Made by a program: the position numbers and the translations under genes. The notes beneath the pieces were generated by a model that was given only the letters and a program-made list of their open reading frames with translations, had not been told where the DNA came from and did no database searches. Positions 1 through 64,000 of a stretch of 64,000 bases of DNA are shown here, piece after piece (the stretch's first letter is position 1; each line of letters opens with the position of its first letter). The stretch covers positions 5,314,501 to 5,378,500 of the forward strand of contig NZ_AP021861.1 in NCBI RefSeq assembly GCF_009177095.1, read 5' to 3'. This DNA comes from Lacipirellula parvula. GTDB taxonomy: Bacteria; Planctomycetota; Planctomycetia; Pirellulales; Lacipirellulaceae.

Positions 1-211
1 CAGATCATTGTAGCAAGGCGCCGTGGGCAGGCGCGGGGCATTGAAAGTGACCGCGAGATGACCCGACAACCAAGGGCTGCCTAATCATTCGACGATCTTC
101 CCGAGAATTGTCGGGAGTAATGCCACGCAGATGTTCGTAGTTGGAAGCTTGCAGATAAGAATCCGTAGAGGGGTTTTCAGCGGAAAATCTGCAGACGATC
201 GTTGCTGAGCT

Positions 212-283
212 AGCTCGCCAAAGTGCGTGCGCGACCAGTGCTTCATCTCAGCTTAAGGTTCCCTACCGGATACTCATCTTGTC
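212..283. repeat. 72-bp imperfect direct repeat, left copy
   Basis: This segment matches 25527-25598 in the same orientation at 63 of 72 positions, including an unbroken identical block at 231-261. Neither copy has a convincing protein reading frame. The right copy touches the broken end of a sugar kinase remnant. The pair could mark duplication or insertion ends of the 25-kb segment between them, or be two copies of a dispersed element. Bases 1-211 hold no gene that I can recognise. Confidence 0.75.
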
Positions 284-348
284 AGTTGGTCGGATACTTT
301 CCATCAACATTCGTGGGACTGGCCAGCTAGCTATTGAGGAGCCAAATC

Positions 349-1155
349 GTGACGAGCCGTTACTGGAATCAATGTGTAGGAATTGGCGCCGCGGGGATCG
401 CCATCACCATTTCGACCTTAGCATGGCGCGCATCGGCTGAGCTTCCTGCTAGTTCTACATCGTCCGGGAGCCGCGGTGATGAAACCAAGATATCGGGAGT
501 CATAGCCGAGTTCATCGAAAATGACCGTGGCGACGTCGACGGAGTTCGACTGGAAAACGGCGAGCTCATTCACTTCCCGCCTCACATCGGGGCTGAAGTG
601 ACTGAAACGGTAAAGATGGGAGACGAAATCGCCATTCGCGGTCATGAAGCAAAGCGTCCGCGGGGCGAGCGAATCTTCGAAGCCGAAAACATCGCATTCG
701 AAGGCTTCTCGATTGACGTTGTTCCGCTACGAGGGCCAGCGCCCCATAGCCCCAGGGAGCAACCTCCTATGAACGCTGCAGGCGCCGTGAGCGAACTTTC
801 AGTCAATCCGCACCACGACGTCGACGGCTTCACGCTTGAAGACGGGACTGTGGTCAAGTTCCCTCCTCACCAAAGCGCAGCGTTAGCCGCCCTAGCTACA
901 GTGGGCACCAAAGTCGAAGTCCGGGGTCGCCGTCACGAGACGCCGGATGGCGACGTCCACCTGCATGCTGACCGCATCACGGCGACCGAGTCAGGAAAGT
1001 CGCTGGAGCGGAGTGAACCGCGTGACCGGCCGCTTCCGCCGCCGCACAGTGGTCCGCACGGCCATGCAGGCCCTGAGAGCGGTCGAGTGCAGCAAGAAAT
1101 ACTTGATGAGCTGCGCGAGATACGTCGCTTGCTTCAAGCCGGGCCGGCTCGCTAA
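349..1155 (+). CDS. Exported hypothetical protein with two repeated OB-like modules
   Basis: A 268-residue protein of unknown function. The GTG at 349 is chosen because GAGGAG lies 7 nt upstream. Residues about 5-30 form a hydrophobic signal or anchor segment. Two similar modules follow: each has a G-x-(V/I) strand, a D-V-D-G block, then a 'GEL/GTV..FPPH' block and a 'V..R G' strand. They resemble the small beta-barrel repeats seen in planctomycete exported proteins. The C-terminus has a His/Pro-rich linker and a short amphipathic helix. It lies 98 bp before a response regulator gene on the same strand and may be an output or sensory partner. The duplication of the module is visible directly; the OB-fold idea is inference. 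Confidence 0.7.
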   Translation: MTSRYWNQCVGIGAAGIAITISTLAWRASAELPASSTSSGSRGDETKISGVIAEFIENDRGDVDGVRLENGELIHFPPHIGAEVTETVKMGDEIAIRGHEAKRPRGERIFEAENIAFEGFSIDVVPLRGPAPHSPREQPPMNAAGAVSELSVNPHHDVDGFTLEDGTVVKFPPHQSAALAALATVGTKVEVRGRRHETPDGDVHLHADRITATESGKSLERSEPRDRPLPPPHSGPHGHAGPESGRVQQEILDELREIRRLLQAGPAR

Positions 1156-1253
1156 TCGTGCGAGTACAATGAGGCTGCGAATAGTACTGTCAGTGAACAG
1201 CTGGTCGTCTCCCGCCCTGACGCGGCGGGAGGCGCCAGCACGTTGAGGCGACA

Positions 1254-1907
1254 ATGCGATTGCTGGTAGTTGAAGATGATCCGGACTTGAGACGCCTCGT
1301 GGCTGAAATCCTTCTCGAAGCAGAGTATGCGGTTGACATCGCTGCCGACGGAGAAGAAGGGCTGCACAAGGCTCAGGCTTGGGAATACGACGCGATTGTG
1401 CTTGACCTGATGCTTCCCAAACGAGACGGTTGGAGTTTCATCGATCAGCTCCGGCGTACTAAAGCGACGCCCATACTGATCCTCTCGGCCCGTGACGGGT
1501 TGATTGATCGGGTGAACGGACTCGACCTCGGCGGTGACGACTATCTGACAAAACCTTTTGAAAGGCTCGAACTCATCGCCCGCGTGCGAGCGCTAGTTCG
1601 TCGTGCGGCCGGCCAGCGATCGACGACGCATTACATCGGCGACATCACTCTCGACCTTCGCAGCCGATTGGCGTCACGAGGCGAAGAGAGCCTCGACTTG
1701 ACGGCCCGAGAATTTGCGCTGCTTGAGTACCTGTCTATGCATCGCGGACGCGTCGTTAGTCGAACCGAACTCTACGGTCACTTATTTGACGAGACAGACG
1801 ATAGCCTATCGAACTTGCTTGACGTTCACGTCTCAAACCTGCGGAAGAAACTAGGTCGGGATGTTATTCACACCAGACGGGGGCAAGGCTATGTCATCCC
1901 CGAATGA
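1254..1907 (+). CDS. OmpR/PhoB-family response regulator
   Basis: A 217-residue two-component response regulator. The receiver domain covers residues 1-115, with the acidic pocket VVEDD at 5-9, the phosphoacceptor Asp51 in VLDLMLP and the conserved Lys in LTKPFE near 101. A winged-helix DNA-binding domain follows, with LTAREFALLEYL and a C-terminal RRGQGYVI wing. Its 3' end overlaps the histidine kinase gene by 17 bp, so the two are translationally coupled and almost certainly form a cognate pair. The targets cannot be read from sequence; the exported protein upstream and the transporters downstream are candidates. Confidence 0.95.
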   Translation: MRLLVVEDDPDLRRLVAEILLEAEYAVDIAADGEEGLHKAQAWEYDAIVLDLMLPKRDGWSFIDQLRRTKATPILILSARDGLIDRVNGLDLGGDDYLTKPFERLELIARVRALVRRAAGQRSTTHYIGDITLDLRSRLASRGEESLDLTAREFALLEYLSMHRGRVVSRTELYGHLFDETDDSLSNLLDVHVSNLRKKLGRDVIHTRRGQGYVIPE

Positions 1908-3321
1908 GTCATCTGGGGCGTGGTCGCGCCGCTCACTCCGAACACACTTACTGATCGCGTATCTTTCGCTGTTGCTCTTGACGGTATTGGGCTTCGGCAC
2001 AGCGACCTATCTGCTAATGCGAAGGGCTATCTACAACGAAGCCGAGTCCGATCTGTTGGGAGCCGCCCAGTTGATCGCTAAAGATAGCAGCGGGACCTCA
2101 GGAACAACGGTGATTGACCGCACGTATCGTCACCGGTTCGGTCCCGCTCCGCGCGACCACGCCTACTTTGCAGTTTGGAACGCTCAGGGCGATGTCTTGG
2201 CTGCCAGCGATCCCCTCCCGCCGCATGTCTCACGGCCGGATGAATCGCCGCCGATCGATGGTCCTCGTCCCTTCGCGACTCGTGTGCACGGGGAAGAGCT
2301 GGAAGTGATCATTCGAGGCCCGGAAGGATCTGAGATCTTAGTCGGCCGGCCCCTGGCGAAAGAGGGCGATCGATTGCGAGGGCTCGTTCGCTACCTCCTA
2401 GCTGCAGGCGGCGTCGTGCTTACGATCGGAGCAATCGCCGCTTGGCGGCTCGCAAATCGCATCGTGCGGCCAATCGAACAGTTGACCGCGGCTGCGGAGC
2501 AGATCTCGGCCACTCGGCTCGATCGACGCCTAGAACCACCGGTGGCGTCCGCTGAAATCCAGCGTCTTGCGGAGGTGTTCAATCGCATGCTGGGACGCCT
2601 GCAGTCGTCGTTCGAGCAGCAAGTGCGATTTACCGCCGATGCATCGCATGAGCTTCGCACGCCCGTCACAGTTATCCTGACGCAAGCGGACCATACACTA
2701 TCGAGAAATCGATCGAGCGAAGAGTACGCCGAGGCTCTAGCGGCTTGCCTACGCGCTGCACGCCGAATGAAGCGGTTAGTTGATGACTTGCTGCTACTAG
2801 CTCGCGCTGACGCTGGGCGGCTGGCCTCTCCGCATGAGGCCTGTGATTTATCAGAGATAGCCCGTTCGACGTTGGATATGCTTGCACCGCTCGCGGGCAA
2901 GCGCAACGTGCAGGTCGAGTCGCAGTTACAGCCGACTCCAATCCAGGGCGACGCGGCGCAACTCTCGCAGGTCATCGCAAATCTCGTTACCAATGCAATC
3001 GATCACAGTCCTGCTCATTCGAGTGTGTTCGTATCCGTTTACTCTCGCCGTGGACTCGCTTTTCTAACAGTGGCGGACGTTGGAAACGGTATTCCCGTAG
3101 AAGATCAGTCGCGTCTATTCGAAAGATTTTACCAAGCCGACAAGTCCCGATCGCGCCAACTCGGTGAGGGCGCCGGCCTCGGCTTGAGCATCGTCGCGGA
3201 AATCGTGTCGCTGCACTCCGGCTCAGTCGACTTCTCCTCAGCTCCCGATCGGGGAACCACGTTCGCAGTCGAATTTCCGCTTCGCACGCTCGACTCGGAC
3301 ATCAGTGAGACGTCGGCTTGA
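1891..3321 (+). CDS. Membrane sensor histidine kinase (HAMP, HisKA, HATPase)
   Basis: A 476-residue sensor kinase. ATG 1891 is chosen because it begins a sensible cytoplasmic N-terminus before the first membrane segment (residues about 20-42). A periplasmic loop of about 125 residues follows, then a second membrane segment (about 168-188), a HAMP domain with IVRPIEQL, and the dimerisation helix with the phospho-His in SHELRTPV near residue 254. The ATPase has the N box NLVTNAIDHSP, G1 DVGNGIP and G2 GAGLGLSI. It acts at the inner membrane and should phosphorylate the regulator encoded just upstream. The organisation resembles small Cus/Qse-type systems, but the stimulus is unknown. Confidence 0.95.
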   Translation: MSSPNESSGAWSRRSLRTHLLIAYLSLLLLTVLGFGTATYLLMRRAIYNEAESDLLGAAQLIAKDSSGTSGTTVIDRTYRHRFGPAPRDHAYFAVWNAQGDVLAASDPLPPHVSRPDESPPIDGPRPFATRVHGEELEVIIRGPEGSEILVGRPLAKEGDRLRGLVRYLLAAGGVVLTIGAIAAWRLANRIVRPIEQLTAAAEQISATRLDRRLEPPVASAEIQRLAEVFNRMLGRLQSSFEQQVRFTADASHELRTPVTVILTQADHTLSRNRSSEEYAEALAACLRAARRMKRLVDDLLLLARADAGRLASPHEACDLSEIARSTLDMLAPLAGKRNVQVESQLQPTPIQGDAAQLSQVIANLVTNAIDHSPAHSSVFVSVYSRRGLAFLTVADVGNGIPVEDQSRLFERFYQADKSRSRQLGEGAGLGLSIVAEIVSLHSGSVDFSSAPDRGTTFAVEFPLRTLDSDISETSA

Positions 3322-3378
3322 TCGATCAGCCGCACTGCGTGAGCGGTCCCCAAGAACTCATACGAGATACCCACCGGT

Positions 3379-3720
3379 ATGCCAGTCGCACTTCAAACGG
3401 TCGCCTTACTCGTCATCTCAAACGTCTTCATGACGTTTGCGTGGTATGGACACCTCAAGTCAATGAATAACAAGGCGTGGTACGTCGCGGCCATCGTTAG
3501 CTGGGGAGTGGCGCTATTCGAATACCTATTTCAGGTTCCAGCCAACCGCATCGGTCACACGACGATGAGCGTGGGGCAACTCAAAATACTGCAAGAAGTC
3601 ATTACGCTGTCCGTGTTCGTCCCTTTCGCTTTGTTCTACATGAAAGAGCCGATCAAGCTCGATTACGCATGGGCTGGCCTGTGCTTGTGCGGAGCCGTCT
3701 ACTTCGTTTTCCGAGGCTGA
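3379..3720 (+). CDS. DMT-superfamily small membrane protein (DUF486)
   Basis: A 113-residue integral membrane protein with four predicted hydrophobic helices. The central block FEYLFQVPANRIGH and the later GQLKILQEVITL are characteristic of the DUF486 family, which belongs to the drug/metabolite transporter clan. Family function is not established. It lies 57 bp after the sensor kinase and 15 bp before an MFS transporter on the same strand, so it may be in one transcript with them. Confidence 0.9.
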   Translation: MPVALQTVALLVISNVFMTFAWYGHLKSMNNKAWYVAAIVSWGVALFEYLFQVPANRIGHTTMSVGQLKILQEVITLSVFVPFALFYMKEPIKLDYAWAGLCLCGAVYFVFRG

Positions 3721-3735
3721 GCGGATTAAAGACTG

Positions 3736-5013
3736 ATGACGATCTCGATAGACAGCTCCGCCAGCGTGCCGGGCGGCGCGAACTCGGTTGCCGTCACTCG
3801 GCAGAGTCGTTTCGCACTCGATGCGCTGACGTTTTTTCTCGCGGACGTCCAGGATGGTCTGGGGCCGTATCTGGCGATCTATCTCACGACAATGCGCCGT
3901 TGGCCCCCGTCTGACGTGGGAATTGCGATGGCGGCAGTGGTGATCGGAACACTGCTCGCACAGTTGCCCGCCGGAGCGTTCATCGATGCGACGCGACGCA
4001 AGCGCCTCGCAGTAACGGTCGCTGCGGGCGTCGTCGCCACGTGCTGCGTAGCAATGATCAACTTCCCGCAGTTACCGGTAATTGTCGTCGCTCAAACGCT
4101 CATCGGTGCGGCGGCGGCGGTACTTCCTCCGGCTGTCGCTGGGATTAGTCTCGGACTTGTGGGGCGAAAAAGTTTTACCCGCCGGAAGGGTCGCAACGAG
4201 GCATTCAACCACGGAGGCAACGTTGCTGCGGCCATCCTCGCTGGCATTCTTGGAACCTACCTTGGATATGCGGCGATCTTCTACCTCGTCGCTGGAATGG
4301 CGATGGCGAGCGGCATCTCCGCCATGCTGATTCGCGAAAACGAGATCGATCACGAGCGGGCTCGCGAATCAGCAAGTTCGCAGCCGGCTGAAGGTTTCTC
4401 GTTTCTAAGGAGCGGGCAGCTGCTTTGCTTTCTAGCGGCGATGTTCCTTTTTCACTTCGCCAACGCAGCGATGCTCCCGTTGGTTGGGCAAAAGGTGTCG
4501 ATCGGCCAAGCTGATTCAGCCGCAGCGCTAATGTCCGCGTGCATTATCGTCGCTCAGATCGTGATGGTTCCTGTTGCCTTGGCCGCCGCGTGGGGCGCGA
4601 ATAGATGGAGCCCGAAGGCGGTGTTCGTCGTTGCCTTCGCCGTTCTGCCGATTCGAGGTTTGCTCTACACCTACTCCTCGAACTCCGCGTTCCTCATCGC
4701 CGTGCAGCTGCTCGATGGAATCGGCGCTGGCATCTACGGCGTCGTCGGAGTTTTGATGGTGGCAGATTTAGCGAAGGGAACGGGGCGGTTCAATTCGGCG
4801 CTGGCGTCGATGGCGCTCGTCGCCGGGATGGGGGCCGCTGCCAGCAACGTTGCGGCCGGCCTTATCGCTGAGTCATTCGGCTACAATGCGGCGTTTAACT
4901 CGCTAGCCATCGTCTCCGCCGCTGGACTCGCGTGGTTCCATTTCGCGGTGAGTAATCAGGCGGGACCACTGTCGGACCGCCGCTCCGCACCGCAGCTTAG
5001 GGATCCCAATTGA
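3736..5013 (+). CDS. MFS transporter
   Basis: A 425-residue membrane protein with about twelve hydrophobic segments and the two six-helix halves usual for the major facilitator superfamily. The loop between helices 2 and 3 contains GAFIDATRRKR, a variant of the family's G-x-x-x-D-R-x-G-R-R signature. The N-terminal stretch FALDALTFFLADVQDGLGPY is typical of a bacterial MFS subgroup often found next to oxidative stress genes. The substrate cannot be predicted. It follows the DUF486 gene by 15 bp, which suggests cotranscription. Confidence 0.88.
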   Translation: MTISIDSSASVPGGANSVAVTRQSRFALDALTFFLADVQDGLGPYLAIYLTTMRRWPPSDVGIAMAAVVIGTLLAQLPAGAFIDATRRKRLAVTVAAGVVATCCVAMINFPQLPVIVVAQTLIGAAAAVLPPAVAGISLGLVGRKSFTRRKGRNEAFNHGGNVAAAILAGILGTYLGYAAIFYLVAGMAMASGISAMLIRENEIDHERARESASSQPAEGFSFLRSGQLLCFLAAMFLFHFANAAMLPLVGQKVSIGQADSAAALMSACIIVAQIVMVPVALAAAWGANRWSPKAVFVVAFAVLPIRGLLYTYSSNSAFLIAVQLLDGIGAGIYGVVGVLMVADLAKGTGRFNSALASMALVAGMGAAASNVAAGLIAESFGYNAAFNSLAIVSAAGLAWFHFAVSNQAGPLSDRRSAPQLRDPN

Positions 5014-5074
5014 AGAAGGAATTATTGGTAGTGAGAATGAGCGTCGTCGACGCGTTGCTGGGATAGTGGCGGTT

Positions 5075-5305
5075 CTATAGCTTTTCGATTGCGACGACGA
5101 TTGCGTCAAAACCATGCTTTCGGGCGACCTGGATCACGCGCGCCAAGCTCACCCTGTCGTCAGGCGTGGCGAATCCCGCCTTCGCGATGTGCTCGGCCAT
5201 CTTCAGTGCGAGCGCTTCGGACAAGCTCGCGCACTCGATTGATCGCCCATCGACTTCGATGACGTGCGGTTCCGCTCTAGCTTCGCTGGTGACGGATGAC
5301 CCCAT
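5075..5305 (-). CDS. Small hypothetical protein
   Basis: A 76-residue protein with no recognised domain. ATG 5305 is preferred because AGGG lies 7 nt upstream; a GTG two codons earlier is possible. The sequence is a short basic/acidic N-terminus, a strand (HVIEVDGRSIEC) and two amphipathic helices. It is convergent with the MFS gene. The ribosome binding site and helical composition support a real gene, but no function can be offered. Confidence 0.55.
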   Translation of the reverse strand: MGSSVTSEARAEPHVIEVDGRSIECASLSEALALKMAEHIAKAGFATPDDRVSLARVIQVARKHGFDAIVVAIEKL

Positions 5306-5402
5306 GAACACACCCTAGTGGCTAACCGGCAAGAATCCTGCCGGCTAGTGTAACAGTTTCAGGGCGATTGATAAGACAATTCTCCGGCGAGCGTGCCAGC
5401 GG

Positions 5403-5597
5403 CTACCAAAAGAACGGGTGGCTATCTAGCCACTCAACGCCAGCCTGCGAAACGACCGCCGCTGAGTTTTCGAGAACCAGCAGCGATTTCGCTAGAAGGC
5501 TGCGGACCGCTTCATCTTCAACGGTCGCGAAGCTGTTGAACTCGCGTAGCCAATTGAGCATGGCGAATTCGTCCTCGCTGAGTTCGGGCCGTGACAT
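5403..5597 (-). CDS. Small hypothetical protein
   Basis: A 64-residue, acidic, mostly helical protein beginning MSRPELSEDEF and ending HPFFW. AAGGAACG lies about 5 nt before the ATG. It is on the same strand as the 76-residue gene at 5075-5305 and 97 bp upstream of it. No family is recognised. Confidence 0.5.
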   Translation of the reverse strand: MSRPELSEDEFAMLNWLREFNSFATVEDEAVRSLLAKSLLVLENSAAVVSQAGVEWLDSHPFFW

Positions 5598-5785
5598 TGC
5601 ACATCGTTCCTTACGTCCCTTGTGGGCGTCGAAGGCGGCCGATGATTATAGCCGCGCGAGTCAACTGGCACACCGTTCGCATTGAGCGACCACCAACAAG
5701 CAAACGACTAGCCTTCCGCCTGCGGCGTTGCTGCCCGCGGCGCGAGGCGGGAGCGCTAGTCGATAACCAGAAAGCCGGGACACCC

Positions 5786-6088
5786 ATGAACGCAGCGGTT
5801 GCTACTTACTCGGTTCCGCGAACTTTCGCCGAACTGCCCTACACGCACTCATGGCTGCAGATTTGCCAACACGCGGAGCGTCTTGGTCGCGCGGAAATCA
5901 CTGAATTCGACACGAACCTCGAAGGCACTTGGCTGCGGTTTGAGTGCGACGGTTACCAGTTCTCGGTTGGCGAGTGCGGGAGCCGCGTTCAACTCACGGT
6001 GAATGACTCTGATTGCCGTGCGGAATTGCTGGTGGAAGTGACAGAGCATTTTGCTGCGTTGCTCGCTCCCCACATGCGGCACTGTTAA
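5786..6088 (+). CDS. Small hypothetical protein
   Basis: A 100-residue soluble protein starting at ATG 5786. It mixes helices and strands, with a Trp in its first helix and a beta-rich centre (WLRFECDGYQFSVGECGS). A longer frame upstream (from 5591) looks noncoding because it is Arg-rich and crosses the promoter region of the opposing small gene. No family recognised. Confidence 0.55.
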   Translation: MNAAVATYSVPRTFAELPYTHSWLQICQHAERLGRAEITEFDTNLEGTWLRFECDGYQFSVGECGSRVQLTVNDSDCRAELLVEVTEHFAALLAPHMRHC

Positions 6089-6282
6089 GACGCCAAGCCT
6101 GAGCGGTGGCCTGCTGAGTCTCTGGCTGGGACGGCAGGTCGCCGCCAGATTTTTGATTATGACTTTTCCGCAATCCAACGCCGTCGACCTCATCAGGAAT
6201 ACGCAAGAGGCAGCAACGTTCGGGCTACCGGTACACGACGAAGGAAATTCGGAGAGCGAACCTACAATCGAAGCCAGCAACA

Positions 6283-6507
6283 ATGACCACGACCGACAGT
6301 CAGAGGCGGGAAGCCTTCGAGCTCGAAGGCATGAAGTACGACATCCTTATTCAGCAGCAGGCGAGCGGCGACTTCGCTGGCGAATGGTATTGCTCAGCAT
6401 GCGATCGCGGCGACGTTTGCCCGAAGCGGCAGCCGTCCGAGGATTCGCTGCGGCAATGGGCTCGCCACTGCATCGCCATTCATCACACGCTTGAACACAT
6501 GGAATAG
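6283..6507 (+). CDS. Small protein with zinc-ribbon-like cysteines
   Basis: A 74-residue protein from ATG 6283. The centre reads WYCSACDRGDVC and the end has two histidines in RHCIAIHH, so a C-x2-C with later C/H residues could bind a metal. It ends 15 bp before a lysine-rich stress-type gene on the same strand. Upstream ribosome binding is weak. Function unknown; metal binding is inference. Confidence 0.55.
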   Translation: MTTTDSQRREAFELEGMKYDILIQQQASGDFAGEWYCSACDRGDVCPKRQPSEDSLRQWARHCIAIHHTLEHME

Positions 6508-6522
6508 TTGGGGGGAGACGCA

Positions 6523-6882
6523 ATGCCACGCGGGGACAAGTCCAAGTACACGGACAAGCAGAAACGCAAAGCGGAGCACATCGCCGAAAGCTACGAAGAT
6601 CGCGGCGACTCAGAGAAGACCGCGAAGCGAAAAGCTTGGGCGACGGTCAACAAAGACAGCGGCGGCGGCAACTTGAGTGGGTCGGGGAGGGGCAAACCCG
6701 ACACCAACGAGTCAGCTAAGAAAAGCGGACGCAAAGGCGGCGCAGCTACCGCGAAAAAGTCGGTGAAAACGAAGCCCGTCAAGAAGAAGGCTGCGAAGAA
6801 ATCAGCTAAGAAAAAGTTGCCGACGAAGACAGCTGCCAAGCGGAAAGCCACGAAACGCAAGGCTAGCAAAAAGTCCCCGTAA
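6523..6882 (+). CDS. Small basic protein with histone H1-like lysine-rich tail
   Basis: A 119-residue protein. ATG 6523 is used because GGGGGGAG sits 5 nt before it. Residues 1-45 (MPRGDKSKYTDKQKRKAEHI and the following RGDSEKTAKRKAWATVNK) match a small domain common in bacteria and sometimes annotated as plasmid stabilisation-like or DUF7218. From about residue 65 the chain is almost only Lys, Ala, Ser and Thr in KK-x-AKK units, like bacterial histone H1 homologues. I infer DNA binding or stress-related chromatin interaction. A second, unrelated protein at 21191-21649 has the same kind of tail. Bases 6883-7140 hold no supported gene. Confidence 0.75.
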   Translation: MPRGDKSKYTDKQKRKAEHIAESYEDRGDSEKTAKRKAWATVNKDSGGGNLSGSGRGKPDTNESAKKSGRKGGAATAKKSVKTKPVKKKAAKKSAKKKLPTKTAAKRKATKRKASKKSP

Positions 6883-7140
6883 TAAACGAGCCCCGTGTCG
6901 AAGCTGGTTCTTGGAGAGAGGAACTAGCAGGCCGGGGCCGTTGTATGCGCACTCGTCATGAACAACGTATCTCTGAAATCTAACGCTGCGATGAATGAGG
7001 TTTGCAGGTTACGGCTTGATTTGGGTTTCCATGTCAACCGTCGACCGTCAGAGCGCAGTGCGAAGAGATCTCCATAAGTTGCCACGCCTCGAAGGCTCGG
7101 TGTAGCGCGCATCGCCTGCCAAAAACGAAGCAATGCAACG

Positions 7141-8841
7141 TTAGACCGATGAGTAGATATTGGAAACAATTCGCTTGGCGGCTTCCTCGCAGAAGTCGAG
7201 GCTGGAGTAGTCGGGATGATGGCCGGCGATTAGCGGGACGGCCATGACGTAGAGGCGGGAATTCGCAGTTCCCTCTCGATTGACGGCCTCGAAGTTGTCG
7301 GTGATCGCCACGCCGGGCAGGAGTAGCTGAGGTTCACCGTTCACCTTCACTACCTCTTTGGGATGCGACGCGCTGAATTTAGCGGCTTCGGCCAATGACT
7401 GGAATCGCACCGTCGCAGGGCTGACGACGCCGGCGTGCCGTAGGCTTGCGAAGGGAAACTGCTCGAATGAGAGAGGCTGTTGCCCGACTCCGTCGATAAA
7501 GGTCTCGAACCGCACCGGCTTTGCGTCGGCGCCGTAATAGTAGTCCACGCCCCCTGCGGAATTTGGTTCAACGCGACTTTCCTCGGCGACGTTAACAAGC
7601 TCCAGGCGTCCCGCGGCGTGGAACGCAAGAAGCTCCTCGCAAGAGCATTGCGGAGTGAACGCGATCACTACGGAGATAAGCGGCGTCAACGTTTTCTTGA
7701 AACGTAACATGTCCTCGGCTGAGAAATACTTGGCCACGCGGCTCAGGGTAAAGCTCGCCGTCGCTAGCTTCTCTTTCCAATGGATCGACTGCTCGTCGCG
7801 AATCGAGCTGAGAGCCTCGTCGTACTCACATCTAAAGAACTCGAAGGGGTCGCACCGGTCGCGCTCGTGGGTCATGAGCTCGACGAACTTTTCGAGCGAG
7901 AGCGCCCGGACAAGCTTGTAGAACGAAGGATCGAGTTCGCGAAAGGACTCTTTGAAATCGGCTTCGAAGACAAAGTCGAGAGAGATGAACCCGTCGTTAT
8001 TGCGGCGGTGAGATTCAAGTTGGTCAGGGGTGAGGCCATCGTGCTGCTTGAGACGCGGGTCTTCCAGGTGGAAGCGAATCCCCGGCAAAAATCCCTCACG
8101 AGAATGCATCACCATTTTGAATTGAGGCGCGTTGGCATTCGCCTGATAAGCCACCGTTCGGCCGCGGTCGGTAATGAACGTCCCGTGATTCCTGGCAAGC
8201 GTCCGGATCGCGTCGATCGCTGTCAGCGAAGCGCCGCGGATGGCGACCGAGTGGTTGCGCAGGCCATCGAGCTTTCGCGGAGGATATGGGGAATCGAAAT
8301 AATTTGGAGTGGCGCCTTCGTGCTGCGACGGCCAGTGATGGCCTGTGCATAGCACCACCACGTCGAAATGCCGATCGATAATTGCTGTCGAGAGGACGAT
8401 CTCACCACTCTTGAGATCGTAGTCGATTCCGGTGATGGGCGTCTCGGAATGCACCGTCGCGGGCGTTCCGATTGCCCCCCTGCGCTCATGCAGGATCTCA
8501 AACTGTTGCGAGAGATACTCGCCGAATAACAGTCGGTGAATGACTTTGAATTCATGGACGTGCTTACGATCTACATCGAAGCGGTCTAGCAGTTCGCTAG
8601 GAGCCTCCTTCAGCCAATCGACGAGCGACTGGGGAAGCGGGGGAATCTCATTGCCGGAGACGTTGGTGACATGTTCCGGTCCCGCTCCCTTGGGGCTGTA
8701 GGGCATGCCAGCGCCGAGCTGCGAACCAGATTCGAAAATCTCGACGGTGACCTGCGGGGACGCTCGGTCGAGTAAGGCCTGGTACAGGAAGAGGGCGCTG
8801 GGTCCGCCGCCGACGATTCCAAGCCGCAAAGGCGCTGTCAT
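7141..8841 (-). CDS. FAD/NAD(P)-binding protein (NAD_binding_9-like)
   Basis: A 566-residue flavoprotein. The N-terminus LGIVGGGPSALFLYQAL is a Rossmann dinucleotide fold (GxGxxx variant), followed by an acidic FES that binds the ribose. The block GAGMPYSPKGAGPEHVTNVS is typical of the family with an N-terminal FAD-NAD(P)-binding domain whose members have mostly unknown substrates. A second nucleotide segment, VVVLCTGHHWPS, lies near residue 165. It probably acts in the cytoplasm as an oxidoreductase or monooxygenase-like enzyme. It is a lone minus-strand gene between plus-strand stress genes. Confidence 0.85.
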   Translation of the reverse strand: MTAPLRLGIVGGGPSALFLYQALLDRASPQVTVEIFESGSQLGAGMPYSPKGAGPEHVTNVSGNEIPPLPQSLVDWLKEAPSELLDRFDVDRKHVHEFKVIHRLLFGEYLSQQFEILHERRGAIGTPATVHSETPITGIDYDLKSGEIVLSTAIIDRHFDVVVLCTGHHWPSQHEGATPNYFDSPYPPRKLDGLRNHSVAIRGASLTAIDAIRTLARNHGTFITDRGRTVAYQANANAPQFKMVMHSREGFLPGIRFHLEDPRLKQHDGLTPDQLESHRRNNDGFISLDFVFEADFKESFRELDPSFYKLVRALSLEKFVELMTHERDRCDPFEFFRCEYDEALSSIRDEQSIHWKEKLATASFTLSRVAKYFSAEDMLRFKKTLTPLISVVIAFTPQCSCEELLAFHAAGRLELVNVAEESRVEPNSAGGVDYYYGADAKPVRFETFIDGVGQQPLSFEQFPFASLRHAGVVSPATVRFQSLAEAAKFSASHPKEVVKVNGEPQLLLPGVAITDNFEAVNREGTANSRLYVMAVPLIAGHHPDYSSLDFCEEAAKRIVSNIYSSV

Positions 8842-9418
8842 GTTTGCTAATTCTCACTTGCTGCCGAGGCCTTAATCGTATCACCCGAACCTCTCGCGAC
8901 CCAAATCGTGACCACGCCTTTTCCGGCTAAGCAATAATACTGACGAGATCGCTCAATCGCTCAGTAACCGCCGTAGAACGCGGCTCCACAGGAGCAAATC
9001 TCGAGTGGCAAGGGCTTTCGCATGGCGCTGCCTGCTCGCGGGTATGGGGCGAAGAATCACAGGCTCGCCAACGCAGAAATTGCGCCGGGAACGGCAATTG
9101 CAACGACTCAGGACTTGGATCGGGTTGCCGACCCGCAAACTCAGCGGAGAAGCGGTTTACGCCTCAGATTCACTGGATGGAAGTTTTCTGCCCTCGTTCA
9201 GCGAATGGTCTGGCTGCAAGCAGCGCGGAAGACATTGAAGCACCACCGTTCGTCCTACGGACGTCGAAACGCGATGCTCCTCGAATCGGATTCAGGCGGT
9301 GCTAGATCCGGCAGCTTGGTATCGCAGAAGCTTTTTTACTGATCCACGGTCACATACACTATGGGCCGCGCAGACAGCGGGGCCTGAAGTTTCAACTCGT
9401 CATTCGATGGAAATCTCA
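8842..9418. other. Intergenic region, no supported gene
   Basis: About 580 bp between two divergent genes, a flavoprotein (minus) and a catalase (plus). Short open frames occur but have poor starts and Arg-rich composition. I see no RNA gene or clear operator. It should contain promoters for both flanking genes. Confidence 0.5.
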
Positions 9419-11518
9419 ATGGCTAAAGCAAGCAATACCGCCAAGCCGGCGGCCGCGGAAGTTAACGAATTGATTGGCAACGGCGGTGAACTCCATCAGC
9501 AGACCAGCGACCCCGCCCACTGGCTCACGACCAATCAGGGGTTGCCAATCGCCGACGACCAAAACTCCCTCAAAGCGGGCGATCGCGGCCCGACGCTGCT
9601 CGAAGACTTCCATCTCCGCGAGAAGATCACCCATTTCGACCACGAGCGGATCCCCGAACGCGTCGTCCATGCACGCGGCTACGGCGCGCACGGTTACTTC
9701 CAAGCATATGAGGGGAATGACGAACTCACGAAGGCGGCGTTCCTCTGCGACTCAAAAGTAAAGACTCCGGTTTTCTGCCGCTTCTCAACCGTCGCCGGCA
9801 GCGAAGGGTCGGTTGATACGCCCCGCGACGTGCGTGGATTCGCAGTGAAGTTTTATACCTCGCAGGGCAACTACGACTTGGTGGGAAACAACATTCCCGT
9901 CTTCTTCATTCAAGACGCAATTAAATTCCCGGACCTGATCCACGCGGTGAAGCCCGAGCCAGATCGCGCGTTTCCCCAAGCAGCGTCGGCACACGATACG
10001 TTCTGGGACTTTGTTTCTCTGACCCCTGAAAGCACGCACATGCTGATGTGGGCGATGAGTGACCGAGCGATCCCGCGTTCGCTGCGAATGATGGAGGGGT
10101 TCGGAGTCCATACGTTCCGCCTCATCAACGCCAAGGGTAAGGCAACGCTCGTTAAGTTTCACTGGCGCCCGAAGCTGGGAACCTTCTCGCTCATCTGGGA
10201 CGAGGCAGTTGCCATCGCGGGAGCGGACGCCGATTTTCACCGTCGCGACCTGTGGGACGCAATCCAAGGCGGCGATTTCCCCGAATGGGAACTCTCTGTG
10301 CAGGCCTTCGACGAGAAGCAAGCGGCGAAGTTCGACTTTGACGTGCTCGACCCTACGAAATTGATTCCCGAGGAGATCGTTCCGCTGCGACCGCTGGGCA
10401 AGATGGTGCTCAACCGCATGCCAGACAACTTCTTCGCCGAAACCGAGCAAGTAGCGTTTTGCCCGGCCAACCTCGTTCCAGGCATCGATCTGAGCGAAGA
10501 CCCGCTACTCCAAGGTCGACTCTTCTCCTACCTCGACACACAGCTCTCCCGGCTTGGAAGCGCCAACTTCCAGGAGATCCCCATCAACGCCGCGAAATGC
10601 CCGTGGCAGAATATGCAGCGCGACGGCCACATGCGGATGCGCGTCGATCCGTCGCGTACAAGCTACGAACCGAATTCACTCGACATGGCCGCTCCGCGGG
10701 AGGCCGGCGCCGCTGGGTTCGAGTCATTCGCCGTTCCAACAGAAGGGACGAAGCTTCGTCAACGCCCCGAGAGCTTCGCGGATCACTATACTCAGGCTCA
10801 TCTCTTCTACAAATCGATGACCGAGACAGAGCAGCGGCACATTGTCGCGGCCTTTGCGTTTGAACTCGGTAAGTGCAAAGAAGTAAAAGTTCGCACACGC
10901 ATGTTGGGCCGCCTGGAACACGTTGACCCCGAGCTCGCAAAGTCGGTCGCTGACAAGCTCGGCATGCCGGGGCAGGCCGACAAAATCGACCCAGCCGTGC
11001 CGACGAACTTCAAGGTTAAACCGTCACCGGCCTTGAGCCAGTATCGAGACCCGCCGCAGACAATCGCGGGCAAGAAGATTGGCCTGCTCGTCACGGACGG
11101 CAGCGAAGCTCGGTTGATCGATGCGCTCATTCGCAAAACGAAGGCTGAGAAAGCAAAGGTCGAACTCGTCGCCCCTAAGATCGGCGGTATCACCGACAGT
11201 GAAGGCGTGCATCGAGATGCCGATCAATTCCTCGCCGGGGCGCCCTCTGCAGTCTTTGATGCAGTCTGCCTCGCCCCATCGGCGGATGGAGTGAAGGGGC
11301 TCGTCAAGTTTGCTGCCGCAGTCGATTGGCTTCGCATGGCGTTCGCCCATCTGAAGATTGTGGGGTATGTCGACGAAGCTGTACCTCTATTCGACGCGGC
11401 CCACATCGACCGGAACGCCGATGACGGGTTGGTTGAGCTCAAGAACGGTAAGGTCACCGACTTCATTGAGGCGGCGAAACGCCATCGCATCTGGGAGCGG
11501 GAACCCAAAGTTCGCTAG
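9419..11518 (+). CDS. katE: Large-subunit catalase (HPII/KatE type) with C-terminal DJ-1-like domain
   Basis: A 699-residue clade 2 haem catalase that converts hydrogen peroxide to water and oxygen in the cytoplasm. The catalytic His is in RVVHARGYGAHGYF, the distal Asn in DLVGNNIPVFFIQD and the proximal haem Tyr in RLFSYLDTQLSRLG. After the catalase core, residues from about 560 on (KIGLLVTDGSEARLIDAL) form the flavodoxin/DJ-1-like domain found only in large catalases. ATG 9419 has GGA 7 nt upstream; an in-frame ATG at 9407 is also possible. It is followed by an exported dehydrogenase gene. Confidence 0.95.
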   Translation: MAKASNTAKPAAAEVNELIGNGGELHQQTSDPAHWLTTNQGLPIADDQNSLKAGDRGPTLLEDFHLREKITHFDHERIPERVVHARGYGAHGYFQAYEGNDELTKAAFLCDSKVKTPVFCRFSTVAGSEGSVDTPRDVRGFAVKFYTSQGNYDLVGNNIPVFFIQDAIKFPDLIHAVKPEPDRAFPQAASAHDTFWDFVSLTPESTHMLMWAMSDRAIPRSLRMMEGFGVHTFRLINAKGKATLVKFHWRPKLGTFSLIWDEAVAIAGADADFHRRDLWDAIQGGDFPEWELSVQAFDEKQAAKFDFDVLDPTKLIPEEIVPLRPLGKMVLNRMPDNFFAETEQVAFCPANLVPGIDLSEDPLLQGRLFSYLDTQLSRLGSANFQEIPINAAKCPWQNMQRDGHMRMRVDPSRTSYEPNSLDMAAPREAGAAGFESFAVPTEGTKLRQRPESFADHYTQAHLFYKSMTETEQRHIVAAFAFELGKCKEVKVRTRMLGRLEHVDPELAKSVADKLGMPGQADKIDPAVPTNFKVKPSPALSQYRDPPQTIAGKKIGLLVTDGSEARLIDALIRKTKAEKAKVELVAPKIGGITDSEGVHRDADQFLAGAPSAVFDAVCLAPSADGVKGLVKFAAAVDWLRMAFAHLKIVGYVDEAVPLFDAAHIDRNADDGLVELKNGKVTDFIEAAKRHRIWEREPKVR

Positions 11519-11562
11519 CCCTTCGCATCCGAGTTCGATTTCATCCGCAGGCGGTGCCAACA

Positions 11563-12882
11563 ATGTCATTCAGATTCTCTGCCCCTCCGACAATGTTCTT
11601 TACAGCAATCCTGTCTGTTTCAATTGGGAATGCCGAAGCACCGCGAGAAGCTTTCCATAAGCTTGCCGCCCCGTACGCGACGAAATCAGTGATCCATCAT
11701 CCTAAGGTCATTGGCTGGGCGAAGGGCAAGTCACCAGTCGCTCCTGAAGGTTTCAAAGTTACAGCATTAGCCTCAAAAATCGAGAATCCGCGCTGGCTCT
11801 ACGTGCTTCCCAACGGCGATGTAATTGTGGCGCAATCACGCACGATGCCCAAGCCCGAACCGGCTGAAGACGAATCGAGCCAGGAGAAAGCGAAGAAGGA
11901 AAAGATGGCTGAGGGCATGAAGAAGTCGCACACGGTCACTGGCGACTCGCCGAACCAGATCACGCTCTTGCGCGATGCGAACGGCGATGGTGCGTCCGAC
12001 GAGCGTTACATTCTCCTGAAGGATCTTGAGCAGCCGCTTGGGATGGCTCTCGTCAACGAGACGCTGTTTGTGGCGAATACCAACGCCGTCATGGCTTACC
12101 CCTTCAAGGTGGGGCAGACAGAGATCACCACAGCCGGCACGAAGATCGTCGACCTGCCGGCCGGCGGCTACAACAACCACTGGACGAGGAATCTCGTTAC
12201 AGACGCGCAGGGCGACAAGCTCTACGTTTCAGTCGGATCGGCGAGCAACGTGGCCGAGCATGGAACAGCGGAAGAACTGCTACGTGCGAACATCCTGCAG
12301 ATGAATTTGGATGGCACCGATTTGCGAGTTTACACCGCTGGTCTTCGCAATCCTGTTGGAATGGCTTGGCAGCCGGCGAGCGGCCAACTGTGGACCGCTG
12401 TGAATGAGCGTGACGAACTTGGGGACGACTTAGTTCCTGACTACATCACTCACGTTGAAGAGGGAGGGTTCTACGGTTGGCCATATGCTTACTACGGTTC
12501 GAACGAAGACCCACGCTTAAAGGGCGAGCGCCCTGACCTCGTCAAGAAGACGATTGTTCCGGACGTTGACCTAGGCTCGCACACGGCGTCGCTTGGACTT
12601 GCCTTCTATGATCAGCAAGTGTTCCCCGAGCACTATGAGGGCGGCGCATTCATTGGCCAACGCGGCTCATGGAACCGGTCGAAATTCGTTGGTTACCGCG
12701 TCGCTTTTGTGCCGTTCGCGGGGGGGAAGGCGGTAGGCCCGCCCGAAAACTTCCTCACAGGTTTCATCGCGAACGATACGGAAGTCTATGGACGGCCGGT
12801 GGGCGTCGCCGTGGCGAAGGACGGAGCGCTACTCGTTGCTGATGAACCGGGGAACGTCATCTGGCGAGTTAGTGTGAAGTGA
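11563..12882 (+). CDS. Exported PQQ-type sugar (sorbosone/glucose) dehydrogenase-like protein
   Basis: A 439-residue exported protein of the soluble glucose/sorbosone dehydrogenase family, a six-bladed beta-propeller. ATG 11563 has AGGCGG 8 nt upstream; GTG 11554 is the alternative. The first 25 residues are a signal peptide. Family markers include ENPRWLYVLPNGDVIVA, VGSASN, the TAGLRNPVGMAWQP block, NERDELGDDLVPDY and YGRPVGVAVAKDGALLVADE. A Lys/Glu-rich insertion sits at about residues 88-118. It is expected to oxidise a sugar or alcohol in the periplasm, though in planctomycetes many members have no tested substrate. It is 44 bp downstream of the catalase gene. Confidence 0.88.
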   Translation: MSFRFSAPPTMFFTAILSVSIGNAEAPREAFHKLAAPYATKSVIHHPKVIGWAKGKSPVAPEGFKVTALASKIENPRWLYVLPNGDVIVAQSRTMPKPEPAEDESSQEKAKKEKMAEGMKKSHTVTGDSPNQITLLRDANGDGASDERYILLKDLEQPLGMALVNETLFVANTNAVMAYPFKVGQTEITTAGTKIVDLPAGGYNNHWTRNLVTDAQGDKLYVSVGSASNVAEHGTAEELLRANILQMNLDGTDLRVYTAGLRNPVGMAWQPASGQLWTAVNERDELGDDLVPDYITHVEEGGFYGWPYAYYGSNEDPRLKGERPDLVKKTIVPDVDLGSHTASLGLAFYDQQVFPEHYEGGAFIGQRGSWNRSKFVGYRVAFVPFAGGKAVGPPENFLTGFIANDTEVYGRPVGVAVAKDGALLVADEPGNVIWRVSVK

Positions 12883-12912
12883 CCCCGCATGCGGCTTGAA
12901 CAGGAATCGACG

Positions 12913-13839
12913 ATGCGTCGCGCCTTCACATTGGTGGAACTTCTAGTCGTCATCGCCGGGCTGGGAGTGCTTGTCTCGCTGTTGCTCCCGGGAATTCAGG
13001 CAGCTCGAGCCGCAGCCCGTCAAACGCAGTGTCTGAGCAACTTGCGTCAGCTAGGTGTGGCGCTTCATCAGCACCATGCCGCGCACAATCGTTTCCGGGC
13101 CGGTCGTGGCGCGCCAACGCCGCGAATCTTCTCTCCGCACGCCTATCTATTGCCATATCTAGAACAGGCGGCAGTAGCCGCGGCGATCGATTTCGACGAC
13201 GCTCCAGCCCCCTTTAACACGCCTACGGCAACCTACGCCGCTGCGTCGAACGCTGCAGCGGCGAGCAGACTGATACCGATACTTTTGTGCCCCGACGACT
13301 CGCTTGATGATAGCGTGCTATCCGAATTTGGACCCACAAATTATGCGGGCTGCACCGGGTCCGGAATCGATGTGAGAAGTTTAACGACGGCCGATGGAAT
13401 CTTCGTCCTCGTTAGACGAATCGCGAATAAAGACGTCACGGATGGACTATCTCATACGGCTGCATTCAGCGAGCGGCTCTTGGGAGCCGGAGGCGAAGAG
13501 CAAGGCGCCGTCGATAGGCAGCGCGACGTTTTAGAACTCGCGGCTGCAACACCGCCGACGAGCGAGGCTTGTTCAGCGGAGACCAACACCGCTTGGAATC
13601 GGAATCGCGGCGGCAAGTGGATTGTCGGCAATTACGGCAATACTCTCTACAACCACGCGCTGTCCCCTAACGAACCGACTACAGATTGCATGAACATGAC
13701 TCAGCAATCAGGCCGAATGAGCGCGAGGAGCTTTCATCCTGCGGGTGTAGGCGTCTTGATGGCCGATGGTTCGACGAAAGTGATTGACGAAATCGCACAC
13801 ATCGCGTGGACATCGCTCGCCACTCGATCGGATGATTGA
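12913..13839 (+). CDS. DUF1559 family pilin-like protein (H-X9-DG C-terminus)
   Basis: A 308-residue protein with an N-terminal type IV pilin/pseudopilin signal (RRAFTLVELLVVIAGLGVL) followed by the family segment QAARAAARQTQCLSNLRQLG. Near the C-terminus FHPAGVGVLMADGSTKVI carries the H-X9-DG motif. DUF1559 proteins are strongly expanded in planctomycetes; their role (surface pilin-like or secreted) is not settled. ATG 12913 has AGGA 8 nt before it. The glycine of the usual VVIAIIG is kept but with a leucine variation. It lies 30 bp after the dehydrogenase gene. Confidence 0.93.
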   Translation: MRRAFTLVELLVVIAGLGVLVSLLLPGIQAARAAARQTQCLSNLRQLGVALHQHHAAHNRFRAGRGAPTPRIFSPHAYLLPYLEQAAVAAAIDFDDAPAPFNTPTATYAAASNAAAASRLIPILLCPDDSLDDSVLSEFGPTNYAGCTGSGIDVRSLTTADGIFVLVRRIANKDVTDGLSHTAAFSERLLGAGGEEQGAVDRQRDVLELAAATPPTSEACSAETNTAWNRNRGGKWIVGNYGNTLYNHALSPNEPTTDCMNMTQQSGRMSARSFHPAGVGVLMADGSTKVIDEIAHIAWTSLATRSDD

Positions 13840-13947
13840 CGCTGGTTCACTGCGATTCGATCGTTGCAAATTCATTCAGGCTTGATCACAGCCTTCGCAT
13901 TGCGGTCCGCTGCTTTCCGGAATAATTGATCTTTGCGTGAATCAGCT

Positions 13948-13975
13948 TTGACGGTAACGTGTACGCAAGTATACT
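13948..13975 (+). promoter_or_regulatory. Candidate sigma70 promoter of the imuA operon with palindromic -10
   Basis: TTGACG at 13948-13953 and TATACT at 13970-13975 are separated by 16 bp. The -10 hexamer lies inside the 8-bp palindrome AGTATACT (13968-13975), which could be an operator. The likely transcription start (about 13982) is next to the GTG at 13983, which suggests a leaderless message. A planctomycete LexA consensus is not known to me, so SOS control is inferred only from the operon content. Confidence 0.6.
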
Positions 13976-13982
13976 ATCCCCC

Positions 13983-14687
13983 GTGCTAGCAAGATCAAGC
14001 CAACGCGAAACCGTCGAGGCCCTGCGGCAGCAGTTGCGTGAGAAATCCATCAGCGAGCAACCGATGTTTTCTAGCGGCTTAGTCGGTGTCCTCCCGGCGA
14101 AATTTCGGCGAGGAGCCATTGTGGAGTATTTGGCTGACGCAGGTTCGGGAGCGACAGCCGTAGCCTTGTTGGCGGCTCGCGAAGCTTGCCGTGAAGGGGG
14201 CGCCCTGGTCGTCGTCGATCGCTTGCGGACGTTCTATCCACCAGCGGCAGCTCGCTTCGGCTTGAACGGCAACGCGATTATCGTTCGTCCTCGTTCGGTC
14301 CAGGACGAATGGTGGGCACTGAATCAAACGCTTCGTTGTTCCGGGGTTGCTGCCGTGGTGAGTTGGCCGAAACAGTTGCCGGAGAAGGCGTTCCGTGGTT
14401 TGCAGCTAGCCGCGGAGCATGGCGGGGCGGTCGGTTTGTTTTTGCGCTCGATTAACGTACGCGGCAGGCCCAGTTGGTCGGACATGCAGTTGTTAGTCGA
14501 GGCGTTGCCCGGCGGGAAAAGGAGGAGGCTGCGAATCGAAACGTTGCGATCGCGTTTAGGCGATGAAGGCGTTGAGCAAATCGTGGAGTTTGATGATGAA
14601 GCGTCAACGCTTGAAGCAGCGAGCCCTCAGCTTATGGCTGCCCGATTGGCCGCTGCAGCGCGTGCGTCTGGAACGACCGGCGCTTAA
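13983..14687 (+). CDS. imuA: ImuA-like protein of translesion synthesis operon
   Basis: A 234-residue protein equivalent to ImuA, which supports ImuB and DnaE2 in SOS mutagenesis. The N-terminal ARSSQRETVEALRQQLREK and the RecA-like fold (FRRGAIVEYLADAGSGATAVALL, then GGALVVVD and later AVVSWPKQLPEKAFRGLQLAAE) match the family. GTG 13983 is preferred over GTG 13959 because the latter lies within the promoter spacer. Its 3' end overlaps imuB by about 90 bp. Classical Walker A residues are not evident, as is usual in this family. Confidence 0.82.
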   Translation: MLARSSQRETVEALRQQLREKSISEQPMFSSGLVGVLPAKFRRGAIVEYLADAGSGATAVALLAAREACREGGALVVVDRLRTFYPPAAARFGLNGNAIIVRPRSVQDEWWALNQTLRCSGVAAVVSWPKQLPEKAFRGLQLAAEHGGAVGLFLRSINVRGRPSWSDMQLLVEALPGGKRRRLRIETLRSRLGDEGVEQIVEFDDEASTLEAASPQLMAARLAAAARASGTTGA

Positions 14688-16059
14688 GCGCTGCGAACTT
14701 TCCCTTTATTGCCAGCAGCACGGAGCGCTGCGTCTCATCGCCTCCGACCGTTACGCCGCCGGGACGCCGCTGGCCGAGGTTGTCAGGGGCAAGGTGGAAC
14801 AACACGATCCCGACGCCGATCGGGAGACGCTGCTTCGTCTCGCAGCGTGGTGCGAGCAATTTAGTCCCATCGTCGGCATCGAGCCGCCAGACTGCCTCCA
14901 TCTTGATGTAACAGGCCTAGACCTTCTGTATGGAAGCGAAGAGATTCTTGTCAAGAAAATCGCGGAATCGTTCCAGCGACGCGGGCTCGGCGTGCGCGGG
15001 GCAATCGCCGACACCGTTGGCATTGCCTGGGGAGTTTCGCATTACGCTTCGCAGCCATGGTCCATCGTTCGGAGTGAAGCGCTGTTTCGTTCTTTGCCAA
15101 TCGAAGCGTTGCGAGTTGTTGACGACGTTGCAGTGTTTTCCGAGCTCGGCGTGACGAAGATCAACCAATTACTGGCGATTCCACGCACTGCGCTGGCCAG
15201 TCGTTTTGGTTCGGAACTCATCAAGCGAATCCGGCAAGCAATTGGAGAAATTCCCGAACCGATAGTTTCGCATCGTCCGCCGCCAAAGATCCAAGTTGAA
15301 ACGCGTTGCGAATACCCGGTCGGCGATCGCTGCGAGTTGCAGAGCATCTTGAGCGGATTGATCCAGCGCGTCGCCGCCGAACTCGCACGTCGCCAGCAAG
15401 GAGCACTTCAGGTGCGCTGCGAATTTCAGTCCGAGCGGGGGCCGCTCTCTTTTACGGCAAGTCTCTTTCGACCGACTAGCGATTCTGCGCATTTGCTGGA
15501 ATTAGTCGTCATGCAACTCGATCGCATTGCTATTGTCGGGCCGATTGATTGCGTAACGATGGCGGTAACGTCTCACGCCCCATTGACGACTTGGCAACAA
15601 GAGCTGTTTGAGGATTCGCGGCGCGAAGAAAGTCGCCGCGTGGGCTTGCTAGTTGATCGCCTAAGCAATCGATTAGGGCGGGAAGCGGTCGTTCGCTCCA
15701 TTCCGCAGCAGGAAGCTCAACCCGAATTGGCGGTTCGATACGAGCCTCTCGCCGGCGCTGTACGCAGTAAGTCGAAGCGAGTGTTCTCGAAGATCGTGCG
15801 TCCCCTGCATCTCGAAATCCAACCGCGGCCGATTAAGGCGCTGGCGGTTGCTCCGGATGGTCCGCCGCTACAGTTTCACTGGCATGGCGATCATGTGGTA
15901 CGGCGTGCGTGCGGCCCCGAACGAATTCAAACGGGCTGGTGGCGAGGCCGTTATGTCCAACGAGACTATTACCGGGTGGAGACTTCCGTAGGGAAGCGCT
16001 TCTGGCTCTTTCGCGAGTTGCGTTCAGGAAAGTGGTTCTTGCATGGAGCATACGACTAA
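14596..16059 (+). CDS. imuB: Y-family DNA polymerase-like protein ImuB
   Basis: A 487-residue Y-family polymerase-like protein. The N-terminus ALSLWLPDWPLQR is the ImuB hallmark (RRYLALWLPRLPTDR-type), where the catalytic acidic residues of true Y-family polymerases are replaced. The palm block CLHLDVTGLDLLYGSEE and fingers-type segment VRGAIADTVGIAWGVSHY follow, then the little-finger region and a C-terminal segment ending in LFRELRSGKWFLHGAYD. GGAG is 7 nt before ATG 14596. ImuB is thought to be a non-catalytic adaptor that connects DnaE2 to the sliding clamp. Its stop overlaps the start of dnaE2 as TAATG. Confidence 0.9.
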   Translation: MKRQRLKQRALSLWLPDWPLQRVRLERPALKRCELSLYCQQHGALRLIASDRYAAGTPLAEVVRGKVEQHDPDADRETLLRLAAWCEQFSPIVGIEPPDCLHLDVTGLDLLYGSEEILVKKIAESFQRRGLGVRGAIADTVGIAWGVSHYASQPWSIVRSEALFRSLPIEALRVVDDVAVFSELGVTKINQLLAIPRTALASRFGSELIKRIRQAIGEIPEPIVSHRPPPKIQVETRCEYPVGDRCELQSILSGLIQRVAAELARRQQGALQVRCEFQSERGPLSFTASLFRPTSDSAHLLELVVMQLDRIAIVGPIDCVTMAVTSHAPLTTWQQELFEDSRREESRRVGLLVDRLSNRLGREAVVRSIPQQEAQPELAVRYEPLAGAVRSKSKRVFSKIVRPLHLEIQPRPIKALAVAPDGPPLQFHWHGDHVVRRACGPERIQTGWWRGRYVQRDYYRVETSVGKRFWLFRELRSGKWFLHGAYD

Positions 16060-19000
16060 TGCCAGACTCGCAGCCTGATAAGCGCCAACCGATTGAGCCA
16101 AGATGGCACGCCTGTTCCGAAATTCCCTATGCTGAACTTCACTGCAAAACGAATTTCTCGTTTCTGGAAGGAGCGTCTCATGCCGACGAGCTGGTAAGTC
16201 GCGCTTCAGAACTGGGGTATCGGTCCCTGGCGATTACCGATCGCAACAGCTTAGCGGGAGTCGTCCGCGCGCATGGTGTCGCGAAGCAAATCGGATTCAA
16301 GTTGTTGATTGGCGCCGAACTCACGCCAAGCGACTCACCCGCAGTCGTGACGCTCGCCACCGATCGCGCAGCTTATGGGCGTCTCTGCCGTCTCCTGACA
16401 TTGGGGCGACGGCGTGCTCCCAAGGGCGAATGCCGCCTAACATTCGACAATGTCGCCGAGCATGCAGAAGGGATAATTGTTTGCATCGTCGGCGATACGT
16501 CCCTCGAACATATTCGAAGCTATCAAGAAGTATTTGGCAACCGCTGCTACTTGCTAGCTGAGCTCCACCGCGGGGCTGACGATCAGAGAGTCTTGGCAGA
16601 GCGCGTTCGCCTAGCAAAACAAGCAAAAGTTCCGCTTGCTGCGGCAAACGACGTTCACTTCCATGCCTCTGGACGCCGTGCTCTTGCCGACGTGCTGACG
16701 GCTACGAAGCATGGCTGCACCGTGGCCACCGCCGGTGATTTGCTCTTTCCCAACGCAGTTCGTCATCTCAAGACGCCGGAAGAGCTGCGAGAATTGTTCG
16801 CCACGGCCCCTCGAGCCTTACAGCGGACTATCGAGATCGCCGACCGCTGCACATTTTCACTCGATGAGCTTCGTTACGACTACCCCAAGGAACTTGCTCC
16901 TCATGGAATGACGCCGTGCGAGCATTTGTTTCGTCTCACCTGGGAAGGCGCGCGGGGGCGGTATCCTAATGGCGTTCCCGACAAGGTTCATCAGCAAATT
17001 GAACATGAGTTGCAGTTGATTCAAGAGTTGCGTTACGAAGCCTATTTCCTCACCGCCTGGGACTTGGTTCGTTTCGCTCGGTCAAAAGATATTCTTTGCC
17101 AAGGTCGCGGTTCGGCGGCCAATTCCGCCGTCTGCTACTGCCTCGGCGTCACGTCAGTCGATCCAGAACAGATGGAAGTCTTGTTCGAACGGTTTATTTC
17201 ACGCGAGCGCGACGAAGCACCGGACATCGACGTAGATTTTGAGCATGAGCGTCGTGAGGAGGTGATTCAGTACGTCTACCAGAAGTACGGACGCGATCGC
17301 GCGGCCATGACTGCCGAGGTCATTACTTACCGCCCCAGATCCGCAATCCGCGACGTGGCGAAAGCACTCGGCTTCTCGCTCGACGCCATCGACGCCATTT
17401 CTAAATCACTAGATCCTTACGTAGCGCTAGACTCAAAGCGTTGCGAAGCGGCCGGCGTCGACCTTAAATCGCTCGCGGGAAAGCAACTGCTAGCGCTGAC
17501 CAACGAACTAGTGGGCTTTCCGCGGCATCTGGGACAGCATGTGGGCGGGATGGTCATCACAGATTCGCCGTTGTGCGAACTCGTGCCAATTGAAAACGCG
17601 GCAATGGAAGACCGCACTGTCATCGAATGGGACAAAAATGACCTCGATGAACTCGGCTTCCTGAAAGTCGACTGCTTATCGCTGGGGATGCTCACGGCGA
17701 TTCGTAAATGTTTTGAGTTTGTTCAAAAGCATCATGGGCGAGAGCTCACGCTGACCAGCATCCCCCAGGAAGACCGAGATGTTTACGAGATGATGCATCG
17801 CGCCGACACCATGGGCGTTTTTCAGATCGAAAGCCGGGCGCAGATGAGCATGCTGCCGCGACTGAAACCCGTCTGTTTCTACGATCTCGTAATCGAAGTC
17901 GCCATCGTGCGGCCGGGACCGATTCAAGGCAACATGGTGCATCCCTATTTGCAGCGGCGGGCGACGGGCGAAGTGCCGACGTATCCGAATGACGCTATTC
18001 GCGGCGTTTTGCAACGAACGCTCGGCATTCCGCTATTTCAAGAACAAGCGATGCAGCTAGCCGTCGTCGCGGCACAGTTCACGCCCGGCGAAGCCGATCA
18101 ACTACGGCGCGCCATGGCGGCCTGGCGAAGGCCCGGCGTCATCAATGAATTTCGCATACGCTTGCTGCGTGGCATGCAGGCTAACGGATTGTCCGCGGAG
18201 TTCGCCGAATCGGTCTACCGTCAGATCCAGGGATTCGGCGAGTACGGATTCCCAGAGAGCCATGCGGCGTCGTTCGCACGGCTGGTATATATCTCGGCCT
18301 ATTTAAAGTTCCATTACCCTGCCGCATTCTGCGCGGCATTGATTAACTCGCAGCCGATGGGATTCTATGCGCCGGCGCAGCTCGTCCGCAATGCTCAAGC
18401 GCACGGCGTGACGGTTCTGCCGGTAGACGTGAATCGCAGCGTCTGGAACTGCACGCTGGAAGATGTATCGCTCCGCTTGGGATTGCGTATGATCGTGGGA
18501 ATGCCGAAAGAAGATGCGGCCCTGATCGAAGTTCATCAACCATTTGGCTCGATGGACGAGGTACGTCGCGGCGGGATTTCGCAACGTGCGATCGAGCGCT
18601 TGGCTCGCGCCGACGCCTTTGGGTCGCTACAAATGAATCGCCGGACGTCGTTGTGGCAATCGTTGCGTCCCGCGTCTACCGCGCCTCTGTTTCAGGCTGT
18701 CGAAGACTCGGAAGAAGAGGTTCTTTTACCTGCCATGGAAGGTACCGACGAAGTCTTTGCCGACTACGACGCCACAGGATTGTCGTTGAAAGCCCATCCC
18801 GTTTCATTCTTACGCAGCCGACTCGACGAGTTCCGCGTTGTGCCGGCGGCTCGTTTACCCAAACTCCTCGATGGTTGCCAAGTCAAAGTCGGCGGGCTAG
18901 TGCTCGTTCGCCAGCGCCCCGGCACCGCTAAGGGTATAACGTTCGTCACGCTAGAAGACGAGACCGGCGTCGCGAACTTGATCATTCGTAAGGATGTGTG

Positions 19001-19157
19001 GGAGCGGTTTCAACACGTCGCGAGAGCAGCCCCGGCATACATTGCCAGCGGCCGATTACAGAATCAGCAAGGCGTTGTTCACGTCCTGGTCAGCCGGCTG
19101 GAAAATCTGCACGAACGCATCACCCATTTGCGGTCAAAGTCTCGCGACTTTCATTGA
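16059..19157 (+). CDS. dnaE2: Error-prone DNA polymerase III alpha subunit DnaE2
   Basis: A 1032-residue C-family polymerase that performs mutagenic translesion synthesis with ImuA and ImuB. An N-terminal PHP domain begins AELHCKTNFSFLEGASHADE. The polymerase palm contains GRGSAANSAVCYCLGVT and the catalytic acidic motif EAPDIDVDFEHERREEV. A helix-hairpin-helix (QIQGFGEYGFPESHAASFA) and a C-terminal OB-fold (VKVGGLVLVRQRPGTAKG) follow. ATG 16059 shares its A with the imuB stop. The PHP metal site has C-K where replicative enzymes have x-H, as is common in DnaE2. All three cassette genes are intact. Confidence 0.95.
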   Translation: MPDSQPDKRQPIEPRWHACSEIPYAELHCKTNFSFLEGASHADELVSRASELGYRSLAITDRNSLAGVVRAHGVAKQIGFKLLIGAELTPSDSPAVVTLATDRAAYGRLCRLLTLGRRRAPKGECRLTFDNVAEHAEGIIVCIVGDTSLEHIRSYQEVFGNRCYLLAELHRGADDQRVLAERVRLAKQAKVPLAAANDVHFHASGRRALADVLTATKHGCTVATAGDLLFPNAVRHLKTPEELRELFATAPRALQRTIEIADRCTFSLDELRYDYPKELAPHGMTPCEHLFRLTWEGARGRYPNGVPDKVHQQIEHELQLIQELRYEAYFLTAWDLVRFARSKDILCQGRGSAANSAVCYCLGVTSVDPEQMEVLFERFISRERDEAPDIDVDFEHERREEVIQYVYQKYGRDRAAMTAEVITYRPRSAIRDVAKALGFSLDAIDAISKSLDPYVALDSKRCEAAGVDLKSLAGKQLLALTNELVGFPRHLGQHVGGMVITDSPLCELVPIENAAMEDRTVIEWDKNDLDELGFLKVDCLSLGMLTAIRKCFEFVQKHHGRELTLTSIPQEDRDVYEMMHRADTMGVFQIESRAQMSMLPRLKPVCFYDLVIEVAIVRPGPIQGNMVHPYLQRRATGEVPTYPNDAIRGVLQRTLGIPLFQEQAMQLAVVAAQFTPGEADQLRRAMAAWRRPGVINEFRIRLLRGMQANGLSAEFAESVYRQIQGFGEYGFPESHAASFARLVYISAYLKFHYPAAFCAALINSQPMGFYAPAQLVRNAQAHGVTVLPVDVNRSVWNCTLEDVSLRLGLRMIVGMPKEDAALIEVHQPFGSMDEVRRGGISQRAIERLARADAFGSLQMNRRTSLWQSLRPASTAPLFQAVEDSEEEVLLPAMEGTDEVFADYDATGLSLKAHPVSFLRSRLDEFRVVPAARLPKLLDGCQVKVGGLVLVRQRPGTAKGITFVTLEDETGVANLIIRKDVWERFQHVARAAPAYIASGRLQNQQGVVHVLVSRLENLHERITHLRSKSRDFH

Positions 19158-19217
19158 TGTCAACAGGCGAGAGCAACAAATCGCAAATGCTCCTGCGGTT
19201 CCCCCCTTCCCTCCCAT

Positions 19218-19483
19218 GCGGACTTCTACGCGACGACCCTCGACATGCTCCTAGAGTATCTCGCGGTTGAAGTCGTCGTCTTGTGCGGCTTCGCATCCAA
19301 CATCTGCGTGCTCTTCGCCGCCAACGACGCCTCATGCGGGACCTTCAACTTTTCGTCCCGCGCGACTGCGTAGCGGCCAATGAGGCAGACGAGAATGGAC
19401 ATGCGCTGCGTCAATTGTCGCAGGTGCTGAAAGCCGACTTATCACCGCCGGTACAACTCGACCTCGAGAAAATCGCGTGTTGA
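19218..19483 (+). pseudogene. Isochorismatase-family cysteine hydrolase fragment, frameshifted
   Basis: Reading from 19221 gives DFYATTLDMLLEYLAVEVVV and then LCGFASNICVLFAANDA, which is the catalytic Cys/Asn region of isochorismatase-like hydrolases. From 19334 the homology continues in another frame as MRDLQLFVPRDCVAAN and ends at the stop 19481-19483. A one-base loss near 19332 explains the switch (expected NDAYMRD). The first half of the gene, with the catalytic Asp and Lys, is absent, so about 90 of some 190 residues remain. It follows dnaE2 directly and is surely nonfunctional. Bases 19484-19607 are empty. Confidence 0.8.
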
Positions 19484-19607
19484 AGCTGCTTGGAGAGATC
19501 GCGTGAGAGGATGTAGCGTTTAATTCGCCACTCGCGCAGCCCCAAGGTTTAAGAACCGGTCCGGAAATTGCGACTAAGGACGCCAACATGCAACGGAGCG
19601 ACTGGCT

Positions 19608-19844
19608 ATGCGATGGATTGTCAAAACATTACTCGACGGCGTTTACTGTGACGAGTTTCAGGCTGAGGGTGATCCGATTATCCCAGTTGATGGCTCTGAG
19701 ATCATGATTTCCGCAGATGGCGACCGGTTTATCCCCGCCACTGTGATGGAAATTGACGTCGATAAGAGCAAGTCGCCGGCGGTGCTGAGGATCATCTGCC
19801 GCTCGCCCTCCGACCCACGGCAAGCGTTCAGCGATAGCACTTAG
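19608..19844 (+). CDS. Small hypothetical protein
   Basis: A 78-residue protein, beta-rich (MRWIVKTLLDGVYCDEF, then GSEIMISADGDRFIPATVME). A GGAG lies about 10 nt upstream of ATG 19608. Acidic residues and short strands suggest a small beta-barrel. No family is recognised; the composition supports a real gene. Confidence 0.5.
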   Translation: MRWIVKTLLDGVYCDEFQAEGDPIIPVDGSEIMISADGDRFIPATVMEIDVDKSKSPAVLRIICRSPSDPRQAFSDST

Positions 19845-20439
19845 ATGTAGTTCACGGCGTTGCGTCGAACCTGATCGTACACCCTCGCCAGTCGCCGTAG
19901 GTCGTTCTGCTCTCCAAAGGCCACGGCGGCTGGTGTTATTAATTTAACCGACTCGCGATTTCAGTACGGCTTCTTACCGATGCGGCGGCAAGCGTCCTGT
20001 GGTAGCCGCAAACTAACACTGAACCACGCAATTTGCTGACGAGGACAGAGTCTTTAATACGACATACAGATCATTGCCGCCGCATGTTCTACGCTCCTGC
20101 GGCGACGAAAGCGTTGCGAAGATGGTCGCCGCACCGAGCTGCCCCTCGGTGCGGCGTCACTTCCAACACGCCAGCGTGCTCGCACTGGCGTGTGGGGCGA
20201 ACCCACTACGACCGCAGCGGTTCCGAGCGAATCCTCCGAGATTTGCTTCCATGCCTGTGTCTGCCAAATAACGTCAACTTTGGGCGGTGGCCTTCGAGTG
20301 TGGATCCGCCGACTTCTGCATCAGTGGACGCCTTTAGGAGGTCGGCCTTCTTCATTTTGATGGGCAGTCCCGCGAGTCACGGCGCGCCGCTTGCACTGCG
20401 TGTACCATCATTGATTTTGCCCTGCAGAAAGAACCGGCC
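19845..20439. other. Intergenic region, no supported gene
   Basis: About 600 bp with only short, Arg/Pro/Ser-rich frames. A short inverted repeat around 20170-20195 (CACGCCAGCGTGC followed by a related GCACTGGCGTG) is visible. I see no RNA gene. Confidence 0.45.
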
Positions 20440-20628
20440 GTGCCTAGTAATCACACCGCCCTCAACGAAGTTCGCGAACGCCTGAAGGTTCGCGGCGACA
20501 CGTTCCTCAACTCGGATGGGAAAAGGCTTCTCAGCGAGTTAAAGAACTTCGCGTCGAAAGATCCTGCATCTGGAGCTGCGAAGGCGATCAAGGAAATTGA
20601 ACACCGTCGCAGCGAGAAGATCGAATAA
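20440..20628 (+). CDS. Small hypothetical protein
   Basis: A 62-residue, charged, helical protein starting at GTG 20440 (PSNHTALNEVRERLKVRGDT). AGAAAG lies upstream. It ends 11 bp before the next small gene on the same strand, so both are likely cotranscribed. No family recognised. Confidence 0.5.
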   Translation: MPSNHTALNEVRERLKVRGDTFLNSDGKRLLSELKNFASKDPASGAAKAIKEIEHRRSEKIE

Positions 20629-20639
20629 GGAAATACACC

Positions 20640-20882
20640 ATGGACACCGAAACGCTGTTCCCGCTGGAATACCAGGGCAGGATAATTCCTTGCGAGTCAG
20701 CCGACGATCGAAAGCTGCTGCAATCGGCGATCTTATTGGACGGCCATCGCTCAGACTGCGATCAGTATTCCTCGGCCGAACTGACTCAGATGAGTCGAGT
20801 CTGCGAGCAGTACAACCTCACCTCGCTTGCCCGATTGACCGCCGAATTGGCGAAGCGGCGCGATGAGGCCGAGCGGCCCTAA
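20640..20882 (+). CDS. Small hypothetical protein
   Basis: An 80-residue protein starting at ATG 20640 with AAGGA upstream. The sequence (METLFPLEYQGRIIP-like N-terminus, then acidic helices ending AKRRDEAERP) is soluble and charged. It follows the 62-residue gene by 11 bp. Function unknown. Confidence 0.55.
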   Translation: MDTETLFPLEYQGRIIPCESADDRKLLQSAILLDGHRSDCDQYSSAELTQMSRVCEQYNLTSLARLTAELAKRRDEAERP

Positions 20883-20930
20883 CATCTACGTAAGTTGCCC
20901 TGTGCGGGATGGTGCCCGGGGCAACCGATG

Positions 20931-20977
20931 GTCGGCCCGGTCCAGGATGCTCTAGGAGAGTTAATGGCCGGGCCGAC
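20931..20977. terminator. Inverted repeat after small-gene pair, possible terminator
   Basis: GTCGGCCCGG (20931-20940) and CCGGGCCGAC (20968-20977) are perfect 10-bp complements around a 27-nt loop. A weaker stem (TTGCCC with GGGCAA) precedes it. No U-tract follows, so it may be a Rho-dependent pause, an operator or an RNA structure. The remaining 20978-21190 shows no gene. Confidence 0.4.
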
Positions 20978-21190
20978 TGTCAATTTGGAAGTTTGAGCTT
21001 GATAGAGCCGACCAATGAGTCACGCGGACTCTAACGGACCGCAATTTCGGCTGATGGTGACAGCATCCAGCAAACAGCAATGATCGAGGCGAAATCCCGA
21101 TCAATGCAAGCTCCAAGGGGCTCTCGTAGCGATGGCCAACTTCTTTGGCGCCCGCTCTCTCAGCTGTGAAAGCGGTTTGAAAAAGGTGAA

Positions 21191-21649
21191 TCAGCGGGGA
21201 GCTTTTTTCTTCTCCAATGCTTTCTGCGGCGACGACTTCGCTTTAGGTTTTGCAGCCTTCGTTTTCTTCTTCGTTTTCTTTACAGTTGGGGCCGGCTTGG
21301 TTGCCGCAGCTTTCTTTTTCGCAATCTTTTTGGCAGCCTTCTTCGTCGGTGCTTTTTTGACGAGCGATGTGGCAGCCGACGCGACATTCACCGCCGCCTT
21401 CTTCGTCACGGCAGCAGCGTTCCCGATATTCTCGGCAGTGACCGTGGCGGCGGCTCGCTTAATTGGTCTTTTCCCCTCGGCCGATGCATTCCCGATCAAC
21501 GCGCCGGCTACCCCGCCTGCAATGGCGCCTACTGGTCCCGCGATCATACCCCCGATAACGGCGCCGCCGATTCCGCCTGCCGTTTGCTTTGAGACTTCAG
21601 GCAGGTTGCGTTTCGCCGCTGATTTTTTTTGAACCGACTTTTTAGCCAT
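21191..21649 (-). CDS. Glycine-zipper protein with histone H1-like basic tail
   Basis: A 152-residue protein. ATG 21649 has AGGA 8 nt upstream. Residues about 20-52 form a glycine zipper (GGIGGAVIGGMIAGPVGAIA), a helix that inserts in or packs against membranes. From about residue 85 to the end the chain is Lys/Ala/Pro-rich (KKAAKKIAKKKAAA units), like eukaryotic H1 tails and bacterial Hc1/AlgP proteins. The combination of a zipper helix and a DNA-binding-like tail is unusual. A stress role is inferred from neighbours of the same type. Confidence 0.75.
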   Translation of the reverse strand: MAKKSVQKKSAAKRNLPEVSKQTAGGIGGAVIGGMIAGPVGAIAGGVAGALIGNASAEGKRPIKRAAATVTAENIGNAAAVTKKAAVNVASAATSLVKKAPTKKAAKKIAKKKAAATKPAPTVKKTKKKTKAAKPKAKSSPQKALEKKKAPR

Positions 21650-21754
21650 GATGATCCTCGCCTTAATGAGGGTTAGGGAACTTCCAAGCGACTGCGCTGC
21701 ACGTTTGGCGCCGTTGTCGGTCCTCTCAATCGCATCATCAGCCAAATAAAAAGA

Positions 21755-21774
21755 CCCGGCCAAAATTGGCCGGG
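21755..21774 (-). terminator. Rho-independent terminator of the DUF2171 gene
   Basis: CCCGGCCAA and TTGGCCGGG form a perfect 9-bp stem around AA. Read on the minus strand it is followed by TCTTTTTATTT, a good U-tract. It lies 38 bp downstream of the gene at 21812-22216. Confidence 0.85.
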
Positions 21775-21811
21775 CCCGTAAAGAACTGACAGATGGCTGG
21801 CTCGAACTAGG

Positions 21812-22216
21812 TCAGGTTCCACATGCACATGACGATGCGTCGGGCTTCCAATTCTCCTCTGTCTCTTTGGAATTCTTTGCTAAGTGGACGTGCCGATCGA
21901 CGCGTGCGACCCAGTTCACAGGAACGAAATGATGCTGCCCATCTGGGCTATCGTTCTTTGTCAACTTGATTGCCGCGCCCTCGACATGGTCGACAACGCC
22001 GACCTTCTTGCCGCACGATGCGATGACGTCCATGTGGTCTTTAATTGCAGCCACGCCGCGGTCAGTCCCTTCGCCGGGATCGCCCATCCCCGTCTTCTCT
22101 TTCACGAAGTCCACTGCGTCTTCCGCGCCGGTGGCGATGCGCGATCCCAAGTCTTTCGCTGCCTTTGCCACTGCATCGCCTGCATCGGCGACATTGTTCT
22201 TAATTTTATTTGCCAT
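21812..22216 (-). CDS. DUF2171-containing stress-type protein
   Basis: A 134-residue protein. ATG 22216 has AAGGAG 7 nt upstream. Residues 1-50 are an Ala/Lys amphipathic helix (KNNVADAGDAVAKAAKDLG) resembling LEA or CsbD-like stress helices. Residues about 60-115 are a DUF2171 small beta-domain (HMDVIASCGKKVGVVDHVEG, then HHFVPVNWVARVD), a PRC-barrel relative. The end carries CACGT. It is followed by a strong intrinsic terminator. Confidence 0.8.
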   Translation of the reverse strand: MANKIKNNVADAGDAVAKAAKDLGSRIATGAEDAVDFVKEKTGMGDPGEGTDRGVAAIKDHMDVIASCGKKVGVVDHVEGAAIKLTKNDSPDGQHHFVPVNWVARVDRHVHLAKNSKETEENWKPDASSCACGT

Positions 22217-22309
22217 GATCATTCTCCTTCGAAAGGGACGACAGCGATGAGCTGCCGTATCCCGTGGTTAGTGAGGAAACGGGTAGGTTTGAGTGCCTGC
22301 CGCGGAACG

Positions 22310-22800
22310 TTAGCGGTTCTCTCGCCGCTCGATTCGATCCCACGCATCACGCGAAGCGTGCCTCGCCCTCTCCCACCGCAGGTCCGATTCCGTCTTACCG
22401 GTTTCCCATTCCTGCTGCAGCGTCGGCTCGGCTTCGTCGAAAGATTTGAGGGCCATCGTGCCCGCGATTCCCAGCCGTAGCGGTAAGCGGGAGCGCACTC
22501 GTCGTAGGCGACGTCGGCTTCGTAGTAGCCGCGCTTCGGATATTCTTACCGCCAATAAGCATCTTCCCTCGTCGGGTCGATCTACTCTGCTACGCCTTTA
22601 CCCGCCAAGCCGCCGGCGACGCCGCCGATCACAGCTCCTACCGCAGCGCCCACCGGGCCGGCAACAGCGCCGGCTGCAATCCCAGCCGCAGCTCCACCCG
22701 CTGCGGCGCCTAGGCCAGCCCCGACGGGATGAGCGCCAGGTTCGCCCGTAATCGCATCACGGTTGGCATCAGCTCGTTGGTCGACTCGATGTGTAGACAT
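22310..22800 (-). pseudogene. Glycine-zipper stress protein broken by two stops and a frameshift
   Basis: The minus strand from 22800 encodes MSTHRVDQRADANRDAITGE and a glycine zipper ending GGLAGKGVAE, then TAG at 22584-22582. The same frame continues IDPTREDAYWR, meets TAA at 22548-22546, and continues EYPKRGYYEADVAYDECA and PAYRYGWESRA. Near 22455-22465 homology moves to another frame (SFDEAEPTLQQEWETGK, then RHASRDAWDRIERREN). These pieces, in this order, form one known planctomycete/proteobacterial protein type with a zipper, an APAYRYG core and a C-terminal RHAxRDAW helix. Both stops replace expected Glu codons. The first 72 residues could still be translated. Confidence 0.8.
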
Positions 22801-23003
22801 GATCCGCCTCTAGTTTGGTTTCATTGAGTCGGAGGTTCTCATTACCCCCTTATGAACCCATTAATCGGGCAAGTATTGTGCCAGCGACCGCAGAGGTCGG
22901 CATAGCGGTCGCACGCGGCTCCGTCATGGTGTGGCATACGGACGCCGCTTCACTGCGCCAGCAGCAATTTGGTAGGCGGACTTTTCAATGAGTTACGCCG
23001 ATG

Positions 23004-23029
23004 TCTTCAGTACGGTACCGTACCGAAGA
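23004..23029. promoter_or_regulatory. 26-bp palindromic operator-like site
   Basis: TCTTC and GAAGA flank the perfect 14-bp palindrome GTACGGTACCGTAC (23010-23023), so 24 of 26 positions are symmetric. It ends 29 bp before the start codon of the gene at 23059, the usual place for an autoregulatory operator of a small DNA-binding protein. Confidence 0.6.
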
Positions 23030-23058
23030 GTCGCTATTGTTGCACTACATTATTCGCC

Positions 23059-23244
23059 ATGGCTAACAAACCCGGCGCACCGAAAAAGCCACCAGAAGCG
23101 CTTCGTGGCGACCCAATTCAAATTCGATTAACAAAATCTGAGAGGCAAGCTTGCTAAGATGCCGCCGCGCGGTCAGCGCTGAAGCTCACCGTTTGGGCGC
23201 GAAATGCGTTAATCATCGCAGCCAGTAATATTAGAGAACGCTAA
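23059..23244 (+). pseudogene. Small DNA-binding-like (ribbon-helix-helix type) gene with internal stop
   Basis: ATG 23059 starts MANKPGAPKKPPEALRGDPI and IQIRLTKSERQAC, a strand-helix pattern like MetJ/Arc antitoxins and plasmid regulators. TAA at 23155-23157 interrupts it, after which the same frame runs DAAARSALKLTVWARNALII to a stop at 23242-23244. That continuation is the second helix expected for the family, and the stop stands where a Glu is usual. A palindromic operator lies upstream. The stop codon is shared with a tandem 18-bp duplication. Confidence 0.65.
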
Positions 23245-23262
23245 AATATTAGAGAACGCTAA
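23227..23262. repeat. Perfect tandem duplication of 18 bp
   Basis: AATATTAGAGAACGCTAA occurs at 23227-23244 and again at 23245-23262. The first copy contains the last codons and stop of the broken DNA-binding-like gene. It looks like a recent slippage or replication duplication. Confidence 0.9.
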
Positions 23263-23302
23263 ACAGCATCCAACCAGACTTGGCATGCTGCGCTGCAACG
23301 CA

Positions 23303-23530
23303 TCATCGTTTCTCACCGTGTCCGCGTTGAGCTGCCGTATCTCGCCCCGGGCTGAGTTCTCCCGTGGCACCGCCGCCAGCTCTCCCGCTGCCCGGACCTG
23401 TACGGATTGGAACCTCTGTAGCTTCATCCTGTCCAACTCGCACGAGCTTAGTGGGAACGCCGTGCTCAGCAGCTGGGACGCCGATGCCGGGTTCGCCCTT
23501 GCCAACGAGTGGTTTCTTCGGTTTTGACAT
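23303..23530 (-). CDS. Small hypothetical protein
   Basis: A 75-residue protein. ATG 23530 has AGGAG 8 nt upstream, the main support. The start is MSKPKKPLVGKGEPGIGVPA followed by AEHGVPTKLVRVGQ; the second half is Gly/Arg-rich and disordered. The tail could be out of frame compared with an ancestor, given the decay of neighbouring genes. Function unknown. Confidence 0.5.
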   Translation of the reverse strand: MSKPKKPLVGKGEPGIGVPAAEHGVPTKLVRVGQDEATEVPIRTGPGSGRAGGGATGELSPGRDTAAQRGHGEKR

Positions 23531-23572
23531 GACAATTTCTCCTGAGAGCAAGCAAAACGTTTACCAACGTTG

Positions 23573-23842
23573 CTACTGGCGTGCCGCTCTCAAGCCCCGC
23601 AGGAATTCCGGTGGGTCCCCAATCGCAACAGGGAATTGAACCACGCCCGGATCGCGCAGTAGTAATCCGCCGCGGTTGTGCGGTAGGAGCGTGAAGTCAG
23701 CTGGTAAACCGCAATCGCCGTACCTCTCCAATCGAAGGGTAGGAGCGTCCAGGAAAAATAAGCGACGGTCGCGATCTAAGACGATCGAGCGGGCACAGCA
23801 ATTGCTTCTATCTCCAGGACACCCCAACAGGCGACGTTCCAA
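23573..23842 (-). CDS. Doubtful small hypothetical protein
   Basis: An 89-residue frame with a protein-like second half (LFFLDAPTLRLERYGDCGLP and DFTLLPHNRGGLLL) but a Cys/Arg-rich start and no clear ribosome binding site. It abuts the start of the plus-strand gene at 23842. It may be a gene or chance. Confidence 0.3.
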   Translation of the reverse strand: MERRLLGCPGDRSNCCARSIVLDRDRRLFFLDAPTLRLERYGDCGLPADFTLLPHNRGGLLLRDPGVVQFPVAIGDPPEFLRGLRAARQ

Positions 23843-24171
23843 TGCGCATTCGACTGGAAGCCAAACAGACTATCGCCGTCGACGAAGCTGAGTGGCGAAT
23901 GGTATGGTCAGGAAACTGTTCCGACGCGACTGGCGAGTCCTACAGCATTTGGACGGCAGGCATCATGCAAGATCGTCGAGGTAGGTCGCTAATCTATGTT
24001 GTACGAGATGAACCCTACGTACAGTCCGATGCATTAGGTGAACTCGGTCGCCCTCATCCGGAAGATATCGCGCCAATCTTGCGTCGCCTCTGCGAGCGAG
24101 CTGGTCTCGACGACTTTCCTGAGTCGTGGGAGATACCAGCGATCAAAGCGACAGTCAAGGCAGAGGGATAG
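23842..24171 (+). CDS. Small hypothetical protein
   Basis: A 109-residue soluble protein from ATG 23842, with a beta-rich N-terminal half (MRIRLEAKQTIAVDEAEWRM; GRSLIYVVRDEPYVQSD) and a helical C-terminal part (DIAPILRRLCERAGLDDFPE). Codon use is like neighbouring real genes. No family recognised. Confidence 0.55.
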   Translation: MRIRLEAKQTIAVDEAEWRMVWSGNCSDATGESYSIWTAGIMQDRRGRSLIYVVRDEPYVQSDALGELGRPHPEDIAPILRRLCERAGLDDFPESWEIPAIKATVKAEG

Positions 24172-24237
24172 CAGTTCGCCAGAGCGTCATGTTAGTTATT
24201 GTCCAGCGCATCGCATCGCATGCTCCAGAAATGAGCT

Positions 24238-24723
24238 GTGGCCGTGAATCTGGAAAATCTCTTCGCTGTGCACACGTCTTTACTGGAGCTAGCTATCCGC
24301 GGCTCAGTAATGTACTTGCTTCTCTTAGCTGCCCTAAGGGTTTTGGTGCGACGTCACGTCGGTTCAATGAGCTTGATGGATTTACTCCTCATGGTTCTCA
24401 TTGCCGACGCGGCCCAGAACGCAATGGCGACCGATTACCGCTCAATCACTGAGGGCGTCGTTCTGTGCGGAACGCTGATTGGCTGGAACTATTTTCTTGA
24501 CTGGCTTGCCTACCGTTCGCCGTTTGTGCAAAGGCTGCTGGAACCGGCTCCCCTGCCAGTCATACGCGATGGCAAATTCATACGGCGGAACATGCGGCAG
24601 GAGTTCATCACCGAGGACGAGCTGCGAGGGCAATTGCGCGAGAAAGGCGTCGAATCGATTGATAACGCCGAACTGGTATGTATTGAGTCAGACGGTGGTA
24701 TTAGTGTTCGACTTCGTGGCTAG
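24238..24723 (+). CDS. DUF421 (YetF-like) membrane protein
   Basis: A 161-residue membrane protein starting at GTG 24238. Three hydrophobic helices (IRGSVMYLLLLAALRVLVRR; MDLLLMVLIADAAQNAM; then the region around GVVLCGTLIGWNYFLDWLAY) precede a cytoplasmic YetF-type domain: PLPVIRDGKFIRRNMRQEFI, TEDELRGQLREKGVESIDNA and ELVCIESDGGISV. DUF421 proteins are linked to spore germination and stress in some bacteria but have no settled biochemical role. Length is normal for the short form. Confidence 0.9.
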   Translation: MAVNLENLFAVHTSLLELAIRGSVMYLLLLAALRVLVRRHVGSMSLMDLLLMVLIADAAQNAMATDYRSITEGVVLCGTLIGWNYFLDWLAYRSPFVQRLLEPAPLPVIRDGKFIRRNMRQEFITEDELRGQLREKGVESIDNAELVCIESDGGISVRLRG

Positions 24724-24785
24724 AGCGCGCGCTGGGGTTCAAGCTTGAGGCGCCTATCTATCTCATTTCCGTTTTGTACTTCACT

Positions 24786-24989
24786 ATGGAACGCATCGCA
24801 ATACTCAGCGGCTACGGGACCATTAGCCAGCCTAAAGACACTGAAGGCGTCGGATACAAACTGACTTTCGAAGTGACAAAGGGTTCGGCGTCTGATGACG
24901 AATTGCAGCACTACTTCAAGAGTGGCGAGCTATTTCCGTTCACCTACAATGGCGAGTCGCTCGCAGTCTCCCTTAAATCAGTCACCTAG
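24786..24989 (+). CDS. Small hypothetical protein
   Basis: A 67-residue frame from ATG 24786 (MERIAILSGYGTISQPKDTE). It is beta-rich, with FPFTYNGESLAVSLKSV at the end. No clear ribosome binding site. It follows the DUF421 gene by 62 bp. Confidence 0.4.
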   Translation: MERIAILSGYGTISQPKDTEGVGYKLTFEVTKGSASDDELQHYFKSGELFPFTYNGESLAVSLKSVT

Positions 24990-25526
24990 AAAACTGGTAA
25001 CTGCGTGTATGAAGGGGCAGCTGGCTTCCTTCGCCCTGGAATGGGCGCGGCGGGTGGATGAAATCACGACTCACGTCATCATCGGTAATGTTGCATATAT
25101 TCTCGACGTTGCCACTCTGCTCAGCCAAGCGTGCAAATGGCATTACCAGTCGGCCGCGCGGCGAACGCCGTACCGACACCGCTGGCAACACTCAAGAGCA
25201 AATATTTCCGCTATTGAGACTCACTTCATCGCGCAAACCGCGCACCCAATACGTACCTTAACACGCTCACCAATCTAACAACACATGCGGTCAATCTGCA
25301 GCGCAAGCTTTATGGCTCTGATAACGCTACGTGGCTCCAAGTGATTCGAAGAGATTCAGCTAACGGCGAAACCATCGCCCGTGTAGTGAATGCTCTGCGG
25401 GCCTCTTTGTTGAACCTTTACTCAGAGCCAGCCAGCCTACTGCCCGCCAGGGAATTCTGGCCCGCGTCGACACTCTGTCTAGTTATTGTCCGAGTAGCGG
25501 CGCTCACTAATGCAACTCCCGACAGA
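24990..25526. other. Intergenic region, no supported gene
   Basis: About 540 bp with short frames only, none with a good start or recognisable family. It ends at the right copy of the 72-bp direct repeat. Confidence 0.45.
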
Positions 25527-25598
25527 AGCTCGCCATGGTGCGAGTGCGACCAGTGCTTCATCTCAGCTTAAGGTTCATTATTCGATACTCATCTTGTC
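25527..25598. repeat. 72-bp imperfect direct repeat, right copy
   Basis: Matches 212-283 at 63 of 72 positions. Its end overlaps the last 10 bp of the truncated sugar kinase remnant, whose stop codon (25589-25591) lies inside the repeat. The kinase therefore lost its 3' third exactly where this element begins. Confidence 0.75.
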
Positions 25599-26407
25599 GA
25601 CTTGACGGCCCGCAGCGTTATCGCCACGAGCTTGAAGTTCGGGAAAGTAGCGATCGCCGCATCGATCATACGTGCGAAGTCGTCGTCGCCTTCCGAAAGT
25701 TCCGATTCGCCGCCGACGTGAATGCCGAGGCCGACCAAAAAATCTTCTTGATTGCCACTCATCACGTCGACGCGCGGGGCGATGCGGCGGTTGACTTCGC
25801 CGACCCGCTCAACGCCGCCGCGATCCTTCCAGAGGTTGGGGCGAAAGTTGAGGTCGTACAACACGATCATGCAATTAGCGTGCGCCTGCGTGCAGGCTTC
25901 GATGACGACTTCGGCCGTCGTGTCGGAAAGCGACGCGAAGATGCCGCCGGCGTGGGACCAGCTGGTTTTCTGCGTGCCGAACAGCGCCTTCCAGTCTACG
26001 GAACCGACGGTGAGTTGGCTGGCCGCCGAGTGGCCCCAATCCGAGACGGCGAGGGTGCCGCGGACTCTGAATCCGCGCTCCGTGAAGTTGAGACCGTTGC
26101 GCACGCGGCGGTCAATGCCGTCATCGGCTTGCCACTGCAGGTAGCTGAGGTCGACGCCACCTTGCAGCATAAGGTCTTCAGGCGGCCGGCCGACTTCATT
26201 GTCGACGAGCGCCGTGGCGACGGCCGTGCGCATCCCGAAACAACGCCGCAGTCCGCGCGCGACGTTGTACTCCCCTCCCCTTTCCCATGCTTGGAAACTG
26301 CGGGTGCGGCGAATGCGGTTCTCGCCCGGATCGAGACGTAGCATCACCTCGCCGACAGTGACGCAGTCGAAGCGACGTTGTTCAGACGGGAGGAGCGCGA
26401 GCGCTAC
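25589..26407 (-). pseudogene. kdgK: 3'-truncated 2-keto-3-deoxygluconate (PfkB-family) kinase remnant
   Basis: About 270 residues match a PfkB sugar kinase of the 2-keto-3-deoxygluconate kinase type: FDCVTVGEVMLRLDPGENRI, then GGEYNVARGLRRCFGMRTAV and YDLNFRPNLWKD. A normal protein has about 350 residues; here it stops after TLRAVKSTR, before the catalytic base and the GAGD anion-hole motif, so no activity is possible. The expected start position carries GTA (26407-26405). Several positions I expect to be conserved differ (for example GRPPEDL, SGNQEDF). It is the last gene of the minus-strand sugar locus. Confidence 0.8.
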
Positions 26408-26463
26408 GGATTCAGTTCCTTGAGACGAGAGGCATCAACGACGCTCAACTTTACAACAGGGCC

Positions 26464-28257
26464 TTAGTTTTTGGAATCAGCCGCTGGGCGAGCGAGCACG
26501 TCGGCAATCGACGCGTCGAGCCAAGCCTCTTGCTTCGGGAACGCCTCGTACGATTGCAATTCCTCCAGAAGCGGATCTTCCGGATCAACGCTCGCCGATT
26601 GCAGCATTGCATAGTCTTGGAGCGATTCGGCGAAGACCTCCCAGCGGATCGAGTCGATCGGGCCGTTGTCGCCGGGATAGACCACAAACGCATCGCCATG
26701 CGGCATCCCTGGCCACGCACCGGTGGCGGCGTCGAGAAACGGGTTGATGGGAGTTCCGGTGCAGAACACGAACCAGTAGTTGTGCCCCCAGTGGAGGAAG
26801 CCTTTCGCCTTCAGTTTGTAGAATAGCCAGCCGGCCATGCGGAGCTTGGGGAGCGGCGTGTCGTGGAACCGTTGCAAGTAGCGGCCGCGCGGGCCGCAGC
26901 AGAAGTAGACCCAAGCAGGACAGCCAACCGCGGTAAATTGCGGGGCTGTCGCGATGCTGGGAATCGGCATGTCGGTGACCCCAGCGGTGGCGAAGTGAGG
27001 ATCGCTCATGGCGTCCATCACCTTCATCCAGGGCGCCAGGTCGCGGAGCAGCGCGCGAGCGCTCTTGTAGTCCGCGATCTGAACTTCACCGTCTGGTTCG
27101 TCGGCGCAATGGAACAGCGAGCGACCGGAAACCTGTTCTTCCTCAAGCACTTGCTTGAACTGCGGAAGGAATTGTTCGAGGAACCGGCGGTACGTGTCGG
27201 AAGTGGCGCTGATCTCGGGCGCCCACAGCAGTTTGCCGATCTTGCCGTCTCCCCAGCGTTCGAAAATGCGTTGGGGGTATTTGCCGCTGGTAGGGGCTGG
27301 CGTGAAGAAGTGAGTCCATTCGAGGTACTCGGCGTTGTTCTTCTTCGCGATTTGAATCCAGCGGCGGACGTCGCTGAAGTCGAACTCGTACTTGTCTTCC
27401 CCGACGCGTCGAACTTTGAGTAGCTGCGCAGGGCGTTCGAGAATTTCGTGCCGCGCGTTGAAGATCGGCGAATAGACGACGTCGAGGTTGTGAGCGGTGA
27501 GATCGGCGACGTAGGCGTCGGCCAGTTCCCAGAACCGTTCGCTGAAGGGTTCGGTCTTGTAGTATTCCCAGATCGAATCGGCCGAGATCCAGTGGGTGAC
27601 CGGGAAGTCGTTGCGCTTTTCGAGAACAAGCGGGCGGATGTCGACGCTGATCGGCAGTTCGACCGACTGCGGCGGCACGCCCATCCACTGCGGGAAGCGA
27701 AATTCGTCTTCGATGGTGAGCTTGGCGTCAAGCTTGTTGGCGCCGACCTGTGCATCCGCGGGGATGTGTAGGGTGATCCAGAAGGCGCCATTGGACGAGG
27801 GGCCGATATGGGCCGTCTCTTCCGGGAACAGCGGATCAGGGGCCAAGCCAGGGAGATGGCCGACGCCATCGAGCTCGTCGACCGGAACGTCGGTGTCGAG
27901 TTGCGCGATTGGGACGTAGCCGACGCGGCGGACGCGGACGCTCCAACCTTGCGGGGCCTCGACGGCGGCGCGGACGCGGATGCTGCAGTCCCGCAGATTG
28001 CGGAACGCGAGTTGGAACGACAGCTGGGCGTTGCGGGCCGAGGTGAGCTGCAGTTCGGCGGCGCTGCCGGGCTCGGTGTTCGGAAAGATCCGCTTGAGCG
28101 AGGTCTCGCTCCAAAACTGCACGCTCTCCTTCTCAAGCGGCGTGCCGACGCGATCTACCGAGGCGGCGGCGAGCGCGACTCCCGCGGGAGCGGCGGCGGA
28201 GACGCCTACGGCCGCCGTTCCGGCGGCCAGCGTTTTAAGCATGTCGCGGCGTTGCAT
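26464..28257 (-). CDS. Exported DUF4091 protein (glycosidase-like)
   Basis: A 597-residue protein with a Tat-type signal (MQRRDMLKTLAAGTAAVGVS). The N-terminal part is a beta-sandwich (residues about 40-200; LQLTSARNAQLSFQLAFRNL), then a TIM-barrel-like catalytic region with HCADEPDGEVQIADYKSAR, and a C-terminal DUF4091 block (LRMAGWLFYKLKAKGFLHWG followed by HNYW, and the end GPIDSIRWEVFAESLQDYAM). DUF4091 occurs in putative glycoside hydrolases; the acidic DEP residues are candidate catalytic acids. GGAG lies 7 nt before the ATG. A paralogue is at 52108-53877 on the other arm of the locus. Confidence 0.88.
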   Translation of the reverse strand: MQRRDMLKTLAAGTAAVGVSAAAPAGVALAAASVDRVGTPLEKESVQFWSETSLKRIFPNTEPGSAAELQLTSARNAQLSFQLAFRNLRDCSIRVRAAVEAPQGWSVRVRRVGYVPIAQLDTDVPVDELDGVGHLPGLAPDPLFPEETAHIGPSSNGAFWITLHIPADAQVGANKLDAKLTIEDEFRFPQWMGVPPQSVELPISVDIRPLVLEKRNDFPVTHWISADSIWEYYKTEPFSERFWELADAYVADLTAHNLDVVYSPIFNARHEILERPAQLLKVRRVGEDKYEFDFSDVRRWIQIAKKNNAEYLEWTHFFTPAPTSGKYPQRIFERWGDGKIGKLLWAPEISATSDTYRRFLEQFLPQFKQVLEEEQVSGRSLFHCADEPDGEVQIADYKSARALLRDLAPWMKVMDAMSDPHFATAGVTDMPIPSIATAPQFTAVGCPAWVYFCCGPRGRYLQRFHDTPLPKLRMAGWLFYKLKAKGFLHWGHNYWFVFCTGTPINPFLDAATGAWPGMPHGDAFVVYPGDNGPIDSIRWEVFAESLQDYAMLQSASVDPEDPLLEELQSYEAFPKQEAWLDASIADVLARPAADSKN

Positions 28258-28311
28258 ATTGATTCTCCGAGGTGGGGTAGCGAGTGGATTGGTCGTAGGC
28301 GAGCAGCGAGC

Positions 28312-30420
28312 TCAATGAGTTCGCCCGCTCCGCCGCCGCGGCAAGACGCAAGCTGCAGCTGCCGTTAGGAGTAACACCGAGGTTGGTTCAGGAATGCTTG
28401 CTGCAGAGGCCGGCGTTTCTGCGCTGAACTGCCGCTGCCAGACGAGAAAGTCGGCGCCATCCGTCACGCCATCGCCGTTGGCGTCGGCGAGCTCGTCGAA
28501 CCCGAAGCTTTCTCGCCAGCGAGCAAGATCAAGTTCATCCACGCGGCCGTCGAAATTGAAATCGGCCGACTGCAGGGCAGCGTACGAGGCGGCAAAATGC
28601 GCCTTGGCGACCGGCGTCGTGAACATCGCGTATTCGATGCCCTTAATTTCCTCAACGAACCATTCAATGGGCGAGCCATCCATCGAGATCGAAGTCAGCT
28701 GATCGCCCGACCAATCGAGCGGCAACATCAGCGTCAGGTCGAAGTCCGCCGCGCCGGCGATGTAGTCGAACTCCAAGCTGCCGGGGGCGTAGGCGACATT
28801 GGCAAACTGCGATTCGTTGCGCGCGAGGTTAAAATCGAGCAGCTTCTCCGCCGACCACATCGGGATGTCGCGCTCCTGGCAATATTGCCAAATGGCGTTG
28901 GCCCATTCGTGCGTGATGTCCGTACCGTAGTAACGGACCGGATGGATGTTGTTGACGAAGGCAGAGTAGTAACCTTCCCGCTCAGCCGTTTCGAACATCG
29001 TGGTCATGATGTTGACGGCCTGCTCGCCCGTCATGCCGAAGTTGCCGAACCATTCGTCGGTCCACTGCGTGGCGGCCTGGTAGATGCCGAGCATCTGGCC
29101 ATTCTCGTCGATAAACCGTTGGGCCAACCCGCTGCCGGTGAAATACCCGTTGGTGGTGACGGAATCGAACAGATTGCCGTTGAGATAGTGATAGTAGTTC
29201 GTGTCGAGTTGCGTACCCCGGTTCGCCTCGATGCGGGCCATGTCGACCCAGCCGGTCCAGTCGATCGTATGGCTGCGCGCCGTGCGGGCGGTGTGTCCGA
29301 ACTTATTCTCCAGCGCCGAGACGACGCGGTCGTAGGCGTACGTCATGTGGGGAGAGGCACCAGCTCCGTCGATGCCATCAGCGTACATGTGGACGCCGAC
29401 TTCGTGGCTGGCTGCGCGCCAAGCCGCTTCCTGAGCGGCCGTCGTGTTGGCCACGCCGATATCACGGAGGTACACGCTGAAGGTCCCACCGTAACTCGCG
29501 GCATCGTTCAATACCTGATTGAACTGGGCGCCGTAGTTATCTTCGCCGTCGCCCGTATTCACCATCAACGTCTTGTGATTCCCGGGCAGGTACCACATCC
29601 GCGGCATCGGCGCCGAATTGGCGTCGATGAGGACGTTCGCGAGGAACCGTTGCAGCTCGTCGGCATGCGGAATCGCCATTCGCTCGACGTCGTAGTAGGT
29701 CCGCCCGTCGGTTCGCGTGAACATGTCATGCGGCCGGTACTCGGGAACGCCGTCGCCTTCGGTATTTTTCCAATCGGGATTGCCCTGACGGGTGAGGACG
29801 ACGCTTTTGGCAGGATCGAAGCTGAAGGCAATTGCCTGCCCCGCGCCGTAGTAGTTCGAAGTTACTGCCGGATAGTTGGAGGGAGTTTCGGCGTTCGCGT
29901 AAAGAGAGGCGACGGCGGTAGCGCCTTGCAGGTTGTAGTTCGCCGCCACCCCGTGATATTGAAGGGCGCCCTGCGTCATGCCGGCTCCCGGTCGCTGCGA
30001 CGGATCGACCGCATAGTACTGCAGCGTCCGCTCGGGGCGATTGCCGGCGAACTCAACTCCGAACACGTCGGAGAGTCCTGTATCTGGGCGAGCGCTAATG
30101 AGCGTCCCACCGGCCGCCACGTAGTTGCGCAACAGCGTATGCTCCCCGGGCGACAGCGACATCTCTGCGAGGACGATTGCCTTGTAGTTGCTCAACGGCG
30201 ATTCGTTCGCCGCTGTGAGCGACACTCTTTCGCGTTGCTCGAAGGCGAGCAAGCCTTCGCCGCGCATGATCTCGGCAAAGTAGTTGCCGAACTTGTTCTG
30301 TGCGGTCCCGTCCGTAAGGACTAGCACCGGCGCCGCGGCCTGAATTGTCGCGTTCGCGAGCACGCAGAACGCGGCGACGATCGCAAGCAGCCGCTGCAGT
30401 GAATGGAGAGCCGTACTCAC
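28312..30420 (-). CDS. Exported PEP-CTERM protein with amidotransferase-like and polysaccharide deacetylase-like regions
   Basis: A 702-residue exported protein starting at GTG 30420. After a signal peptide (to about residue 28), residues 30-220 resemble a class I amidotransferase/ThuA-like fold (VLVLTDGTAQNKFGNYFAEI; LRNYVAAGGTLISARP). Residues about 270-560 look like a NodB/polysaccharide-deacetylase-type barrel (TLMVNTGDGEDNYGAQF; EVGVHMYADGID; RTARSHTIDWTGW). Two dockerin-like calcium loops follow (DFNFDGRVDELDLARW; DANGDGVTDGADFLVWQRQF), then a PEP-CTERM sorting tail (IPEPTSVLLLTAAAACVLPRR). It should be anchored or sorted by an exosortase encoded elsewhere. The substrate is unknown. Confidence 0.82.
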   Translation of the reverse strand: MSTALHSLQRLLAIVAAFCVLANATIQAAAPVLVLTDGTAQNKFGNYFAEIMRGEGLLAFEQRERVSLTAANESPLSNYKAIVLAEMSLSPGEHTLLRNYVAAGGTLISARPDTGLSDVFGVEFAGNRPERTLQYYAVDPSQRPGAGMTQGALQYHGVAANYNLQGATAVASLYANAETPSNYPAVTSNYYGAGQAIAFSFDPAKSVVLTRQGNPDWKNTEGDGVPEYRPHDMFTRTDGRTYYDVERMAIPHADELQRFLANVLIDANSAPMPRMWYLPGNHKTLMVNTGDGEDNYGAQFNQVLNDAASYGGTFSVYLRDIGVANTTAAQEAAWRAASHEVGVHMYADGIDGAGASPHMTYAYDRVVSALENKFGHTARTARSHTIDWTGWVDMARIEANRGTQLDTNYYHYLNGNLFDSVTTNGYFTGSGLAQRFIDENGQMLGIYQAATQWTDEWFGNFGMTGEQAVNIMTTMFETAEREGYYSAFVNNIHPVRYYGTDITHEWANAIWQYCQERDIPMWSAEKLLDFNLARNESQFANVAYAPGSLEFDYIAGAADFDLTLMLPLDWSGDQLTSISMDGSPIEWFVEEIKGIEYAMFTTPVAKAHFAASYAALQSADFNFDGRVDELDLARWRESFGFDELADANGDGVTDGADFLVWQRQFSAETPASAASIPEPTSVLLLTAAAACVLPRRRSGRTH

Positions 30421-30516
30421 GGAGGCGTCCTCTACCGATCCCGCCGACGTCGAGCGACTCGCCGCTCGACGTCGTGGTTGAGGGGGTGGGCGATCAACCC
30501 TGATCGCCCGCGGCGC

Positions 30517-31191
30517 TTACAGCACGCCGTACTGATCGAATACTTCGCGCAACGAACGCCCCGCTAGCAAATCGCGCCGCGTGAGGCTTTCTTTGCCCAT
30601 CTTGTCGTTTGCCATCTCGAGGACTTGATCTTCAACGTCCCGCGGCACGACGACGACGCCGTCAAAATCGGCGAATACCAACTCGCCCGGATGAACCAGC
30701 ACATCGCCGCAGCGGACTGGCACGTCATACGCCATGACGCGGCCGCGCCCCTTGCTGTCGAGCGGGCGGATGCCGGCGTAGAAAATCGGGTAACCAATCT
30801 CGATGATCTGCCGGCAGTCGCGGATCAGGCCATCGCAGATGCAACCGGTGGAACCGCTCCGCTTGGCGAGCGTGCTCATCAACTCGCCCCAGGGAGCGTT
30901 CGTCCAACTCGCATCGCTGGAGTGGACCGGCACGTCGCCGGGCTTGAGGTCGTCCATCACGTCGATCTCGAGGCCGTATGGATCCTCTTCAATGACGTAG
31001 TCGACTTCCATCCACCGGAACGTCCGCGCACGGCCGACGATGATGCAATTGTCCGCATCGAGCGGACGGAGGCGGTGATGCATCGCCTGAGAGCGGCGGC
31101 CGATGTCGTCGAGGATGTCGCAAACTGCGGGGACGCGGAGGTGCTCGCGAATCCAGGCGAAGCGGGAAGGATCGTCAGTCGGAATGGCCAT
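30517..31191 (-). CDS. RraA-family protein (HMG/CHA aldolase-like)
   Basis: A 224-residue RraA-family protein. Key blocks are WGELMSTLAKRSGSTGCICD followed by GLIRD, where the Arg-Asp pair binds pyruvate and metal in 4-hydroxy-4-methyl-2-oxoglutarate aldolases, and GELVFADFDGVVVVPRD near the C-terminus. Catabolic members cleave or decarboxylate oxo-acids, while others inhibit RNase E. In this sugar-acid locus a lyase or aldolase role is more likely. It follows RidA by 43 bp. Confidence 0.9.
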   Translation of the reverse strand: MAIPTDDPSRFAWIREHLRVPAVCDILDDIGRRSQAMHHRLRPLDADNCIIVGRARTFRWMEVDYVIEEDPYGLEIDVMDDLKPGDVPVHSSDASWTNAPWGELMSTLAKRSGSTGCICDGLIRDCRQIIEIGYPIFYAGIRPLDSKGRGRVMAYDVPVRCGDVLVHPGELVFADFDGVVVVPRDVEDQVLEMANDKMGKESLTRRDLLAGRSLREVFDQYGVL

Positions 31192-31233
31192 GGCGCAGAA
31201 AAATCAATCGAAAGGGTGTTAGGCGTGCGAATG

Positions 31234-31629
31234 CTAAGCGTCGGCTCGGCCCGCGTAGGCGATGCAGTCGACCTCGTACTTCACGAGATCGCCCAAGCAG
31301 CCGACAAGCGTCGTTCGCGCAGGGAACGGCTCGGAAAAAAATTCGCGATAGATGCGATTGTGGGCGTCCCAATCTTCCTGCCGTTGCAGATAGCAGCGAA
31401 CTTGGACCACGCGATCGAAATCGAGACCCGCGCCACGCAGCACGCGCCCCAAGTTCTCGTAGGTTCGGCGAGCTTCGTTCTCGAATTCATCGTGAATGAT
31501 GGCGCCGTTCTCGTCGGCCGACGCCATGCCGGAGACGAATACGTAGTCCCCCGCACGGATACCGGGCGAGAACGGCAGCGAGCTGTTGATGATTCCGCCG
31601 CCGCGAATTGGGATGATGTCTTGAGGCAT
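31234..31629 (-). CDS. RidA-family enamine/imine deaminase
   Basis: A 131-residue protein of the RidA/YjgF family. The start MPQDIIPIRGGG at 31629 gives the usual family length; a longer upstream frame is rejected. Family features are LPFSPGIRAGDYVFVSGMAS, the DEFENEARRTYENLGRVLRG helix and the C-terminal VKYEVDCIAYA. RidA hydrolyses reactive enamine or imine intermediates. The usual catalytic Arg region is represented by VQVRCYLQRQEDWDAHNRIY. It fits a pathway in which a dehydratase or deaminase makes 2-imino or enamine products. Confidence 0.9.
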   Translation of the reverse strand: MPQDIIPIRGGGIINSSLPFSPGIRAGDYVFVSGMASADENGAIIHDEFENEARRTYENLGRVLRGAGLDFDRVVQVRCYLQRQEDWDAHNRIYREFFSEPFPARTTLVGCLGDLVKYEVDCIAYAGRADA

Positions 31630-31711
31630 GGCAATACTGCAACGAGCGATACGAAACTGAAGCAAGGGCGAACGCGCCGCTGACAGTTCGGCGGCGAACG
31701 CCAATTTGGCG

Positions 31712-32797
31712 TTAGCGAGCTTCCACGATCCGCTCTGGTCCCGTGGACCGCGGCGTGTGCCGAGCGGGCCGCTGCACGTTTCCTGTCAGGCCGAGCGCAG
31801 CGGCCAACGATCCAGGAGTTACAGCCAGCCCGCTCGTCGCCGATAGTTCGCATGCGGCGGTGACTTCCAAGGCCCGAACGCCATCGCTCACGGTCGCCAG
31901 ATCAGCGGAACCGCGATCGATCGCATCGGCGAACGTTCGGTACTGGCGCTCCCAATGCGGAGCCAACGGCGGCAGCGCGAACGCCTGTTCGCCCCCGCCA
32001 ACTTCCAGATGGCCAACGCCGGTAACGCAATTGAAGTCGAGCCGTCCCTCCGGACCGTTGACTGTGATGGTCGATGGCGGAAGTTCGGGAAGTAGCCAAC
32101 CAATTTTCACGTCGAGCGTTGACTGATCATCGAACTCAATGCGAGAGTTCCAAACGTTCGGACCGCTGAACGACGGCGACGTTTGCTGGGCGACGGCACT
32201 AACGCTCCGCCACGGGCTGTGGTTCCACAGGCTCACGTAGTCGATGACGTGCGATCCCTCGTGCGTCATCGCCGAGCTGTTGCGGATGAAGCTCTGGATG
32301 CGGGCAAGGTGAAGCGCGTCGTCTGGGTTGTAACGTTCGTCGTAAACTTCGACATTAATCTGCAGCGGCAAGCCGAGCGACGGCGCGAGTTGCCGTATGT
32401 ACTCGACCCAATCGCCGTAACGCAGCACGAAGCCGATTTGGTACACGCCGCGATGCTCTTCAACTGCTTGGAGCAAACGACGCCCTTCAGCGACCGAGAC
32501 GGCAATCGGCTTCTCGTCAAGAACAGCGAGGTTCAGACGTAGGACTTCGACGACGACGTCGGGGCTGATCTCCGGCGGCAGAGCGAGCACGACCGCGTCG
32601 AGACTGTGTTCGCGAGCGAGTAGTTCGCGCCAGTCGCTGTACTGCGGTACGCCGCCGGCGCGATCGGAGAAAAGTTTAGCGCGGGCGGGATCGACGTCGC
32701 AAATTGCGGCCAACTGGAAGCGATCGCTCTGCAAAATCGTTGGGAGATGGCCGCTCTCGGCCACCTCGCCGCATCCAATGAGTCCAACGGAGATCAC
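31712..32797 (-). CDS. Gfo/Idh/MocA-family oxidoreductase
   Basis: A 361-residue NAD(P)-dependent oxidoreductase. The Rossmann N-terminus is VGLIGCGEVAESGHLPTI, followed by LAAICDVDPARAKLF and the family loop VLALPPEISPDVVVEV, then DEKPIAVSVAEGRRLL, which is equivalent to the E-K-P signature. The C-terminal domain holds the substrate site. It probably oxidises or epimerises a sugar, inositol or sugar acid. Its start overlaps the creatininase stop by 4 nt (ATGA). Confidence 0.9.
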   Translation of the reverse strand: MISVGLIGCGEVAESGHLPTILQSDRFQLAAICDVDPARAKLFSDRAGGVPQYSDWRELLAREHSLDAVVLALPPEISPDVVVEVLRLNLAVLDEKPIAVSVAEGRRLLQAVEEHRGVYQIGFVLRYGDWVEYIRQLAPSLGLPLQINVEVYDERYNPDDALHLARIQSFIRNSSAMTHEGSHVIDYVSLWNHSPWRSVSAVAQQTSPSFSGPNVWNSRIEFDDQSTLDVKIGWLLPELPPSTITVNGPEGRLDFNCVTGVGHLEVGGGEQAFALPPLAPHWERQYRTFADAIDRGSADLATVSDGVRALEVTAACELSATSGLAVTPGSLAAALGLTGNVQRPARHTPRSTGPERIVEAR

Positions 32798-33645
32798 GCA
32801 ATCACCTCCCGTTCCATCTGTTTCGCATCGCCGGCGTGAGCCGTCGCGTTGCGTTGAGTATCAGTGCCGCCGGAGTTCTTCAGCCCCAAGCCATCCGGCC
32901 AATGGGCGTGCAAAATCTCTCTGATGAGCGGGACGACGATATCGAGAATCGCCTCCCCCTTCGCCGACGAGGCGCAGCTCGGCTTGCCCCACACGCCGCT
33001 CTCTGTGAAGCGGTCGAATGGAACCGAACGAACCGTCGATCCGCCGGCCAGGAGATCGAACTTCAAGAGCGGCGATGTTGGCGTCGCGCCGTCGTCGACA
33101 ATCGCCGACTCGTCAACGAGTTCAGATCGCATCGTCATGACGAGGCTTGTCTCGAACTCGCACGCATGCCCCACCGCAGGGTAGTCGCCCTCGACAAGAT
33201 GCCGCAGCCGTTCGCCCGCCATCCGGAACCAGGTGCCGAAGACGACGTCGACTTCTGGCAGCAGCGTCGAAAGCTTTTCGGCGACGACGCCACCGACTGA
33301 GATATTGCCGCCGTGGGCGTTCAGCAGGAAGAAGCGGCGGAAGCCGTGGCGAGCTGCAGAACTGACGATCTGCGTCACTATGTTGATGAATGCGGCGTGA
33401 TCGAGCGTGAGCGATCCCGGGAATGCCATATGATGTTCACTGCAGGTGGCCGGAAGTCCCGGCAGCACAAGCAACTGATCGCCGCAGAGCGCGTCGAGCC
33501 GGGCCGCCAAGCCGTCGGCGATGATTTGATCGGTTGCCAACGGCAAATGGGGGCCATGCTGCTCGGTAGCTCCGAGCGGCAGCACGCAGATCGTCTCGCG
33601 TGAGACGCTGCCGAGTCGCGGCGAATTGAGTTCAATCCACTTCAT
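32794..33645 (-). CDS. Creatininase-family amidohydrolase
   Basis: A 283-residue member of the creatininase family. The metal-binding motif LGATEQHGPHLPLATDQIIA gives Glu, His and Asp ligands, the block FFLNAHGGNI supplies the next His, and GHACEFETSLVMT the later Glu. Relatives open lactam or formamide rings (creatinine, mycofactocin precursor). The substrate here is unknown. ATG 33645 overlaps the stop of the upstream NTF2-like gene as ATGA, which supports this start over a longer frame. Confidence 0.9.
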   Translation of the reverse strand: MKWIELNSPRLGSVSRETICVLPLGATEQHGPHLPLATDQIIADGLAARLDALCGDQLLVLPGLPATCSEHHMAFPGSLTLDHAAFINIVTQIVSSAARHGFRRFFLLNAHGGNISVGGVVAEKLSTLLPEVDVVFGTWFRMAGERLRHLVEGDYPAVGHACEFETSLVMTMRSELVDESAIVDDGATPTSPLLKFDLLAGGSTVRSVPFDRFTESGVWGKPSCASSAKGEAILDIVVPLIREILHAHWPDGLGLKNSGGTDTQRNATAHAGDAKQMEREVIA

Positions 33646-34160
33646 GCGCCGCGCGACTCCATTGGGAGGTAGCCGACGAAGCCAACAATCTTCCAACGGC
33701 CGTCGACTTGGTGGAGTCGGTAGACGCTCTGGGCCGAAAGCTGGTACCGCTCGCCGTCGGCCAGCGGTTCATCAGCCCAGAACTGCTTCCACACAATCGC
33801 CCGGTCATCAGCAATCTCGACTTTGGCGAACGATTGCATACGGTAAAGCAATTCGCGGTGGGGCGTGGCGGCGAGCGGAACCTGTAGGTATCGCTCGGCC
33901 ATCTGCAGCCAATCGTCGCGATATGATTCAACCGTCGGGTAGCGGAGAGCCCAATCGATGGGATTGAACGAGCCGTTCGCCGTGATTCCTTCAAACCGAT
34001 CGTGTGCGAAATCGCCGTCGCAAACCGACCAGTCGGAAGCGGCGAACGCATCGGAATCGCGGGCGATCAGGATCTCCCACAGCTCGCCGCGATCGGCGTC
34101 GGCGCTGTAGGGATTCGCGTATGGATCTGCTGAAGCAACGTTGGTCATCGATTCGGTCAC
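33642..34160 (-). CDS. NTF2/SnoaL-like protein
   Basis: A 172-residue protein with a cone-like NTF2 fold: an N-terminal helix region (LWEILIARDSDAFAASDW), a beta-sheet with DDRAIVWKQFWADE and the final YRLHQVDGRWKIVGFVGYLP. Relatives act as isomerases or dehydratases, or bind small ligands. GTG 34160 overlaps the symporter stop as TAGTG; the ATG four codons later is an alternative. Coupled position between transporter and creatininase genes suggests a catabolic step. Confidence 0.75.
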   Translation of the reverse strand: MTESMTNVASADPYANPYSADADRGELWEILIARDSDAFAASDWSVCDGDFAHDRFEGITANGSFNPIDWALRYPTVESYRDDWLQMAERYLQVPLAATPHRELLYRMQSFAKVEIADDRAIVWKQFWADEPLADGERYQLSAQSVYRLHQVDGRWKIVGFVGYLPMESRGA

Positions 34161-36049
34161 TAGGTGGGGAGTTCCAGTTCAAACGATTGCGTTGGCGCGA
34201 CGAAGCGGTTCACTCCCGCCTTCTCGTCGGCTAACGCCGCAGTTTGGGCACTACGCAGCCAACTGAGGAAGAAAGCGAATCCGCTGATCACGGCGGCGAT
34301 GGCGAGGCCCGCAGCGCTTTGCCACTTCAACACGACGGCCATGAAAAACGCATAGGTGATGGTGAAGCAGAAAACGATCCCGCACACCGAAGCGACCAAG
34401 TCCCAGCGGAGCTCGCGACGCTGCTGACTGAGATCGATTAGCCCTTCCGCGGCGAGCTTGTTACGTACCGAGCTCCAAGCTCCGTGCGGGCGGACCTTCA
34501 AATAAAAGTTCCGCAGCGTTTCCGCGGATTCGGGCGGCGTCAGCAATGAGATGACGATGCTTCCCACCAACCCGATGCCCAGCAGCAGCAACGTCGGCTG
34601 CCAGGTGGGGCAGCTCTTGCCGTCGAGCGTAAACCAGACGAAGCTCGACAGCGGGACCGAGATCACTAGGCCGAATAGTTCGCCCCAGAGATTGAACCGG
34701 GACCAGAACCAGCGAAGCCACGCGAGCGGCAGCGCCGGGGCGATCATCGCAGCGTTGATGAAGAAGACCCACGGGCCGATATCGCTGATGCCCAAGGCGA
34801 GCGCGGTCGCCATGATCATCATGACGACCATCGTCACGCGGGCGACGATAATATGCTCCTTCTCCGGTGCATCGGGACGGATGTGCCGGCGATAAAAGTC
34901 GTTCACGACGAACGACGAACCCCACTGCAGCATCGTGCCGACGGTGCACATGTAGCCCGCGACGACCGCAGCGATCAGAATGCCGCCGAAGCCGGGGACG
35001 CGATCGGCGTACTTGATCACCAACTGCGACCACACGCTGATCGAACCGGCGGTCGAGCCGTCGGGGAGCAGGATGGTCGAGTTCTTCACATCGGCTGCCG
35101 GATAGAGGGCGATTGCCAACATGCCGAGTGGCAGCAGCGGAATCATGCGGACGACCAACGTCAGTACGCAGTTGAGCATCTGGCCCAACACAGCGTGGCG
35201 TTCGTCCTTCGCGGCAAGGCAGCGTTGAGCAGTCCAACCCTCGCCAGCGCACGGACTGCCGGCAAGGAACAGGCCAACGATGCAGAGCGCCATCAGCGTC
35301 ATCGGGTCGACGTAGCTATTCGTTCCCGACGAAGGGGGCAGTACCTGCCAAAAGTCGGCGCCGCGCTGCGTCATCGCCTTGTCGAGAATCGCTTGGTAGC
35401 TGCCGAAATCTTGAACGCCAAAGAACCACACTGCGAGCGCTGCGGTGAAGAAGATGGCAAACTGCGGGATGTCGATGTACGCCGCGCCAAGCAATCCGCC
35501 GAGCACCGTATACGCCGTGCCGATGGCGCCGAAGACAATGATGACCGTGAGCGGCGACCAACCGAGTAGCGGGGCGAGCATTTCCGAAAGCATCGCCGTA
35601 CCGTAACCGAGAAACACGGTCGCCCAGCCGAAGCAGGCATAGAGGCCGTAGAAGCCGCGGAACGCGGCGGCCGCTTTCCCTGAGTAGCGGAATTCGATCA
35701 ACTCGCCCGTGGTGACCAGCCCGCTGCGGCGCCACATTTTCGCCCAGAAGACGCCGACGAGCGGCATCCAGATCGGCCAGGCGATCCAAGCGATCTGATT
35801 GAGGTACATGAACCCGCCGACGAAGAATAGCCAGACCCATCCCCCGCCGCAGTCGGAATAGCCGGAGACGTTGGCGAAGCCAATCACCCACCAGGGCAGG
35901 CTGCGCTCGCCAATGAGGAAGCCGTCGGCGCTCTTCGTCGCGGCTCGCGAGAAGTAGACGCCTAGGCCGATCATCGCGACCGAGTAGATCGCAATGACGC
36001 CCCAGTCGGTCGCCGACAACGACAGGTTGAGTAAGGCAAGCAGGCTCAC
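34160..36049 (-). CDS. Sodium:solute symporter (SSS family)
   Basis: A 629-residue inner-membrane protein with about 13-14 hydrophobic segments. SSS features include the N-terminal VYFSRAATKSADGFLIGERS, LPWWVIGFANVSGYSDCGGG, the GELIEFRYSGKAAAAFRGFY block, and SPCAGEGWTAQRCLAAKDER, which matches the SSS glycine/Trp-Gln-Arg region. Family members import sugars, inositol, sialic acid or carboxylates with sodium. The start is a GTG (36049) that overlaps the preceding stop as GTGA. It should bring in the substrate of this locus. Confidence 0.92.
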   Translation of the reverse strand: MSLLALLNLSLSATDWGVIAIYSVAMIGLGVYFSRAATKSADGFLIGERSLPWWVIGFANVSGYSDCGGGWVWLFFVGGFMYLNQIAWIAWPIWMPLVGVFWAKMWRRSGLVTTGELIEFRYSGKAAAAFRGFYGLYACFGWATVFLGYGTAMLSEMLAPLLGWSPLTVIIVFGAIGTAYTVLGGLLGAAYIDIPQFAIFFTAALAVWFFGVQDFGSYQAILDKAMTQRGADFWQVLPPSSGTNSYVDPMTLMALCIVGLFLAGSPCAGEGWTAQRCLAAKDERHAVLGQMLNCVLTLVVRMIPLLPLGMLAIALYPAADVKNSTILLPDGSTAGSISVWSQLVIKYADRVPGFGGILIAAVVAGYMCTVGTMLQWGSSFVVNDFYRRHIRPDAPEKEHIIVARVTMVVMMIMATALALGISDIGPWVFFINAAMIAPALPLAWLRWFWSRFNLWGELFGLVISVPLSSFVWFTLDGKSCPTWQPTLLLLGIGLVGSIVISLLTPPESAETLRNFYLKVRPHGAWSSVRNKLAAEGLIDLSQQRRELRWDLVASVCGIVFCFTITYAFFMAVVLKWQSAAGLAIAAVISGFAFFLSWLRSAQTAALADEKAGVNRFVAPTQSFELELPT

Positions 36050-36921
36050 GCGCTTCTCCGATCGTGCGGTTGACTGCGGAAGTCAGAAAGTCCCAGCAAC
36101 GCCAAGGCGTCGCGATGAATCAAGCGTTCAATTTGCTCAGCCGGCAGCGCGAAGCGATCGATCCGCACTTCTGCCAACGATCGCAGACCGGCGATCGTTT
36201 CCGTCACGGTCGTCACGGGGTAGTCGGTGCCGAACAGAATCTTGTCCCAGACGTTGTACTCGTGGACGAGCATCAAGCTGTGGAACAGCTGCCACGGTCG
36301 ATAGGTGAGCGCGCTAATGTCGGCGAACAAGCTGGGATGCTTGCGAATGACGGCAACCGTCTCGCCTTCGTACGGGTGTCCCAAGTGGGCGAGAATCATC
36401 TTCACGTCGGGGAAACGCCTTGCGACGACGTCGAGATGACGCGGCAGCGTGCAATCGATCGGCGCCTTCGACACGAACGTGGTGCCCGTGTGCAGCAGCA
36501 CCGGCAGTTGATGCTCGCCGGCATAGCGCCAGAGCGGATCGAGCCGTTCGTCTTGCGGGTAGAAGTCGGCGTACATCGGCAGCAGCTTGATGCCGCGTAA
36601 GCTGTGCCGCTGATGACCCTCGCGAAGTTCCTCTTCCCACCCTGGCTGCGTCGGGTCGACCGAAAGAAACCCGATCATCCGGTCGGGCGCCTGGGCGACG
36701 TACGACGCCACGTCAGCGTCGTTCACCCACAGCCCCGACAGACGTGCCTTGCCGCCGAAGACAATCGTGACGACCTCTTCGTCAGTCGGCAAATTGTCGC
36801 GATAGCGCTCGTACGGCGTGAGCAAGTTCACGGCGCTCGCCCGCATACGGCGCGCGTCGGTCATGAACTCTTCGTTGAACGAACCTTCCGGCCAGCAATG
36901 AGCGTGGACGTCAATGATCAT
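36046..36921 (-). CDS. Amidohydrolase_2-family metal hydrolase/decarboxylase
   Basis: A 291-residue TIM-barrel protein of the amidohydrolase-2 type. Metal ligands are present: HxH in IIDVHAHCWP, His in LPVLLHTGTTF, His residues in MILAHLGHPY and Asp in ILFGTDYPV. Relatives include lactonases, 4-sulfomuconolactonase and ACMS-type decarboxylases, so a lactone-hydrolysing or decarboxylating step on a sugar acid is possible. ATGA overlap with the next paralogue. Confidence 0.88.
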   Translation of the reverse strand: MIIDVHAHCWPEGSFNEEFMTDARRMRASAVNLLTPYERYRDNLPTDEEVVTIVFGGKARLSGLWVNDADVASYVAQAPDRMIGFLSVDPTQPGWEEELREGHQRHSLRGIKLLPMYADFYPQDERLDPLWRYAGEHQLPVLLHTGTTFVSKAPIDCTLPRHLDVVARRFPDVKMILAHLGHPYEGETVAVIRKHPSLFADISALTYRPWQLFHSLMLVHEYNVWDKILFGTDYPVTTVTETIAGLRSLAEVRIDRFALPAEQIERLIHRDALALLGLSDFRSQPHDRRSA

Positions 36922-37718
36922 CTTTTGCCTCCCGCCGATGAGGCCGTTGCAGTGAGCAGGAATTCGTCGAGCTTGAGCAGACGGACCGAGTTTCCGTACA
37001 GGATGAGATCGAGTTCCGCCGGGGTTAGCTTCGCTTCCGTAACGTTGTCGATTCGCTCGGGCAGCAACCGCCAGCCCGCCGCGCCGAAGTCGGAACCGAA
37101 GATAATCTTCTCGGCGCCGCCGAGTGCCACCAAGTGCTCAAGATCGCCTGGCCGCGGGCCGCAGAAGCAGCCGTAGAGGTTCGGAATCTCGCGAATCAGC
37201 TGAGCTGCCGGGCTGACGTAGTCGGCCGAGCCGGCATGGCCGAGCACGATGGTCGTTTCCGGCGACCAACGGGCGAGATCGGCGACTTGGTACGTCGTCG
37301 AATAGGGCGGCGTCCCGTCGTGTAAGAGAATCGGCACTTGGTGCTGCGCGGCGACGTGCAGAATATCCATCATCGTGTCGCGGAGCATGCTCGACGCGAA
37401 CGCCTGCAGCCACGGATGAAACTTGATGCCGCGGAAGCGGGGATTTGCGAGGCAGCGCTCAAGTTCGTCAACGGCTGCACGCCCTAGCTTGGGATCGACC
37501 GTGACGAAGGGAATTAAGCGATCGGGATACTCGTTCGCACGGCGGAGGAGCGCTTCGTTGTGCGGGATGCAATCCTCATAAAAACCCATGATCGTGAAGA
37601 CGCAGGCCGCCTCGACTTCGAAGCGATCGAGCGTCGCGACCATCGAACTCGGCGAATCGCATGGCACGTGGAACCAGCGTTCGTCGAGGTGCGCGTGGAA
37701 GTCGATAATTCGCGTCAT
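36918..37718 (-). CDS. Amidohydrolase_2-family protein, second paralogue
   Basis: A 266-residue paralogue of the previous gene product. It keeps HxH (IIDFHAHLDE), His in VPILLHDGTPPYS, His in TIVLGHAGSADYV and Asp in IIFGSDFGAAGW. Compared with the first protein, one His of the HLGH pair is lost, as in several lactonase subgroups. It follows the third paralogue gene by 12 bp and overlaps the first by 4 bp. Confidence 0.87.
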   Translation of the reverse strand: MTRIIDFHAHLDERWFHVPCDSPSSMVATLDRFEVEAACVFTIMGFYEDCIPHNEALLRRANEYPDRLIPFVTVDPKLGRAAVDELERCLANPRFRGIKFHPWLQAFASSMLRDTMMDILHVAAQHQVPILLHDGTPPYSTTYQVADLARWSPETTIVLGHAGSADYVSPAAQLIREIPNLYGCFCGPRPGDLEHLVALGGAEKIIFGSDFGAAGWRLLPERIDNVTEAKLTPAELDLILYGNSVRLLKLDEFLLTATASSAGGKR

Positions 37719-37730
37719 CTTCGCTCCGAG

Positions 37731-38459
37731 TTACACCTTGAAGAGCCGCGAGGCGTTGCCATGATAAATCGCTTCCCGCGTTTCCGCAGAAAGTTCGAGA
37801 CGATCGAGCGTGCGGAGACTCACTTCGTAGCGGCTGCGCGGCTCGGCGCTGCCGAACAGCACGCGTTCGGCGCCATGCTGGTTGATGATTTCCAGAATGC
37901 CGTCGGACCAGAGCATCGAGGCGTCGAGGTACAGGTTCGGCACGTTGCCGATTGCGGCCCCGATCTCGAACCACATGTCGGCGTAACCCCCGAAGCCGGC
38001 AATGAAGTTAACGGTCGGAAACTTTCTCGCGATCTCGACCACCGCCAGCACGTCGGCGAACACGTAAGTCCCCGTGCGGAACATGATCGGCCAGTCATAC
38101 TCGGCCGCCCGCTCGTACACGGGGAACGCCACCGGCTCGGTCGGGAAAAAGCCTTGGCGTAGTGGATCGAGATAGAGGCCGACGGCGCCGAGATCTCGGC
38201 AGCGGGCGAGTTCCTCGAGCCCTGCCCTGCCCCACCAAGGATTGATCGTCGCCAGTCCGCGAATCCGTGGGCTTGCGCTGAGAGTGAGATCGTTGCCGGC
38301 GCGGTGATCGACGACGAGGCCCGCTCCCATCGGTCGGGCGATGGCGATCTCCACGCCTGCTGCATCCATTCGGCGCAGTAGCTCTACAGCGTCAAGCGCG
38401 AGATACGTCTCGTCGCCGAGCATGGCGTGTGCGTCGATGATTCGCGAGGCTCTAGTCAC
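37731..38459 (-). CDS. Amidohydrolase_2-fold protein lacking metal ligands
   Basis: A 242-residue paralogue of the two adjacent amidohydrolases. The fold is recognisable (IIDAHAMLGDETYLAL; WPIMFRTGTYVFADV; NFIAGFGGYADMWFE; RVLFGSAEPRSRYE), but each metal position is changed: HxH is HAM, LLHTG is MFRTG, AHLGH is AGFGG and GTD is GSA. It is therefore unlikely to be a metal-dependent hydrolase. It may be a regulatory or structural partner of its paralogues, or use a different chemistry. GTG 38459 overlaps the enolase-superfamily gene by 8 bp. Confidence 0.85.
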   Translation of the reverse strand: MTRASRIIDAHAMLGDETYLALDAVELLRRMDAAGVEIAIARPMGAGLVVDHRAGNDLTLSASPRIRGLATINPWWGRAGLEELARCRDLGAVGLYLDPLRQGFFPTEPVAFPVYERAAEYDWPIMFRTGTYVFADVLAVVEIARKFPTVNFIAGFGGYADMWFEIGAAIGNVPNLYLDASMLWSDGILEIINQHGAERVLFGSAEPRSRYEVSLRTLDRLELSAETREAIYHGNASRLFKV

Positions 38460-39552
38460 GCGGCTGCACTCCGAAACCGAGGCCAGTGGGAACCGTGACG
38501 CGACCTTGTTTTAATTCGACCGCTGGAGTGACCGCCGACTGAGCGTAGAACAGCGACCCCATCAGATCGCAGGCGTAGCGATCAACCGGGAATGCGGAGA
38601 GGCTGGAAGCCAGTGCGAGGTGGGCCGCCTGTCCGAGATCGGTTTCCAAATTCGAACCAATCGCACAGAGCTTGCCGGCGGCCTGGGCTTTCTTGGCCAT
38701 TGCGAGCGAGTGCGAGAACCCGCCGTTCTTGCCGGGGTAGACCGACAAGATGTCGAAGGCGTCGAGCTCGAGCGCTTCGTCGAGATCGTCGGGCGTGAAG
38801 ACCGACTCGTCTGCCATGACGGGCGGGTTTGTGCGACGTTTCACCTCGGCGAGGGCCGCCAAACGATCGCGCCGCGTCGGTTGTTCGACGATAGCGAGGT
38901 TATAGGGTTCCAACGCTTCGATGGCTGCCACGGCTTCATCGGCAGTTGCGTGGGCGCCGTTCGCATCGATCGTGAAGATCGGCTCATCGCCCAGTCGCTC
39001 GCGAACGGCGCGCAGACGCGCCACATCGTCGATGCCTGGCACGCCCGTTTTGAATTTGAGCGTTCGCACGCCCGCTTCCCAGAATTCAACCGCCAACCGC
39101 ACCGTTTCCGCCGGCGGATAGCAGCCGATGCTCACTCGGGTGGGGATTGATTCGACGGGCGACCGATCGGCAATCAGTTGCGAGACCGATTTGTTCTGGT
39201 TGCGGGCCCACAGATCCCACAACGCGATGTCGATGGCCGCCTTGCCGAATGAGTTCGCATGGAGATGCCGGTCAAGAATCGCAACGGCTTCGCTCGGGTG
39301 ATCGAAGGTCTTGCCGACGACGAGCGGCGACATGAAATTTTCGCTCATCCACTTAGCGGTTTCGGCCGATTCCCCACTCCAAATCGGCGCCGTCGTCCCT
39401 TCGCCGTAACCGCAGACTCCGTCGCTACTCCAGACGGTCACCGTCAGGTATCGCGACGACACGTGCCGACCGAGCGACGAGACGATCGCCCCCTCCTGCC
39501 GCACCGCGTGGTCGACGATGCGGGCTTCGATCTTACTGACCGCAAAACTCAC
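38452..39552 (-). CDS. Enolase-superfamily dehydratase/epimerase (mandelate racemase subgroup)
   Basis: A 366-residue enzyme. GTG 39552 is chosen because it overlaps the ROK stop as GTGA and has GGAAAGAG upstream; a longer frame running back into the ROK gene is not credible. The lid domain is residues 1-125. The barrel has the KxK pair in TLKFKTGV (166-168), metal ligands Asp196 (FTIDANGA), Glu223 (AIVEQP) and the D-E pair 248-249 (VMADESV), and a later Lys in SVYPGKNGG. This ligand set fits the muconate cycloisomerase/dipeptide epimerase side of the superfamily. A sugar-acid or cyclic acid isomerisation is probable; the exact reaction is unknown. Confidence 0.88.
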   Translation of the reverse strand: MSFAVSKIEARIVDHAVRQEGAIVSSLGRHVSSRYLTVTVWSSDGVCGYGEGTTAPIWSGESAETAKWMSENFMSPLVVGKTFDHPSEAVAILDRHLHANSFGKAAIDIALWDLWARNQNKSVSQLIADRSPVESIPTRVSIGCYPPAETVRLAVEFWEAGVRTLKFKTGVPGIDDVARLRAVRERLGDEPIFTIDANGAHATADEAVAAIEALEPYNLAIVEQPTRRDRLAALAEVKRRTNPPVMADESVFTPDDLDEALELDAFDILSVYPGKNGGFSHSLAMAKKAQAAGKLCAIGSNLETDLGQAAHLALASSLSAFPVDRYACDLMGSLFYAQSAVTPAVELKQGRVTVPTGLGFGVQPRD

Positions 39553-40880
39553 GGACTCTTTCCTTTCTTGGCCGTGCTTTTCGCACTGGGGCGATGCTCT
39601 ACCGTGCCGCCCATCGAGGGGTAGGCGAATAAATTGCTCCGCACGCGCGCCGCGATGCCGAGAAACGCTGAGTCTTCGCCGAGTTCTGCCAGGCGGATGT
39701 CGACGTTCGCGACCAATTCCGGCAGCGCGTACTTCGGCAATTCTTCGCGTAGCAAGCCGAGCAGCGAATCGCCGGCGGCCACGAAGCGGCCTCCTAGGAT
39801 GATTCGCTCCGGATTGAGCAGGCTCGTCGCGTTGCCGAGCGCCACAGCTAGTGCCTTCGCCGCGTTGGCGAGGACTTCGCGGGCTCGTGAATCGTTCGCT
39901 CGAGCTGCGACAAGCATTTGGGCGAAATCGTCGCCTGCTTCTTCGCCGCGCGGAACAATGTTGTCGAGATCTGTGGGGGCGACGCCGCGCCACAAGGCCG
40001 CTAAGCGAGAGGGCGCCAAGTGAGCTTCGAGGCAACCTCGTCCGCCGCAGCCGCAGAGGGGGCCGTCCATCGAGACGCGCGTGTGACCGATTTCGCCGGC
40101 GGAACCGTCGCGGCCGGCGAGCAAATTGCCCCCTTCAACGATGCCGCCGCCGATGCCTTCCAGCAGAGTGACGAACAACACATGTTGCGAACCCCGGCCC
40201 GCGCCGTAAGCGACTTCGCCGAGCGCCTGCCAGCCGTCAGCCCTTTCGATCACCGCCGCCAGTTCCGTCGATTGGCTCAAGTGCTCGACGACCGGCACAT
40301 TCGTCCAGCCTGGCATGTTGACGGCGCGAATCGATCTGCCGGTGGAGACGTCGACCGTTCCCGGATCAGCCGCACCGACGCCGACGAGTTTCACGCCGAC
40401 CTCGTGAGCCACTGTTAGCGTTTGCTTCAAATGTTTGGCGATCATCCGCAGGCGAGTCGTCGCATCTTCTGTTCCAGGGGCGTTCCAGCGGCGCTTCCAG
40501 TGGACGGTTCCGGCGAGATCGACGAGGGCCGTCGTTACCGACTCTTGGTCATAACGCACACAGGCTACGCCGAGTCGCCGCAGGTCGAGCTCCAGCAGCG
40601 AACGCGGCCGCCCGCGCCCCGTTCCCGCAGCCGGGCTGATCATACTTTCACGAACCACCCCTTCGGTGATCAGGCTGCCGCAAATGTCGGAGAGCCTCGA
40701 CAACGGCAACCCAGTCGACTGCTTCAACCCGACCCGCGAACGGGGGCCTTCGTGGAACAGCGCCGCGCAAACGAGCGAACGGTTGTAGGCGCGCTTCGAG
40801 CTGCGGCCATCTTCGCGTCGCCAGACGGGCGGGTTGGTTTTAGTGGATTTCATATTCGTGGAAGGGCGTTTCTTGGGCAT
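39549..40880 (-). CDS. ROK-family transcriptional regulator
   Basis: A 443-residue ROK repressor. A winged-helix DNA-binding region is near residues 28-90 (NRSLVCAALFHEGPRSRVGL; LPLSRLSDICGSLITEGVV). The sugar-kinase-like domain follows with VGVGAADPGTVD, LLEGIGGGIVEGGNLLAG, AGEIGHTRV and the zinc motif CGCGGRGCLEAH. ROK regulators sense sugars or sugar phosphates. The Lys-rich C-terminal tail (KSTAKKGKSP) is unusual. It is the first gene of the minus-strand arm and very likely controls both arms from the 826-bp divergent region. Confidence 0.92.
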   Translation of the reverse strand: MPKKRPSTNMKSTKTNPPVWRREDGRSSKRAYNRSLVCAALFHEGPRSRVGLKQSTGLPLSRLSDICGSLITEGVVRESMISPAAGTGRGRPRSLLELDLRRLGVACVRYDQESVTTALVDLAGTVHWKRRWNAPGTEDATTRLRMIAKHLKQTLTVAHEVGVKLVGVGAADPGTVDVSTGRSIRAVNMPGWTNVPVVEHLSQSTELAAVIERADGWQALGEVAYGAGRGSQHVLFVTLLEGIGGGIVEGGNLLAGRDGSAGEIGHTRVSMDGPLCGCGGRGCLEAHLAPSRLAALWRGVAPTDLDNIVPRGEEAGDDFAQMLVAARANDSRAREVLANAAKALAVALGNATSLLNPERIILGGRFVAAGDSLLGLLREELPKYALPELVANVDIRLAELGEDSAFLGIAARVRSNLFAYPSMGGTVEHRPSAKSTAKKGKSP

Positions 40881-41061
40881 AACGTGCGACGGTGTAAGCG
40901 GTTGGGATGAATTCGATCAATCGCGATCAAACATACCCGCTTTCCGTGATGCGCGTGGAGACTGCCGATTGGTAGGGAAGCCGACTTCTACCCCGCTCTA
41001 GGCTGTAGCGGTCTCGATATCAGGCTTCCGCGACGGGCAATTGAGGCGGTCGTGAGTTTGT

Positions 41062-41085
41062 GGGCCTCCGGCTGGAGTGAGGCCC
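41062..41085. promoter_or_regulatory. Hairpin in the divergent control region
   Basis: GGGCCTC (41062-41068) and GAGGCCC (41079-41085) form a perfect stem around a 10-nt loop, extended by one T:A pair at each side. No U-tract follows on either strand, so an operator or leader RNA structure is more likely than a terminator. Confidence 0.4.
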
Positions 41086-41112
41086 ATTCGAGGTGGCGGG
41101 CCGTCTTTTAAT

Positions 41113-41274
41113 AAATTTACAAAAAGGAAATTTAACTGTGATCCTTGTGTGGAAATCGGGCGCATCTTCCGAGTTGGTTTGGCGGATGTCCGACTATTGG
41201 CCAATTTCCTACGGCTTCCATCGTACCGCAACCTCCAGGCGGAATGAAATAATAAAATTCCAATTTTGTAAAAA
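41113..41274. promoter_or_regulatory. Pair of inverted AT-rich sites between divergent operons
   Basis: The site at 41113-41133 has TTTACAAAAAGGAAATTT; read in reverse complement it resembles 41254-41274 (AAAATTCCAATTTTGTAAAA) at most positions. The two lie about 120 bp apart in opposite orientation in a region much richer in A/T than its surroundings. They are candidates for ROK-regulator binding with looping. This is pattern-based inference. Confidence 0.4.
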
Positions 41275-41280
41275 AAGTTG

Positions 41281-41310
41281 TTGACCTTGCCAGGCCGCAT
41301 CGCATAGCAT
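41281..41310 (+). promoter_or_regulatory. Candidate promoter of the plus-strand arm
   Basis: TTGACC at 41281-41286 is followed after 17-18 bp by ATAGCA/TAGCAT (41304-41310). It lies just downstream of the second AT-rich site. It implies a leader of nearly 400 nt before the coding start at 41707; the region 41311-41706 has an open frame but no credible protein. Confidence 0.45.
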
Positions 41311-41706
41311 GAGCCCGTTCAGTCAGAAATTGTCCACAGGCGGCACCTTGGGCGGTTTCGTTGGATCGCCGCGCCGAAGCGTGAAAGCTCAACGATTCGC
41401 TAGTCAATTAAGGAGCCGCATATGGGTCGATTGCTTGGGGCAGATAGTCGGGCCGAGGAATCTTGCACCGGCTGCAGTAATCGACCCGCCCCGATGTCGA
41501 CGGGTGAAACCGACTCGTCGGCATCGGGCGCAAATCAACCGGCCGCTCATCGATATGGGCCGGTTAGCGAGAGAAGCGTCTGGCGAGCGTCACTCGATGC
41601 GAAGCGGACGGTAGGCGAGCAACGGAGCCGAGGGCGGTGCGAGCGTCTTGCTGGTCGACAGGCCGGCGCATCTTCAACGAACAACTTTCCGGACGAGGGA
41701 CTTCCC

Positions 41707-44700
41707 ATGACGAGTTCGAGGCTCTTGCGGGCAGGGCAGGCGTTTGTCTTGTCGGCGATCTTCAGCGTGGCGGTCGCGGCCGTTCCAGCGCACGCCGTGA
41801 CGATCGATTTTGAGTCGCCGACTTACTCCAACGGCACAATTGTGGGGAGTAACGGCTGGAACACGGGCAACTATATTTTTAACGACCCGTTTTTCGGCGG
41901 CGCCGTTAATGGAACCGTCGACGTGACGTCGTCGTCGCCTCTTGCAGGGGGGCAGTCGCTGCGATATACGCAGACGAGCGTCCCCGCTGGAGCAGGCACC
42001 ACGGGTGGAAGCGACATCGCGAAGGGCAATGTCATCAACATTGTTCCGGGCGTGGCTGGGACCGATCTGACCCTCTCCTATAAGCTGCGCGCTAATCAGA
42101 ACGGCGTCGGCGTCGGTCAAGGCGGCTTGTATTTGAACGCCGTCGCGGGCAGCGGCGGTACGCCAATATTCGCCGAGATCGTCGGCAGCGACATCATTGC
42201 AGGCACGACAGGGCCTGCTGTCGCCACGTTGCCTGGGTTCACTTATTTTAGCGGCGACGTGCTGAAGATGACCTACGAGGTCGATTTTGATGCGAGTACT
42301 TATAATCTCATCGTTGAAAATTTGACTTTCGGCGGCGATGCGGTGACCGCAACTTACGGGTTCTTCATCGGTTTTGATGCGCTTGGTCCGGAGGGGAGCT
42401 ACGACGTGGCGGTCGGCGCTATTCTGCGCAGCGGCGTCGTAGAAATTGACGACATACAACTCACGGCTGGCGTCGGCCCGTCGGTGACCGACTATGCTTG
42501 GGGCGCAAATGCTTCAGGAAGTTGGACGCAGGCGACCAATTGGGCTCCTGCTGGTGTGCCCGGTGCTGTTCCGGGCCGCCAGCACGTCGTCTTCGGGAAT
42601 GTCATTACGTCGCCTCAAACGGTCTACACAACTTCAACTCGCAATGTGAACTCGATTGAATTCGCCAGCGGCCAAACCTATGCCATCGCCGGCACGGGCT
42701 CCATTGCATTGCAGACCGATAATTCGGGCGCGCCTGTCGCGCCGGTGATTCGCGTCACGAGCGGATCGCATCAGATTCAAGTGCCGGTCAGTCTCGTGAA
42801 CAGCGCTTCGGTGATAGCCTCCGCCGGCGCGAGCATCGACTTTAATAACGAGATCAATCTTAACGGCAACACGTTGACGCTCACGGGCAACGTCTGGTTG
42901 AACCACAGTACGGTTGGCGGAGGTACGGTGGTTAACCTCGGCGCGTTGGCAACCGCTCAATCGTCCGCCATCGGCGGCGACTTGGTTAGCCAGGGCGCTC
43001 TGCTCGTCAGTGCCGACGAAAACGGCGCCGACTTCTTCAACGTCCTCGGCGACGCCACCCTTTCGGGCATCGTCGACATCGTCTGGAGTAAGACCTCGCT
43101 GCCGACCGGTGCGGTGACGATTTTGACCGCCGGCGGTCAGTTGGACGCTAGCGGCCTAGCGCTTTCACCGGAGGATGCCCGATCGTTCGCACTCAACGTG
43201 GACGGAAACAATCTTACGCTTACCTTTCTGGGGGTCACCGTGCCTGAGCCAACGACTTTCGGCGTCTTCTTGTCAGCAGCGGCTGTGGTCGCGGCCCGAG
43301 GCCGCCGGAAAGTTCGCTCGCGGTCCGCGACGTGCGTCCTGGCGGCGTCGGCCGTATTGGGAGCAGAAGCAGCTGACGCTGCCGTGGTCAACTTCGAGAG
43401 CCCTGCGTACACCTCCGGAGCGATCATCGGACAACAAGGTTGGATTGGCGCACTCTATCTAGGAGGGGCGAGCAACGGAACAGTCACTGTCTCGCCAACG
43501 AGCCCGCTTTCCGGGAGCCAGTCAGTTCTTTATCAGCAAGCCAACACGAGCACGTTTGGCGCCGACGTCGCCAGGCCATTCGGAACATTTGGCGTTGAGG
43601 GCGGAACTGATGCCTTCGACCTGACCGCAACGGCGCTGGTTCGCGTCGTAGCCAACGGCGCAGGCGCTGGATCGGCAGGATTCTTCCTTGGCGAGCAAGG
43701 TCGCAGCCCAATCTTCGCCAGAATTGACGGCGTCGGCGCCGCCGGAACAACGTCATCGCTCACAATTGGAGACGGACCGGGTCTTCCGTCCGTAGGGTCG
43801 TACATTGCCGATCATGTCGTCGAACTTACGCTAAACGTCGACCTCGATAACCAAAACTATGAGGTGCTAACTCGAGACGTCACAGCGGGCGGGGCTGCGG
43901 TCAAGTTGAACGGATCGGGTCCGAACGGTCGCTTCGCGTTCTTCGGCGGCGCGTACGGCGACGACGGCGATGGCAAGACCTACACGTTTGACACGACTCT
44001 GCTGCTGCGCGGCGGGACGGCGCGCGTCGATAATTTCACCACCGTCGGCGACGACTTTACTCAGGCGGAGTGGAACGGCGCATCGGGCGCATGGGGCCAA
44101 GCGACCAGCTGGATACCAAGAATGATTCCGAATGTGGCGACGGGCAACAGTCCAATCGCGGTGTTTGGGACGAGAGCCAACGCGCCGCGGTCGATCTTCA
44201 CGAACACCACGCAAACGGTAAACGGCCTGCGGTTCGACAATGCCAACAAATACGCTATCGGCGGCGTTGGATCGATCGTACTCAAAGCGAATACCGTGGG
44301 CGGTACGGTCAATCCGACGATCAACGCCGTCAGCGGCAGCCACGAACTACAAGTTCCCGTCACAGTTCAAGCCAACACAGCAGTGTCGATGGCCGCTGGC
44401 TCAAAGCTCGACGTCAACAGCGTCCTCTCGCTCGGCGCGTCGACTTTGACCGTGACGGGGCAAGGCGAACTCAATCTGAACGTAGGCGTTACCGGCGGGG
44501 GAACGATCACCAACAGCGGCGTGCTGGGAACCGCCGGTACGACGCCGTTCGCCGCGACGCTTAACAGCACGGGAACGCTGCTGTTCGACATTGGCGCTAG
44601 CAACCTCGACTTCTTCAACATCACCGGCAACGCCACGCTTTCGGGATTGGTCGACATCCGCCTTGAGCCGGGCTTCACGCCGGCCGGTTCTTACACGTTG

Positions 44701-45081
44701 CTCACCGTGAGCGGCACGCTGAGTGCGCCTTCGCTGGCGCTCGATCCGAGCGACGCGAGCGGGTACACCCTGGGAGTCGTTGGCAAGAGTTTGGTGCTGA
44801 CGGTCGGCGGTTCGACGGTGATTCCGGGAGACTTCAACGGCAACGGCGTCGTCGACGGCGCTGACCTTACGAAGTGGAAGGCCGATTTCGGCGCAGGCGC
44901 CGGGTCGGACGCCAACAGCGACGGCCGTACCGATGGCGGAGATTTCCTGATCTGGCAGCGGAACTACGGGCGGACTTCCGCCACCACCGCTGCGGCGGCA
45001 GTTCCGGAGCCTAGCACGGTGTTGCTCGGCGGTATCGCCGTGGCCTTGACCGCCGCCGCCCGCCGTCGGCGTCGATCTTAG
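41707..45081 (+). CDS. Giant exported protein made of two fused PEP-CTERM proteins
   Basis: A 1124-residue protein. ATG 41707 has GAGGG about 8 nt upstream and starts a clear signal peptide ending PAHAV. Half one has VTIDFESPTYSNGTIVGSNG, a lectin-like jelly roll, then beta-helix-like repeats, and at about residues 512-540 a complete PEP-CTERM tail (VPEPTTFGVFLSAAAVVAAR plus basic residues). Half two starts directly with a signal-peptide-like segment (CVLAASAVLGAEAADAA) and VVNFESPAYTSGAIIGQQGW, the same domain order, then dockerin-like loops (DFNGNGVVDGADLTKW; DANSDGRTDGGDFLIWQ) and a second PEP-CTERM (VPEPSTVLLGGIAVAL). It is first of the plus arm. The internal sorting signals are highly unusual. 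Confidence 0.85.
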   Translation: MTSSRLLRAGQAFVLSAIFSVAVAAVPAHAVTIDFESPTYSNGTIVGSNGWNTGNYIFNDPFFGGAVNGTVDVTSSSPLAGGQSLRYTQTSVPAGAGTTGGSDIAKGNVINIVPGVAGTDLTLSYKLRANQNGVGVGQGGLYLNAVAGSGGTPIFAEIVGSDIIAGTTGPAVATLPGFTYFSGDVLKMTYEVDFDASTYNLIVENLTFGGDAVTATYGFFIGFDALGPEGSYDVAVGAILRSGVVEIDDIQLTAGVGPSVTDYAWGANASGSWTQATNWAPAGVPGAVPGRQHVVFGNVITSPQTVYTTSTRNVNSIEFASGQTYAIAGTGSIALQTDNSGAPVAPVIRVTSGSHQIQVPVSLVNSASVIASAGASIDFNNEINLNGNTLTLTGNVWLNHSTVGGGTVVNLGALATAQSSAIGGDLVSQGALLVSADENGADFFNVLGDATLSGIVDIVWSKTSLPTGAVTILTAGGQLDASGLALSPEDARSFALNVDGNNLTLTFLGVTVPEPTTFGVFLSAAAVVAARGRRKVRSRSATCVLAASAVLGAEAADAAVVNFESPAYTSGAIIGQQGWIGALYLGGASNGTVTVSPTSPLSGSQSVLYQQANTSTFGADVARPFGTFGVEGGTDAFDLTATALVRVVANGAGAGSAGFFLGEQGRSPIFARIDGVGAAGTTSSLTIGDGPGLPSVGSYIADHVVELTLNVDLDNQNYEVLTRDVTAGGAAVKLNGSGPNGRFAFFGGAYGDDGDGKTYTFDTTLLLRGGTARVDNFTTVGDDFTQAEWNGASGAWGQATSWIPRMIPNVATGNSPIAVFGTRANAPRSIFTNTTQTVNGLRFDNANKYAIGGVGSIVLKANTVGGTVNPTINAVSGSHELQVPVTVQANTAVSMAAGSKLDVNSVLSLGASTLTVTGQGELNLNVGVTGGGTITNSGVLGTAGTTPFAATLNSTGTLLFDIGASNLDFFNITGNATLSGLVDIRLEPGFTPAGSYTLLTVSGTLSAPSLALDPSDASGYTLGVVGKSLVLTVGGSTVIPGDFNGNGVVDGADLTKWKADFGAGAGSDANSDGRTDGGDFLIWQRNYGRTSATTAAAAVPEPSTVLLGGIAVALTAAARRRRRS

Positions 45082-45138
45082 GTCTTGAAGCGATAGGAGT
45101 CGTCATCGGTCGTAGCGCGTTTCGAAGGAGGAGTTTGT

Positions 45139-45573
45139 GTGATCGTCAGTAAGAACCTAAGCCGGTGGAGCGTAGCGGGCGCGGCGGCCGCGATACTCGC
45201 GTTGATCGGCTGCGGCGGCCAAGCCGGACCGGCTCACTTTCCCGTCTCAGGGAAAGTGACGCTGAACGGCGCGCCGGCGAAGGAGGGCTCCGTCACATTC
45301 AGCGACGCCTCCGGCATGACTAAGTTAGTCGGAGGCATCGGCCCCGACGGCGGCTACTCGCTGATGCACAATCGTGAGCCTGGAGCCCCCTTAGGCGAGT
45401 ATGTCGTCACGGTCTACGTAACCGAGACCGCGATCGGGCCTGACGGCAATCCGCAAGGTTTACCGAAGACGATTAGCCACGCGAAGTTCCGCGATCCCGG
45501 CACGACTCCCCTCAGACTGCAAGTGAAGGAAGAGACACCTCCAGGAGCCTACGACATCGCTGTGACGAACTGA
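45139..45573 (+). CDS. Small lipoprotein with carboxypeptidase-regulatory-like beta-sandwich
   Basis: A 144-residue lipoprotein. GTG 45139 lies after GAAGGAGGAG. The signal ends with the lipobox LIGC at about residue 25. The mature part (VSGKVTLNGAPAKEGSVTFS; PDGGYSLMHNREPGAPLGEY) is a transthyretin-like fold common in planctomycete lipoproteins that are encoded next to DUF1559 genes. It fits a membrane-anchored assembly or binding role. Confidence 0.88.
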   Translation: MIVSKNLSRWSVAGAAAAILALIGCGGQAGPAHFPVSGKVTLNGAPAKEGSVTFSDASGMTKLVGGIGPDGGYSLMHNREPGAPLGEYVVTVYVTETAIGPDGNPQGLPKTISHAKFRDPGTTPLRLQVKEETPPGAYDIAVTN

Positions 45574-45691
45574 TTGCGGAGCGCCGTTTGTTTGATGCGG
45601 CAAATGCCGATTAACGAGTCTCGCTGCTTCAAATCGCAAGCTGTCAGGACCGAGCTTGCGGCCAAAGTGATCGCCAACGGAGGATCGAAAC

Positions 45692-46693
45692 GTGTTGGGC
45701 AATGTGAAAAAGACTGGATTTACTTTGGTCGAGTTGCTGGTCGTCATCGCGATTATAGGCGTGCTTGTCGCATTGTTGCTTCCCGCCGTTCAAGCTGCGC
45801 GGGAGGCGGCTCGTCGATCGCAATGCACGAATAACCTCAAGCAGATTGGTTTAGGAGTTCACAATTTCGAATCGAGCCAGAAGGTTATCCCATACAATCG
45901 CTATAGCGGAGACTATGGAACTCCGACGAGCGCTTGGGGGTCGCCTGCTATTACCGAGGCGACTCCTTGCCGTGCATGGAGTTGGCTGGCGTCCATTCTT
46001 CCGCACGTTGAGCAAGCGCAAGTCTATGCTCAAGGGGACATTCCCAAGAGCCCATTGAAGCTCAGCTCCGCGATGGGCGCCGTCATTCCGGCTTTTCAAT
46101 GCCCAAGCGACGAGTTGGCGCTTAATAACCCGCTTAACCGTTCTGAGAGTTATTACACTCGCGGCGCACTTTCCGCCGGTCTGACCAACTACGACGGCGT
46201 TCTAGGCGCTCAGTCTGACGTACCGCCGTTCACCAACATCAACGTCGAGCGGACGGGCGACGAGCCGTGGATGAATGCGAACGGCATCATGGGGCCGCTA
46301 AGATGGCAAGATCCGTTAGGGTTTCAGCAAATCGAAGACGGAACGAGTCGCACGATGATGGCCGGCGAGCAGGCCTTCGAGTTGTCGCGCGCCAACTGCA
46401 AGGATAAGGGACGTTGTTACGGCATGGGTTATTCCTGGGCGCACAGCATCGAAGCGTCGGCTACGGCGGCTGTTCCTCCGAACTACGCAGTGCCAGGTGC
46501 CCCCAACGTCGATCCGAGCGTCGAGGCATTTCCATATCGTACTCAATTCGGCTTCAATAGCATGCACCCAGCCGGACTCAGTTTCGTTTACGCGGATGGA
46601 TCAGTCCACTTCATCAATGATTCAGTTGAGTTAGGCGTCTACTACGCACTGGCGACGATCAAAGGCAGTGAAACGTTGGAAGCAACCAACTGA
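45692..46693 (+). CDS. DUF1559 family pilin-like protein (H-X9-DG C-terminus)
   Basis: A 333-residue protein from GTG 45692, with GGAGG 8 nt upstream. The N-terminus is KKTGFTLVELLVVIAIIGVL, then QAAREAARRSQCTNNLKQIG, and the C-terminal HPAGLSFVYADGSVHFI carries H-X9-DG. It is the second DUF1559 gene here and better conserved than that at 12913-13839. Genes for a DUF1559 protein, a regulatory-like lipoprotein and a sugar-active enzyme are often neighbours in planctomycetes. Bases 46694-46942 contain no gene. Confidence 0.95.
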   Translation: MLGNVKKTGFTLVELLVVIAIIGVLVALLLPAVQAAREAARRSQCTNNLKQIGLGVHNFESSQKVIPYNRYSGDYGTPTSAWGSPAITEATPCRAWSWLASILPHVEQAQVYAQGDIPKSPLKLSSAMGAVIPAFQCPSDELALNNPLNRSESYYTRGALSAGLTNYDGVLGAQSDVPPFTNINVERTGDEPWMNANGIMGPLRWQDPLGFQQIEDGTSRTMMAGEQAFELSRANCKDKGRCYGMGYSWAHSIEASATAAVPPNYAVPGAPNVDPSVEAFPYRTQFGFNSMHPAGLSFVYADGSVHFINDSVELGVYYALATIKGSETLEATN

Positions 46694-46942
46694 GTCCGAT
46701 TCGCCAGACGCCATTGCCTTGGCGGATGCCGTGCAGTGCCGCTGATTTTGTGACGAATTAGGCCCGTCTGGCAGCGATGATCCCTTGCTTGTGGACGGCG
46801 TATGTCCGAACTTCGCCAAGTGTCTTTGCGACGAATCTACTTCCGCGGTCAAGATGGTTTAGCCTGCGAGCCGAATGATGTGCTCGGGCGATGCGAGCTG
46901 CCGCGCCTCGAGTAATAAATAGAATCACCTAGGAATTACACG

Positions 46943-49369
46943 ATGAACTTTCCTCGCGAATGCACGCTGAGATCTTCGTTTCCCCAGGTATCAGCGCTGG
47001 CCGCGTGTTTCCTGCTGTGCATCTCCGCGTGCTCGGCTGAGGCCGAAGAGCCCAGCTTTGAATCCGCTAAAAACTGGTTTCCCTCTGTGCGGAATGTCTG
47101 GACCTCAGTAGGCATCAAGAACCACCCATTTCGTTTCACTTCGCTCTACAACGGGACGATCGTTGCCGACACCCACCCGCTCCGCAGCATGCCGGCGGGA
47201 CCGATTAAAGAGTATCTCAACCCATACATCGGCCAAGGCGTTCAGCTCACGCTCACCCCTTCGTTCGATGGTTCCATCCCTCAACGGCCTGATCACGCGT
47301 TTCAACTAAGCAGTCGCCCGGATGGCGGCGTCGGAATGCAAGGGTGGGACGACGATCACGCAACGCCGGTCCTCTGGACCCGCTGGCCGATGAACACGAT
47401 GTACGGCAGCACCGGCATCGTCGTCCGCGAGGAGGTGTTCGCCCACTCGCCCGCCGGCATCGAAGCGAAGACCGGTAAGGAACGGTTGTATTTGTGGATG
47501 CGCCTCAAGGTCGAGCATGTCGATCAGTTCGAGGCGTCGCCCAACGCGGTGATGATGATCCACATCGGCAACCCAGACATGATGCAACGGAGCATGTGGC
47601 ACGAAGAGAACCTCACCGTTCATCCGGAACGCGCCATTTATCCACGAGCTCTCACGCGCGATACGTATCAGAAGGAAAACCTCTCTTGTTGCCGGCTAGT
47701 AGAGCCTGATGGCCGCGTGCGGCTCGTCGGCATGATGTCCGCTGGTTCGGCGATGCTCGTGGAGCGGACCGAAGGGAGTCGCGACTATTACCTGCAGGTT
47801 TCGATCCCGGCCGTCAAAGGAACGTACGTCGACTTGCTCGTTCCGATGCTGCCCGGCGATGCCGACGCGGTGCGCGCCGAGGCCGATCTTGGCTTCGACG
47901 CCGCCCTTTCCCAGAACGACCAGCAGTGGACGAAGCGTCCCGATACGGCCGCCGTCGTCGTCACTCCAGAGCCGCACGTCAATCGCGCGATTCGCCGGAT
48001 GATTGAACTCGCCCAGGTGACGAGTGAAACAAATCCCGAAAACGGCGACCAGGCGCTCCTGACGGGCAACTGGAACTACGACACGTTGTGGCCCACGCCG
48101 ACCTGCATGGCGACGCACATGCTGCTCGACCATCTCGGCTATCACCAGTTCGTCGCCGACAACCTAAAGATTTTTCACAAGTATCAGGGCTCGACCAAGC
48201 CGCCGGGCGAAGCGTACGAACTCCACCCTGGCTACCTCGGGGCTCCGAAACAACTCAGCTCGATCGACTGGCTGACCGACCATGGGTCGGTGCTCCATGC
48301 GATGGCGCAGAATGCGCTCCTCTCCGGCGATCAGCAAATCATTGATGAAGCTCTTGAACCAATTCTTAAGGGTTGCGAGTTCTTGCGCGATGCTCGCCGC
48401 AATACCAACCACGAAGGGGCTCCCGGCGTGCTCCCTCCCGCGGTCGCCACTGACACGGGCGTCCCTTCGCAAGCGGTTTGGAATATTGCGTGGAACTACA
48501 AAGGCCTTGAGTCCGCCGTGAAGCTGCTGCAATCAATTGGCCACCCGCGGGCCGACGAGTTTGCGACAGAAGCAAAGGAGTACAAGAAGGCGTTCGTCAA
48601 TGCTTATCGCGAACGCGCCGCGACGATGCCGACCTGGAAAACCGACGCCGGCGTCGAGCACCGCGTCGTGCCGACCGGTCTCTTCGGCCCCGAGATGCAA
48701 AGCCACCCCTTCTTTCTCGACACTGGGCCGATGGTGCTCGTGTACGCGGGTCTGCTCGACGCTGACGACCCGTTGATGAAGGACTCGCTCGCTTACTACC
48801 GCGAGGGACCTGATACGAAGCTATACGACCCGCGCGGCGGCATGCACCAACGGGCGGTTCTCACTCACGAGATCTCGACCTGCGAGCCATGCTACAGCTT
48901 CAATATTCTCTGCTCGTGGCAGTCGGGTGATCGTGAAAAGTTCCTCGAGGGGGTGTATGCCCTGCTTTCCGGCGCCTTGTCGCAGCAGACATTCAGCGGC
49001 TGCGAACATCGTCATGGCATCTGGAGCCTACCGGCGCCGGGTGCGTTGATGTTCTACGCGATGAAGCTGGCGGTGATCGACGATCAACTCGAACCGGGCC
49101 AGTTCCACCTCCTTCGCCTTTGCCCTGAGGCTTGGCTGAGCGCGGAGCAGCAAACCGTTTTCCAAAACATTGCGACCGAATCGGGCCCTGTCACGCTGCG
49201 GTTCAAAGTGGTCGATGGCGGCAAGGCGCTCGACGTCGAGTGGGAGCCGAGTTTCCGCAAGCAACCGCAAGGCGTTCAGCTGCATGTGCCGGAAATCGCC
49301 GGCTTGGAAGCTGTGATCGTTAATGGCGAACGCCATCCAGCGAAGCCTGGCGATATCCTGGAGCTTTGA
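46943..49369 (+). CDS. Exported six-hairpin glycosidase-like protein
   Basis: An 808-residue exported protein (signal: VSALAACFLLCISACSAEAE; a lipobox-like ISAC is visible, so it may be a lipoprotein). Residues about 50-340 form a beta-sandwich; residues about 345-720 look like an (alpha/alpha)6 barrel with TGNWNYDTLWPTPTCMATHM, LTDHGSVLHAMAQNALLSGD, QAVWNIAWNYKGLESAVKLL and HEISTCEPCYSFNILCSWQS. The last 90 residues are another beta domain. This layout is that of GH families 63/65/78/95/127-like enzymes; I cannot place it precisely. A depolymerising role is inferred. Confidence 0.75.
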   Translation: MNFPRECTLRSSFPQVSALAACFLLCISACSAEAEEPSFESAKNWFPSVRNVWTSVGIKNHPFRFTSLYNGTIVADTHPLRSMPAGPIKEYLNPYIGQGVQLTLTPSFDGSIPQRPDHAFQLSSRPDGGVGMQGWDDDHATPVLWTRWPMNTMYGSTGIVVREEVFAHSPAGIEAKTGKERLYLWMRLKVEHVDQFEASPNAVMMIHIGNPDMMQRSMWHEENLTVHPERAIYPRALTRDTYQKENLSCCRLVEPDGRVRLVGMMSAGSAMLVERTEGSRDYYLQVSIPAVKGTYVDLLVPMLPGDADAVRAEADLGFDAALSQNDQQWTKRPDTAAVVVTPEPHVNRAIRRMIELAQVTSETNPENGDQALLTGNWNYDTLWPTPTCMATHMLLDHLGYHQFVADNLKIFHKYQGSTKPPGEAYELHPGYLGAPKQLSSIDWLTDHGSVLHAMAQNALLSGDQQIIDEALEPILKGCEFLRDARRNTNHEGAPGVLPPAVATDTGVPSQAVWNIAWNYKGLESAVKLLQSIGHPRADEFATEAKEYKKAFVNAYRERAATMPTWKTDAGVEHRVVPTGLFGPEMQSHPFFLDTGPMVLVYAGLLDADDPLMKDSLAYYREGPDTKLYDPRGGMHQRAVLTHEISTCEPCYSFNILCSWQSGDREKFLEGVYALLSGALSQQTFSGCEHRHGIWSLPAPGALMFYAMKLAVIDDQLEPGQFHLLRLCPEAWLSAEQQTVFQNIATESGPVTLRFKVVDGGKALDVEWEPSFRKQPQGVQLHVPEIAGLEAVIVNGERHPAKPGDILEL

Positions 49370-49515
49370 ATGTCGATTCAGCGTGGCGACTCTGCTGTTA
49401 TCATCGCTTCGGCGAGGTAGTACGTCTTCGCCGTTTAGCTTCTATTACGCGACTCTAGTTGCTAGCTTCGCTGGGCCCGCGCGACACCATGAACTTGCCT
49501 GTGGAGTGTTCTTTG

Positions 49516-50793
49516 ATGCGACTGTCGAATTCATGCCAATCTCTTCGACACGGCGTTAGTCGTTTACGAATTGCGCTCGTGCTTGCAGCGGCAATCGGCC
49601 TCTCGATTGCATCGCAGGAAGTGCGAGGCGAGGAAGGGACGCCGCCGTTCCCGCTGATGGCGTGGGACTACGCCGACGATGAAGAAACGCTGCAGAAGAT
49701 GGCCGACTGCGGCATCAATCTGGTGGCATTCGTTCCGCCAGAAGCACTCGATATCTGCCACAAGCTGGGGATCAAAGCGATCGTCTACCAGGCAGGGATC
49801 ACTCCCGCTCATTGGGCGGCGCCATTCAATGCTGAGGAGGCGAATAAAACGCTGCCCGATCTCATCAAGCGCGTGAACGACCACCCAGCCGTGTACGGCT
49901 ACCATCTGAAGGACGAGCCCGACCACAGCCAGTTCCCTGAACTTGCGAAGTCGGTAAAGGTCGTCCACGATTTGGCGCCTGGCAAATGGGCCTACATCAA
50001 CCTTCCGCCTGGCATGGGCGAAGGTTACGACGGCTATCTCGACGTCTACGTGAACACGTGCCATCCCAAGATTCTTTCGTACGACAACTACCCCATCGGC
50101 CAAGAAGGAAACTTCTCGTACGGCTTCTGGGCCAATATCGCCCAGGTACGCAACGCAGGCTTGCGGCATAACTTGCCGTTCTGGAACATTTTCCTCAGCT
50201 CGGCGCATCTGACCTACGGCGAGCCTTCGGAAGCGGCCCTGCGACTGCAAGCTTACGGCTCGCTCGTCTACGGAGCCAAAGGCCTCTGCTACTACAAGTT
50301 CATTAGCCGCGAGTTGCCGATTCTCGACGCTCCCGAGCTGGGCGACTTCCGCAACGGGCCGCTCGATCAGTTCGGCGAGAAGACGCATACCTGGAATTGG
50401 ATGCGGAACATGAACCGCCAGATCCAGAACATGGGCCCCACGCTGCTCAAGCTGAAGTCCGACGTCGTCTACCACGTCGGCGACGTTCCCGAGCAAAATC
50501 GCGGCGTCGGCGAGGATACCTTGGTGAAGGGATTGAAGTCCGGCAGCGATTTCGCGATCGGCGACTTCACGCACGAAGACGGGTCGCGCTGGGTGATGAT
50601 TGTCAACAAGAGCCTCACCCATTCAACGACGCTCGTGCCGGAGTTCCGCGACGCCGTCGCCAAGCTTGAGTATCTCTCGCCGATCAGCGGCAAGATGAAA
50701 GAGATCAGCCCGTACTATTGCCTCCCTCCTGGTCAGGGCGTGCTGTTGAAGCCGACGTTCGCGCCGCCAGCCGCAGAAGTCAGTGAGAAGTGA
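49516..50793 (+). CDS. Exported TIM-barrel glycosidase-like protein, first of a tandem pair
   Basis: A 425-residue protein. ATG 49516 has GGAG upstream and starts an export signal (IALVLAAAIGLSIASQEVRG). The mature part begins FPLMAWDYADDEETLQKMAD, and has HPAVYGYHLKDEPDHSQFPE, whose Asp-Glu-Pro supplies a candidate acid/base, and later YGSLVYGAKGLCYYKFIS. It resembles GH42/GH2-type barrels seen in planctomycete polysaccharide loci. It is paralogous to the next gene along the full length. Confidence 0.75.
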   Translation: MRLSNSCQSLRHGVSRLRIALVLAAAIGLSIASQEVRGEEGTPPFPLMAWDYADDEETLQKMADCGINLVAFVPPEALDICHKLGIKAIVYQAGITPAHWAAPFNAEEANKTLPDLIKRVNDHPAVYGYHLKDEPDHSQFPELAKSVKVVHDLAPGKWAYINLPPGMGEGYDGYLDVYVNTCHPKILSYDNYPIGQEGNFSYGFWANIAQVRNAGLRHNLPFWNIFLSSAHLTYGEPSEAALRLQAYGSLVYGAKGLCYYKFISRELPILDAPELGDFRNGPLDQFGEKTHTWNWMRNMNRQIQNMGPTLLKLKSDVVYHVGDVPEQNRGVGEDTLVKGLKSGSDFAIGDFTHEDGSRWVMIVNKSLTHSTTLVPEFRDAVAKLEYLSPISGKMKEISPYYCLPPGQGVLLKPTFAPPAAEVSEK

Positions 50794-50822
50794 TTCCGAT
50801 TGGACTCCCAGGCGACGTTGTA

Positions 50823-52061
50823 ATGAAGTTTCGGTCGATGTTGATTGTCGCATTATTGTCGCTTCTTAGCGGACCAGCGGCGTTTGCAAGCGAACCCGTG
50901 GCAGCAGGTGCGGCGCGTTTCCCGCTGATGGCGTGGGACTATGCTGATGATCAGGCAACGTTCGAAGCGATGCGCGACGCAGGCATCACGAGCGTTGCGT
51001 TCGTGCCGATCAAGGCGCTCGACCTCTGCCACGACGCAAGCCTGCAGGCCGTTGTGTTTGACGAACGTCTCTCTGGCGCCACGTATCACGGCCCCTTCGA
51101 CGGCGCCGCGGTGGAGCAGAACCTGCCCGCCGTGCTGAAGGAAGTTGGCGACCACCCCGCGGTGCTTGGCTATCACCTTCGCGACGAGCCGAGCCCGGAG
51201 CAGTATCCCGATCTTGCCCGAGGCGTTGCCGCAGTCCGTAAGCTTGCGCCCGGCAAGTGGCCTTACATCAACCTGCTGCCCGGCGAAGGGAAAGCGTACG
51301 ACAAGTATGTGGAAGACTTCGTTACCGTCTGCAATCCTACGGTGCTGTCGTACGATCGGTACACGACGTACGGCGTCAACGACTTTTTGCCGATCTTCTG
51401 GACGAACCTCGCCCAGATGCGGGAAGCGGCGCAGAAGCATAAGCTCGATTTCTGGAGCGTCGTTCTCACGGCCACCCACTGGAACTACCGTGAACTGACC
51501 GAGACCGACTATCGGATGGAGGTCTTCGGCTCGCTCGTCTACGGGGCCAAGGGGATCGGCTACTACAAGTTCATGTCGGGTTCTCTGCCAATTCTAAAAG
51601 CCCCTGATCTCGGCAACTTCCGCAACGCGCCGCTCGACCAATTCGGCGAGCGGACGCCGGCTTGGCATTGGATGCGCAACATCAATCGCCAGGTTCACAA
51701 CATGGCTCCGGTGCTGCTCAAGCTTGAGTCGAACGACGTCTACCACATCGGCGGCGCCGTGCCGGAGCGGAATCATGGCCCGAGTGAGACGTCGCTGGTG
51801 AAAAACATCCCCGAAGGGGAGTTCGTCGGCGGCGATTTCACCCACAGCGAGAATGGCAAACGCTACGTGATGATGGTCAACCGGAGCATGGTCAATTCGC
51901 AGCGGTGTGCTCCGGAGTTTCGCGCCAACGCCGGCAACGTGAAGTACGTGTCGCCCATTACTGGCGAGATGCTTCCCTACATTGGTTGGGCCTACTTCCT
52001 AGCGCCAGGCCAGGGCGTGCTCCTGGAATTGAATCCTGACGAGCCAGTCGCGGTCCCGTAG
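50823..52061 (+). CDS. Exported TIM-barrel glycosidase-like protein, second of the pair
   Basis: A 412-residue paralogue of the preceding gene product. ATG 50823 begins the signal MKFRSMLIVALLSLLSGPAA; GTG 50790 overlapping the upstream stop is less likely. Shared blocks include FPLMAWDYADDQATFEAMRD, HPAVLGYHLRDEPSPEQYPD, LAPGKWPYINLLPGEGKAYD and YGSLVYGAKGIGYYKFMSGS. The acidic D-E-P is retained in both. This is a recent-looking tandem duplication with diverged linkers. Confidence 0.75.
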   Translation: MKFRSMLIVALLSLLSGPAAFASEPVAAGAARFPLMAWDYADDQATFEAMRDAGITSVAFVPIKALDLCHDASLQAVVFDERLSGATYHGPFDGAAVEQNLPAVLKEVGDHPAVLGYHLRDEPSPEQYPDLARGVAAVRKLAPGKWPYINLLPGEGKAYDKYVEDFVTVCNPTVLSYDRYTTYGVNDFLPIFWTNLAQMREAAQKHKLDFWSVVLTATHWNYRELTETDYRMEVFGSLVYGAKGIGYYKFMSGSLPILKAPDLGNFRNAPLDQFGERTPAWHWMRNINRQVHNMAPVLLKLESNDVYHIGGAVPERNHGPSETSLVKNIPEGEFVGGDFTHSENGKRYVMMVNRSMVNSQRCAPEFRANAGNVKYVSPITGEMLPYIGWAYFLAPGQGVLLELNPDEPVAVP

Positions 52062-52107
52062 ATGGCCCCGGCGCTAGTCGCTTCCGATCAACCTGAAAGA
52101 TGACCGC

Positions 52108-53877
52108 ATGACCATATTGGCGAATCTCTTGGTCCGCTTCGTATGCAGCCTGTTCGTCGTCACGCTCGCAACGTTCGCGCATGCCGCTGACGAAGCGCTT
52201 CAAGTGACGATCGGCGACGAACCAAGGCCAACTGTTCAGTTATGGCTCGCGACGTCGTTGGAGCGGATCTTCCCGCAAACGAAGCCTGGTTCGCACAAGC
52301 TTGAACTATTGGCGGCACGCAACGGCACGATTTCGTTCCAGGCTTGCATCCGCAACGACCGCGTCTATCTGCTGCGCACCGACGGCGCGATCGAAGGCGC
52401 CGAGGGCTTGAAGCCGCGCACACGCTATGTCGGTCTCGTCCCGATGCTCCACTTCACGCCCACCACTGATCCGGCGGAACTCGACGGCGTCGGTTTCCTG
52501 CCTGGTTTGGTTCCCGATCCGCTCTATCCCGAAACGCAGCAGATGATCGGGCCAGGAGAGACTCGCTCCTACTGGATCACGCTCTGGATCCCTGGCGATG
52601 CGAAGCCGGGCGTCCGCGAGCTGAAGTTCAAGTTTTACCTAGGCGATCTGCGCCAAGAAGTCGAACTTCCGGTGAAGCTTGAGATCAGCCCGTTCGTCAT
52701 CAAGCCGCGCGAAAACTTCCCCGTCACTCACTGGTGGCGCGGCGAAGCGACATGGGACTACTACAAGACCGGCATGTTCGAAGACGAGCGCTGGTGGGAA
52801 CTAACCCGCGCTCAGATGCAAAACATGTACGACCACGGTTCGAACGTCGTCTACGTGCCAATGTTCTTCAATCGTCGCGAAACGTTCAAACGTCCTTGCC
52901 AACTTCTCATCATCAATGAACTGGAGCCGGGCAAGTACGAGTTTGATTGGACCAACGTCAAACGGTTCGCCGACATGTGCAAAGAAATTGGTTTCAAAAA
53001 ATTCGAGTGGCCCCACATGTGGATCTACTGGGGCGTTGAGAACCCGATGCGGCTCTACAAGAAGGTCGGCGAAGAGTACGTCATGCTCTGGCCGCCCGAG
53101 ACGAAGGCTCTCTCCGACACCTACATCAGCTTCCTGAAGCAGTTTCTGCCGGCGTTCCACGAGTTCCTGGTTCAAGAGGACATTCTCGCCGGTTCCTATT
53201 TCCATCTCTCCGATGAGCCGGGCGAAGGGCAGCATGTCGAAAACTATAAAGCTGCCCGCAAAGTGCTCAAGGATCTCGCCCCCTGGATGAAGGTCATCGA
53301 CGCCTTGAGCGATATTCAGTATGGTAAGCAGGGTCTAACCGACATGCCGATTCCGATGGTCAGTTACGCTCAGGCCTACATCGACGCGAAAATCCCCCAC
53401 TGGGTTTACTATTGTTGCGCTCCGACGGGGCCATGGCTGAACCGCTTCATGGATACGCCGTTGGCGAAGATCCGCATGTCGGGGTGGCTCTTCTACAAGC
53501 TGCAGGCCCGCGGGTTCCTCCACTGGGGATACAATTACTGGCACGCCCTTGAGCAAGAGCGGATCCTCGACCCCTTCGCCGATGGCTCCAGCGACATGTG
53601 GCCCGGCATTCCCTACGGCGATCCTTTCATGATCTACCCTGGCAAGGACGGGCCGATCGATTCAATTCGCTGGGAGGTCTTCGGCGAATCGCTGCAGGAC
53701 TATGCGATTTTGCAAACCGCCGGCATCAGCCCGGACGATGCGGTGCTTGAAGACATCAAGACGTACGCCGAATTCCCGAAGAGCAAGGATTGGATCAGCG
53801 CGAAGCTTGAGCAAATCCTCCGCTCCCCTGCCCCGCCGGTAGTCGTCAAGACGCGAGCATCAGACGCGTCGCCGTAG
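52108..53877 (+). CDS. Exported DUF4091 protein, second copy
   Basis: A 589-residue protein with a Sec-type signal (NLLVRFVCSLFVVTLATFAH). It has the same layout as the product of 26464-28257: LELLAARNGTISFQACIRND, ELDGVGFLPGLVPDPLYPET, FPVTHWWRGEATWDYYKTGM, HLSDEPGEGQHVENYKAARK, IRMSGWLFYKLQARGFLHWG and DGPIDSIRWEVFGESLQDYA. Putative catalytic acids lie in SDEPGEG. One paralogue uses a Tat-like and the other a Sec-like signal. It is the last gene of the plus arm. Confidence 0.88.
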   Translation: MTILANLLVRFVCSLFVVTLATFAHAADEALQVTIGDEPRPTVQLWLATSLERIFPQTKPGSHKLELLAARNGTISFQACIRNDRVYLLRTDGAIEGAEGLKPRTRYVGLVPMLHFTPTTDPAELDGVGFLPGLVPDPLYPETQQMIGPGETRSYWITLWIPGDAKPGVRELKFKFYLGDLRQEVELPVKLEISPFVIKPRENFPVTHWWRGEATWDYYKTGMFEDERWWELTRAQMQNMYDHGSNVVYVPMFFNRRETFKRPCQLLIINELEPGKYEFDWTNVKRFADMCKEIGFKKFEWPHMWIYWGVENPMRLYKKVGEEYVMLWPPETKALSDTYISFLKQFLPAFHEFLVQEDILAGSYFHLSDEPGEGQHVENYKAARKVLKDLAPWMKVIDALSDIQYGKQGLTDMPIPMVSYAQAYIDAKIPHWVYYCCAPTGPWLNRFMDTPLAKIRMSGWLFYKLQARGFLHWGYNYWHALEQERILDPFADGSSDMWPGIPYGDPFMIYPGKDGPIDSIRWEVFGESLQDYAILQTAGISPDDAVLEDIKTYAEFPKSKDWISAKLEQILRSPAPPVVVKTRASDASP

Positions 53878-54299
53878 TCGCTGTACGCCAGAGTCTGTTT
53901 TAGCTGCTAGTTAAATTTCCATGATGGTTAACGCCATCGTTCATTCTATTCAACGTTTAATGCTTAAGACATTTGCGCCACTCATCGGGAGTGTCGCGAG
54001 TTGCACTGGCGGACACTGCCCAAATTTCTGCTCATGCAGCGAGCGCGCCCGCGCCTCTCAAGGTGTCGTAGAACGTACTCTACATTTGAGCATGTTCGGG
54101 TAGGTTATTCGATCAGCATACACGATAGGCCGATGTGTATCTGACGATGCAGACGGCAGGCCTCACGCGCTAAACTTACGGGAATTTGCGATTGAACGAA
54201 GGCGACATCTTTTGAACTACTCGGAGAACTACCAAACGCCCGGTTCCGAAGGCGTAATCTAGAGTGTTGAAAGCCACTCTATTATGGGCAATGGCGGAC
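53878..54299. other. Intergenic region, no supported gene
   Basis: About 420 bp between the DUF4091 gene and the convergent recombinase fragment, with GC lower than its surroundings. Only a short frame (53921-54103) is open and it has no recognisable family. It is probably the outer edge of the integrated element. Confidence 0.45.
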
Positions 54300-54414
54300 C
54301 TAGGTCACCCCAGTCAATGGTGCTGAGTAATTGATTTGGGTGTATTTCGAACTTACTAAAGTGCTATGCCGCCGCTTTGATCTTGAGTCCACTTGGTTCT
54401 TTGCATACTTAGCG

Positions 54415-54460
54415 GATTGTTTCCGGCTTAGTTGAAGAAGCGACCACGCCGGAAACAATC
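54415..54460. repeat. 13-bp perfect inverted repeat near the recombinase end
   Basis: GATTGTTTCCGGC (54415-54427) and GCCGGAAACAATC (54448-54460) are perfect complements with a 20-nt loop. It lies between the att-like hairpin and the final stop of the recombinase frame. It could be a recombinase accessory site or a terminator-like structure of the old element. Confidence 0.7.
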
Positions 54461-54465
54461 TTATC

Positions 54466-54497
54466 GGAGGCGGCGGGTTCGATTCCCGCCGCCTCCA
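54466..54497 (+). other. tRNA/tmRNA 3'-end-like attachment site
   Basis: A 12-bp perfect stem (GGAGGCGGCGGG with CCCGCCGCCTCC) encloses TTCGATT, the T-loop of a tRNA or tmRNA, and is followed by A-C as in a discriminator and ACC end. There is no D-arm or anticodon upstream, so it is not a full tRNA. Such 3'-end copies next to an integrase gene are classical att sites. The chromosome's full tmRNA or tRNA gene must be outside the window. Confidence 0.6.
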
Positions 54498-55090
54498 CTT
54501 GTTGTCGTCGGCGACAGCCAATGACTGAGACTGACTGTCGTTGCCGAAACCCTTGCTACTGCGAGGGTTTCGGCGTTTCTGCGGAGGGCTCTTCTCCCCT
54601 GCCATTGTGACAGGTGGCGTCCCATTTTGCCCCTTTGAGCCATTTGCGCGATGCCCAGGCGCTACCACCCCCGATTGGGGCTGGGCATCGGAGGACGCGG
54701 GGTCCGGCGTTGTCGGGGCCGGCGGAGAAGGCAGCGCGGCGAGCGCCCGGGCTTGGTCGTCGAGGCCGATGTGAGCATACCGCATCGTCATCTTCACGTC
54801 GGTGTGCCGGGCGAGTTCCTTGGCTTCCGGCAGCGACGCCCCGTGCCGCAAGAGCTGGGTGATGTAGGTATGCCGTCCCGCGGCGTGGAAGTCGGCCACT
54901 CCCTCCTTGGTCTTATACTGCAAACCAGCTCGCTCCAGGTCCTTCTTGACCATGAGCCAGGTGCGTCGTTTTGCCAGCAGCGGGAACAGAATCGCATCTG
55001 GCGCGATGTCGGCGAACCAATCGCGGAGCATACTCACGAGATCCCCGTGCAGCGGGAGCACGTCGCGACGGCGGTGCTTGGAGCATGCCG

Positions 55091-55309
55091 CCTCGACCGT
55101 ATCCGCCAGCCAAGCTTGACATGGCCTACTTCCTTCCGCATCTGTCCAAGCAAAGCCGTACCGGCATCCCGAACCTGACGCCACTCAAGATCGACGGTAA
55201 GGAGTATCAGCAGTGGTCGCGTCACTACGAATGGCGCGAAGGGATTGACGATCTGGCGGTGCATTACCGCCGTGTCGAGCAGTGGCTCCTTGACGAACTG
55301 AAACGGTAA
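55091..55309 (+). pseudogene. C-terminal remnant of an E2-like (UBC-fold) protein gene
   Basis: The frame reads PYPPAKLDMAYFLPHLSKQS, then KEYQQWSRHYEWREGIDD and AVHYRRVEQWLLDELKR, ending 8 bp before the JAB-E1 gene. The WSRH block and the YRRVEQWL helix are typical of the C-terminal part of bacterial E2 family proteins that are encoded before E1 in multi-ubiquitin operons. About 70 residues remain. Homology ends near 55090, where the opposite-strand recombinase homology begins. The active-site Cys region and any linked ubiquitin-like domain are missing. Confidence 0.65.
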
Positions 55310-55317
55310 GGGCGGCA

Positions 55318-56715
55318 ATGGAATACGTTCTTCGATTGACGGGCGAGCAGCACGCGCAGCTCAAAGCCCATTTGTTTCCGGGAGACGGCTTGGAGGCCGC
55401 AGCGCTCGTGCTATGCGGGCGACTGCGTGGTCGAGGTCGCCATGCATTCATGGTGCGTAAGGTAGTGTTGATCCCGCACGCCGAATGCAAGCGAACCGCG
55501 GTGACCATTACTTGGCCGACACTGTTTGCCGACGACCTGATTAATGAAGCCGCCAAACGTGGCATGGCAATTCTCAAAGTTCATAGCCATCCCGGCGGTA
55601 TGGATACGTTCTCGGGCTATGACGACAAGTCCGACGCGAGTTTCCTCGGCTCGGTTTGCACGATTCTCGAAGACAAGCAGCCCCATGCGAGCGCAGTAAT
55701 GCTGCCGTGCGGGCGCATGTTTGCAAGGGTGCTGGATGATAATGGTGAGTTCCACCCCGTGAGTCTTGTCAGCATGGTCGGTGAGGATATGAACTTGTGG
55801 TATCCCGACCCTGGTCGAGATATCCCTGAATTCGCCCGGCGGCACGCACAGGTGTTCGGCGCAGGGACGGTCGCTTGCTTACGTAGGATGCGGATCGCGG
55901 TGATCGGCTGCTCCGGCACTGGCACGCCGCTTATCGAGCAACTCGTTCGCCTCGGTGTTGGGTTCCTGGTGCTGGTCGATCCTGATCGGTCGGAATGGAA
56001 GAATCTCAACCGGATGTATATGACCAAAACCAGCGACGCCAATCTTGGCCGATTTAAGGTCGAGGTGTTGGCCGAGGCGATCGGCCATATCGGACTGGGG
56101 ACCGAAGTGCTGCCCTTGGCACAAGACCTGGCCACGCCCGACGTGGTGCGTGCGGTGGCATCATGTGATATGGTGTTTGGCTGTACTGACAGCTTCGCCG
56201 CGCGCGATGTTTTGAATCGTCTCGCGACCTTCTATACGCTCCCCTACATCGACATCGGCGTGCAACTTCGCGCGTTGCCTGCCGGCGGCGTCGATCAAAT
56301 TACCGGCGCCGTGCATTACCTCCAGCCCGGCAAGTCAAGCCTGAAGTCGCGTGGAATCTATGACTCGGAAGATGTCCGCGCGGAGCTGATGAAGCGCGAC
56401 GATCCGGCCGAGTACGAGAAGCAACTAGTGCAGAAATACATCAAGGGCGTGCAGGAGGATCGCCCCGCGGTCATCAGCGTGAACTCGATGGTAGCGTCGA
56501 TGGCCGTCAATGAGCTTCTGGCGCGAATTCATCGCTTTCGGTACGACGACAACGACGCGTACGCGACGCTGCGATATGCAGTGCATGAGCCGCACGTTTT
56601 CAAAGATGCTGAAGGGGATTTGAATGTCTGTCCGGTGCTAGCCAAAGAAGTTGGCCGCGGCAACGTTACTCCGCTGTTGGACAGGCCCGAGTTGAGCGAG
56701 GGAGGGAAGGTTTGA
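55318..56715 (+). CDS. JAB (JAMM) protease fused to E1-like (ThiF) adenylating enzyme
   Basis: A 465-residue fusion. Residues about 5-150 are a JAB/MPN metalloprotease: VHSHPGGMDTFSGYDDKSD gives H-x-H-P-x(6)-S-x2-D, with an upstream Glu as expected in these. Residues about 190-440 are an E1 fold: MRIAVIGCSGTGTPLIEQLV (nucleotide loop), VDPDRSEWKNLNRMY (D-x-D...N-x-N-R) and FGCTDSFAARDVLNRLATFY. No typical catalytic Cys is seen in the QPGKSSLKSRG region. In known bacterial ubiquitin-like operons such enzymes adenylate a ubiquitin-like protein and remove it again. TAAGGGCGG is the ribosome site. It ends TGATG with the next gene. Confidence 0.88.
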   Translation: MEYVLRLTGEQHAQLKAHLFPGDGLEAAALVLCGRLRGRGRHAFMVRKVVLIPHAECKRTAVTITWPTLFADDLINEAAKRGMAILKVHSHPGGMDTFSGYDDKSDASFLGSVCTILEDKQPHASAVMLPCGRMFARVLDDNGEFHPVSLVSMVGEDMNLWYPDPGRDIPEFARRHAQVFGAGTVACLRRMRIAVIGCSGTGTPLIEQLVRLGVGFLVLVDPDRSEWKNLNRMYMTKTSDANLGRFKVEVLAEAIGHIGLGTEVLPLAQDLATPDVVRAVASCDMVFGCTDSFAARDVLNRLATFYTLPYIDIGVQLRALPAGGVDQITGAVHYLQPGKSSLKSRGIYDSEDVRAELMKRDDPAEYEKQLVQKYIKGVQEDRPAVISVNSMVASMAVNELLARIHRFRYDDNDAYATLRYAVHEPHVFKDAEGDLNVCPVLAKEVGRGNVTPLLDRPELSEGGKV

Positions 56716-57065
56716 TGCGGCGGATGTTGCCTGCAATCTGGGAATGGTTGCGGTCGTGGTTTGTTCAGCCTGTTCGACCGCTGCAAACCATTCACGTCGA
56801 GGAGTTGCCGGACAAGCTCGACCCAAAGGCGGTCTATGTGCTGGGCGAGGGCAAGCACTTATGGTTTGTGGCGATGCTTTGTCCGTGCGGGTGCAACCAA
56901 GTTCTGCAGGTGAGCCTGCTGCCTGACGCCAAGCCGAGGTGGAAGCTGATTGAACACGCCACTGATGGTTCGATCACACTGCAGCCATCGGTTTGGCGCA
57001 AGATTGGTTGCCGGAGTCATTTCTTTCTGCGCCGGGGGCTGATCCAATGGTGCCGCGATCGGTAA
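56715..57065 (+). CDS. DUF6527 zinc-binding protein of ubiquitin-like operon
   Basis: A 116-residue protein whose ATG overlaps the E1 stop (TGATG). Cysteine blocks LCPCGCNQVLQVSLL and GCRSHFFLRRGLIQWC are the DUF6527 signature, a likely zinc site. Members are repeatedly encoded after JAB/E1 genes in bacterial ubiquitin-like operons; their role is not established, but binding of the modifier or target is possible. Length is normal. Confidence 0.88.
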   Translation: MRRMLPAIWEWLRSWFVQPVRPLQTIHVEELPDKLDPKAVYVLGEGKHLWFVAMLCPCGCNQVLQVSLLPDAKPRWKLIEHATDGSITLQPSVWRKIGCRSHFFLRRGLIQWCRDR

Positions 57066-57153
57066 AGCGTTGTGTCATGTATCGCTTCTAAACCTGCGGC
57101 GGTCGTGAACACCGACGCGTGAAAAGGTCGATAGTGCAGCAGTCTTCACACGA

Positions 57154-57540
57154 CTAAGCTTTAGCAGATGTAAACCTAGCGCCGCATACAAAACAATTAT
57201 CGTTTTCCCTGCGACATCGCTTGATTAGCACGTCGAATCGCGAGCCATTTGGCAGCTCCAGCTTACATTTCTGGTGCGGCAGCAATTGTCTGGGCGATAG
57301 GAAGCCGATGCCTTGCCTTGAGATGTCGCAGGTGTAGACGGCGTAAACGAATCCATCGCCGAGTAGTACGGCCTCGCTTCGCATGAAAAATCGATGGAAT
57401 GCCCTGCGGTTGTCGTCGCGGCGGCCCATCGGACCTTTCAACGAGAAAAAAGCGTGCGCCTCCTCAGCGGAGAGTTCGACCCGTGCCTGCGCTGATAGCG
57501 ATTGCGAACTTTCTATTCTGTGAACGCTGCTTCCCAGCAT
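57154..57540 (-). CDS. PilZ-domain protein
   Basis: A 128-residue protein with a PilZ domain, the cyclic di-GMP receptor fold: RRAFHRFFMR provides the RxxxR motif and CDISRQGIGFLSP the D-x-S-x-x-G motif. The start lies inside the HD-GYP gene (28-nt overlap) with GGAG 8 nt upstream, so both are coupled. A receptor encoded with a cyclic di-GMP phosphodiesterase suggests local signalling, perhaps toward the chemotaxis genes nearby. Confidence 0.85.
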   Translation of the reverse strand: MLGSSVHRIESSQSLSAQARVELSAEEAHAFFSLKGPMGRRDDNRRAFHRFFMRSEAVLLGDGFVYAVYTCDISRQGIGFLSPRQLLPHQKCKLELPNGSRFDVLIKRCRRENDNCFVCGARFTSAKA

Positions 57541-58502
57541 TGAACGATCTCCGCGTCGAAGTGGGTTCCTGCGTTTCGTAGTAAGTATCCGATCGCCTGT
57601 TGGGGAGTGATTGGCTCGCGATACGGTCGTTCCCCTGTTAAAGCGTCGAAAACGTCTACAACTGCTATCAGCTTTGCCCAGGGGCTGATGTGCTTTCCCG
57701 TTATCCCAACAGGATATCCGGTTCCGTCTATGCGCTCGTGGTGTTGATAGACAACCATGAGCTGCTCAAAGGTGAGATCTGGGCGGGAGCACAGTTCGAT
57801 GTATCCGCGAGTGGGATGCATTTCGACGAGCTCACGTTCGGTGGTCGTCAAGCGTCCGCTCTTGCTTAGGATCTTTGCCGGAATATGACGCTTGCCGAGA
57901 TCGTGCAGCATGGCGGCAGAGGCAAGGAGTTCCAGTTGGCGAATATCATTAATCCCGAGTCGCTTGGCGAGCAATACGCTGTAGCTCGCCACATTGGTGA
58001 CATGCACGAAGGTGCTGAAGTCGTGGCGAGCAACGCTGAATATCTCGTAAGGCAGTACGTTCCGGGACGATATAAGCGCCGCGATGTCCCGTCCAACAGT
58101 CGCGGCGAGACTAACAAACTTACTGCAGTCAAGAAGGCGTACGGCATGTTCTATTTCCGCTGAGACAACTACCTGCATTGCAGAAAATTGCTCGGCTACC
58201 GTGACGGTGCGCCTGCCGTTCAAATAAGCCTCTCTGAGATACTCGCCAAGTTTGCGAACGTCGCCGTGGCGAACATAAAAGTCGCGTATGCCGATGTCCG
58301 CAAGACTCATTAGCTGTTCGTGGTCCAGGGAGAGACCGGTCCGGCAATAGAGCTTCGGGGGGGCAGCCTGTTCTGGGGCAACGAAGATGTCCACCGGCGC
58401 CTTATCGGCGCGTGCGATTAACTCAATAGCAATACTCGCGTACCGAGCAGACGGGGGTGCGCAATAAGCGGCGGCAGTCAGGCGGGCGTCAAGTTGCATC
58501 AT
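57513..58502 (-). CDS. HD-GYP cyclic di-GMP phosphodiesterase
   Basis: A 329-residue protein. Residues 150-329 form an HD-GYP domain: HD at 200-201 in MLHDLGKRHIP, then HHERIDGTGYP at 254-264, both with the residues needed for hydrolysis of cyclic di-GMP to GMP. Residues 1-145 form a variable N-terminal domain of the DUF3391-like type (RHGDVRKLGEYLREAYLNGR). It acts in the cytoplasm. Its 3' end overlaps the PilZ gene. Confidence 0.92.
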   Translation of the reverse strand: MMQLDARLTAAAYCAPPSARYASIAIELIARADKAPVDIFVAPEQAAPPKLYCRTGLSLDHEQLMSLADIGIRDFYVRHGDVRKLGEYLREAYLNGRRTVTVAEQFSAMQVVVSAEIEHAVRLLDCSKFVSLAATVGRDIAALISSRNVLPYEIFSVARHDFSTFVHVTNVASYSVLLAKRLGINDIRQLELLASAAMLHDLGKRHIPAKILSKSGRLTTTERELVEMHPTRGYIELCSRPDLTFEQLMVVYQHHERIDGTGYPVGITGKHISPWAKLIAVVDVFDALTGERPYREPITPQQAIGYLLRNAGTHFDAEIVQCWEAAFTE

Positions 58503-59358
58503 AGACAGAAGTTGTGGGCTCGGCTTTGAACGCTGATAACCTGCCTCAGCTCAGTTCGCTCGCGTTTGCGCCGTGGCAGCAGTTAACACTTACTAGACGC
58601 CGAAGGCATAAGCTCGCGCTCGTTTCGCTAACCCCCGTAGGTAATACGGAACCAGCTATCTATTCTATGTTGAAAACTCATGAGCGCAGTTCGGAAGTCT
58701 GGTAGGTTAAGTAATTGCCCGTGCAATTGTTGCAATTGGTTTGGCATGACTGATTCGCTCACGGTCGCTTGTAAAGAGGGCATGTTACGAAGCAAATCGG
58801 GTTGGCGCTTGCCGAATGCGAACACGGCATGCCGAATTGACGACTAACATATTCTCATTTCGCGTAGCGGCCCGGCAGGCGGATCAAACGGACTAAACGT
58901 ACCTTTGGTCGTGATCGGCGTTTCGTTTGGATCAGTTGCGGCGGCGGCGTGCGCGTGCCGTGGAGCACATCAATGCACGCATTACGCGCAGCACGATCGC
59001 TCGATCACTCAAATCATTTCCAGTCAGAACGCGCCGATTTGCAGCAGACGTCACTGCTCGCCTTCCCCAATACGAAAGCACATTGTCCGTCTTCGACGGT
59101 GGAGGCGGTGAGCATTAGAGTCTTTCCCCCAGTTGCCACCTCGCGCCCCCTCGCTTGGGTGGCATCGATTGCAATGTCTCCGGCTTGGATATGTGCCACA
59201 GTAGCGCACTCGAGATCATCCTCGTCAGCTTTGACGTTGGTGAAAATGCGGATTTCCGTTCTGGCATTCGTGCCTGCACTCCGTTGATCTAGCAGTAGGC
59301 TCCTCAGTATCGATCTGGCTCATAGGAGTTGCAGACGATTCAACTGAGGAGCTCACGC
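58503..59358. other. Intergenic region with no supported gene
   Basis: About 850 bp between the divergent HD-GYP and CheA genes. A minus-strand frame at 59014-59320 has protein-like stretches (RTEIRIFTNVKADEDDLECA; GDIAIDATQARGREVATGGK) but no ATG and no clear ribosome site; it could be a decayed gene. Promoters for the two flanking operons should be here. Confidence 0.4.
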
Positions 59359-61986
59359 ATGTCTTCCGACGATCAGGCGCTCATTCTTGAGTTCGTGACC
59401 GAATCGCGCGACCATCTAGGTCATGTTGAGAGCCAACTGCTGCAGATCGAAGCTAATGGCGCAAACATCGACGTAGACCTCGTTAATGAAGTCTTTCGCG
59501 GGATCCATTCAATTAAAGGCGCCGCCGGCTTCCTTGGGCTCGTCACGGTCAACAAGCTTGCCCATAGTTTGGAGAACGTTCTCGGGCTCATTCGCACGCG
59601 CGAATTAAGTCCGACCACCTCGATGGTCGAAGCCATGTTGAAGGCGGCGGATACGCTGTCTGAATTGGTGAATAATGTTGACGCATCTAATGAGATCAAC
59701 GTCGACGAACATCTTCAGATTCTTGATGCAATTGCTTCGAGCGATGTGCTTGACATTACTCTCGACCCCGTCGACTTCAGCGTATCGCCACCTTCCGACG
59801 AAGAAAAAAGTGACGCTGTTGAAGCGATCGATAGGAAGGAAGAGCCGGTTATTTCAGGGATCGTTAATGCGGGGGCAACAGCAAGCCCCGAAACAAGCAT
59901 TCGCGTGCAGGTCGGCGTCCTTGACAGTCTAATGAACCTTGCCGGCGAGCTGGTGCTCGGCCGGAACCAATTAATTCAAGCCCTGAATACCGACGCCCAC
60001 GTCGGCATCGAAGCGGTGGCTTCGCGGCTCGATCAGGTGACGACCGAACTTCAAGAGGCGATCATGCGAACCCGCATGCAGCCGATCGGGGCGGTTTTCA
60101 GCAAGTTCCCGCGCGTCGTCCGCGACCTGAGCGCGAAGCTTGGCAAGCAGTGCGACGTCATCATGGACGGCAAGGAAGTCGACGTTGATAAGACGATCCT
60201 CGAAGCGATCGGGGATCCGCTCACTCACCTAGTCCGCAACTCGATCGACCACGGCGTCGAACGGCCCGACGTCCGCGTCGCCGCCGGCAAACCAGCCAAC
60301 GGCACGATCCATCTCAAGGCCTATCACGAAGCGGGCAAGGTCCGCATCGATATCGCCGACGACGGCGGCGGCATCTACCCTGAAAAGCTAAAGAAGAAGG
60401 CCGTCGAGAAGGGCGTCGTGACTGCCGAACAGGCGAGTCGGCTCACCGATCGCGAAGCGATTCGACTGATCTTCCACCCCGGCTTTTCGACGGCGGAAAA
60501 GATCACCGACGTTAGCGGTCGCGGCGTCGGCATGGACGTCGTTCGTACGAACATTGAGAAGCTCGGCGGGACGGTCGACGTCGATTCGACTCCGGGACGC
60601 GGAACGACAATTCAGATCACGCTGCCGCTCACACTGGCGATCATCCCATCGCTGATCATTCAAAGCGGCGAGGAGCGGTTTGCCATTCCTCAAGTGAATA
60701 TCTCAGAACTCGTGCGACTCCGGCGCGAGGAGATGGCCAAGCGACTCGACATGGTCAAGTCGGCAGAAGTCTTGCGATTGCGCGGCTCGCTGCTGCCGCT
60801 GGTCCGACTTCGCGACGTCTTGGGCTTCGTGGCGCCGAGCATCGCGACGACGAGCGACGATTCGCAACTGACGACTAACATCATCGTCGTTGAAAGCGGG
60901 CAGCAACGTTTCGGCATTGTCGTCGACGCTTTGCACGACTCGGAAGAAATTGTCGTCAAACCGCTGGGGCGACACATTAAGAATGCTCCGTGCCTCTCAG
61001 GCGCGACCATCCTGGGCGACGGGCATGTCGCGCTGATTCTCGACGTGGCGGGGATCGCCGCTCATGAGCAGATTCGCTCGACCCATGACGAGGTCATCGC
61101 CAGCAAGGGCGAAGAGCTTGCTACGGGCGAAGCAGACTTGCAGTCAGTGCTGCTATTCACTAACCATCCGCGCGAACACTTCGCCGTCTCGATGGACGTG
61201 GTCGCCCGGATCGAGCGGATTCGGACCGACCAGATCGACGCCGTCGGCGGCCAGGAGCTGGTGCAGTATCGGCAGTCGAGCGTGCCGCTATTGCGGCTGG
61301 AGAACCTCATCTCTGCGCGGGCGTCCGAACCGCAGAACTGGGTCTACGTCATCGTCTTCGTGATCAGCGGCAAGGAAGTCGGCCTCGTCGCCCCGCGCCT
61401 GGAAGATATCCGCGAAGTGCCGACGAACGTCGATACGCTCACCTTCCAAGAAGTCGGCGTGCAAGGTTCGCTCGTCTTGGCGGATCAGGCGACGCGCTTG
61501 ATCGACCTATTCAAGATCGCCGAGAAGGCCCACCCCGAATGGTTCGCCAATCGCCCGAAGCCCTTGACGGAGCCAGGCAAGGCTCCTGTCGTTTTGCTCG
61601 CCGAAGATTCGAATTTCTTCCGCAAGCAGGTCAAGTCGATGATCGAGGAACAGGGCTACGTCGTCTTCGATTGCGAAGACGGGCTGCTGGCTTGGAATCG
61701 GCTCAACGAGGAGAAGCTGGAGATCGACGTCGTCGTCACCGACATCGAGATGCCGAACCTCAACGGCTTCGAGCTCTGCCAGCGGATCAAGCAATCGAAC
61801 CACTGGGGGCATGTCCCCGTGATCGCTCTCACGTCGCTCGCCGGCGCTTCGGACATGCAACGGGGCATGGACGTCGGCATCGACGATTACCAAATCAAGA
61901 TGGATCGCGAGAAGCTGCTCACCTCGCTCCATAACTTTACCGGCGCCAAGGCTGGCTCGAACCAACGCCGACTTCAACCCGCTTAA
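59359..61986 (+). CDS. cheA: Hybrid chemotaxis histidine kinase CheA with two CheW-like domains and a receiver
   Basis: An 875-residue kinase. ATG 59359 has GAGGAG 8 nt upstream; ATG/TTG 30 bp earlier is less likely. Hpt domain with phospho-His50 in IHSIKGAAGFLG; dimer domain; HATPase with VRNSIDHGVE and DVSGRGVGMDVV; a first CheW-like domain (LIIQSGEERFAIPQVNISEL) and a second one (LLFTNHPREHFAVSMDVVAR) before a C-terminal receiver with Asp795 in VVVTDIEMPNLNGFELCQ and the Lys in DDYQIK. The second CheW-like domain and receiver make it longer than E. coli CheA. It forms an array with the CheW and receptor encoded next. Confidence 0.93.
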   Translation: MSSDDQALILEFVTESRDHLGHVESQLLQIEANGANIDVDLVNEVFRGIHSIKGAAGFLGLVTVNKLAHSLENVLGLIRTRELSPTTSMVEAMLKAADTLSELVNNVDASNEINVDEHLQILDAIASSDVLDITLDPVDFSVSPPSDEEKSDAVEAIDRKEEPVISGIVNAGATASPETSIRVQVGVLDSLMNLAGELVLGRNQLIQALNTDAHVGIEAVASRLDQVTTELQEAIMRTRMQPIGAVFSKFPRVVRDLSAKLGKQCDVIMDGKEVDVDKTILEAIGDPLTHLVRNSIDHGVERPDVRVAAGKPANGTIHLKAYHEAGKVRIDIADDGGGIYPEKLKKKAVEKGVVTAEQASRLTDREAIRLIFHPGFSTAEKITDVSGRGVGMDVVRTNIEKLGGTVDVDSTPGRGTTIQITLPLTLAIIPSLIIQSGEERFAIPQVNISELVRLRREEMAKRLDMVKSAEVLRLRGSLLPLVRLRDVLGFVAPSIATTSDDSQLTTNIIVVESGQQRFGIVVDALHDSEEIVVKPLGRHIKNAPCLSGATILGDGHVALILDVAGIAAHEQIRSTHDEVIASKGEELATGEADLQSVLLFTNHPREHFAVSMDVVARIERIRTDQIDAVGGQELVQYRQSSVPLLRLENLISARASEPQNWVYVIVFVISGKEVGLVAPRLEDIREVPTNVDTLTFQEVGVQGSLVLADQATRLIDLFKIAEKAHPEWFANRPKPLTEPGKAPVVLLAEDSNFFRKQVKSMIEEQGYVVFDCEDGLLAWNRLNEEKLEIDVVVTDIEMPNLNGFELCQRIKQSNHWGHVPVIALTSLAGASDMQRGMDVGIDDYQIKMDREKLLTSLHNFTGAKAGSNQRRLQPA

Positions 61987-62049
61987 GGCGTTGAAGTCGT
62001 CCGCCCTTCCCCTTGCTTCGAATCGTGTTTCCGCGGAGTTCGTTTTCCC

Positions 62050-62526
62050 ATGACCGCCACGCTTGCCCCTGATCGCCCCGGCACGGTCGTCGAACGGCAG
62101 TTCGCCACGTTTTACGTCGGCCACATGCTGCTCGGCGTCGACATCCGGGTCGTCCAAGAGATCAACCGCCAGAGCGAGATCACGCAAGTCCCGCACGCCC
62201 CGGAGTACGTCCGCGGCGTGATCAACTTGCGGGGCGACGTTGCAACGGTCATCGACCTTCGCGCCGTGCTCGGCCTGCCCCGCGCGACGGCCAGCCGCGA
62301 GCGTCGCAACCTGATCGTCCACTCGGGGGGCGAAGCGATCGGCCTGCTGGTCGATCGGATTTCCGACATTCTTACGTTACGCACCGACGAGATCAGTCCG
62401 GCGCCAGCGAACGTCGACGACGTCGATAGCCGCTTCATCGCTGGCGTCCATGCGCTTGGCACTGGCATCGTCGTGCTCTTGGACATCGAGAAGGTCCTCG
62501 CCGACCAGCAACCCCCCGACGCCTAG
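62050..62526 (+). CDS. cheW: CheW coupling protein
   Basis: A 158-residue CheW. The domain spans residues about 15-155 with QFATFYVGHMLLGVDIRVVQ, YVRGVINLRGDVATVIDLRA (the classic V-x-G-x-I-N-L-R-G) and IGLLVDRISDILTL. It links CheA to the receptor encoded 75 bp downstream. Gap after cheA is 63 bp. Confidence 0.95.
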   Translation: MTATLAPDRPGTVVERQFATFYVGHMLLGVDIRVVQEINRQSEITQVPHAPEYVRGVINLRGDVATVIDLRAVLGLPRATASRERRNLIVHSGGEAIGLLVDRISDILTLRTDEISPAPANVDDVDSRFIAGVHALGTGIVVLLDIEKVLADQQPPDA

Positions 62527-62601
62527 CCGTTCAATCGCATCGCCAACGCCGCCGTATACCGAATCAACAGCTTTCAATCGTTTCTCACAGGAGTGAACCT
62601 C

Positions 62602-64000
62602 ATGTCCGCCACGTTGTCCGCTAAGAACAAGAAGACCCCTCAGGCCAAGACGAAGAGCTCGACGGCGAGCGTCGACATGCTTGGCCAAATGGCTGCGATC
62701 AACAAGGTCATGGCCGTCATCGAGTTCGAGCTCGATGGCACGATCCTGAAGGCGAACGACAACTTCCTGAACGCCCTGGGCTACTCGCTGGAGGAGATCG
62801 AAGGACGTCATCACCGGATGTTCTGCGAACCGGCGTACACACAGTCGAACGAATACCGCGCTTTCTGGGAGAACCTAGCCCGGGGCGAGTTTCAAGCAGG
62901 GGAGTTCAAGCGGATTGGCAAGGGGGGTAAGGAGATTTGGATCCAGGCCTCTTACAACCCGATTTTCGACGCCGCCGGCAAGCCGTTCAAAGTCGTGAAG
63001 TACGCCACCGACGTCACCAGCGCGAAGATGCAAAGCGCCGACTTTCAAGGTCAACTGGCCGCCATCAGCAAGGCCCAAGCGGTGATCGAGTTCCAGCTCG
63101 ACGGCACGATCATCACGGCCAACGAAAACTTCCTCAACTGCCTCGGTTACTCGCTCGACGAAGTCAAGGGGAAGCATCACCGGATGTTCGCCGAGCCGGC
63201 CTACGCTCAAAGCCCCGAGTATCGCCTATTCTGGGAGAAGCTGAACCGCGGCGAGTTCGACGCCGGCGAGTACAAGCGGATTGGTCAAGGGGGCAAGGAG
63301 GTTTGGATTCAGGCTTCGTACAACCCGATCTTCGACATGAACGGTCGTCCGTTCAAGGTGGTGAAGTACGCCACCGACGTCACCGCCCAGAAGCTGCAGA
63401 ACGCCGACTACGAGGGCCAGCTGGCCGCCATTGGCAAGTCGCAAGCGGTGATCGAGTTCAAGATGGACGGCACGATCCTCACCGCCAACGATAACTTCCT
63501 CGGTTGCCTCGGCTACACCCTGGGCGAGATCAAGGGACAGCATCACCGCATGTTCTGCGAGCCGGCTTACACGCAGAGCGGCGAGTACCGCGCTTTCTGG
63601 GACGCCCTCAACCGCGGCGAGTATCAGTCCGCCGAATACAAACGGCTGGGCAAGGGGGGCCGCGAAATCTGGATTCAGGCTTCGTATAACCCGATCCTCG
63701 ACTTGAACGGCAAGCCGTTCAAGGTGGTGAAGTACGCCACCGACATTACTGATCAGAAGCACGCCGCCGAACGGGCCTTGGCTCGCACGGCGAAGTTGGC
63801 TGCTTACCAAGAATCGGAAGTGACGAAGGTGTCGGGCGTCTTGAGCGCGGTCGCTGAAGGCGACCTCACCAAGTCGTACGACGTCGCCTCCGCGGACGAC
63901 GATACGCGGGAAGTTTGGGGCACCTTCACGAAGATCGCCGAAGCGGTCAACGCGATGTGCCTTAATCTGCGTCAGGTCTTCACCGGATTGACGAATAACG
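62602..64000 (+). CDS. Methyl-accepting chemotaxis protein with three PAS domains, partial
   Basis: ATG 62602 has CAGGAG 6 nt upstream. The visible 466 residues are cut by the window edge. After a 29-residue basic N-terminus come three near-identical PAS domains of exactly 122 residues (starting at residues 30, 152 and 274), each with AVIEF-type strand, ANxNFL.xLGY, HHRMF.EPAY, Q-S-x-E-Y-R and EIWIQASYNPI.D ending FKVVKYATDVT. Then a HAMP-like region (VSGVLSAVAEGDLTKSYDVA) leads to the signalling domain outside the window. No membrane segment is seen, so it is probably a cytoplasmic receptor. PAS domains of this type often sense redox or haem/flavin ligands. Confidence 0.9.
   Translation, partial: MSATLSAKNKKTPQAKTKSSTASVDMLGQMAAINKVMAVIEFELDGTILKANDNFLNALGYSLEEIEGRHHRMFCEPAYTQSNEYRAFWENLARGEFQAGEFKRIGKGGKEIWIQASYNPIFDAAGKPFKVVKYATDVTSAKMQSADFQGQLAAISKAQAVIEFQLDGTIITANENFLNCLGYSLDEVKGKHHRMFAEPAYAQSPEYRLFWEKLNRGEFDAGEYKRIGQGGKEVWIQASYNPIFDMNGRPFKVVKYATDVTAQKLQNADYEGQLAAIGKSQAVIEFKMDGTILTANDNFLGCLGYTLGEIKGQHHRMFCEPAYTQSGEYRAFWDALNRGEYQSAEYKRLGKGGREIWIQASYNPILDLNGKPFKVVKYATDITDQKHAAERALARTAKLAAYQESEVTKVSGVLSAVAEGDLTKSYDVASADDDTREVWGTFTKIAEAVNAMCLNLRQVFTGLTNN
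62689..63786 (+). repeat. Three tandem 366-bp PAS-coding repeats
   Basis: Units start at 62689, 63055 and 63421 with the same length. Nucleotide similarity is high enough to be visible by eye (for example the CATCACCGxATGTTC and AAGTACGCCACCGAC blocks recur at the same phase). Confidence 0.9.

Follow-up and report, generated by a model that had tools for sequence, protein, structure and literature searches.

The locus described here most likely derives from a mobile operon of a known kind, the ubiquitin-like conjugation operon Bub, of which it is a remnant, and does not represent a new kind of system. In the stretch of 64,000 nucleotides that was analysed (hereafter the window), which occupies positions 5,314,501–5,378,500 of a genome assembled as one contig of 6.92 Mb, a headless E2-like gene abuts a truncated integrase gene on the opposite strand and is followed by two intact genes that show next to no decay. 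We hold with considerable confidence that this Bub remnant, probably borne by a mobile element, was broken at position 55100 and that its intact genes are most likely unused. A sequence-only reading of the same DNA had proposed a decapitated operon beside an integrase scar, an interpretation that the present analysis supports in part. The features of the locus are as follows (positions are those of the window).

54300–55100, minus strand: tyrosine integrase, 5′-truncated, comprising the C-terminal part of the catalytic domain and a tail (PF00589 positions 59–168 of 172)
54466–54500, plus strand: tmRNA (ssrA) 3′-end-like fragment, an attachment-core remnant into which the integrase frame runs (RF00023, 23.3 bits)
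55100, no strand: recombination junction with about 1 nt shared, where the Bub homology (plus strand) and the integrase homology (minus strand) both start
55100–55309, plus strand: headless BubB-like (Prok-E2_E) fragment of 69 codons and a stop (PF14462 positions 51–120 of 123)
55318–56715, plus strand: JAB-E1 fusion, BubCD-like, intact (PF14464 and PF00899)
56715–57065, plus strand: DUF6527 metal-binding-type protein, intact (PF20137, E 1.3e-21)

On the Bub side, the closest relative was L010 (JADYZV010000011.1, Pirellulaceae MAG SJ586), whose JAB-E1 shares 94% amino-acid identity with that of the window. DNA homology to L010 was 90.4% over 1954 nt, ungapped, and covered window positions 55100–57053; no DNA alignment with L010 was obtained on either side of this interval. 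The minus-strand DNA homology to two intact integrases, those of L032 and L039, likewise starts at 55100. Because the Bub and integrase homologies meet at this position, the integrase and the E2-like gene were cut at the same base, and these independent comparisons locate the break to the single base 55100. The sequence-only reading had recognized the head-on break between the E2-like gene and the integrase, which is present and can now be sharpened to one base; the position it gave, 55086–55095, has to be corrected, as the homologies to L010, L032 and L039 start at 55100 instead. No relative with the same junction, a case that had been put forward as counting against a rearrangement, was found among 43 genomes of the family searched at 1e-40, where the sole matches came from the genome itself and from G019 (30% identical). 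Presence in one genome only is what would be expected if the junction were an assembly chimera, but the assembly consists of a single contig of 6.92 Mb; a mobile-element gene lies to the left of the junction and an operon common on plasmids to its right, both are cut at the same base, and they face apart across the junction as expected from a deletion between divergent genes. We consider a chimera very unlikely.

The gene preceding JAB-E1 retains 69 codons, in agreement with the approximately 70 C-terminal E2-like residues noted earlier, and matched Prok-E2_E (PF14462) at profile positions 51–120 of 123 (E 7.5e-16). Its counterpart in L010 is a 240-residue ORF with Multi_ubiq at 32–96 and Prok-E2_E at 120–234 (profile positions 1–120 of 123), and the E2 part of this ORF matched Citrobacter BubB among solved structures (9eav, 2.1e-23; also 9eae). 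Since the ubiquitin-like (Ubl) domain and the 5′ part of E2 form one ORF in L010, they were lost together, and this comparison shows that the window gene lacks the whole Ubl domain as well as the N-terminal half of E2. Ubl-E2 homology stops at 55100, and the window operon contains neither a Ubl gene or domain nor a complete BubB-type E2-like domain, the latter being complete in L010. The earlier claim that a rearrangement removed the E2 catalytic part and the Ubl gene thus stands as far as the 5′ E2-like part and the Ubl are concerned, but the wording "E2 catalytic part" does not: the stub retains WSRH, the best conserved block of the E2-like family, and the family has no conserved cysteine, as a passage in Iyer et al. 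2006 (PMC1779556) states for the E2/RWD-like domain of such operons. At least 13 of 14 relatives agree in 24 columns of the E2 domain; the stub still has 18 of these, among them QxWSRH, and has lost the other 6.

These 18 of 24 columns, a frame open to 55309 and a dN/dS of 0.07–0.12 against L010 (0.07 by NG86) would be compatible with a stub that works as a short E2-like domain with WSRH, the Ubl having been lost and the rest having adapted. However, about 50 of the 123 E2 profile positions are absent from the stub, Arg strikingly replaces the Gly of 13 of 14 relatives, and the dN/dS of the stub mostly reflects the time before the loss, so that a working stub would be extremely surprising. The preferred reading, a broken Bub operon, is in line with the survey of relatives. 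In all 14 distinct relative loci examined (L010, L012–L014 and L016–L025, with L015 being the same plasmid as L021), a Ubl and a full E2 lie directly before JAB-E1, and the window copy alone is cut. In L017, the Ubl and E2 are encoded separately, a stop codon falling precisely at the boundary. This count leaves out L011 (28% over part of E1), L003 and L004 (E1 part only), and a second, distant type (L002, L006 and L037 together with the relatives L057–L060). On plasmids, 51 of the 60 listed JAB-E1 records (of 90) also occurred among the 60 listed Ubl-E2 records (of 98), an overlap that denotes the same record and not the adjacency of individual matches. Four more of the listed plasmid records carry a Ubl-E2 gene, as seen by tblastn in CP036297 and by annotation in CP010358 (E2/UBC protein), CP136753 and CP139721 (both multiubiquitin), and no other headless copy was seen among these 55 of the 60 plasmid records listed. 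The window JAB-E1 had no match in 50,697 phage records, and no match of the window JAB-E1 or the L010 Ubl-E2 was confirmed in viral_contigs.

Downstream of the stub, JAB-E1 and DUF6527 proved to be intact and coupled through TGATG, as previously described: both frames are open, and the overlap lies at 56713–56717 and is found likewise in L010. The JAB-E1 protein matched ThiF (PF00899, 1.3e-31) and Prok-JAB (PF14464, 4.4e-06), and its closest solved protein was Citrobacter BubCD (9ea4_A, E 2.6e-78, residues 5–460 of 465); the residue replaced by alanine in BubCD D104A aligns with an aspartate of the window protein. In an alignment of the window, L010 and 13 further relatives, 47 columns were invariant in the 13 relatives; the window departs from them at 203 and 358, L010 shares both departures, and none is specific to the window. 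The 86 columns with at most one exception among the 13 relatives contain 6 departures for the window and 5 for L010; the one particular to the window is residue 449, Asn where L010 and 12 of the 13 relatives have Asp. JAB-E1 is preceded by a plausible ribosome-binding site, as judged by eye. In DUF6527, C56, C60, C99 and H102 are invariant across 14 aligned sequences. Comparison of DUF6527 with solved structures gave no convincing match (best E 0.077), and a genome search revealed no other DUF6527 in the same genome.

On the other side of the junction, the minus strand at 54.5–55.1 kb matched the Phage_integrase profile at positions 59–168 of 172 (E 7.3e-10), confirming the 5′-truncated tyrosine recombinase that had been read on the opposite strand. 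The window piece comprises 196 residues without a stop. L032, from viral_contigs, encodes an intact 468-aa integrase (DNA identity 71.5% over 351 nt) and L039, from genome G308, a 477-aa open-frame integrase (72.1% over 351 nt); in L040, from genome G369, DNA homology was detectable only from 54977, and the protein match runs from query residue 2. In the C-terminal part, the integrase is 67% identical to that of L039, 62% to that of L032 and 56% to that of L040. Given that 246 codons precede the junction point in L032, about 246 N-terminal residues are missing from the window integrase, which we take to comprise the core-binding domain and the first catalytic-arginine box, and the window element contains no complete integrase. 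The window integrase had no match among plasmids, two matching loci in viral_contigs (L032 and L033, the latter left out as its match spans 39 residues only) and, at 1e-40, two matches besides its own among 392 genomes of the phylum.

The tmRNA fragment at 54466–54500 is a feature that the sequence-only reading did not mention. Its RF00023 score of 23.3 bits is below the 47-bit gathering score. All 28 nt at 54473–54500 (28/28) are identical to the sequence behind the L039 integrase, where a complete tmRNA gene (RF00023, 158.8 bits) abuts the integrase frame and has the 28-nt core as its 3′ end; beyond this core, the window sequence differs. In L032 the tmRNA is cut by the contig end (64.8 bits), and no tmRNA match was found in the stretch of L040 that was examined. 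The host ssrA is intact at 815,651–816,015 (158.3 bits), with the same core at its 3′ end. Because the window core, at 5.37 Mb, lies far from the host gene at 0.816 Mb, the integrase piece either moved or was inserted at a secondary site, and the history of the left side is to that extent incomplete. The tmRNA hairpin (54466–54496) is the sole terminator-like site in 54300–57200; a promoter scan of the same interval, which found 0 against 1.2 in shuffles, was uninformative.

To the right, DUF6527 is followed by PilZ and HD-GYP genes. When 11 window genes were queried against 18 kb of G034, a genome of the same genus, for an empty site, these two alone matched, so the insert is bounded at its right edge only, between 57053 and 57180. 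Some Bub operons are accompanied by a regulator (CapW, CapH/CapP or CapK/CapS); no PADLOC family matched PilZ, HD-GYP or GH123, the three neighbouring proteins scanned. Since the integrase and E2-like genes are divergent across the junction, one deletion between divergent genes would explain the break, and we infer that the deletion took place within a single element, in preference to two elements having been joined. L010 has such an arrangement: a split integrase comes first on the minus strand, then a capP-like regulator (PADLOC E 2.9e-56) with two further genes on that strand, and after them Bub on the plus strand. The L010 integrase, which matched only weakly (N-terminal SAM-like domain 5.1e-06, Phage_integrase 0.0074), showed no recognisable relation to that of the window, so that a join of two elements could also account for the junction; a single ancestral element with a window-type integrase and Bub was not found.

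We propose that the Bub operon probably arrived on a mobile element. In its intact form, one gene cluster would have supplied a Ubl-E2 precursor, JAB-E1 and DUF6527; judging from the protein families, release of the Ubl would fall to the JAB domain and its adenylation to the E1 domain, and the E2-like domain would assist in its transfer to a target. At 55100, an illegitimate break then took the 5′ parts of the leftward integrase gene and the rightward Ubl-E2 gene, along with the intervening DNA and, presumably, the promoter. With the Ubl and E2 head absent, the pathway would not be expected to operate; the two intact genes are therefore most probably out of use, with too little time elapsed as yet for decay. 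The remnant operon would accordingly have lost both expression and function.

Signs of decay are nearly absent from the locus: none of the four frames (stub, integrase piece, JAB-E1 and DUF6527) contains a stop, and DNA alignments of the remnant with relatives are ungapped. By NG86, dN/dS against L010 was 0.095 for JAB-E1 and 0.085 for DUF6527, values that mostly represent the time before the loss and that only a closer relative would allow to be split. When the JAB-E1 changes were polarised with 13 relatives, 6 fell on the window side and 14 on the L010 side, with 10 undecided; for DUF6527, polarised with 12 relatives, the window side, the L010 side and the undecided class had 5 each. If JAB-E1 has been neutral since the loss, the loss would be confined to the most recent 7% of the branch when 6 changes are taken, or 14% when 16 are taken; these 95% bounds assume equal branches and a dS of 0.33. 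A JAB-E1 gene almost without decay fits either a very recent loss or continuing constraint. The window JAB-E1 and DUF6527 may thus still be in use, because JAB-E1 shows no window-only departure from an invariant column and has a plausible ribosome-binding site.

A genome-wide search for a Ubl and an E2, which had been advised earlier, yielded one other operon with Prok-E2_E and JAB-E1, L037, at about 4.2527–4.2604 Mb. Its Ubl-E2 protein (392 aa) matched Prok-E2_E (5e-06) and, weakly, Multi_ubiq, where the score (9.2e-05) falls slightly short of the family cut-off. Its JAB-E1 (527 aa) matched ThiF (6e-22) and, below the cut-off of that profile, Prok-JAB (0.00036). Genes for an IetA-like AAA ATPase and an IetS-like subtilase complete a set of four in one direction, which is flanked by a divergent capP-like gene, with an integrase nearby. 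From its gene content this second operon is apparently complete but distant from that of the window, the two JAB-E1 proteins being about 29–30% identical over residues 77–398. A Multi_ubiq search of the genome gave nothing at E 0.001, and likewise nothing in any control genome; because the L037 protein, taken alone, does match Multi_ubiq weakly, this genome-wide null is misleading. In L060, whose JAB-E1 is a 35% relative of that of L037, a 92-residue hypothetical protein precedes JAB-E1 and no Ubl-E2 is annotated.

The presence of this Ubl-E2 and JAB-E1 pair, the lack of any excess of changes in the window JAB-E1 and a loose likeness of the Ubl ends by eye (in L010 ..QTDG followed by E, in the second operon ..EVTGG followed by F) would accord with the JAB-E1/DUF6527 pair still being used in trans, where it would serve a Ubl encoded elsewhere as its E1 or deconjugase, for example that of the operon at ~4.256 Mb. 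That operon, however, has its own E2 and its own JAB-E1, about 29% identical to that of the window over residues 77–398, the region upstream of the missing head of the remnant is gone, and a recent loss explains the lack of decay equally well. No evidence links the window remnant with the second operon, and we regard use in trans as very unlikely. It is also quite improbable that the headless pair survives as an independent module, stripping or activating the Ubls of other operons and so serving as a cross-acting brake, with the second operon of the genome or incoming mobile ones as the Ubl sources.

Ordinary decay is the reading we favour, with the window remnant most likely being recent dead baggage. 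The locus documents, to the exact base, the breaking of a mobile operon of the ubiquitin-like kind, the Ubl and E2 head being lost and JAB-E1 and DUF6527 spared, and it shows that counts of BubCD or DUF6527 genes alone would overestimate the number of working systems. Should the pair prove active in trans, the locus would serve as a natural experiment on the usefulness of Bub deconjugation where conjugation is lacking.

Three known kinds of system bear comparison with the locus. Its left part resembles the integrative elements of tmRNA genes seen in L032 and L039: the window integrase runs into the same tmRNA 3′ end, and the core adjoins the integrase 3′ end as in elements that target tmRNA. 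It differs from them in lacking about 246 N-terminal integrase residues and in lying away from the host ssrA. The Bil operon (bacterial ISG15-like) is likewise a bacterial E1-E2-Ubl-JAB conjugation operon. By contrast with the Bil layout, JAB and E1 form one protein in the window; moreover, the window-type E2 family has no conserved cysteine, and the best solved matches were Bub proteins. A passage in Iyer et al. 2006 (PMC1779556) describes an operon type (table row 6e) with tandem Ub-like domains, an E2/RWD-like domain, JAB-E1 and a metal-binding protein, the last of which fits DUF6527, and the mobility of such clusters is stressed there. Bub operons are mentioned in passing in PMC12687455. 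The sequence-only reading cited an antiphage role as established for some such operons; the view that the operon has been demonstrated to be antiphage was rejected on the basis of PMC13373217. The window copy departs from Bub (Citrobacter BubB/BubCD, PDB 9ea4, 9ea5, 9eae and 9eav) in that the Ubl domain is absent and the E2-like gene is reduced to its last 69 codons. It resembles Bub in several respects: the window JAB-E1 aligns with BubCD over nearly its full length, the E2-like family aligns with BubB, the gene order and overlaps match those of the relatives, and a BubCD-family JAB-E1 is present together with a downstream DUF6527, its frequent partner.

Besides the headless Bub operon of the window, the genome of L. 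parvula carries a second, distant operon of ubiquitin-like (Ubl) type, in which the IetA-like and IetS-like genes directly continue the run of Ubl-E2 and JAB-E1 genes:

L037 6699-15430, about 4.2517-4.2604 Mb of the same genome: cluster of Ubl-E2, JAB-E1, IetA-like and IetS-like genes

Both Iet assignments come from PADLOC matches (1.3e-82 for the IetA-like gene and 8.6e-58 for the IetS-like gene), and the cluster is adjoined by capP-like and integrase genes. Matches were obtained in 4 of 392 genomes, the L. parvula genome itself being counted among the four. One of them, genome G284 (locus L058), had the same contiguous four-gene order, at 51-60% identity. No match to IetA or IetS was detected in the stretches examined of the other two (L057 and L059), and in L057 efflux-pump genes occupied their place. 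A literature search of partial coverage found no account of Ubl-E2/JAB-E1 being paired with IetA/IetS.

In the Bub locus L017 (genome G066; Ubl and E2 at about 2883-3548), a single in-frame stop was observed between Ubl and E2, immediately after ..LDQTEG. The position of this stop hints at a possible cleavage point in the fused Ubl-E2 precursor encoded by L010, the intact Bub operon closest to that of the window. The integrase adjoining the L010 operon (1721-2862) was split into two overlapping frames; therefore, barring a sequencing error in this metagenome-assembled genome, the L010 element may be stranded too.

Two partial tmRNA matches, both below the cut-off, were found elsewhere in the L. 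parvula chromosome:

750203-750285: partial tmRNA match, with a 31-nt stretch in common with window 54469-54499
1118826-1118901: partial tmRNA match

Possibly, these are other integration scars.

Elsewhere in the window, three consecutive genes (13959-19157) appear, from ORF translations inspected by eye, to resemble the ImuA/ImuB/DnaE2 mutagenic repair cassette.
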